A stretch of DNA of 27,134 bases from IMG/VR virus record IMGVR_UViG_3300044621_001515, positions 1 through 27,134 of that record. The stretch is one strand, 5' to 3'. Source of the stretch: a virus. Below the pieces are notes generated by a model. The model ran no database searches and was not told the origin of the DNA. It saw only the letters and a list, made by a program, of their open reading frames with translations. How positions within the stretch are numbered: position 1 is the first letter of the stretch; each line of letters opens with the position of its first letter. Below are positions 1 through 27,134 of the stretch, in pieces. The position numbers and the translations under genes are program-made.

Positions 1-26
1 CAACCAGATTTACTCCTGCGAATAAT

Positions 27-539
27 ATGCCGAGACGAAAAAAGGGATTTGAGAACGAGCTAACTCCATACGAGACAGCATTCGCCCGCAATTTAGTTGC
101 TGGAATGTCTTATGCGAAAGCCTACAACGAGTCAGGTTATAAACCATCTGGCTGCCCTCGCTATTCCTATCTCCGTGGAAAGAAAATCAGCGAACGCCCC
201 CGAGTCCAGCAGTATATGCAGACATTGCGCGAGTCCGCTTGGGCGAATAATGTCATGTCGATTCTTGAGAAACGCTCCATGCTCGCAGAGTTAGTCCGCG
301 CAAAGCCTAACGAGATTGACGAAACGAAACCTTATGTCGCGCTTTCGGTGGACGGAGAGGGCAGGAGAACCCTGCAAGGGCCGCGAGTCTCCGACAAACT
401 TAAGGCCATTGAGTTGGATATGCGGGCAGCCGGGGAACTGAACGACGAGGAGAACAAGACGAACATTGCGATTCAACTGGTAAGCGAAAGGCTTTCCATC
501 CCTGAAGGTGGAAAGCCTTTGCTACTGGAGGAGTCTTGA
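27..539 (+). CDS. Terminase small subunit-like protein (170 aa)
   Basis: Probably the small terminase subunit, which recognises phage DNA and directs the packaging motor. The N-terminal part (residues 12-38, beginning LTPYETAFARNL and ending AYNESGY) matches the common small-terminase pattern LTxxExxFxxxxxxGxxxxxAYxxxGY. It is followed by a basic helix with RPRVQQYM (58-64) and, at 121-137, VSDKLKAIELDMRAAGE, the usual 'DKLKALELLGK' segment. The length is normal for the Terminase_2 type. The ATG at 27 has no good Shine-Dalgarno; the leader is A/T-rich. The gene converges on the leftward cluster with a 1-nt gap. No large subunit is seen in the window, so it would have to lie outside. The family is assigned from motif memory, not a search. 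Confidence 0.65.
   Translation: MPRRKKGFENELTPYETAFARNLVAGMSYAKAYNESGYKPSGCPRYSYLRGKKISERPRVQQYMQTLRESAWANNVMSILEKRSMLAELVRAKPNEIDETKPYVALSVDGEGRRTLQGPRVSDKLKAIELDMRAAGELNDEENKTNIAIQLVSERLSIPEGGKPLLLEES
487..520. terminator. 12-bp perfect inverted repeat, candidate bidirectional terminator
   Basis: AAAGGCTTTCCA (487-498) and TGGAAAGCCTTT (509-520) form a perfect 12-bp stem with a 10-nt loop. It lies inside the last codons of the small-terminase-like gene, exactly where rightward and leftward transcription converge. Each arm ends in a short T-run on its own strand (TTTGCT on +, TTTCGCTT on -). The T-tracts are short, so strong intrinsic termination is an inference. Confidence 0.5.
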
Positions 540-540
540 A

Positions 541-699
541 CTATCTGGCTATTCGTCTCGCTTGGATTCGCAGGAGCAGGATCGCCCGCTCCGCTTCTGC
601 TTTGTTTAGCTCCCACAGGTAGCCAGCAGGCAACCCGACCCGCTTTTTGAGTTTGAGAATCGCCCGCAGTTGGTGAATGGTGGCGCTTGGTGGTTTCAT
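541..699 (-). CDS. Small conserved-looking protein (52 aa)
   Basis: ATG at 699 overlaps the TGA of the upstream gene as ATGA, and GGGAG lies just before it, so the start is well supported. The protein begins MKPPSATIHQLRAILKLKKR and contains LPAGYLWELNKAEAERAI. The pattern of a helix, then 'Leu-x-Lys-x-Glu-Ala-x-x-x-Ile', resembles the small helical DUF3072-like segment found in phage and plasmid proteins; this is a loose resemblance only. Last gene of the leftward cluster, ending 1 nt from the terminase-like gene. Function unknown. Confidence 0.7.
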   Translation of the reverse strand: MKPPSATIHQLRAILKLKKRVGLPAGYLWELNKAEAERAILLLRIQARRIAR

Positions 700-881
700 T
701 CTCCCGCCTTTCTTGTTATCGTGGTGAACTTTGAGTCCCCCTTGCGCCTAAAGGACAGGACGCGCCCATCTGCGTGAAGGATGCAAAGGTTTTCGTCCAG
801 CCCTTCCGAATCCGCGAACGCCTCCGCTTCTGCTCGCGTGTCGAATGTGAGCTTCTTGTTTTGTGTGTGTAGGTGGATCAT
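696..881 (-). CDS. Hypothetical protein (61 aa)
   Basis: Start chosen at ATG 881 (MIHLHTQNKKLTFDTRAEAE) because it overlaps the upstream stop as ATGA; the longer reading from TTG at 926 would overlap the upstream membrane gene and is less likely. The sequence is a compact alpha/beta-looking protein with an acidic Ala/Glu helix and a C-terminal basic strand region (RVLSFRRKGDSKFTTITRK). No family recognised. It is translationally coupled on both sides within the leftward micro-gene string. Confidence 0.65.
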   Translation of the reverse strand: MIHLHTQNKKLTFDTRAEAEAFADSEGLDENLCILHADGRVLSFRRKGDSKFTTITRKAGE

Positions 882-1015
882 TTGGCGATGAGTGCGATGG
901 TTGCGAATGATATTGTGAGGATGCAAAGCGCGACGATGATTGTGGCGTTGCGTTCCCGTGTTTGTCGGATAGATTTAGTCTGAAGAATCCATTCCGGTGT
1001 TTTGTGTGGCTTCAC
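878..1015 (-). CDS. Single-helix membrane protein (45 aa)
   Basis: GTG start at 1015 overlaps the upstream TGA as GTGA, and its TGA overlaps the next ATG as ATGA. Residues 1-22 are basic and polar (QTKSIRQTRERN); residues 24-44 are a continuous hydrophobic helix (ATIIVALCILTISFATIALIA), giving a small N-in membrane protein. Size and topology would suit a holin, spanin partner or membrane-anchored host-takeover peptide, but nothing specific identifies it. The double overlap with neighbours is the best evidence that it is translated. Confidence 0.65.
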   Translation of the reverse strand: MKPHKTPEWILQTKSIRQTRERNATIIVALCILTISFATIALIAK

Positions 1016-1266
1016 TTCGCGCCCTCCAACATGGCAATCAATTCTTCGTCCGTTTTATCTGAAAGAATGAATGTCTGATGATATGTCACGGCCCGCCCTG
1101 TCTTTGGGCAAACTCCGTCCGTGTAGTGAAATGTCTTTGGAACCTCTGGTGTCATCTCGCAAAGGTTTTCAAAGTCATCTCCCCACTGATCTCCGTTTAT
1201 GACAACAGCGGGAAACTTTTCTCCATTGTCGTTAGCAACCACATTGTGTTCAATTACTCTTTTCAT
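1012..1266 (-). CDS. Hypothetical protein (84 aa)
   Basis: ATG at 1266 overlaps the upstream stop by 4 nt and is preceded by AAGGAGG at good spacing. Polar, acidic protein starting MKRVIEHNVVANDNGEKFPA, with two cysteines (in NLCEMT and DGVCPKT) that might pair but do not form a known zinc motif. The C-terminus has an acidic helix (KTDEELIAMLEGAK). Family not recognised. It sits in the middle of the coupled leftward cluster. Confidence 0.75.
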   Translation of the reverse strand: MKRVIEHNVVANDNGEKFPAVVINGDQWGDDFENLCEMTPEVPKTFHYTDGVCPKTGRAVTYHQTFILSDKTDEELIAMLEGAK

Positions 1267-1772
1267 TTCGAGCCTCCTTTCGCTTCGTTGATTGCTTCCT
1301 CCGCAATGGCGATCCAGTCGCCGTATAGTTCCCGCCCGTCAGCGTTTTCGCTCATGCGCGAGGCGAGAGTCTCCAATGCTTCAAGCAGGTCTGGCGCGGA
1401 GCAGAGCAGGTTTTTATTCGCTTCCGCTTCAGCCCAATGCACGGGAGTCCAATCCTCCTCTCCGCATTCTTCCATGCCGATCAGCGCGGCAATGTCGGTA
1501 GTCCCCTCAGTAAACTCCGCGAATATCACCTGTCTACCGCTTGGGCTGAGGCCGTATTTCCACGGACGAGGAGTGTGCATGATCGCGTTCTGGTTTTCAG
1601 AATGGGACAAGTCGCATTCCACGGACTCCAGCTTTTCTATCTGTTCGCGCACCCATTCGCGGGCGTTGGCGAATTCTTGCGGCCTTTCGGCATCTGGATT
1701 GAATTTGAGAAGTCCGCTTTTCTCTGCATCATACAGATCGAAAAGCACTTCTTGGATTGTTGTTGTGTTCAT
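1263..1772 (-). CDS. Conserved phage hypothetical protein (169 aa)
   Basis: Residues 66-139 follow a pattern I recognise from many unannotated phage proteins: HTPRPWKYG, then a beta-rich stretch with GRQVIFAEF, DIAALIG, and finally EANKNLLCSAPDLLEALETL (compare 'ANARLIAAAPELLEAL'). Its role is unknown in those phages too. The N-terminal 60 residues are an added acidic helical region. A Shine-Dalgarno AAGGAG lies 13 nt before ATG 1772, and a CGATAAAC box lies about 40 nt upstream. First gene of the coupled run 1772 to 541. Confidence 0.75.
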   Translation of the reverse strand: MNTTTIQEVLFDLYDAEKSGLLKFNPDAERPQEFANAREWVREQIEKLESVECDLSHSENQNAIMHTPRPWKYGLSPSGRQVIFAEFTEGTTDIAALIGMEECGEEDWTPVHWAEAEANKNLLCSAPDLLEALETLASRMSENADGRELYGDWIAIAEEAINEAKGGSK

Positions 1773-1814
1773 TTTTGCTTTAGTCTCCTTGTGTGTTGTG
1801 GTTGTGGTTGTTGT

Positions 1815-1991
1815 TTATCGTTTTGAATAAGCGTGTTTGTCGGAAGGCGCTCCGCTGGCGAGTTTTACGGCGTAAACGCCGCGCCCTGTTTGTATGTAAA
1901 TGCCGGGAGGCATGACAGCCGCGCCCGCTTTTAGTCCCCAAAGCAGCTTTTGCATGGGGCGGTCTTTTGTGTTTGTGATTGTGTGTTTCAT
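1815..1991 (-). CDS. Hypothetical protein (58 aa)
   Basis: Start at ATG 1991 (MKHTITNTKDRPMQKLLWGL). The longer readings upstream would overlap the next gene in another frame or need a TTG. The middle is hydrophobic and glycine/proline-rich (GAAVMPPGIYIQTGRGVY). No Shine-Dalgarno is visible; instead the palindrome TTGTTSAACAA lies immediately upstream (1994-2004). No family recognised. Confidence 0.55.
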   Translation of the reverse strand: MKHTITNTKDRPMQKLLWGLKAGAAVMPPGIYIQTGRGVYAVKLASGAPSDKHAYSKR

Positions 1992-1993
1992 AG

Positions 1994-2008
1994 TTGTTGA
2001 ACAATAAG
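1994..2008. promoter_or_regulatory. Copy 1 of TTGTTNAACAATAAG motif
   Basis: Reads TTGTTGAACAATAAG on +. The core TTGTTGAACAA is an 11-bp palindrome. It lies between the stop of the 147-aa gene and the start of the 58-aa gene, abutting the latter. A repressor/activator site or a leader element is possible; the function is inferred only from recurrence elsewhere in the window. Confidence 0.45.
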
Positions 2009-2040
2009 AAAGCGCGGTATGGAACCGCGCCCCTTGGGGT

Positions 2041-2484
2041 TTAGTTGAACCAGCGTGACGCAAGACCGCGCCCGAATCTACGCCGCGCCCGCTTGCGGAT
2101 TTCCTCTCCGCTTTCGCAATCTTCGCGCCAATAGTCCCAAACCGCCAGCGCAAGAACGGCGCAAGCCGCCGCCCTGTATTCGGTTGGGAAATATTGCCCC
2201 GTGCAATAATCCGCCGCAACGGAATCGCCCCGCTCGACAAGTGACAGCCGCCCCGAAAAGGCGCGGGTTGCTTCTTTTATGTTTTCGGCGGTGATTTCAT
2301 CGCGGTTTTCTATGAAGTCCAACAAGGCGCGGGCGTCTCGCCCATGTTTTAGGATAGGCCGATAGTCCCCAAGGAATGCCTTGCGGCTTTGCTGGTAGTC
2401 CCCCGATTGATAATTGCGGAAATCAATTCCGCTCCGTTGCGCTATGTGTGCGCGAATTGCGCTAAGAATTGCTGCTTTTTTCAT
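2041..2484 (-). CDS. Hypothetical protein (147 aa)
   Basis: Mostly helical, Arg/Ala-rich, with residues near the C-terminus rich in Trp and acidic residues (ALAVWDYWREDCESGEEIRKR) followed by a basic tail (RARRRFGRG). It begins MKKAAILSAIRAHIAQRSGI. No enzyme motif is visible and I do not recognise the family. ATG 2484 has an A-rich leader without Shine-Dalgarno, with a CGATAAAC box 20 nt upstream, suggesting a transcription start close by. Confidence 0.7.
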   Translation of the reverse strand: MKKAAILSAIRAHIAQRSGIDFRNYQSGDYQQSRKAFLGDYRPILKHGRDARALLDFIENRDEITAENIKEATRAFSGRLSLVERGDSVAADYCTGQYFPTEYRAAACAVLALAVWDYWREDCESGEEIRKRARRRFGRGLASRWFN

Positions 2485-2527
2485 TTTGGTTTAATGTTTA
2501 GGTGTTTATCGTTCCGGGGGGAGCAAA

Positions 2528-2611
2528 TTAGATTGCCGCGACAAGTAGCGCCGCGAGGACGGCCCAGATATGCGCAGCGAGGAGGGCTAAAAAGGCGGTT
2601 TCGAGTCTCAT
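2528..2611 (-). CDS. Tiny single-helix membrane peptide (27 aa)
   Basis: ATG 2611 overlaps the TGA of the upstream gene as ATGA, with GGGGGGAAAGGGA just before it acting as a strong Shine-Dalgarno. After MRLET the whole peptide is a hydrophobic helix (AFLALLAAHIWAVLAALLVA). It is too short for homology, but the start signal and coupling support translation. A small phage membrane peptide; role unknown. Confidence 0.55.
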   Translation of the reverse strand: MRLETAFLALLAAHIWAVLAALLVAAI

Positions 2612-2925
2612 TCCCTTTCCCCCCATTGCAAGACCGCAAGGATCATATCCATGGCGCGGCGTGTATCGCCTTGGTATCGGTGAACATACTTTTTCCCGTG
2701 ATGCAAAGTCACGATTTCCCGCAATTCGCGTCCGCCATTGTCGGATGGGTGAATATAATAGGCAATGTGTCCGGTTGCTGTAGACCTGCCCACATTGGCG
2801 ATTTCCCGCTTTGCTCTGGCGAATGTGCCGAAAGGCAACTTGTGCGGGATTTCAGTAGGCCATGGGGTGATGAGTGTTTCCATTTGTTTGATTGGCTTTT
2901 GATTGTGGAGGTTGAATGTTCGCAT
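2608..2925 (-). CDS. Hypothetical protein (105 aa)
   Basis: ATG 2925 starts 3 nt after the upstream stop. An internal ATG at 2883 (METLITPW) is an alternative start, and neither has a clear Shine-Dalgarno. The body contains PFGTFARAKREIANVGRS and a His-containing stretch (HIAYYIHPSDNGG, TLHHGKKYVHRY), then RRAMDMILAVLQWGE. The histidines are not in a recognised catalytic arrangement. Family unknown. Confidence 0.65.
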   Translation of the reverse strand: MRTFNLHNQKPIKQMETLITPWPTEIPHKLPFGTFARAKREIANVGRSTATGHIAYYIHPSDNGGRELREIVTLHHGKKYVHRYQGDTRRAMDMILAVLQWGERE

Positions 2926-2928
2926 GGA

Positions 2929-3123
2929 TTAGACTTTCGCGGCGTAGTTGTCTACAAGCCATTGATACGCTTCAGATTCGCGCAACTCTTCAGAAAGCGA
3001 GGAGGAGAAGTTGCGGGGATTCAATCGGCAAATCAGCCGATAGCCTCTTGACCATTGGCCTGAGTGATAATCCATGCAAAATTGCGCGAGTTCCCAATAG
3101 TAGTTTTTAGATAGCTTTTTCAT
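2929..3123 (-). CDS. Hypothetical protein (64 aa)
   Basis: The start is placed at ATG 3123 (MKKLSKNYYWELAQFCMDYH), because anything longer would run antiparallel in frame through the upstream 83-aa gene. Aromatic-rich N-terminus and an acidic helix near the end (SEELRESEAYQWLVDNY). Leader spacing from the upstream stop is 13 nt. No family recognised. Confidence 0.6.
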   Translation of the reverse strand: MKKLSKNYYWELAQFCMDYHSGQWSRGYRLICRLNPRNFSSSLSEELRESEAYQWLVDNYAAKV

Positions 3124-3136
3124 ATTTCCGGATAGA

Positions 3137-3388
3137 TTAAAGATTCCAAGCGCAAGGTTTTTCAGATTGGATAAACAAGGTTGCAAGGTAGGATTCATTC
3201 GCCCGAAACGGGTCGCCAAGGTCTCCCGCCTCCGATTGCACAAGGTAGGTTTTCCCCTTGTATCGGCAGGCAAGGCGATTGAAATTCCCCAAGGTATCGC
3301 AATAAACCCTGCGGGAGATTGTTTCGATTGTTTGACCGCCCCCGAAAAGGGAAGCGCCAATTCTGACTGCGATTGTTTGCTTTTTCAT
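3137..3388 (-). CDS. Hypothetical protein (83 aa)
   Basis: Begins MKKQTIAVRIGASLFGGGQT; beta-strand-like pattern with RRVYCDTLGNFNRL and YKGKTYLVQSEAGDLG. Frame choice is supported by clean spacing to its neighbours (12-nt gap downstream, 20-nt gap upstream). No Shine-Dalgarno is evident. No family recognised. Confidence 0.6.
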   Translation of the reverse strand: MKKQTIAVRIGASLFGGGQTIETISRRVYCDTLGNFNRLACRYKGKTYLVQSEAGDLGDPFRANESYLATLFIQSEKPCAWNL

Positions 3389-3408
3389 AGTGTGGAAAGG
3401 GTAAAGGA

Positions 3409-3723
3409 TTAAGCCAGCAAGTCAGCCAGTTGCGATTGGATATCCCGCGCCACTTCTTTAGAGTTGGAGCGCCGATAAACCCCGACAACCGCCCAGTGTG
3501 GATAAAAGTAAGCGGCCCCAGAATATGAATTGTCACCGGTTTGGTAGTCCCATTCCCCGGCATCGTTAATCGCAACTGTCAATTGCATTCCCGGCAAGGT
3601 ATCTTCTTCGAAGGCGCGGTAGTCGTCGCCGATATGTGACTTGATATGTTTTACAAGGCGCTCCAATTCCGAAAGGGAAGGAAGCTTTGCTTTGCGTGTG
3701 GTGTTTTCAAGTGTGGTGGTCAT
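3409..3723 (-). CDS. Hypothetical protein (104 aa)
   Basis: First gene leftward of the gene-free region, so the leftward cluster probably begins here. Residues 1-40 are a basic helix (TRKAKLPSLSELERLVKHIK); the middle has GMQLTVAINDAGEWDYQTGD and YFYPHWAVVGVYRR, which looks like a small alpha/beta domain; the C-terminus is helical. Leader A-rich without Shine-Dalgarno. No family recognised. Confidence 0.7.
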   Translation of the reverse strand: MTTTLENTTRKAKLPSLSELERLVKHIKSHIGDDYRAFEEDTLPGMQLTVAINDAGEWDYQTGDNSYSGAAYFYPHWAVVGVYRRSNSKEVARDIQSQLADLLA

Positions 3724-4881
3724 GTTGTTTTCTGTGGTTTGATTTTCTCACGGGGTCATTCCCGCTTGGCATATTGCATAGCGTTTCCCGTGCCAACATC
3801 CACCAAGGCAATCGCAAGGTGCGTTTTCAACCACTTAAGCCATGTTTTTACACAGCATCCTCCATGCCAAGATGCAAACACCGCAAAACAAGCGGCTTGT
3901 GGATTTGGCAAGTTTTGCCGATAGGCAAGAATGCCATGCGCCTCTTTGGAAGTTTTTGCCTGTTTTCGCGGTAGGTTTTGCCCTGCCTTTTGCAAGTTGC
4001 GCTTTTGCATAGCTTTGTGGAAATGCGCAGCATCTTCCATGCCAACCTTCGCGCATGGTGATTCGCTCTCGCCTATCGCATGGCATCCGCATTGCCTATT
4101 CCTTCGCGCTAATCGCCCCGCTATTGCGTCGCAAATCTCCTCGCTATGCTACCCCTTGCCGCTCGGCAAACGCAATCCTACGCCATTCTCGCGCGATGTT
4201 CAGCTATCGACTATTGCTGTTTATATCATGTTATTGTATAGCGCGGCACAGCATCAACGGGTTACGCAAGCTCGGCAACGCAAGGCATGGCAGGCGGCTG
4301 GTATTGTTGAGACTGGCAACGGCTACGGCTACCGCAAGACAAGGCAAGGCACCCGCCACACCACGCACCACGCAAGACAAGCCGCACCCCATACCCTCCC
4401 CGCCGCACGGAGAGAGAGGCAGGCAGGCAGCCAGCCACCCCACGCCACCCGTGGTAGGGGGTGGGGGACTTGGCACGGCGCCGCAGGGTAAAAAAACGAC
4501 CTAGAGGGTTTTTAAAATTTAAATTCCCAAATCAAAATTAAAAATTAAAAATTATCTCTACACAAACTCTACACCTATGCCTATACTATACGCCTAACTA
4601 TTTGTTACTCACTACGTTGCTTGTATAGCGACCCCTCTCGTGTATTTGTTGCCTATCGAAACACGACTCTCTCCCTCTGTGTAGCTAGCCTCTCTTTTGC
4701 GTTTAAAGCCTCTACAGCGAGTTTTCTTCTTCTTTCCGATACTTTGCTCGGATTGGCTACCCTGAAGCGAATAGCGGGCTTTACGAAGCTTTCCTGTATA
4801 CCCGATCTGGGGCGATCCCTATACTCTTTGGGAACTCTATACCCGTTCGGTGTAGGGTATCCCTGATATACCTGTGTGTTC
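3724..4881. other. Gene-poor region with direct repeats and an A/T patch; candidate origin or control region
   Basis: No open frame here reads like a protein on either strand. Notable content: an 18-bp direct repeat CAGCATCYTCCATGCCAA at 3853-3870 and 4028-4045 (17/18 identical); many GCAAG/CTTGC words between 3800 and 4390; CGCAAGACAAG twice (4333-4343, 4371-4381); an octamer CTCTACAC twice (4556-4563, 4567-4574); a G-rich patch near 4450-4470; and a strongly A/T-rich patch at about 4508-4555. Leftward clusters lie on both sides. Repeats next to an A/T-rich unwinding-type stretch fit a replication origin, but this is an inference. Confidence 0.4.
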
Positions 4882-5106
4882 CTAGCGGAGGATCGCTCTG
4901 GAGGACTGGGCGAGTTCTTTGACTTCTTCCGCGAGTTCGTAGAGGAAGTCCTGCTCGAAAATCAGGTTGATCTCTGTTTTGTGCGGCTTAATTATACCGA
5001 TAATTTGGAGGAATGTCTCTACAGCACTTTCGCTTTCGGGTATGATATTTGAATCGCCCTCTTCGGGGGTATGACTCTGGTGGGCAGATTTTGCCGCTTT
5101 TTTCAT
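4882..5106 (-). CDS. Hypothetical protein (74 aa)
   Basis: Start at ATG 5106 with AGGA immediately upstream. The N-terminal third is polar and disordered-looking (KKAAKSAHQSHTPEEGDSN); the rest is helical (TFLQIIGIIKPHKTEINL, LYELAEEVKELAQSSR). It is the last gene of the leftward structural cassette. The +1 frame remains open past its TAG for about 76 codons (to 4653) without a normal start codon. Family unknown. Confidence 0.6.
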   Translation of the reverse strand: MKKAAKSAHQSHTPEEGDSNIIPESESAVETFLQIIGIIKPHKTEINLIFEQDFLYELAEEVKELAQSSRAILR

Positions 5107-5117
5107 TCCTCGACTAC

Positions 5118-5330
5118 CTACCTTAACCGCGAAACGAATCGCATATCCAGTCCCTGACGCCCCATCTCCGAGAGGATGATCTGCATGTCGCTTTCCGCGA
5201 TCTGCAACTCTTGCTCCAACTCCTCGATTTCCTGCGCCATCTCTACCGCCTCGTCGTGCAGAAGCTTGTTCTCTTCGATTGCCTCTTCGTAGGCTTGCTT
5301 GAACTTGGCGATTGTTTCTTCTGCGGTCAC
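5118..5330 (-). CDS. Coiled-coil protein (70 aa)
   Basis: GTG start at 5330 overlapping the upstream TGA as GTGA. Nearly the whole chain is a charged heptad-like helix (EETIAKFKQAYEEAIEENKL, EMAQEIEELEQELQIAESDM), so it should form a coiled coil. Its position after two receptor-binding-type genes suggests a tail accessory, fibre chaperone or trimerisation factor; that role is inferred from position only. Confidence 0.65.
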   Translation of the reverse strand: MTAEETIAKFKQAYEEAIEENKLLHDEAVEMAQEIEELEQELQIAESDMQIILSEMGRQGLDMRFVSRLR

Positions 5331-5749
5331 GCGGTAAGAGCCGAGAATGCTTCTGCGACGGTATCGTTAAACAAGAACGGTGCGGCTCCCCAGTTTTCTT
5401 TCGGCTCCGGAGACTGCACATACTCCGCGAGAATCGTATTCGTCCACGTTTTCACGGCGTTCAGTTTTGGGCTGGCCTTGCCTGCCGCTTGGAGTTGCGC
5501 GGCGAGGTCGAGGAGTGTGACCAACTGGGTGGGGCCGTAGCCTTCTTTCTCCAGCCAAGCATTCGCGGTGTAGGTGGGAGCGGGCGGAATGATCCAATAT
5601 CCCGGTCCCCATGTGGCATTCTCCGATGGTTTGGCTGGGGTCAGCGCATACTCTTCCAATTTGGGGTTGCTCGTCTCTGTCCAAAGATCAATCGTCTCTT
5701 GGGCGATGTCTTTGCGCTCAAAGTTTGTTTTGTTGTAATAGTTAGGCAT
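5327..5749 (-). CDS. Tail-associated hypothetical protein (140 aa)
   Basis: Begins MPNYYNKTNFERKDIAQETI. It is rich in Trp, Pro and Tyr (WGPGYWIIPPAPTYTANAWL), with a helical middle (QLVTLLDLAAQLQAAG) and a region containing WTNTILAEYVQ. It overlaps the LamG-like gene by 8 nt and continues the same operon. It may be a small tail or baseplate protein, but no family is recognised. Confidence 0.65.
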   Translation of the reverse strand: MPNYYNKTNFERKDIAQETIDLWTETSNPKLEEYALTPAKPSENATWGPGYWIIPPAPTYTANAWLEKEGYGPTQLVTLLDLAAQLQAAGKASPKLNAVKTWTNTILAEYVQSPEPKENWGAAPFLFNDTVAEAFSALTA

Positions 5750-6395
5750 AGACTCTTGGGTGGGTTGCTACTGTGGCGGCGTTGTTATTTGTAATCGTTA
5801 ATCCTCCGCGCACATCTTGGAGATCGCGGACGAGCGGGGCGTAGAAGACGAGATTCTGCGGGCGCACCTTGTCGCAAGTCATGCCTTTGGCGAGGGAGGC
5901 GACTTCGGCTGCGGTGAGGGCGGCAGACCAGATTCCGACTTCAGCGATGCGGCCATCGGTAAATCCAGAAAATGCATTAATACCCCTTAAAAAAACAGCT
6001 GCAATCTGAGAGCTATTTATATTTAAAGGAGATATGTTTTCGGTAGATGTCGCCGAATTTCCTCCATCTAAATATACTGTTCTTGATGTATTTGATGAAA
6101 AAACTCCTGCAGCATGATGAAATGTTCCAGATGAAAATGCAGAAGTGGACGTAGCAACGCTTTCAGTTGAATCTTGTGCGCATGTTGCTTGCAGGGGATC
6201 GCCAGCAACAGCCCCCGCCGCTCGGATTCTGAAATAATTATTAAATGTTCCTAAAGTTGATGAAAGCGATATAAGCGTGTGATTTGCAGTAGTGTTGTCA
6301 ACAGAAAACCAACAAGCCATCGTGAGTGGAACAGCAGCTACAGGGGCCGAGCCAGCCGAAATGTATTGATTAGTCCCATTAAAATCGTAAGCCAT
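5742..6395 (-). CDS. LamG/concanavalin-like receptor-binding protein (217 aa)
   Basis: Resembles a Laminin-G-3/concanavalin-like jelly-roll domain: N-terminal MAYDFNGTNQYISAG (the usual 'lxFdGxdxyv' strand), MACWFSV at 26-32, a FHHAAGVF segment at 92-99 (the 'wHhvA' strand), VYLDGG at 107-112 and DGRIAEVGIWSAALTAAEV at 147-165, which is the family's closing motif. Such domains in phages usually bind glycans on the host surface or decorate the virion. The central segment (about 5960-6300) is more A/T-rich than its ends, suggesting mosaic exchange. Start and upstream stop overlap as TAATG. Confidence 0.75.
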   Translation of the reverse strand: MAYDFNGTNQYISAGSAPVAAVPLTMACWFSVDNTTANHTLISLSSTLGTFNNYFRIRAAGAVAGDPLQATCAQDSTESVATSTSAFSSGTFHHAAGVFSSNTSRTVYLDGGNSATSTENISPLNINSSQIAAVFLRGINAFSGFTDGRIAEVGIWSAALTAAEVASLAKGMTCDKVRPQNLVFYAPLVRDLQDVRGGLTITNNNAATVATHPRVYA

Positions 6396-7030
6396 TACGC
6401 CGCGCTCCTTACTTCGACGGCGATCAACTCGGCATCGCCTGTCATGGTGTCGCTACCGTTGTTCGCATCGCGGTTGATCTTGAGGCGGAATCCGTCTCCG
6501 GCAGTTACTGAGTCAATGGTGGTTAGCGTGATCTCCGAGTAGTTCGGCACTCCGCTTGTTCCGTTTGTGGTAGTGGTCACGCTGGCTGCGGTATCGAAGG
6601 AATCGGAATCAATATCGGTGGTCATGCGCTCCAGCGATGCGTCCCACACGCAGGCTCCAGATGTGGCTGTAGTAGCAGTCCAGATGATGCGAATCTTGAG
6701 TCCGCTTCCCAGCACGGCGGCTTCGGGGATTACGCCAAGAAAGATTGCGCTTTCGTCTGTAGCATCGTCAAAGTCGAGGATTGCGATGCTATTACGAGTA
6801 TCCAGCGTGGCGAAGTTGGTGGCTGGAGGCTGGTTATCTTGCGCATTGAAGACTGCGTATGTTTTAGTTCCACCGCCTCCACCGACAGCAGATTCCGTTC
6901 CGCTTGAGTCTTTAATATAGGCTTTATTATCACTCTTGATGTAGAGGGCCGCGTCTCCGCTGTTGGGAGTCAAGCCAGTGGATTGAGTGAAAATTGCGGC
7001 TGTTGCGAAATGTCGGTCTGGTGAAGGCAT
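6395..7030 (-). CDS. Tail fibre / receptor-binding-type protein (211 aa)
   Basis: The N-terminus contains GDAALYIKSDNKAYIKDSSG, a phrase typical of phage fibre and collar proteins, then a polyglycine hinge (AVGGGGGTKTYAVF, about residues 49-62). The remaining 145 residues are Thr/Ser/Asp-rich beta-sandwich-like sequence ending in EVRSAA. Likely forms a trimeric or dimeric binding tip with the LamG-like protein downstream. No Shine-Dalgarno is visible at ATG 7030; a CGATAAA box and a hairpin lie upstream (7048-7115). Confidence 0.6.
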   Translation of the reverse strand: MPSPDRHFATAAIFTQSTGLTPNSGDAALYIKSDNKAYIKDSSGTESAVGGGGGTKTYAVFNAQDNQPPATNFATLDTRNSIAILDFDDATDESAIFLGVIPEAAVLGSGLKIRIIWTATTATSGACVWDASLERMTTDIDSDSFDTAASVTTTTNGTSGVPNYSEITLTTIDSVTAGDGFRLKINRDANNGSDTMTGDAELIAVEVRSAA

Positions 7031-7495
7031 AGTCTTGTTAAGTTAGTTTTTATCGCTTGTGTTTGCAAGCAAGATTTTGCGTTTAAGATTTACGCTGCAA
7101 ATCAAGTCTTGCTTGAACTATACAGCGATTTCTAAACAAAAAGTGGTGCGGTGGAGTTCAGGTCGCTCGGCTGCTCTATGCATTTCCTTGGAAAATAACG
7201 CACGAATGCGCCAAGTAGGGTAGGGGTCAACCATACGGATGCCGTTCTACCTCCCTAGAGCTACGACCAATTAGCGTGCCGCCCTCAATGCTCCACCGCA
7301 GTTCTTGGCCCCGCCGTGATGCTCTTCCAGAATCCAGAAGCGTTGCCGCATCACGCTTTGCATAGCCCTGCCTTCAATTTTGGGCAGTCGGCATTTGCAT
7401 CGTCCGGCATAGGAACGGGGTGGACTTTATCCTCTTCGGTTATGCCCGCGCCTTGGAGACGCGCATCGAACCGTTCGGAATTGTCCTAAAACGTT
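7031..7495. other. Gene-free, hairpin-rich region; possible structured RNA
   Basis: No convincing gene. Several exact inverted repeats: CAAGCAAGA/TCTTGCTTG (7066-7074, 7107-7115) enclosing GCGT/ACGC; TGCGGTGGAG/CTCCACCGCA (7147-7156, 7291-7300) enclosing CGCA-CGAA-TGCG (7199-7210) and ACGG-ATG-CCGT (7235-7245); CGTGATGC/GCATCACG (7315-7322, 7348-7355) enclosing CTTC/GAAG. On the minus strand two mini-ORFs (7271-7363, 30 aa; 7118-7234, 38 aa) share one frame, separated by two stop codons; they could be the remnant of a decayed gene. The nested helices suit an RNA of about 150 nt spanning 7147-7300. The strand cannot be decided. Confidence 0.45.
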
Positions 7496-7735
7496 TCAAA
7501 GATCAGTTTTCTTCTCTTCTAGAATCGCATTTACTTTTCTTGTAGCAAGTTGTTTTTCTATAAGTTTCTTTGCGAGAAGCATGGCTTTAAGCCACTCGAT
7601 ATTGTTTGCAAACGCCGCTGGTGCAGACCAAAGCATCCTCTCGCAGCACTCTCTCCACTCGTCTCTTTCTCTTTCAAGGGTCTCACAGCGATATACAAGC
7701 TCCATCATCGCCAGCGTTTCTTCTATTCTATTCAT
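7496..7735 (-). CDS. Helical hypothetical protein (79 aa)
   Basis: Start at ATG 7735, which has GAGGAGG eight nt upstream and overlaps the end of the helicase gene by 8 nt; the longer TTG reading is unnecessary. Residues 5-35 look like a coiled coil (MELVYRCETLERERDEWREC) with paired Cys (ECCER), followed by another helix ending in a basic/acidic tail (NAILEEKKTDL). It could be a helicase partner because it is coupled to that gene, but nothing in the sequence proves it. Confidence 0.65.
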   Translation of the reverse strand: MNRIEETLAMMELVYRCETLERERDEWRECCERMLWSAPAAFANNIEWLKAMLLAKKLIEKQLATRKVNAILEEKKTDL

Positions 7736-8996
7736 AACTGGCCTCCTCAAATCTGGCTTGGGACTTCACGAATCTTACCGGAATCATCGTGGTCGCTCCG
7801 TGGCGGTTGTGGGTTATTGTTAAACAATAAGCGTATGGGTCTGTGTTCTCCTCGTCCTTGTGGACTTTTGTGAAGGAATCGCAGTCCATGTAGAATGTCC
7901 TCGATTCGCGGACGGCCCCATTGTCGTTTAGCTGGGCCAGAAGGACAATACAGACGTTCAGTTCTTTAGCGAGAATCTTTGCAGTTCTGCTAACCTCTGC
8001 TACCTCCCGTTCCCTATTCTTGGGATCGCCGGATGCCTCCATCAACTGGGCGTAGTCCACCATGATAATCTCTACCTTGTTTTCGGAGACTAGTCGCCTG
8101 CATCTCGCCTTGAATTGCGTCACTGTCATGCACGCCTCGTCTGCGATGTAAATTGGTAGTTTGGAAGATTTAGCGATGACTTGAGACATCCTCTCGTGCG
8201 CTCCATGATCCAGCCTTCCGTCCAGTAGATCGGAGATATTCACCTTGGCTTTCTGGGCAATATACTTGTCGAGGAGTTCTTCCGCACCCATCTCCATCGA
8301 AATCAAGGCAACGGGCACGTTTTTCTCGAAAGCTGGATTAGTTACCATCTGCAAGGCAGAGGTAGTCTTACCCGCTTTAGCAGCGCCTGCAATAACGTGC
8401 AAAGTTCTGGGTCTGAATCCTCTGGTAGCGTGATCCCACCTACTGATCCCCGAATCGTGACCGCGATTAACCGCGCCTCCAGAGTTCGCTGCCTCCTCCC
8501 ATCTCGTAATACAATTGCTCAGAACTGCCGATATGTGACGGTTCTCGGCATTTGTCGCACTTAGCGAGACAATATCTTTACTCGCATTCTCTTGCAGTTC
8601 CTCGATCTTCTTGCCCTTGTCGAGCGCACCTTCGATCATCTTCTGGGCTGCGGCGTGTATCTTCCTGCGAACAAAGCACTCGTGGATATTTTGCAGGTAT
8701 TCCTTCCAATGCGAAGGCGTAAGGCAATACTCTACGGTTTGGGTTAAATACTCTTTCCCCCCAGCTTCTTCAAAGACGCCAGCTTTCTCTAGACTTCCTG
8801 CTACCGTAATCGGGTCTACAGCCCGCCTCTCTTGCCACAGGGCTAGCGTAGCTTTCCAGATTTCGCGGTTGCCGAAAGAAATGAAATGCTCTTCGGTTAC
8901 GCGGTCAACGGACTTGTCGATTATCTTCGGGTTTGTAATGACGGAGCATAGGAATCCCTGCTCCGACGCCAGATCGGCGGGTAGGTTGGTGTTCAT
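7728..8996 (-). CDS. dnaB: DnaB-type replicative DNA helicase (about 422 aa)
   Basis: Hexameric replication-fork helicase of the DnaB/gp41 family. Numbering from the GTG one codon upstream of ATG 8996: N-terminal domain about 1-115 (PADLASEQGFLCSVITNP is the usual start); Walker A G205-AAKAGKTT213; catalytic Glu in LISMEMG (E236); Walker B IIMVDYAQL (D315); sensor-type Gln in VLLAQLN (Q356); arginine-finger motif THNRHGATT (R399). Length is normal for the family. The Walker A departs from the commoner GxPxMGKT. No primase gene is visible in the window. GTG 8999 or ATG 8996 are alternative starts; neither has a clear Shine-Dalgarno. Confidence 0.92.
   Translation of the reverse strand: MNTNLPADLASEQGFLCSVITNPKIIDKSVDRVTEEHFISFGNREIWKATLALWQERRAVDPITVAGSLEKAGVFEEAGGKEYLTQTVEYCLTPSHWKEYLQNIHECFVRRKIHAAAQKMIEGALDKGKKIEELQENASKDIVSLSATNAENRHISAVLSNCITRWEEAANSGGAVNRGHDSGISRWDHATRGFRPRTLHVIAGAAKAGKTTSALQMVTNPAFEKNVPVALISMEMGAEELLDKYIAQKAKVNISDLLDGRLDHGAHERMSQVIAKSSKLPIYIADEACMTVTQFKARCRRLVSENKVEIIMVDYAQLMEASGDPKNREREVAEVSRTAKILAKELNVCIVLLAQLNDNGAVRESRTFYMDCDSFTKVHKDEENTDPYAYCLTITHNRHGATTMIPVRFVKSQARFEEASYE
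7817..7831. promoter_or_regulatory. Copy 2 of TTGTTNAACAATAAG motif
   Basis: Reads TTGTTAAACAATAAG on +, an exact match to the other two full copies apart from the free centre base. It lies inside the 3' end of the helicase gene, about 80 nt before the start of the 79-aa gene on the minus strand. Because it is coding here, it may be chance, or an operator for the downstream small gene. Confidence 0.3.
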
Positions 8997-9033
8997 CACC
9001 GAGGAGCATACGAAATGCTGGGCACCTCGTCAA

Positions 9034-9276
9034 CTATCTCCGCATACCGAACAATCCGAGAAGCTCGTCAACGCTCGCTGTATTAGCTGTATACGAAGGC
9101 GAAAATTCTTCCTCGTGTTCGTCGGTGTCGGGCTGTTGGTTGAATCCTTGTTTGTAGGCCGTGTCGTAGGTTGTGTTGAAGAACTTCTTTAATCCCTCCC
9201 GCGTAAACGTAATCGTTTCGCTGTTGAAGCCGGGATTCTTCGCAAGATACAGCGCGAAAAGTTTTTCTTTACTCAT
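9034..9276 (-). CDS. Hypothetical phage protein (80 aa)
   Basis: Start at ATG 9276, the only in-frame ATG leaving a divergent promoter gap to the rightward gene at 9323. It begins MSKEKLFALYLAKNPGFNSE, continues with REGLKKFFNTTYDTAYKQGF and ends in a short Leu/Gly tail (DELLGLFGMRR). I recall similar small proteins upstream of replication genes in other phages, function unknown. A CGATAAAC followed by TATACT lies 9-22 nt before the ATG, so a very short mRNA leader is likely. Confidence 0.65.
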   Translation of the reverse strand: MSKEKLFALYLAKNPGFNSETITFTREGLKKFFNTTYDTAYKQGFNQQPDTDEHEEEFSPSYTANTASVDELLGLFGMRR

Positions 9277-9322
9277 GCGAAGCAGAGTATAGTTTATCGG
9301 CAAACAATAGAAAGTTAAAACT
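9277..9322. promoter_or_regulatory. 46-nt divergent control region
   Basis: This is the only space between leftward (helicase) and rightward (99-aa) genes, so both promoters must lie here or within coding DNA. On the minus strand TATACT sits 9 nt before ATG 9276. On the plus strand AAACAATAG precedes ATG 9323 by about 16 nt and matches the right half of the recurrent AACAATAAG motif. No convincing -35 hexamer was found for either direction. Confidence 0.4.
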
Positions 9323-9622
9323 ATGGCATACGGTTGGTCACCAAGACAGATGGCTCGGGTCAATGCCCGCAGGCGTGAACGCGGACAGGAGGAATTGGAA
9401 TTCAATCCACGAGGTGAACGCGCTGCAATGCGGTATGCCGAAGAATACCAACAATACGGACGTCGCCGCAAGGGTATCGAGGAAGAGGATGACGAAACCC
9501 AAGTTGTTTCCAAAACCCCTCGCTTGGACGAGTATTCTGAAATGCAGCGCCGAAGCCAAGTCCGTCGCGGCCCGAAAATTCTTTCTTCCCCATATGCAAA
9601 AATGACAGGGATGATGGCATGA
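9323..9622 (+). CDS. Basic hypothetical protein (99 aa)
   Basis: Very Arg-rich, with many Glu (RVNARRRERGQEELEF, RGERAAMRYAEEYQQYGRRR), then an acidic patch (EEEDDE) and a basic C-terminus (RRSQVRRGPKILSS). No recognised domain; it looks helical and partly disordered, possibly nucleic-acid-binding. The stop overlaps the next start as ATGA, forming a two-gene rightward unit. Confidence 0.6.
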   Translation: MAYGWSPRQMARVNARRRERGQEELEFNPRGERAAMRYAEEYQQYGRRRKGIEEEDDETQVVSKTPRLDEYSEMQRRSQVRRGPKILSSPYAKMTGMMA

Positions 9623-9771
9623 AAAATAAATCTTCCAAATCCAATTACGAGAACTATCCACCTAAAAAGGATATCCCGAAGTATACGGATAATTATCGCA
9701 GCATTTACGACAAGCGCCTTGCTAAAAAGAAGCTGAAGAACAAAACGTTTCAGTCTCTCAACTCGCAGTAG
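9619..9771 (+). CDS. Small Lys-rich protein (50 aa)
   Basis: ATG 9619 overlaps the preceding TGA as ATGA. About one residue in four is Lys (MKNKSSKSNYENYPPKKDIP, RLAKKKLKNKTF). Highly basic and probably disordered, possibly nucleic-acid-binding. The 3' end overlaps the convergent deaminase gene by 14 nt. No family recognised. Confidence 0.6.
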   Translation: MKNKSSKSNYENYPPKKDIPKYTDNYRSIYDKRLAKKKLKNKTFQSLNSQ

Positions 9772-9780
9772 GGAGTTGGG
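9757..9780. terminator. Candidate bidirectional terminator hairpin
   Basis: CTCAACTC (9757-9764) pairs with GAGTTGGG (9773-9780), 8 bp including one G-U, with an 8-nt loop. It sits exactly over the convergent ends of the 50-aa gene and the deaminase gene. There is no T-run after it on either strand, so termination is uncertain. Confidence 0.3.
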
Positions 9781-10159
9781 TTAATTCGATGCCAAACTTC
9801 TCGGCAATCCGTTCGCTGGAAGAATCCCGCTCGTAACAATCGCGGTAAACGATTCGCTTGATGCCGTAAGAGGCAATCGCTTTCAGACAATCGTTGCAGG
9901 GTAGCGTCGTAACAGCGATCAACCCGCACTCTTCAGGTCTGATATATCGCAGAGCATTCTGCTCGGCATGCACGACGAACAACCTCCTCTCCTCGCGGTC
10001 TGACCAATCTTCGGTCATCCCCGCCGGAAACCCGTTATACCCTACGGAAGCAATCGAGTTGTCGTGCCGCAGGATACAGGCACCCACCTTCCTCCAAGGG
10101 TCTTTACTCTTCTGCGCTACCGTCTCGGCAATGCTTAAAGCGTATTCTTCGTATCGCAT
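9758..10159 (-). CDS. dCMP (deoxycytidylate) deaminase family protein (133 aa)
   Basis: Zinc-dependent deaminase of the cytidine/dCMP deaminase fold; in phages it converts dCMP to dUMP for dTTP synthesis. Active-site signatures are complete: H64-A-E66 in VVHAEQNALRY (zinc His and catalytic Glu), and P87-C88-N-D-C91 in TLPCNDCLKAI (two zinc Cys). GACILRHDNSIASVGYNGFP (27-46) is the usual N-terminal strand and substrate loop. Length is typical of compact phage dCMP deaminases. It is a single gene transcribed against the flanking rightward genes, with its own likely promoter at 10173-10201. Confidence 0.9.
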   Translation of the reverse strand: MRYEEYALSIAETVAQKSKDPWRKVGACILRHDNSIASVGYNGFPAGMTEDWSDREERRLFVVHAEQNALRYIRPEECGLIAVTTLPCNDCLKAIASYGIKRIVYRDCYERDSSSERIAEKFGIELTQLPTAS

Positions 10160-10172
10160 GTTTTGTTAATAG

Positions 10173-10201
10173 ATTTTCCAAAGTGTATACATTTTTGTCA
10201 A
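10173..10201 (-). promoter_or_regulatory. Sigma70-like promoter for the deaminase gene
   Basis: On the minus strand TTGACA (10201-10196) matches the -35 consensus perfectly. GAAAAT (10178-10173), four of six matches to TATAAT, follows after exactly 17 nt. The predicted start would leave a leader of only about 6 nt before ATG 10159. Confidence 0.4.
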
Positions 10202-10249
10202 ACGTCATACGAGTTGGAACTTTTTATTTATTCTGTTTATCTTTCTTTC

Positions 10250-10576
10250 TTATATCTGTTCGCTTGCTCCGCTGCGCTCACGCTCTGGTGAGTCTCCACC
10301 TTCGGGGTAATGCGGCTGCGTTTTCGGTGGAGGATTCGGACAAAGCAGTTCCCCGTTTCTGGAGAACTGCCAAATGCGTAACGTTTTCGTTTGGAGCCAT
10401 TCGTCATTTGTTGGATCGCACAGCCAGAGGTCGTCTTTGCCGAGCTTTACTTTAAGTTTACCCCTTTCGGGGAGAGCCAGTCGATCCGCAGTTTACTCCA
10501 GTATTGCTACCGGAGTCGCATTAAATCGGGAGTCTATTAACCCACCCGACGCCTCTCCTTCACACGGGAATCCATT
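10250..10576 (-). pseudogene. Broken open reading frame without start codon
   Basis: One minus-strand frame is open from 10576 to 10496, has a single in-frame TAA (10495-10493), then continues for 80 codons to the TAA at 10250. The second part reads like a real protein (RGKLKVKLGKDDLWLCDPTN, then EWLQTKTLRIWQFSRNGELL and a Pro-rich acidic tail) yet contains no ATG, GTG or TTG. The simplest explanation is a gene fragment inactivated by a nonsense change or truncated at its 5' end. A structured RNA that happens to be open in this frame is the alternative. Confidence 0.3.
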
Positions 10577-10678
10577 TCAGGTTTGCTCCGTAGTCAGGGG
10601 ATAGAACCCTGCCGTGCTACGCTCATCCTAATCGCAGGCTCTCTTGTGGGAACTGCCTTTCGGCTTCATGCAAAGAGA

Positions 10679-10870
10679 ATGGCCCACACGATAGACACGG
10701 TATCATGTGGGCCAAGTTTTGTCCCTAGCGGAACGGTTAAAATTGAAAACCAAAATGAATTCCGTGTCGAATCATTAGGATGTCTCAACTATATTGAACT
10801 CCGCGAAAGAGTCAACAATCTTTTGAAAGGAAAAGTGACTTGTTTTTCTTCCACGCTTGTTCAACAATAA
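10679..10870 (+). CDS. Doubtful small protein (63 aa)
   Basis: From ATG 10679, with AAAGAGA upstream, the frame gives a protein whose second half looks genuine (VKIENQNEFRVESLG, YIELRERVNNLLKGKVTCFS). The first 15 residues are encoded by the hairpin at 10681-10713, which argues for a shorter or different start. It ends 5 nt before the GTG of the glycosyltransferase gene. No family recognised. Confidence 0.3.
   Translation: MAHTIDTVSCGPSFVPSGTVKIENQNEFRVESLGCLNYIELRERVNNLLKGKVTCFSSTLVQQ
10681..10713 (+). terminator. Strong hairpin followed by AAGTTTTG
   Basis: GGCCCACA pairs with TGTGGGCC, then one C-A mismatch, then GATA with TATC, giving a 12-pair stem with a 7-nt loop (GACACGG). AAGTTTTG follows, a weak U-tract. 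It could terminate a transcript coming from the structured region 10260-10680, or be the final helix of that RNA. Confidence 0.4.
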
Positions 10871-10871
10871 G
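10857..10871 (+). promoter_or_regulatory. Copy 3 of TTGTTNAACAATAAG motif
   Basis: Reads TTGTTCAACAATAAG and lies 4 nt before the GTG start of the glycosyltransferase-like gene, the first gene of the long rightward block. The palindromic core is 10857-10867. In this position it could be an operator, a promoter component or a translation-initiation leader. Confidence 0.45.
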
Positions 10872-10875
10872 ACAG

Positions 10876-11742
10876 GTGAACGCATTCCATTCCGGCTGCA
10901 TCGGCGATATTATCTATTCCATTCCCTCGATGAAGGAGTATGGGGTGAAGAAGTTGTTTATCGCAGACAGACCTTGGACAAAGCCAATCTCGCGCAGGAT
11001 AGATACGTTCAAGCGACTAATCGAAGCGCAAGGCATCTCCGTCCACAAGCATGAAGGCGAAAAGATCGACTTCGATATTTCGACGTATCGGAACGGCGGA
11101 ATGCGCTACGGGGAGAACATCGCCAGCCGTGTAGCAAGGTGGATGATGGTGAGGCCGGATTTAACGCAGCCTTGGCTGGACGTGCCGCTCGGCAGCCTCG
11201 ACGCGAAGAACAGAATTGTCATCTCTCGCGGGGCAAGGTGGCACGGCGAATACTTTCCGTGGAGAAAGATAGTCGAGGAGTTCAAAGACGATATTCTCTT
11301 TATCGGCCTACCGGAGGAACACCACACGTTCTGCGAGCAGTTCGGGAAGGTCGAGTATTTGCGCACAAACGACCTGTATGACGTCGCGCAGGCTATTAAG
11401 GCATCAGACCTCTTTATCGGAAGCCAAAGCTCGCCTAACGCCATTTGCGAAGGATTAAAGCACAATGCGATCCAAGAGTGTTGCCTCTACGCCTACGACT
11501 GCTATTTCCCGAGAGAGAACAAAAAGCACGTCAACTACGGAGAAGTATCGTTCACATTCAAAGGAAAACACTTCTCAGCGAGTCCAGAGTATCCCAAGAA
11601 CGGATACAAGATCACGTTTAACAACCACACCTACAAGGCGAAAGATAAACACCTAGTTGTAGCGATGCTCAGAGCAGACTTGATTCAACAAGGATTGTCG
11701 TATACAGTAGACGAGATGGAGTCTTGGATGCAGAGGTATTGA
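10876..11742 (+). CDS. GT-B glycosyltransferase-like protein (288 aa)
   Basis: Resembles heptosyltransferase/GT9-type proteins. It starts MNAFHSGCIGDIIYSIPSMK, the nucleotide-sugar family's 'HSGxxGDxIYSLP' loop (residues 5-16). In the C-terminal half it has DILFIGLPEEHHTFCEQFG and SDLFIGSQSSPNAICEGLKH (180-186 = FIGSQSS), the usual acceptor/donor-side motif with a Ser-rich turn before an AxxEGL helix. It may act on host surface sugars or virion glycans. The start is placed at GTG 10876 because homologous proteins begin at the glycine-rich loop; TTG 10840 is the longer alternative. No Shine-Dalgarno; motif copy 3 is just upstream. Confidence 0.65.
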   Translation: MNAFHSGCIGDIIYSIPSMKEYGVKKLFIADRPWTKPISRRIDTFKRLIEAQGISVHKHEGEKIDFDISTYRNGGMRYGENIASRVARWMMVRPDLTQPWLDVPLGSLDAKNRIVISRGARWHGEYFPWRKIVEEFKDDILFIGLPEEHHTFCEQFGKVEYLRTNDLYDVAQAIKASDLFIGSQSSPNAICEGLKHNAIQECCLYAYDCYFPRENKKHVNYGEVSFTFKGKHFSASPEYPKNGYKITFNNHTYKAKDKHLVVAMLRADLIQQGLSYTVDEMESWMQRY

Positions 11743-11745
11743 TGT

Positions 11746-11973
11746 ATGGCGACGATTAAAACGCAGGGGGGGAAGGTTCTTTTAGAAGAAGGTAAGCCAA
11801 GTTGTTCTTGTTGCAAAGGAGCTTGTTGCAAAGATAACGGGCTATGTAGTTATATTACAAAAAAAGAATGCGACGAACAGGGCGGCACTTGGCAGGGTGC
11901 TAAAACAAAGTGTGATCCAAATCCATGTGGAAGTGAATCTTCCGGAGATGGAATTGGTCTGTCTCTTTTATGA
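11746..11973 (+). CDS. Cysteine-rich small protein (75 aa)
   Basis: Nine cysteines between residues 20 and 61 in the order C20, C22, C23, C27, C28, C34, C42, C56, C61. The motif GACCKDNGLCSYITKKEC followed by GGTWQGAKTKCDPNPCG is one I recognise from small phage and bacterial surface proteins (pattern GACC..G.C...T..EC...GGTxxG..T.CxPNPC). It probably forms a disulfide- or metal-stabilised knob. It overlaps the next gene by 4 nt (ATGA) and lies 3 nt after the glycosyltransferase, so the three form one cassette. Confidence 0.7.
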   Translation: MATIKTQGGKVLLEEGKPSCSCCKGACCKDNGLCSYITKKECDEQGGTWQGAKTKCDPNPCGSESSGDGIGLSLL

Positions 11974-13001
11974 AAGATTACGTTTGGACATACTGGACAA
12001 AGCCACAAAATAAAAAAATTAACTATTTTAATTTGGCCTGCTTGGGACTTTCGACTTCTGTTGTAAAAAAACACGGAAACGCAAGGGCAATTTATACAGA
12101 CAGTGATGGGGCCAAGCAAATAGAGAAATACAATATTAATGTTCCAGCAATTGTTAGTCTTGATGAAATAAATGAAGAGGATTCAAGAAAATGGGCACTA
12201 TCCAAAATAAACACTTATTCAAAAATTGAATTTCCTTGCATTCATATTGATTACGATGTGTTTCTCTGGAAAGAACAAAATATATCATCTTCCGATTATT
12301 GCGTGCAATCTTTAGAGAATGAAGATTTTTTTACGTTAATTTATAAAAAAACATTTGATGACTTTATCGATGACTCTGGTTATTGCCCGATGGAAATAGC
12401 AAAGTTTTCATCAAAACAAATATATGCAGGCTACAATATGGGTTATGTTCAAATAAATAATCTAGATTTCATTAAAGAATATGCAGCCGCATCTATGAAT
12501 ATCTTTAAATCAATGAAAACATTTTATAGGCATAACAATATTTTCCCAGAGCAATACTTGTTTTATTGCATGACAGAGTTAAAGGGGCTTCATATTGACT
12601 GTCTTTTTAACAATAATTCAGACATTGACGATCAATGCGTAAATTCTGGATATACCCATTTAATGGGAGCCAAAAAAAAGGGCAGAAATATTATTTTTAA
12701 TAAAATTTTAAATAGGCTAAAGATTGAAAATGAAGAATGTTACAACTCAATTTCCAAGGAAATAGACTGGTCTATTTTTGATATTGGCAAATCATTAGCA
12801 AAATCAGCAAAAGACTTTGCCGCTGGTGGAATGGAATTTACTGATGAAAAAACATATAAAGAAAGAGTTGATATATGCAAAGCCTGCGAGCATTACGATC
12901 CAACGGGATACAATGGAACTGGCAAATGCTCAATTTGTAAATGCAGCACATCTGCAAAGCCCAAACTTGCATCGGCTCAGTGTCCAATTGAGAAGTGGTA
13001 G
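11970..13001 (+). CDS. GT-A-like glycosyltransferase with Cys-rich C-terminal tail (343 aa)
   Basis: The N-terminal part resembles DUF6734-type glycosyltransferase-like proteins: YVWTYWTKP (4-12), LSTSVVKKHG, IYTDSDGAKQ (41-50) and, at 91-100, IHIDYDVFLW, whose D94-x-D96 is a DxD metal/nucleotide-sugar motif. Residues 299-343 are a separate Cys-rich tail with C303-x2-C306, C320-x2-C323-x-C325 and C338 before PIEKW, a zinc-knuckle-like module often seen at the ends of phage proteins. The gene is clearly more A/T-rich than its neighbours, with long A-runs, suggesting recent acquisition. The family name is from memory, not a search. Confidence 0.6.
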   Translation: MKDYVWTYWTKPQNKKINYFNLACLGLSTSVVKKHGNARAIYTDSDGAKQIEKYNINVPAIVSLDEINEEDSRKWALSKINTYSKIEFPCIHIDYDVFLWKEQNISSSDYCVQSLENEDFFTLIYKKTFDDFIDDSGYCPMEIAKFSSKQIYAGYNMGYVQINNLDFIKEYAAASMNIFKSMKTFYRHNNIFPEQYLFYCMTELKGLHIDCLFNNNSDIDDQCVNSGYTHLMGAKKKGRNIIFNKILNRLKIENEECYNSISKEIDWSIFDIGKSLAKSAKDFAAGGMEFTDEKTYKERVDICKACEHYDPTGYNGTGKCSICKCSTSAKPKLASAQCPIEKW

Positions 13002-13007
13002 ATTGTC

Positions 13008-13036
13008 TTGATTGATAGACTTGTTAACAATATAGT
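13008..13036 (+). promoter_or_regulatory. Sigma70-like promoter with embedded palindrome
   Basis: TTGATT (13008-13013) is followed after 17 nt by TATAGT (13031-13036). The perfect palindrome TTGTTAACAA (13021-13030), followed by TATAG, fills the 3' part of the spacer; it is a shortened relative of the TTGTTNAACAATAAG motif. A repressor bound here would block the promoter. A transcript starting 7 nt after the -10 would begin at ATG 13043, giving a leaderless mRNA. Confidence 0.45.
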
Positions 13037-13042
13037 TCCGCG

Positions 13043-14449
13043 ATGAATCCGATTCCTACGACAAAAGCAATGGCTCCAGCCCCCGGCAAGGGAGTATCGT
13101 CGTATCCAACCCCAGTCATCCAAGACACAGTAATCGTAGAGGTTGTTAATGCGTGGAAGGGAGAATACGTTCCGCTGGAATACGGGACGAAGTGGGATGA
13201 CGTTCCCCACGCCTCTGTTCAGGGTAGCTTTCCCAACCACAAGCTCATCTCGCAATCTCCGAATAGCGAAGATGGACAATGGGTCAAGCGAATCTGGGCT
13301 AACGACAGAGTAAACCAAGAGAGCTACAACTACGCGATAAAATATATCGAGGGATCAAAAGATCACCCTACCTACGTCAGAACATACATTATCCCAAGGA
13401 ACGAGTATATCCCGCTGGAAGACGGCGATCCAGACCCGCTGTTCGCTGGCGCAATCCTAACAGAGCAGGAAGTCAACCGAACGGAGGGCGAACTGGACTC
13501 GCAATACGTTTCGGTTACGAGGGTATACGACACACTCCCCGGCCCGCTTGTTTCGGCTCAAGCACTCGTAGACACCCCAACAGGACTCGCAGTAGCGAAT
13601 AGAACTCGCCAGAAAGTAATCCTTGCGGGTGCAACGCCAAGCGGAAGCTTCAACACGCTTCAAGATGCCATAACGGCAGAAGACACATTCAAGGGGCAAA
13701 GAGAAACAGTTACGGTTCCTGTATACCCAGAGCTTACGACATACGATTTGGACGAAAATCTTAACACTGTAATCATTACAGAGAGGGAAGTTGTTAATCA
13801 TAACACTCCATATGCGACCAAGCCGCTGATGATTTCGCTTAAAGATACACCGTTGGATCAATGGAAGACGCTTCGGATTACAAGCAGGTATCAAAGTTTG
13901 CCTCCAACAAGAACAGAATTTACCACAAACCAATTTACATTTCCGGCGTTGCTATCTCCAATAGTTAACGGAGTTCACATTAAACAACAAAATATCGGAT
14001 ATGGTCGGGTTCCTATATCAGAAGAAGAAACAGAGCTTAGGGATGGGATAAACAAATTTATCTCTATCACACCCAAACTTCGCCCAGCATTAAGCCTTCC
14101 GACAAGAATAAGGGTTGTCACAGAATTTTTCGACGCAAACTCGACAATTGTTCCAGCGCCATTTACCCCATTCCAAATAACTTTGCAAAAAGCTCAATAC
14201 AACGGCTCTCTGTTTGGCTTTGATTTTGGGGATGTTATTACAGATGGATTTACAATCGGCCCGATTACGGCAAGCACGCTTGATCAAAGATACAAGGGGC
14301 TTTCAGAGAGCATTACATTCTTTGCATCTGTTCCAACATTAACTCAATACAACGCGCTTATCGGAACTGAAATTGTGATTTACTCCAATGTTGAATACAT
14401 TCGCTCAAACATTTGGACGAGAACGACGGGATACGTTGTTTTAACATGA
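13043..14449 (+). CDS. Probable virion structural protein (468 aa)
   Basis: Beta-rich, with many Thr, Pro and Asn and few Cys, and repeated strand-turn phrases (YVRTYIIPRNEYIPLEDGDP, QYVSVTRVYDTLPGPLVSAQ, VIITEREVVNHNTPY). It lies at the head of the late block, before the neck and fibre genes. Composition and context fit a tail, baseplate or head-decoration protein, but I do not recognise the family. The ATG has no Shine-Dalgarno and may be read from a leaderless message. The stop overlaps the next start as ATGA. Confidence 0.7.
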   Translation: MNPIPTTKAMAPAPGKGVSSYPTPVIQDTVIVEVVNAWKGEYVPLEYGTKWDDVPHASVQGSFPNHKLISQSPNSEDGQWVKRIWANDRVNQESYNYAIKYIEGSKDHPTYVRTYIIPRNEYIPLEDGDPDPLFAGAILTEQEVNRTEGELDSQYVSVTRVYDTLPGPLVSAQALVDTPTGLAVANRTRQKVILAGATPSGSFNTLQDAITAEDTFKGQRETVTVPVYPELTTYDLDENLNTVIITEREVVNHNTPYATKPLMISLKDTPLDQWKTLRITSRYQSLPPTRTEFTTNQFTFPALLSPIVNGVHIKQQNIGYGRVPISEEETELRDGINKFISITPKLRPALSLPTRIRVVTEFFDANSTIVPAPFTPFQITLQKAQYNGSLFGFDFGDVITDGFTIGPITASTLDQRYKGLSESITFFASVPTLTQYNALIGTEIVIYSNVEYIRSNIWTRTTGYVVLT

Positions 14450-14979
14450 TTGACGAATATTCACCAATTCAAACAAACTTAAAGCCAAAGCCTTCTGATA
14501 ATTTTGGGCTTGGCGGGCTGTCTAATTTTGGCCTTAAATCAACATCTGGTGCTGGCGTCGGCGGTGGTGGAGGAAATCCCGTTCCGTTCAACAATCCACT
14601 TCTTCCAGAAAGCGGAGGAAATAATGTAGAAGGAGTTGAGGGCGGCGCATTGCCAGCAGGATCGGCTGGATCGCTGCTTAGATATAATGGGTCTGCTTGG
14701 GTTTCAATTACACCTCCAAGCGGAAAAGAGTCGGTTGTTGTTAATTCAACAGGCTCTGCTGGCAATTATATTCAAGGAAATCAAGCTGGTGGAATCATTT
14801 ATTTCGACGGACTTAACTGGGACTATCTGGATGGAGACACAACTGGAGAGCGAGTTTTAGTGCTTAGAAACGGACAACCTGAATGGCTCGACGCACCCGC
14901 GTCTGGAACTAGAGTTTTAGGATCAAACGACGGAGTGGTTGAGTGGCTTGAAACAGAGAGTTGCGATGATCCGCCGTAA
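14446..14979 (+). CDS. Glycine-rich structural/fibre protein (177 aa)
   Basis: Start at ATG 14446 (MIDEYSPIQTNLKPKPSDNF), because it overlaps the upstream TGA as ATGA; the longer frame from 14413 has no support. A glycine-rich low-complexity part (GLGGLSNFGLKSTSGAGVGG, about 22-60) is followed by fibre-like repeats: SLLRYNGSAWVSITPP, GIIYFDGLNWDYLDG, VLVLRNGQPEWLDAP and VLGSNDGVVEWLE. These 'LRYNGxxWxxxxxP' units are typical of phage tail-fibre and neck-whisker proteins. Confidence 0.6.
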   Translation: MIDEYSPIQTNLKPKPSDNFGLGGLSNFGLKSTSGAGVGGGGGNPVPFNNPLLPESGGNNVEGVEGGALPAGSAGSLLRYNGSAWVSITPPSGKESVVVNSTGSAGNYIQGNQAGGIIYFDGLNWDYLDGDTTGERVLVLRNGQPEWLDAPASGTRVLGSNDGVVEWLETESCDDPP

Positions 14980-15040
14980 GGAGTATTATTTGCTTGAATG
15001 TGCCTTTGTTATTTGAAATAAACAGAAAATCCTAAATATT

Positions 15041-15583
15041 ATGAATTACACCAGAACCAGCTTCCAAAAAATGGGGATGCCATCTTCCGCAGAGATGGTT
15101 TATAGAAACCCAGAGATTCCATCAATGCGTAAGGCTCCAGTTACGCGGCAACCATCCTCTAGGAATGGTGGAGATATTGAGGGCGGGGAGTATCGCCTGC
15201 CGACTCCAGTTATCGGCGGAAGGATTCAAGGGCCAGAAATTGATTTGGGCGGGATGAAAGGCAGTGATAAAAGTGAATATCAAAAAGGAATAGACGCACT
15301 CAGGGAATATCAGGGTAGAATTTTTCAAGATGTTGCATCAGCGCTTTCAAAAAAATATTCAGAAGCAAGGTCTGAATACGATAAAGATATTGGAAGGCGC
15401 ATTGGAAAGGGACAAACAAGAGAACAGGCTGAAGCTGGGAGCAGATGGGAACAAGCGCAAAAGGGAACACCTTATGGAAATTTTCTTCTCAGGCAGGCAA
15501 TGGTCGGACTTGATCCAAACAGTGCAGAAAGAAGGCAGTATTCTAGTATGCTGCAAAATACTGCAAGGCAGAATATTTTCTAA
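15041..15583 (+). CDS. Hypothetical structural protein (180 aa)
   Basis: N-terminal half is Pro/Gly-rich and basic (MRKAPVTRQPSSRNGGDIEG, VIGGRIQGPEIDLGG); the C-terminal half is helical and charged (YQKGIDALREYQGRIFQDVA, SKKYSEARSEYDKDIGRRIG), ending SSMLQNTARQNIF. No enzyme motif. It may be a head-tail or internal virion component because it precedes the neck-like gene. The 61-nt leader is A/T-rich, without Shine-Dalgarno. Confidence 0.6.
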   Translation: MNYTRTSFQKMGMPSSAEMVYRNPEIPSMRKAPVTRQPSSRNGGDIEGGEYRLPTPVIGGRIQGPEIDLGGMKGSDKSEYQKGIDALREYQGRIFQDVASALSKKYSEARSEYDKDIGRRIGKGQTREQAEAGSRWEQAQKGTPYGNFLLRQAMVGLDPNSAERRQYSSMLQNTARQNIF

Positions 15584-15601
15584 AACATTTAATAATTAAA
15601 A

Positions 15602-16576
15602 ATGAATTTAACACTCGGAGAGGCAAAACCACAGCTTTATTCCGCAGTTGTTCCGAATCTTAACAGCCAAGAAAATGTCGATAGGTTTACTTCTTATCTA
15701 AATCTTGCTCAAGAGAGGCTAATCAACAGCGGGAAGTGGAACGGGACGATCTTTCCTGTCCGGTTTGTTTCGCCTGACGGGATGATTACGCTACCCCGCA
15801 GATACATCTCTGCACTTGCGGCGAAGTGGGTTAAGGACGAAGCCAGCGGGCCTATCAACATTCGCAACGGGTGGTTTACTTACCTTACGCCGATTACCGA
15901 TCTTTGGAGCGCAACGTATTGGCCCCGCTACGGTTTTAACGAAACGTTTATTGATGATCTGGGGGACGGGTTTTGCACGTTCAAAGATTCGCCTTACGAT
16001 CAATACACGCTCAAGATCGTAATCGACAACGCCTCGGATGTCGGCAACGAGATTGTTATCAAGGGTAAAGACGTTGACGGAAACTTGGTAACAATAATTC
16101 CTACACTAGCCAACCCATCGGTCAGTCCGTCGCAAGTGCTTTCGGGTCAGTTGAGCATGCTATCAAAGCCGATTACATTCGGAGCTATCAGTCTGTATGC
16201 CGTCAACAACGCGAATCCCGCACAGGAGACACTCATCGGCGAATACGAGAACTCGGAGACAAATGCGAGTTACCACCGCTACGCTGTCCCGAATGAGCCG
16301 ACCGTGGATTATGTTGATGTTCTTTGCAAGGTTCGCTATGTTCCCTGCGTTGTGGATACGGATGAGGTTGTCGTATCCAACCTTGGAGCATTGAAGAATA
16401 TGTTGATTTCCCTGCGATACGAAGACGAGGCTGATCTGGAAAGGTCAGAGATGTTCTTTATGAAGGCGCTGCAACTTCTTAACGGCGAGACGAAAGAAAC
16501 TCGCGGTGGGTCTCGCTGGACGTTGAACATCAATCCTACAGCGATGCAATTCAACAACCTGTGGCCCGGACGATAA
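15602..16576 (+). CDS. Neck / head-tail connector-like protein (324 aa)
   Basis: Begins MNLTLGEAKPQLYSAVVPNL, then QENVDRFTSYLNLAQERLIN (helical), GTIFPVRFVSPDGMITLPRR and beta-rich sequence. The 'TLGEAK...LNxAQxRLxxxGxW' opening and beta-rich body recall tail-tube/neck proteins (gp11-like class) in podovirus-type phages. A second domain around 125-215 contains VIDNASDVGNEIVIKGKDVD. The C-terminus (KNMLISLRYEDEADLERSEM) is helical. The gene precedes the fibres, as expected for a connector. Assignment is from pattern and context only. Confidence 0.5.
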   Translation: MNLTLGEAKPQLYSAVVPNLNSQENVDRFTSYLNLAQERLINSGKWNGTIFPVRFVSPDGMITLPRRYISALAAKWVKDEASGPINIRNGWFTYLTPITDLWSATYWPRYGFNETFIDDLGDGFCTFKDSPYDQYTLKIVIDNASDVGNEIVIKGKDVDGNLVTIIPTLANPSVSPSQVLSGQLSMLSKPITFGAISLYAVNNANPAQETLIGEYENSETNASYHRYAVPNEPTVDYVDVLCKVRYVPCVVDTDEVVVSNLGALKNMLISLRYEDEADLERSEMFFMKALQLLNGETKETRGGSRWTLNINPTAMQFNNLWPGR

Positions 16577-16577
16577 G

Positions 16578-19133
16578 ATGGCTACCTACACACAAGTCCC
16601 CGGTCTTCTGAACATCAAAGGCGTCGTAGGCGCGGACTTTTCGTGCAACCTTGATTTTAGCGTATCGCTTGTCGGATATACATTTGACGCTGGTATTGTT
16701 TTACAAGAATACCCCACGAAAAGAATCCAAGCGATTACTGTTACAGTTACCGACGCTGCAAATGGATTGCTTTCTTTAGGACTGACCGAAGCGGAAACTA
16801 CAGCAGTCGGGCCAATTTCAAACAAGAAGTGGTATCTTAATTGGGAGCTTGGAGGAGTAAAGAAGACGATCATCGCTGGAATGTTTGAGTTGTCGGACAT
16901 CCCGATTGGACAAAACGTTCCTTCTGAAAACGACGTTATTATCGAAACTCCAGAGGTTAACATCACGCTTACCTCGCTTACAGGAGCGGCTGTCAACATC
17001 AACGCCACAAACGACACGACAACCAACGCATCGTTCTTTCCTGTATTTGTTGCATCTGCCGGAACTGGGCAGCAGGCAAAGGTATCCACAACCAAGCTGT
17101 CTTTCAACCCATCCACAGGCAACCTTGCTGCAACATCATTTGCAGGAAATCTTACAGGCAACGTAACTGGAACAGCGTCTAACGCTACAACAAGTGCTGC
17201 TGTAGCAACAACCGCAACAACGACGAATGCAGATTACTACGTTCCATTTGTTTCTAATGCCACTAGCCAATCAGCAGAGACGATTCGCGTTGCAAGCGGG
17301 GTTACGTTCAATCCGTCGACAAATACGCTAACCACAGCAAACATCGTCGGGAATGTTACGGGGAACTCCAGCACTGCTACATCCGCATCAACCACCGCTA
17401 TCAACAACGACAATTCCAGCAACCGCGAGTATTTCCCCGTCTTCGCATATCAATCCAACGGATCGGCATCGCAACTCTACGGCTCCAGCACGAAGCTGAA
17501 GTTTAATCCAAGCAACGGGTATTTTACTGCGGACGGAGGGTTTTTCGCAAACGGGGGAGACTTGGGAATGTATAGCAGCGGAGTTCATTGGGGCGGTGCG
17601 CTTGTTTTTTCCGCAGAAGAAACTAGTATCAATGACCTTGGTGGAAATAAAGTTGCTGGCTGGGGGGCTGGAACAAACAACGGTTTAATGTATATTACTG
17701 GAGCGGCCTCTAAAGATTTGCCGCTTCGCTTGATGGATGGGGACGCGGCAAACCTCGCAACAGGAGCCTACATCATCGTTCGCCCATCAGCTTCAGCAAC
17801 AACCAACGGAACAGAGCTTCGCAATGCCTACGCCGCAGCCAAGGCATTTACTCCCAATACAGCCGCATTAAGCGCCACCAACCGCGCTACAGTCATCCTC
17901 CTCCCCGGCAGATACGATCTAGGAACAACCCGCCTCAATCTCGACACAGACTTCGTAGACATCATCGGGCTTACCGACATGCCAGAGCAGGTGGTTATTA
18001 CGAGCCAAGTCATTCTTTCAGACAGCGGAACGATATACCAGACCGCGAACGACGTTAAGATTAAAGGAGTAACAATTGACCGAACGGGTGCGCCAGCAGG
18101 ATCGGGCGCAGGTAGGACAGCGGCATACTTCCCCTTCCCCAGAACTACGGCGATTACAACGTGGTCTGGAGACGGAACAACGATGACAATCGCTGCGAAT
18201 GGACACGGACTCCAGACGGGCGACTCTGTTCGCATCAGCGGGTCTGGCAACTCTAGCGTGGACGGGGTGTTTACCGTCACGAGGATTGACGATAACTCGT
18301 TTTCTTATCCTTCTACAGTTAATGCTGCGGGAAGCATCGGAACTGCGACAGAGCGGTTCAATCTTACGTATATCGAAAACTGCGTATTCAGCGGAGATAG
18401 CAGTTCTGGAATGCGCAGGGCAACAGAGTATGCTGGAACATATCGCAAGTGTGTTGGTGGTGCAGCATCATTTGGGTGCATGTCTTCTTTTTCATCGGGA
18501 TTATTTGAAGACTGTGTAGCAACAAGTGATTCATTTGCTGGACATGCTGGCGCTGGAAATGCTCAGGCTACGGGAACATTTCGTAGATGTGTGGCAACAT
18601 CAAATTCATTTGGAACAGAGTTTGCCTCTGGATTATTTGAGGATTGCACTGCAACAACGCAGTCGTTCGGTGGATATCCGGGCGGCTCATTCAATGCAAC
18701 TGGAATATTTAGGCGCTGCACGGGAACAAGCGATTGCTTTGGATTTTTTACAGCAAGTGGAACATTTGAAAATTGCGTTGTAACATCTGGGCATGGGTTT
18801 GGCTCAAGAAGCGGAGCAACCGCAACTGGAACATTTACAGAATGCTTGTTGACCAATAACAATTCATACGCTGGAACATTTACTGGAACCATGCGCCGTT
18901 GCCGTTTTGTCTGCACCGGAACGAATAACAACGCGATTAATGTGGGCGATGGAGCGAAGATATTCGATTCTACCCTAGTCGCCACAGGCACAGGTAACAG
19001 CATCACAGCAGGCAGCGCAGTCACAATCTCCCTCGCCGGATGCAGGATGAACAACAGCATTAACGCAAACGTCAGCAACAACCTCGGAACGTTGACGGAG
19101 AGCTACAACCTAATAGACTCGGATATTAACTAA
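16578..19133 (+). CDS. Long tail fibre/spike with beta-helix (851 aa)
   Basis: Multi-domain fibre. Residues 1-115: virion-attachment domain resembling baseplate upper-protein N-termini (KGVVGADFSCNLDFSV, WYLNWELGGVKKTIIAGMFE). About 150-300: shaft with GNLTGNVTGTASNATTSAA-type repeats. About 395-510: pectin-lyase-like beta-helix start (YIIVRPSASATTNGTELRNA, ATVILLPGRYDLG). About 525-590: small beta domain (LQTGDSVRISGSGNSSVDGV) like the FCCH-type modules common in fibres. About 598-770: Cys-containing beta-helix repeats. It should bind and perhaps cleave a host polysaccharide; no catalytic residues can be named. Starts 2 nt after the neck-like gene, with no Shine-Dalgarno. Confidence 0.7.
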   Translation: MATYTQVPGLLNIKGVVGADFSCNLDFSVSLVGYTFDAGIVLQEYPTKRIQAITVTVTDAANGLLSLGLTEAETTAVGPISNKKWYLNWELGGVKKTIIAGMFELSDIPIGQNVPSENDVIIETPEVNITLTSLTGAAVNINATNDTTTNASFFPVFVASAGTGQQAKVSTTKLSFNPSTGNLAATSFAGNLTGNVTGTASNATTSAAVATTATTTNADYYVPFVSNATSQSAETIRVASGVTFNPSTNTLTTANIVGNVTGNSSTATSASTTAINNDNSSNREYFPVFAYQSNGSASQLYGSSTKLKFNPSNGYFTADGGFFANGGDLGMYSSGVHWGGALVFSAEETSINDLGGNKVAGWGAGTNNGLMYITGAASKDLPLRLMDGDAANLATGAYIIVRPSASATTNGTELRNAYAAAKAFTPNTAALSATNRATVILLPGRYDLGTTRLNLDTDFVDIIGLTDMPEQVVITSQVILSDSGTIYQTANDVKIKGVTIDRTGAPAGSGAGRTAAYFPFPRTTAITTWSGDGTTMTIAANGHGLQTGDSVRISGSGNSSVDGVFTVTRIDDNSFSYPSTVNAAGSIGTATERFNLTYIENCVFSGDSSSGMRRATEYAGTYRKCVGGAASFGCMSSFSSGLFEDCVATSDSFAGHAGAGNAQATGTFRRCVATSNSFGTEFASGLFEDCTATTQSFGGYPGGSFNATGIFRRCTGTSDCFGFFTASGTFENCVVTSGHGFGSRSGATATGTFTECLLTNNNSYAGTFTGTMRRCRFVCTGTNNNAINVGDGAKIFDSTLVATGTGNSITAGSAVTISLAGCRMNNSINANVSNNLGTLTESYNLIDSDIN
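18370..18890 (+). repeat. Beta-helix rung repeats in the fibre gene
   Basis: Repeating units of about 20-27 codons of the form 'GTF(R/E)(R/D/N)C(V/T)xTSxSFG', for example GTFRRCVATSNSFG, GLFEDCTATTQSFGG, GIFRRCTGTSDCFGF and GTFENCVVTSGHGFG. The Cys recurs at the same place on each turn, giving a likely Cys ladder inside a parallel beta-helix. This stretch is also more A/T-rich than the flanking fibre sequence. Confidence 0.65.
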
Positions 19134-19134
19134 T

Positions 19135-20583
19135 ATGCCTATTTCAATTCCATTACCAATCGCTAAAGGCGGGACGGGGCAGGCCGCTACTGGGGCAGAT
19201 GCGTTTGCTGCTGGGTTTAACAGCACAGCTAATGGAGATGCTTGCACATCTGTTGGATATGGCAATTTTGCATTCCCAGATAGTGATACTGCTATTGGAT
19301 ATGCAAATTCAGCGACGGGGGTTGAATCAACTGCAATTGGGCATACCAATATTTCTTCAGGGGGCGCATCTATTTCTGCTGGTTATCAAAACAAATCAAG
19401 CGCAAGCGCATCTTCTGCATTTGGTTTCCAGAACTGGGCTTACGGCACTCACTCCAACGCATTCGGATACGGATGTTACGGTGGCGGAACAAACTCCTCT
19501 GCGTTCGGATACTTTGCAAAAACCAACGTAGCGAATACATCCGAGTTCGGGTATTGGTCTGGGCCGTCTACGAGAAACGGGGCGATTCGCACGGACTCTA
19601 CAGGGATGGCTGCGCTTACCTACTCTACAAGCTCTACACAGCTAACAGACGGCGGGGCTACAGCGGGATCGGAAGCAGTCGGCACACTCCCTCGCGGGAT
19701 GGTTGCACTTCGCGTCACATCCGGTCAATTGCTTGCAGATTACAATGTTGCAGGCTCAATTACTACAAATTCTCTTAATTGTGTTGCAAAATCTGGCGAC
19801 ACCATGACCGGAAAATTGATTCTTCCGGCATCAACAACATTATCCGCTCCATTAAATATTCCTCACGGAACAGACCCAGCATCACCAGTTAATGGAGACT
19901 TGTGGCTGAATGGGACGCTGCGGTATAGAGATCAAGCGGGCAACACTCGGTTTGTAGCTGATATAAATCGACCAAATTCATTTACGCAAAATCAAATCAT
20001 CACTGCTGGTGCAGCTACAACGGCAGCAGCATTGCGAATAACCCAAGAGGGAACAGGCGAATCCTTACGCGTAGAGGACGAATCAAACCCAGACGCAACT
20101 CCATTTGTCATTTCCAACACAGGAAGGGTTGGAATCGGGACTGCCCCAGATGCGACAGTTGGACTAAAGTTGGATTCAACTGGAGTTAAATTTAACGATG
20201 ATACTATTCAGACAACTTCCGCAGCAAGAAATGGATCAACCTCTCTTGGTTATACTGGAACAGGAACTGGGGGAACTGTAACGCAGTTAACAAGCAAGTC
20301 TACTTCCGTTACTCTGGACAAATTGTGTGGGCAGATTACGATGAACAATGCTGCGCTTGCACAAAACACAACTGTTTCATTTACACTAAACAATACAAAT
20401 ATTAACAGCACAGATGTTATTATTGTTAACGTTCAATCCGGAGCAACCGCCAATGCGTATACAGCATTTGTAGAAGCCGTTAATACAGGTAGCTGTAGAA
20501 TACACTTGCGAAACTCAAGTTCTGGCTCTCTTTCTGAAGCGGTTGTTCTGAACTTCGCCGTCATTAAAGCGGTGAATGCATGA
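19135..20583 (+). CDS. Tail fibre with YadA-like beta-roll head (482 aa)
   Basis: Starts with the phage fibre motif LPIAKGGTGQAATGADAF. About residues 33-145 consist of roughly 14-residue YadA/Hia-head-type repeats (TSVGYGNFA, TAIGYANSATG, STAIGHTN, SISAGYQNKS, SSAFGFQNWAYG, NAFGYG, SSAFGYFAKT), which should form a trimeric left-handed beta-roll. About 225-350: fibre shaft (SGDTMTGKLILP, NTGRVGIGTAP). About 365-482: a C-terminal knob (STSLGYTGTGTGGTVTQLTS ... EAVVLNFAVIKAVNA) that I recognise from many phage tail spikes. Likely a receptor-binding trimer. Separated by 1 nt from the preceding fibre. Confidence 0.75.
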   Translation: MPISIPLPIAKGGTGQAATGADAFAAGFNSTANGDACTSVGYGNFAFPDSDTAIGYANSATGVESTAIGHTNISSGGASISAGYQNKSSASASSAFGFQNWAYGTHSNAFGYGCYGGGTNSSAFGYFAKTNVANTSEFGYWSGPSTRNGAIRTDSTGMAALTYSTSSTQLTDGGATAGSEAVGTLPRGMVALRVTSGQLLADYNVAGSITTNSLNCVAKSGDTMTGKLILPASTTLSAPLNIPHGTDPASPVNGDLWLNGTLRYRDQAGNTRFVADINRPNSFTQNQIITAGAATTAAALRITQEGTGESLRVEDESNPDATPFVISNTGRVGIGTAPDATVGLKLDSTGVKFNDDTIQTTSAARNGSTSLGYTGTGTGGTVTQLTSKSTSVTLDKLCGQITMNNAALAQNTTVSFTLNNTNINSTDVIIVNVQSGATANAYTAFVEAVNTGSCRIHLRNSSSGSLSEAVVLNFAVIKAVNA

Positions 20584-20611
20584 TTAGTCTTGTCGCAATG
20601 CGTAGAAAGAA

Positions 20612-20627
20612 TTATCCTTCAACAATA
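20612..20627 (+). promoter_or_regulatory. Partial AACAATAAG motif plus Shine-Dalgarno
   Basis: CTTCAACAATAAGGAG lies just before ATG 20641. It matches the right half of the TTGTTCAACAATAAG motif, and the final AAGGAG forms a good Shine-Dalgarno. The same DNA lies in an 18-codon ORF (20580-20636) coupled by ATGA to the fibre gene; whether that peptide is made is unknown. Confidence 0.35.
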
Positions 20628-20640
20628 AGGAGCTAATAAA

Positions 20641-21888
20641 ATGACTCGGGAAGAATTTATAGAGCAAGAAGCCCAACGCAGGTTTGAGCAAAAGTATGGT
20701 AAGGATTGGTATAAAAATCCCGAATCACGCGCACGTTTGCTTAAAGAGTTTGAAGAGGGGCAGAAGCAAGCAAAAGAAAGGAATAAGAAAGAACTTGAAC
20801 AGGTAAAGGCAGATATGCGATCTGGCAAGACCTCTACGCTTGTTGGAAAAGAATCTCTTCGCGCAGACAATAAAGACCCGTATGCTGGTGTGCAGGGGCC
20901 GCTTCCTCGTTTTGAAACGCAGGAGCAGGCAGACGTTTCTGGAGAATCTCGCTATTTGATACCAAGACCACCAAAATCACCGCGTGGTGGTGTGTCTGGT
21001 AGAGAGATGGTGTCTCCACGTGGAGAAGGAATTGAAGTTCGCAAACCGCAAGAAGCTGCCCGCAGGATGTATCGTGCTGTGATTCGCGGAGAACCCGCAA
21101 GCGACGAGCTTTTTGAGACAAAAGAAGAGGCACAAGAATATCTTAAAAAGACAGGCAAAGAGGGCGTTGTTGCCGGAATCAGCTTTAAAGGCAAATCCGC
21201 AGAGGATGTTGCTGGCAAGGAAGCCGCATATAAGGGTGGACTGGCAGCAGAAAAAAAACGCGCATCTGACTTAAAAGAACTTTACGCCGAAAGACAGAAG
21301 GAAGCCGCTGATCGCGTAAGCAGAATGCGTCAAGCTGCTGAAGAATACGACGCTGCAACAACTCCAGAAGGAAAGGCGGCGGCAAGGAGTAAAGCAGAAG
21401 ATGTAAGGCGCGAATCTTTAAAAGAAGAAGGAATTCGTAGCGTAAAAGGAGAAGGCGCTCTCGACCAAGATCTTAATAGAGATTTGTTTAAATTTGGCTG
21501 GGACAAAATGCAAGAACGCCGCAAAAAGAGAGAAGAAGAAACGCGAGTAAAAACAGAACAAGCGAGGGCGCAAACAAGGGAAAGGCAAGCCGTAAAAGCA
21601 GGAGAAGAGTCTGCCAAGCGTGGGCTTTCTCAATTTGAGAGCATCATCAAACCTCTTTACAAGGCATCCCGCGAAGCAAGGCGTGGAAGGGATTACGTAA
21701 CGCAATCTAACATAGAGCGCAGGATCGAAAGATTTACAGCAGGAGTCCCAACCGACCCAAAGGCAAGGCTCCGGTATTTCAATACAAACGAAGGTCGCGA
21801 TAGACTTAATTTCATAACTGAAGAATTGTTGCGCGAACAACAGCAAAGAGAACAAGAAAAAGTCATTCAAAATTGGAACGCATCTTAA
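20641..21888 (+). CDS. Highly charged helical protein, probable internal virion protein (415 aa)
   Basis: Extremely rich in Lys, Arg, Glu and Ala. N-terminal helix MTREEFIEQEAQRRFEQKYG; central coiled-coil stretches (AAEKKRASDLKELYAERQKE, RMRQAAEEYDAATTPEGKAA, KKREEETRVKTEQARAQTRE); basic C-terminus ending EQEKVIQNWNAS. One small folded insert, YRAVIRGEPASDELFETKEE, looks like a short alpha/beta motif. The position before another helical protein and a giant virion-type protein parallels the internal core genes of podoviruses (gp14-gp15-gp16 order); this is an analogy, not homology. Confidence 0.6.
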   Translation: MTREEFIEQEAQRRFEQKYGKDWYKNPESRARLLKEFEEGQKQAKERNKKELEQVKADMRSGKTSTLVGKESLRADNKDPYAGVQGPLPRFETQEQADVSGESRYLIPRPPKSPRGGVSGREMVSPRGEGIEVRKPQEAARRMYRAVIRGEPASDELFETKEEAQEYLKKTGKEGVVAGISFKGKSAEDVAGKEAAYKGGLAAEKKRASDLKELYAERQKEAADRVSRMRQAAEEYDAATTPEGKAAARSKAEDVRRESLKEEGIRSVKGEGALDQDLNRDLFKFGWDKMQERRKKREEETRVKTEQARAQTRERQAVKAGEESAKRGLSQFESIIKPLYKASREARRGRDYVTQSNIERRIERFTAGVPTDPKARLRYFNTNEGRDRLNFITEELLREQQQREQEKVIQNWNAS

Positions 21889-21889
21889 T

Positions 21890-22651
21890 ATGCCGCCAGT
21901 AAAACAAACAATTGTAGAGCCAGAATACACGATGCCTTTGTCTGAAAGGATTATTCAGTCAGAGGAATCGCGGTTATTGCGTTCTGGAATGGGTGGATTT
22001 GATTACGATGCGATGTCTCAAAAGTATCCGCTTGCAGATGTTCGCCGTGCCACAGCGCCGAGATACATCCAGCGGGAACTTGACGAGGAAGATGTAATGA
22101 TGAACATCCGCGAGTTGGAGGCAGCCAAGCGGCAAGCAGACCTTCAGCTTCAAGATTCGATTGTTAAGCAGAACCGCGAAATGTATCGCCAGATACCCGC
22201 AGCTAGGACGGCTATTGCTCAACTAGACCCGACCAGCGATGATTTTTTGAATAAACTTATCGGACTTCAGTCAGAAACACCGCTTGCCTACGAGAATCCA
22301 GACTTTCAAAAAATGGTTGTCGATCCGCTTGTTCGCAGGCATGAGCGATTCCAATCAGAAAGATTAAAGCAAAAGCCAGAACAAGAAGCTTTAATTTCTG
22401 AAAGCTCATTCCAAGATGCGGCATCATTGCTTTCGGACAATGATTTTCAGAAAAAACTTCGCAAGGGTGATCCAATTTCAATTGCAAGAGCGGAGGTAGC
22501 TAGGGATACTATGAATGCGTTTTTGCAACAACGCGGAAAGGCGGGTGTCCAACCAGTGCAGCCAACAGGGTTCCCGTCTGAATCGCCGTCAGCAACCCCA
22601 ACGCCCCAAGGTGCTGGACAAAGAGTGCCGCTGTCTGATATTTTCAAATAA
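21890..22651 (+). CDS. Helical hypothetical virion protein (253 aa)
   Basis: Follows the charged protein with a 1-nt gap and overlaps the giant gene by 1 nt (TAATG). Mostly helical with regular Arg/Glu (REELDEEDVMMNIRELEAAK-like pattern around 60-85), aliphatic patches and a disordered Pro/Ser C-terminus (TGFPSESPSATPTPQGAGQR). No enzyme motif. It is probably an assembly partner of the next protein. Confidence 0.6.
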   Translation: MPPVKQTIVEPEYTMPLSERIIQSEESRLLRSGMGGFDYDAMSQKYPLADVRRATAPRYIQRELDEEDVMMNIRELEAAKRQADLQLQDSIVKQNREMYRQIPAARTAIAQLDPTSDDFLNKLIGLQSETPLAYENPDFQKMVVDPLVRRHERFQSERLKQKPEQEALISESSFQDAASLLSDNDFQKKLRKGDPISIARAEVARDTMNAFLQQRGKAGVQPVQPTGFPSESPSATPTPQGAGQRVPLSDIFK

Positions 22652-25600
22652 TGATTTTCACGGCGGATAGGCTGCGTAAAGCGCGAGAAGAAGGCTATAG
22701 CGATGACGAAATTTGGGGATATGCGGAAAGCATAAATCCTAAAGTCGCACAAGCACGAAGCGAAGGATATTCGTTAGACGAAATATCTTCATTTTTCACA
22801 CAGCGCCAAGCGACTGCGCCGCCTTCACAGGGGGCTGGGCTTTTGCCTCCAGTTGAAGAACTATTTGCTCCAGAGAAAAAAGAAATCGGCGTATTTGAAG
22901 GAATTGCTAATGCGGCACAGAACGCACTTGCTTCATCTCAACAAGCTATCAAAACAGTTGGCGGCGTAACCCCAGAGGAAGCAAAGGAAATTGCCAAGCT
23001 GGAATTTGAGAAGAAGGCACGAGAGGTTTCGCCGGACTACAAGGCGTATCAGGATGCCGAAGGAATGGATGCGGTAAAGGCGTTTGTCACCAATCCGTTT
23101 GAGGTTACGACAAATATCGTCGCAGAAGGTCTTTCTGGAAGTCTTCCAGCATTGGGCACTGGCCTTGCCGCTGGCGCAGTTGGTGCCGCTATTGGCGCGC
23201 CTACGGGTATTGGCGCTCCAGTTGGATTCTTGGGTGGTCAAGTTGCCGGAACATTCGCTGGTTCGCTGGCTACCGAATACGGCGGTAAAATGCTTGAGGA
23301 ATTACAGAATGCTGGGATGGATATTAACAATCCAGACAGCATCACCGAATTCTTTTCCAACCAAAAGCTGGTTGACGAGGCAAAAGACAAGGCACTCAAG
23401 CGAGGCGTTCCTGTCGCTGCGTTTGATGCACTATCCGCTGGTGTCGGTGGCAAAGTGGCTAAAATTACCAAGGCCGCATTTAAGACTCCAGTGCGTGAGG
23501 TTGCCGCAGAAACAGCGATTCAAGCCGCTCTGGGTGGCGGTGGTGAAGTTGCTGGATCGCTTGCTGCTGGCGAAGAAATTAGACCAAAGGATGTGTTTGC
23601 TGAAATCGTTGGCGAGGTCGGGCCGGGTGCTGCGGAAATCGCAATCGGTAAAGTGCAGCAAGGATTCGCCGAACGCAGAAAACAACGCCAACTTCAAGAG
23701 GCCGCGAAGGTTGCGTCAAACTTGGAAAACAATAACGCTCCCCTTACTGCACAGGCAGTTACGGTTACTTCAGCAAAGGATGCGTTGCAGCAAGAGAAAC
23801 AGACCAACGAGCAAACAGAAACCGAGCTTGCAGAGGAGCGGGAGAAGTTTGCGCCAACACCAACCGCATACGAAGTCCCAATCAAAGAAGAGTTCAAAAC
23901 AACCTTCGCCAAGATGTCGCCGGAATCCATCGCGCAGACCGAGCAGGGCTTCCGCGAAGAACTCGAAAGCGAAGACGCGGATACCCGTGCATTCGCTCAA
24001 GCGGGGCTGGACGCACTTGCCGAGTTCCGTGCAGAGACAACGCCACCTGTTGAAAAGAAACTGCCAACCGACGTATTGCCAACAGAAACGCCCGGAGCAA
24101 CATACGGCAGAGAATCCGAATTGTATGACGTATTCGCTGGAGTAAGGCGCAGACCTTTAGAGGTGACGCAGCCTACAGCACCTACGCCGATTACAGTCCC
24201 ACCCGTAGAAGAGGTAGCTCCCGCAGTTGCCGCTGTTACGCAGCCAGCAGCGCCTCCAACAGAAGCACCAGCGCAAGCAGCCGCCGCCGAACTTGATATA
24301 GAAACAAGAAATGGAATTCAGTCTGGGGTCGCATCTGCCGATCCAGATATGCGCGAACTTTGGGCCATTCAGCTAAAAGCAAAGCTAGATAAGAAAGGAT
24401 CGCTTACTTGGAAAGACATACCGCAAGAGCTTTCAGACTCAATGGACACGATAGAGTTTGGTGCGCTAAAGAGGGCATTGACTACCAATCCGCAAGCCGC
24501 CATTGATTTAATAGAAGGCAAGGTAGCACCCGCTGCCCCCGTAACACCCGCCGCTCCCGCAGCACCCGCAGAACCAATAACTTCTGCCGATGCACAAGTA
24601 ATAAACAATTTGCGCTCTGTAGCGGAAAACACGGCAAACCGCGAACAGATTTCCGCGCTATCCGCCGCAGGGCTGGTCGATATTATCAAAGGCCAGCCCG
24701 TTATCAACGAAGACGGAGAAGCCCTCCTCGCGCAAGCACAAGCTCCTCTGCCGCGTCTTACGCCCGAAGAGCGAGTCGCGGAGATACAGGCAGCGCCTCC
24801 AGCACCAGCCGCAGAAGCTCCCGCTATTGTTGAACAAGCGAAACCCGCGCCAGCAGAGCAACTGCCGACAGACGCATCTGTAACTATTTTCAATTATGAC
24901 GAGCGGGTTAAGCCAATCGAGGATCAAATTGACAATAAGATTGATGAGTTGGTTGCTGGGGGAATGACCTTTCAGGAAGCCGACAACTCTCCAGAAGTAA
25001 CCGCTCTTTATGAGAAAAGGTTTGCGATGGATAGAGGAGCTATCAATAGCTACCGCGATATCGTTAACCGAGCATTTGCAGATCAAGGAGTTACCGAAAA
25101 CAATTTAATCGCGACTCCAGCGCAATCTCTTATGCAAGAGGTTTACGCCGCTCCGAAACAAGGAGATGAAGGATTGATTTCTGTTGTAGCCGATCTTGGT
25201 CAAAAGGCATTTGATGATGATGCGGCAACAATCAAAAAACTGGCAGAGGGAATTTTCAAATATCGTGCCGAAGCTGAAGGACTATCACCTGAGGGAATAC
25301 TTGGGCCGCAATCCGCACTCACCCCTGAAGGAAAGAAAGCCCGTGTTGATGAAGCAAGGCTGGCGGCAGAAGCGATTCACAATCAGATTAAGAACTCTTT
25401 AATAGAACGTCCTGCGACTCAAGCATTGGCACTGCCAGCACCCGCTCCCGCACCTACTATCTCCGAAAAACCGCCAACTTCGGAGATAGTTAGTCCTGCT
25501 CCAGCACAACCTGCACCAGCACAAGCAGTAGCTCCAGTAGCACCAGCCACCGCACCTACTATCGGAGAAAAACCACCAACTTCTCCAATGATAGGCGCGG

Positions 25601-27134
25601 AACCGACTCAACCTGCGCCAGCGGAAGGAGTAGAGCCAGCACCTAATTGGGACTTATATTCTGAAGAACTCCGTGACAACCTTGAGTCTTTTTCACCAGC
25701 ACGCGACACTGGAAAAACAAATTATGATTTGATGGATGCCGCTGATAGGTTTGTGGAATTTGCAAAAAAAGATACAAGCGGCAAGCCTTTATCAAAATTG
25801 GTATCTGATTTTGAGAAAGCCGATTATGATGTAACAACAAGCCAAGTTAAAAAAATCCGCACATCTATAAAAGCATTAGAAGAATCTGGCATATCTCCTA
25901 TTGTAACCCCAGCACCCGCACCAGTCACCGAGCAAGTTGCACCAGCAGAAGTTCCCGCGCCAGAGGTTGCGCCTGTAGAAGTATCTACTATTACTGAAGA
26001 TAAAAAACAATTTGTTGTAGAAAAAGTAAAAACATCAACAGAAGACACTGGAGCATATCATTATGGAGATGTCGGAATTGGGCGTGATACGACACTGCAA
26101 AGAATGGGTATAGGAAGATCAACTGGGCATTTTGGAACTGGAGTATATTTCCTTGGTAAAAAAGATTCACAAGTAATGGCTGACAGGCCAGTAAACAATA
26201 TAGATTTGTCTGGTTTAAATTTAGCACAACCAAGAACAGCAGCAAAAAATCTGCATGAAGGATTAAAGGGAATAAATAAGTCAATACTGAATGGAGAAAA
26301 AATTTCATTCAATCAACCATCAGACAGCGGAAGTAAGGCGTTAAATAAAATATATATATCTCTTATTGGTCAGGCAAAAGAAGCGGATGTTAAAAAAGCA
26401 ATACAGAATGTTGAGAATATTTTTGCGAATAAGCAAAATGATGGATTACGAACTCCATCTACATATGTAATGCAGGAGCTTGGATTTGATGGGATTGATG
26501 TTCGCGGAACAGATGCAGACAATACTGAATATGGCAGTGTTATTTTTGCAAACCCAACACCCACCCCCGCAGTATCGGAAACGATAACAGAGCCAGCCTC
26601 CGCTCCAGCACAACCAACAGGCATTGCAGTAGGCAACCGCATCAAGCTCGGCAAAAGCCCGCAGACCTACGTAGTAGAAAAAGTCATCCCGCAGACAGCA
26701 ACAGAGCGCGAATTAGGCGAGCAGTATTACTCCGTAAAGAACGAGCGAACCGGAGAGGTGCAGGTCGTAGAGAAGAACGACGTAAAGCCCGTAAAGGCGA
26801 AGGGTGCAAGGAAAGTTGCAGCAGACATCCGCGAAACACGCGAAGAAGTTACGCCAGCACAAGAAGAGAATCGCTACACATACGAGCAAATCTTGGTAGC
26901 GGCGAAGAAGTTCTTCGGAGGGAAGGCTCCAGCGAATCTTACAATTGTTAACGATAGCACAGACCCAGACTATCGTTTCAAGGCTGGATACAATTTAGAA
27001 ACTGGGCAGATTATCCTTAACCAAGCGTATCTCTCCAAGGAAGACAATATCGCAGACAATATCGCGCACGAACTCGGTCACTTCGTCTACGGCGATCCCG
27101 AAGTGCAGGCTGCGTTTAAAGAGTTCTGGAACGC
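22651..27134 (+). CDS. Giant polyvalent virion-type protein with ADP-ribosyltransferase-like and metallopeptidase-like domains (partial, at least 1494 aa)
   Basis: Open from ATG 22651 to the right edge, no stop. Domains: 1-50, two helical repeats (ARKEGYSDDEI-like: REEGYSDDEIW, RSEGYSLDEIS); about 140-290, a glycine-zipper/hydrophobic region (GTGLAAGAVGAAIGAPTGIG) seen in phage DNA-ejection and large polyvalent proteins; about 290-1100, helical stretches and Pro/Ala linkers; about 1131-1300, ART-like domain with HYGD (H1137, Y1138), HFGTGVYFLG (G1162, Y1166, F1167) and LGFDGIDVRG followed by NTEYGSVIF (E1293, F1299); about 1335-1390, small beta domain (VGNRIKLGKSPQTYVVEKV); about 1440-end, zincin with H1473-E-L-G-H1477. 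Such polyvalent proteins are known to be injected with DNA to counter host defences; here this is inferred from domain layout. Confidence 0.75.
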   Translation, partial: MIFTADRLRKAREEGYSDDEIWGYAESINPKVAQARSEGYSLDEISSFFTQRQATAPPSQGAGLLPPVEELFAPEKKEIGVFEGIANAAQNALASSQQAIKTVGGVTPEEAKEIAKLEFEKKAREVSPDYKAYQDAEGMDAVKAFVTNPFEVTTNIVAEGLSGSLPALGTGLAAGAVGAAIGAPTGIGAPVGFLGGQVAGTFAGSLATEYGGKMLEELQNAGMDINNPDSITEFFSNQKLVDEAKDKALKRGVPVAAFDALSAGVGGKVAKITKAAFKTPVREVAAETAIQAALGGGGEVAGSLAAGEEIRPKDVFAEIVGEVGPGAAEIAIGKVQQGFAERRKQRQLQEAAKVASNLENNNAPLTAQAVTVTSAKDALQQEKQTNEQTETELAEEREKFAPTPTAYEVPIKEEFKTTFAKMSPESIAQTEQGFREELESEDADTRAFAQAGLDALAEFRAETTPPVEKKLPTDVLPTETPGATYGRESELYDVFAGVRRRPLEVTQPTAPTPITVPPVEEVAPAVAAVTQPAAPPTEAPAQAAAAELDIETRNGIQSGVASADPDMRELWAIQLKAKLDKKGSLTWKDIPQELSDSMDTIEFGALKRALTTNPQAAIDLIEGKVAPAAPVTPAAPAAPAEPITSADAQVINNLRSVAENTANREQISALSAAGLVDIIKGQPVINEDGEALLAQAQAPLPRLTPEERVAEIQAAPPAPAAEAPAIVEQAKPAPAEQLPTDASVTIFNYDERVKPIEDQIDNKIDELVAGGMTFQEADNSPEVTALYEKRFAMDRGAINSYRDIVNRAFADQGVTENNLIATPAQSLMQEVYAAPKQGDEGLISVVADLGQKAFDDDAATIKKLAEGIFKYRAEAEGLSPEGILGPQSALTPEGKKARVDEARLAAEAIHNQIKNSLIERPATQALALPAPAPAPTISEKPPTSEIVSPAPAQPAPAQAVAPVAPATAPTIGEKPPTSPMIGAEPTQPAPAEGVEPAPNWDLYSEELRDNLESFSPARDTGKTNYDLMDAADRFVEFAKKDTSGKPLSKLVSDFEKADYDVTTSQVKKIRTSIKALEESGISPIVTPAPAPVTEQVAPAEVPAPEVAPVEVSTITEDKKQFVVEKVKTSTEDTGAYHYGDVGIGRDTTLQRMGIGRSTGHFGTGVYFLGKKDSQVMADRPVNNIDLSGLNLAQPRTAAKNLHEGLKGINKSILNGEKISFNQPSDSGSKALNKIYISLIGQAKEADVKKAIQNVENIFANKQNDGLRTPSTYVMQELGFDGIDVRGTDADNTEYGSVIFANPTPTPAVSETITEPASAPAQPTGIAVGNRIKLGKSPQTYVVEKVIPQTATERELGEQYYSVKNERTGEVQVVEKNDVKPVKAKGARKVAADIRETREEVTPAQEENRYTYEQILVAAKKFFGGKAPANLTIVNDSTDPDYRFKAGYNLETGQIILNQAYLSKEDNIADNIAHELGHFVYGDPEVQAAFKEFWN
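25456..25490. repeat. 12-bp perfect inverted repeat within the giant gene
   Basis: ACTATCTCCGAA (25456-25467) and TTCGGAGATAGT (25479-25490) are exact complements with an 11-nt spacer. The DNA encodes the linker unit TISEKPPTSEIV. A related unit begins 102 nt later at 25553 (TIGEKPPTSPMI) and also forms a hairpin, GGAGAA/TTCTCC (25564-25569, 25581-25586), with different arm bases. Confidence 0.6.

What the first reader, a model, noticed from the sequence alone, without database searches (positions are those of the whole stretch)
7031..7495. Nested hairpins closed by a perfect 10-bp helix: possible new phage RNA
TGCGGTGGAG at 7147 pairs exactly with CTCCACCGCA at 7291, enclosing two small perfect hairpins; a further 8-bp helix (CGTGATGC/GCATCACG) and a 9-bp helix lie on each side. 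No gene explains the 465 nt in an otherwise tightly packed genome. Size and closed ends would suit a structured RNA of about 154 nt (a regulatory or packaging-type RNA is conceivable). The two mini-ORFs in one minus frame split by stops may instead mark gene decay.
Basis: partly seen in the sequence, partly recalled or inferred. Interest (0 to 1): 0.6.

Follow-up and report, generated by a model that had tools for sequence, protein, structure and literature searches.

The report
New modular phage noncoding RNA array
An unannotated gap in a virus of bacteria holds a row of small folded RNAs; the main one belongs to a previously undescribed RNA family whose base pairs are preserved by paired mutations in about 28 phage fragments, and the company it keeps suggests, without proving it, that it helps the phage resist bacterial defences.

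Summary
I found it in 28 IMG/VR phage records (R1 covariance model, E 1e-5 to 1e-43). On 23 distinct sequences 97.9% of pair cells are paired and 16 of 32 pairs show double-sided compensatory change; slid controls reach only 33-49%. No reading frame is open throughout the family, and no Rfam family matches. C is one unit of an array: an element TGATCTTTGA (7496-7505), then A (7422-7488), B (7309-7420), C, and probably D (7052-7129). Relatives shuffle these units with others (G, H, X), behind the same element in 17 arrays, in at least six unrelated gene neighbourhoods. So it acts in trans and is neither gene decay nor a cis-element of one gene. In eight records an Rfam abiF RNA (antitoxin of the AbiF RNase) follows C by 9-13 nt, with no AbiF gene in the record. 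tRNA or tRNA-like genes lie beside units in five records. The most likely role is an RNA-based counter-defence cassette; C's own target is unknown (mechanism confidence about 0.45). A packaging RNA is disfavoured. Partner module G is a second new, widespread family.

The parts
7496..7505 (-). TGATCTTTGA element at the 5' boundary of the array; promoter-like or processing signal (inferred)
   Evidence: Lies just before the first unit of 17 arrays whichever unit is first; 27 motif matches (17 distinct sites) within 450 nt upstream of C on the same strand against 0.42 expected
7422..7488 (-). Module A: 67-nt nested hairpin closed by GGAC/GUCC
   Evidence: Fold z=-3.38, 1/200 shuffles as good; homologues in L006 (90%) and L013 (99%)
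7309..7420 (-). Module B: RNA unit closed by CCCCG/CGGGG; inner helix GCGTGATGC/GCATCACG; interchangeable internal hairpin
   Evidence: 12-sequence alignment with conserved core and 3 double-sided pair changes; weak on energy alone (z=-0.53)
7147..7300 (-).
   Evidence: 28 phage records by covariance model; covariation
7291..7300 (-). C helix P1, 5' side
   Evidence: 10 pairs, 6 with double-sided change, 97.8% of cells paired
7147..7156 (-). C helix P1, 3' side
7257..7261 (-). C helix P4, 5' side (GCUCU)
   Evidence: all 5 pairs covary, 98.3% paired
7173..7177 (-). C helix P4, 3' side (AGAGC)
7211..7215 (-). C helix P5, 5' side (CUUGG)
   Evidence: 4 of 5 pairs covary, 99% paired
7187..7191 (-). 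C helix P5, 3' side (CCAAG)
7052..7129 (-). Module D: long hairpin with the 9-bp helix, downstream of C and upstream of the next gene
   Evidence: fold z=-2.62; conserved after C in L004 and L005, start of it in L013; no independent covariation test

Best explanation
The gap encodes, on the minus strand, an array of independent small structured RNAs (A-B-C and probably D), each closed by its own end helix and released or stable as a separate unit. The main unit, C, is a new RNA family of phages. Such arrays are mosaic cassettes whose units are exchanged between phages. They most likely work in trans as RNA-based counter-defence: each unit is an antitoxin-like or decoy RNA that binds and blocks one RNA-binding or RNA-cleaving defence protein of the host, as abiF RNA blocks AbiF. 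Shown here: the structured-RNA family, its strand, the array and cassette shuffling, variable gene context, and co-location with abiF RNA and tRNAs. Inferred: transcription as one unit, processing, the counter-defence role. Unknown: the protein that C binds.
For: C: 28 phage records, covariation in P1, P4 and P5, strand bias, non-coding. Cassette mosaic: W A-B-C-D; L003 X-G-B-C-abiF; L005 carries two arrays (B-C-abiF and a short A-like hairpin-B-C-D); L006 A-B-C-abiF-tRNA-Cys; L007 X-G-C-H; L008 B-C-H; L010 G-C-H; L019 B-H-tRNA-Cys. Shared 5' element TGATCTTT. At least six unrelated flanking gene sets, one with the next gene convergent: trans action. Rfam abiF RNA (RF03085, 43.0-44.4 bits, gathering 37) 9-13 nt after C in 8 records. 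No Abi_2 gene in 29 records, so the RNA stands without its toxin. abiF RNA neutralises AbiF in trans by binding it (PMC12373285). Phages are known to evade ToxIN with an RNA antitoxin mimic (PMC3475682) and CRISPR with RNA mimics (PMC10651486).
Against: No partner protein for C, A, B, G or H is identified and no expression data exist. The 8 abiF cases fall into two related array types, so they are few independent events. Only one of 125 G loci has abiF nearby. abiF may serve partly as a terminator hairpin. The window's own array has no abiF RNA. Most records are fragments, so absence of Abi_2 is not proof. C was not found in a bacterial defence locus: the strict genome scan gave only chance-level hits.
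Confidence: 0.45

Rival explanations
1. The array is a tRNA-cluster-like set of stable RNAs that support translation or RNA metabolism during infection (tRNA supplements, scaffolds, ribosome- or RNase-binding RNAs), with no role against host defence.
For: tRNA-Cys directly in the arrays of L006 and L019; tRNA-like cloverleafs beside C in L029, L032 and L040 (folds z -3.05, -3.24, -2.29; Rfam tRNA 27.4 bits in L032); partner module G has tRNAs in or next to it (L101, L202, L208).
Against: C has no tRNA fold and no Rfam match; abiF units have a defence-linked role; phage tRNAs themselves can be counter-defence.
Confidence: 0.25
2. C is a trans-acting regulatory sRNA that base-pairs with host or phage mRNAs.
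For: Small, free-standing, context-independent RNA.
Against: Its longest conserved stretches (GCATTGAGGGCGG, GAGCGACCTG) sit inside a compact multibranch fold and are shared across phages of 32-59% GC, which fits a protein- or RNA-binding core better than an mRNA-pairing seed (though the search patterns selected for these letters). Not tested directly.
Confidence: 0.15
3. C is a cis-acting leader (riboswitch, attenuator or translational control) of the gene at 6395-7030.
For: In the window that gene starts about 115 nt downstream on the same strand; relatives of it follow the array in G002, G004, G006 and G007.
Against: In L013 a nearly identical array (97.8% over the shared 675 nt) is followed by a different gene; elsewhere the next gene is a prohead-protease-like gene, a terminase or a lysozyme, or is convergent (G003); L003-type arrays end in an abiF hairpin and a T-run before the next gene.
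Confidence: 0.05
4. C is a packaging or virion RNA, such as phi29 pRNA.
For: Size about 154 nt; in many records it lies in the head-gene region, and in L040 just upstream of the large terminase.
Against: C-carrying phages have ordinary terminases (TerS in the window; a large-terminase-like protein read by eye in L040); C occurs twice in G005, is truncated in L009 and absent from the related L019 array, unlike an essential packaging part; most phages lack it.
Confidence: 0.05
5. Decayed gene or chance hairpins.
For: Fold energy of C alone is only modest (z=-1.72).
Against: Covariation; no conserved frame, lengths 100-162 nt in all three residues modulo 3.
Confidence: 0.01

Closest known systems
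abiF RNA (Rfam RF03085), RNA antitoxin of AbiF/Abi_2 HEPN ribonuclease
   Same: Small structured RNA; an intact abiF RNA sits 9-13 nt downstream of C in eight records; likely similar mode of action (bind and block a defence protein)
   Different: abiF RNA is a 37-nt hairpin; C is about 100-164 nt and multibranched, with no sequence or structure match; no toxin gene in the phage records
Phage pseudo-ToxI (evasion of ToxIN by phage PhiTE, PMC3475682) and Racr RNA anti-CRISPRs (PMC10651486)
   Same: Phage-borne noncoding RNA used against an RNA-dependent defence
   Different: Those mimic a known host RNA (ToxI or CRISPR repeats); no host RNA resembling C is known
Phage tRNA arrays and T4-type stable RNAs (own knowledge)
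   Same: Rows of end-closed RNAs, sometimes with true tRNAs
   Different: C, B, A and G are not tRNAs
GOLLD, ROOL and OLE large phage or bacterial RNAs (PMC12286853)
   Same: Conserved noncoding RNAs, some phage-borne, of unclear function
   Different: Those are much larger and known families; no Rfam match here
Proteo-phage-1 RNA (Rfam RF03044)
   Same: Phage RNA of unknown function; lies about 150 nt from a module G copy in L209
   Different: No match to C

Membership tests
Any Rfam 15 family (module C) | covariance-model score above gathering | tested here: not met
   no hit in window at gathering nor at E<=10 in 6950-7560; none on C in L029 (E<=5) or among weak hits in L040
abiF RNA RF03085 (module C itself) | 37-nt hairpin with CCUCU-AAC-AUGC core | tested here: not met
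   C has no such match; the abiF hits in relatives are a separate unit downstream of C
Type III-like RNA antitoxin system | cognate toxin gene next to the RNA | tested here: not met
   no Abi_2 gene in 29 records; no shared flanking protein among distant C loci
Counter-defence antitoxin or decoy RNA (functional class) | RNA binds and inhibits a host defence protein | not testable with these tools
   only by association with abiF RNA and tRNAs
phi29-type packaging RNA | universal in the phage group and needed by a phi29-type packaging ATPase | tested here: not met
   terminase-type phages; duplicated, truncated or absent in relatives
tRNA or tmRNA | cloverleaf or ARAGORN/Rfam match | tested here: not met
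Racr RNA anti-CRISPR | mimics a CRISPR repeat, often near anti-CRISPR genes | not tested
   no CRISPR repeat comparison was made; C is much longer than a repeat
New RNA family 'module C' | conserved structure with compensatory changes in several helices | tested here: met
   16/32 pairs, 97.9% of cells paired, slid controls 33-49%

The most novel reading that the evidence does not exclude
Phages carry exchangeable arrays of structured RNAs, behind one shared transcription element, that serve as a plug-in RNA counter-defence arsenal: each unit is an RNA antitoxin or decoy for a different host RNase or RNA-binding defence protein. Module C and the widespread module G would be two undiscovered inhibitor classes pointing to unknown or unmatched defence systems.
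Probability: 0.35. Interest if true: 0.9.

Novelty: new variant of a known kind. Interest (0 to 1): 0.72.

Why it matters
RNA inhibitors of bacterial defences are known from only a few cases (pseudo-ToxI, Racrs, abiF RNA as antitoxin). An exchangeable array that unites abiF RNA, tRNAs and several unknown, well-conserved RNA families would give a direct route to new defence systems: each conserved unit is a bait for the host protein it evolved against. Even if the counter-defence reading is wrong, C and G are two new covariation-supported phage RNA families, and G occurs in well over a hundred viral contigs, including annotated Pseudomonas and Ochrobactrum phages where it goes unannotated.

Tried and rejected
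Gene decay: rejected. Plus-strand RNA: rejected (G-U 73 against A-C 3). sigma70 promoter or simple intrinsic terminator in 6900-7700: none found. C in bacterial genomes: 8 exact hits of an 18-mer in genome contigs, about 7.5 expected by chance, none convincing by model. C in plasmids or annotated phages by blastn: nothing significant; the Caulobacter phage hit (E=4) lies in a coding region and was not pursued. Module B motif hits L017, L018, L020: chance matches, dropped after alignment. Module G pattern in 398 genomes of the phylum of G022 (Sphingobium, Pseudomonadota): none. abiF near G as a general rule: only 1 of 125 loci. Literature: none of my eight paper searches surfaced a description of these units, but the library is partial and cannot be searched by sequence. 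Host: only weak protein similarity to Stenotrophomonas and Curvibacter phages, so the host stays unknown.

Full report
WHAT WAS CHECKED. The window is a 27,134-base IMG/VR virus record of a tailed phage (small terminase, DnaB helicase, dCMP deaminase). No ORF of 60 aa or more fills 7031-7495. Rfam finds nothing in the window at gathering thresholds, nor in this region at E<=10; ARAGORN finds no tRNA. Energy alone is only suggestive: the minus strand of 465 nt folds better than all 100 shuffles (z=-2.97), the plus strand does not (z=-1.54). C alone gives z=-1.72 (minus) and -1.03 (plus).

A REAL RNA FAMILY. DNA-pattern scans of viral contigs found relatives. A covariance model (R1) finds C in 28 phage records, E-values 1e-43 to 1e-5 across the two searches, from near copies to phages of 32% GC. 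In 23 distinct sequences, 97.9% of pair cells are standard pairs, 16 of 32 pairs show changes on both sides, and every measure beats all 500 shuffles; sliding the partner by 1-3 columns drops pairing to 33-49%. The alignment was fitted to the model, which leans towards the structure, but an unfitted MAFFT alignment of 16 sequences also gave 7 pairs with double-sided change. P1 has 6 of 10 covarying pairs, P4 5 of 5, P5 4 of 5. Helix P2 and most of P3 hardly vary, so they are not independently proven. G-U cells outnumber A-C cells 73 to 3, so the RNA is transcribed from the minus strand. No frame is open across the family, and lengths run from 100 to 162 nt in all residues modulo 3. Two cores are shared: GCATTGAGGGCGG and GAGCGACC(TG). 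The search patterns required most of these letters, so their invariance is partly selected.

AN ARRAY, NOT A SINGLE RNA. On the minus strand the gap reads: TGATCTTTGA (7496-7505), A (7422-7488), B (7309-7420), C (7147-7300), D (7052-7129). Relatives combine units freely: X-G-B-C-abiF (L003), B-C-abiF plus a second array of a short A-like hairpin, B, C and D in the same record (L005), A-B-C-abiF-tRNA-Cys (L006), X-G-C-H (L007), B-C-H (L008), G-C-H (L010), B-H-tRNA-Cys without C (L019). Whichever unit is first, TGATCTTT stands just before it in 17 arrays: 27 motif matches (17 distinct sites) against 0.42 expected. This marks a common 5' boundary; that it is a promoter is inference, and no sigma70 site is found. 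Some arrays end in an abiF hairpin followed by a T-run (L003, L006). Module B has its own alignment with a few compensatory changes. A and D rest on fold energy and a few homologues only.

TRANS, NOT CIS. The genes around C differ: DnaB and a small ORF before a tail-fibre-like gene; an HNH-like gene with various genes after; a set of head-region genes including a prohead-protease-like one; upstream of a large-terminase-like gene (L040); upstream of a lysozyme-like gene (L032); after head genes (L029) (several of these names are my reading of the translations, not database hits). In L013 an array 97.8% identical over 675 nt to the window's leads to a different gene. A leader function for one gene is therefore unlikely.

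FUNCTION. Two kinds of neighbours have known roles. Rfam abiF RNA (RF03085, 43.0-44.4 bits, gathering 37) lies 9-13 nt after C in L003, L005, L006, L012, L016, L030, L031 and L037. In Clostridioides difficile the RNA RCd22, which carries two abiF motifs, binds and neutralises the AbiF toxin in cis and in trans (PMC12373285). None of 29 records has a detectable Abi_2 gene (many are fragments), so here the RNA stands without its toxin. tRNA or tRNA-like genes lie beside units (L006, L019; L029, L032, L040). Phages are known to use RNA mimics against ToxIN (PMC3475682) and CRISPR (PMC10651486). The exchange of units behind one common element resembles a counter-defence cassette. I therefore judge RNA-based counter-defence most likely (about 0.45), support of translation or RNA metabolism next (0.25), an mRNA-pairing sRNA third (0.15). 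The step from association to function is inference: the eight abiF cases come from only two related array types, and no partner of C is known.

PACKAGING RNA.

PARTNER MODULE G. One partner proved much more widespread than C. Module G (GCGGCGTGGAAAGCNNACACGC ... GTAGCGNCC) has an outer stem that uses all four Watson-Crick pairs at most of its 8 positions over 101 distinct sites (mean 7.36 of 8 paired against 3.6 shuffled; the downstream arm was chosen as the best of four offsets, which inflates the observed mean somewhat). Its interior is 37-240 nt and hypervariable, in 7 of 126 sites with a tRNA-type T arm. It is unannotated or overlaps a hypothetical gene in Pseudomonas and Ochrobactrum phages, has no Rfam match in 16 loci, and has Proteo-phage-1 or abiF RNA nearby in one locus each.

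NOVELTY. No Rfam match and no paper found describe C, B, A or G; the paper library is partial and cannot be searched by sequence. I file C as a new RNA family within the known kind 'phage structured noncoding RNA', and the array as a new variant of that kind. It would be a categorically new class of counter-defence only if the function is shown.

Noticed in passing
L010:9019-9175 (minus); L101-L105; L106-L225: Module G: widespread phage RNA with a covarying outer stem, two conserved hairpins and a hypervariable 37-240 nt interior; at least 120 viral contigs, no Rfam match. Deserves its own study.
   Followed up: partly
L202, L208, L178, L179, L152, L187, L128: A tRNA-type T arm lies inside the hypervariable interior of module G in 7 of 126 sites (Rfam tRNA hits in L202 and L208), as if tRNAs were inserted into the G scaffold.
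   Followed up: partly
L209:1120-1435: Proteo-phage-1 RNA (RF03044) lies about 150 nt from module G.
   Followed up: no
L219:10458-10494: An abiF RNA (55.2 bits) lies directly after module G; the only abiF core found by regex in about 1 Mb of G loci.
   Followed up: partly
L002:3853-4112, L008:563-824, L009, L019:2479-2656: Module H, about 200 nt closed by TTTGCGG/CCGCAAA, another conserved array unit without Rfam match; not tested for covariation.
   Followed up: no
L029:11321-11418, L040:9746-9858: tRNA-like cloverleafs with unusual variable arms beside C that ARAGORN and Rfam miss.
   Followed up: partly
L032:1-930: Several further stem-closed units appear to stand in a row before C (by eye: CTCAGC/GCTGAG, ACGGACCCT/AGGGTCCGT, GTGGCCC/GGGCCAC, TTGGCGG/CCGCCAA).
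   Followed up: no
L040:6700-9360: The terminase-like protein (886 aa) seems to carry an intein-like insertion, by eye.
   Followed up: no
L009:13801-13868: C is reduced to 68 nt (P1 and the 5' core kept, interior deleted), a natural deletion form.
   Followed up: no
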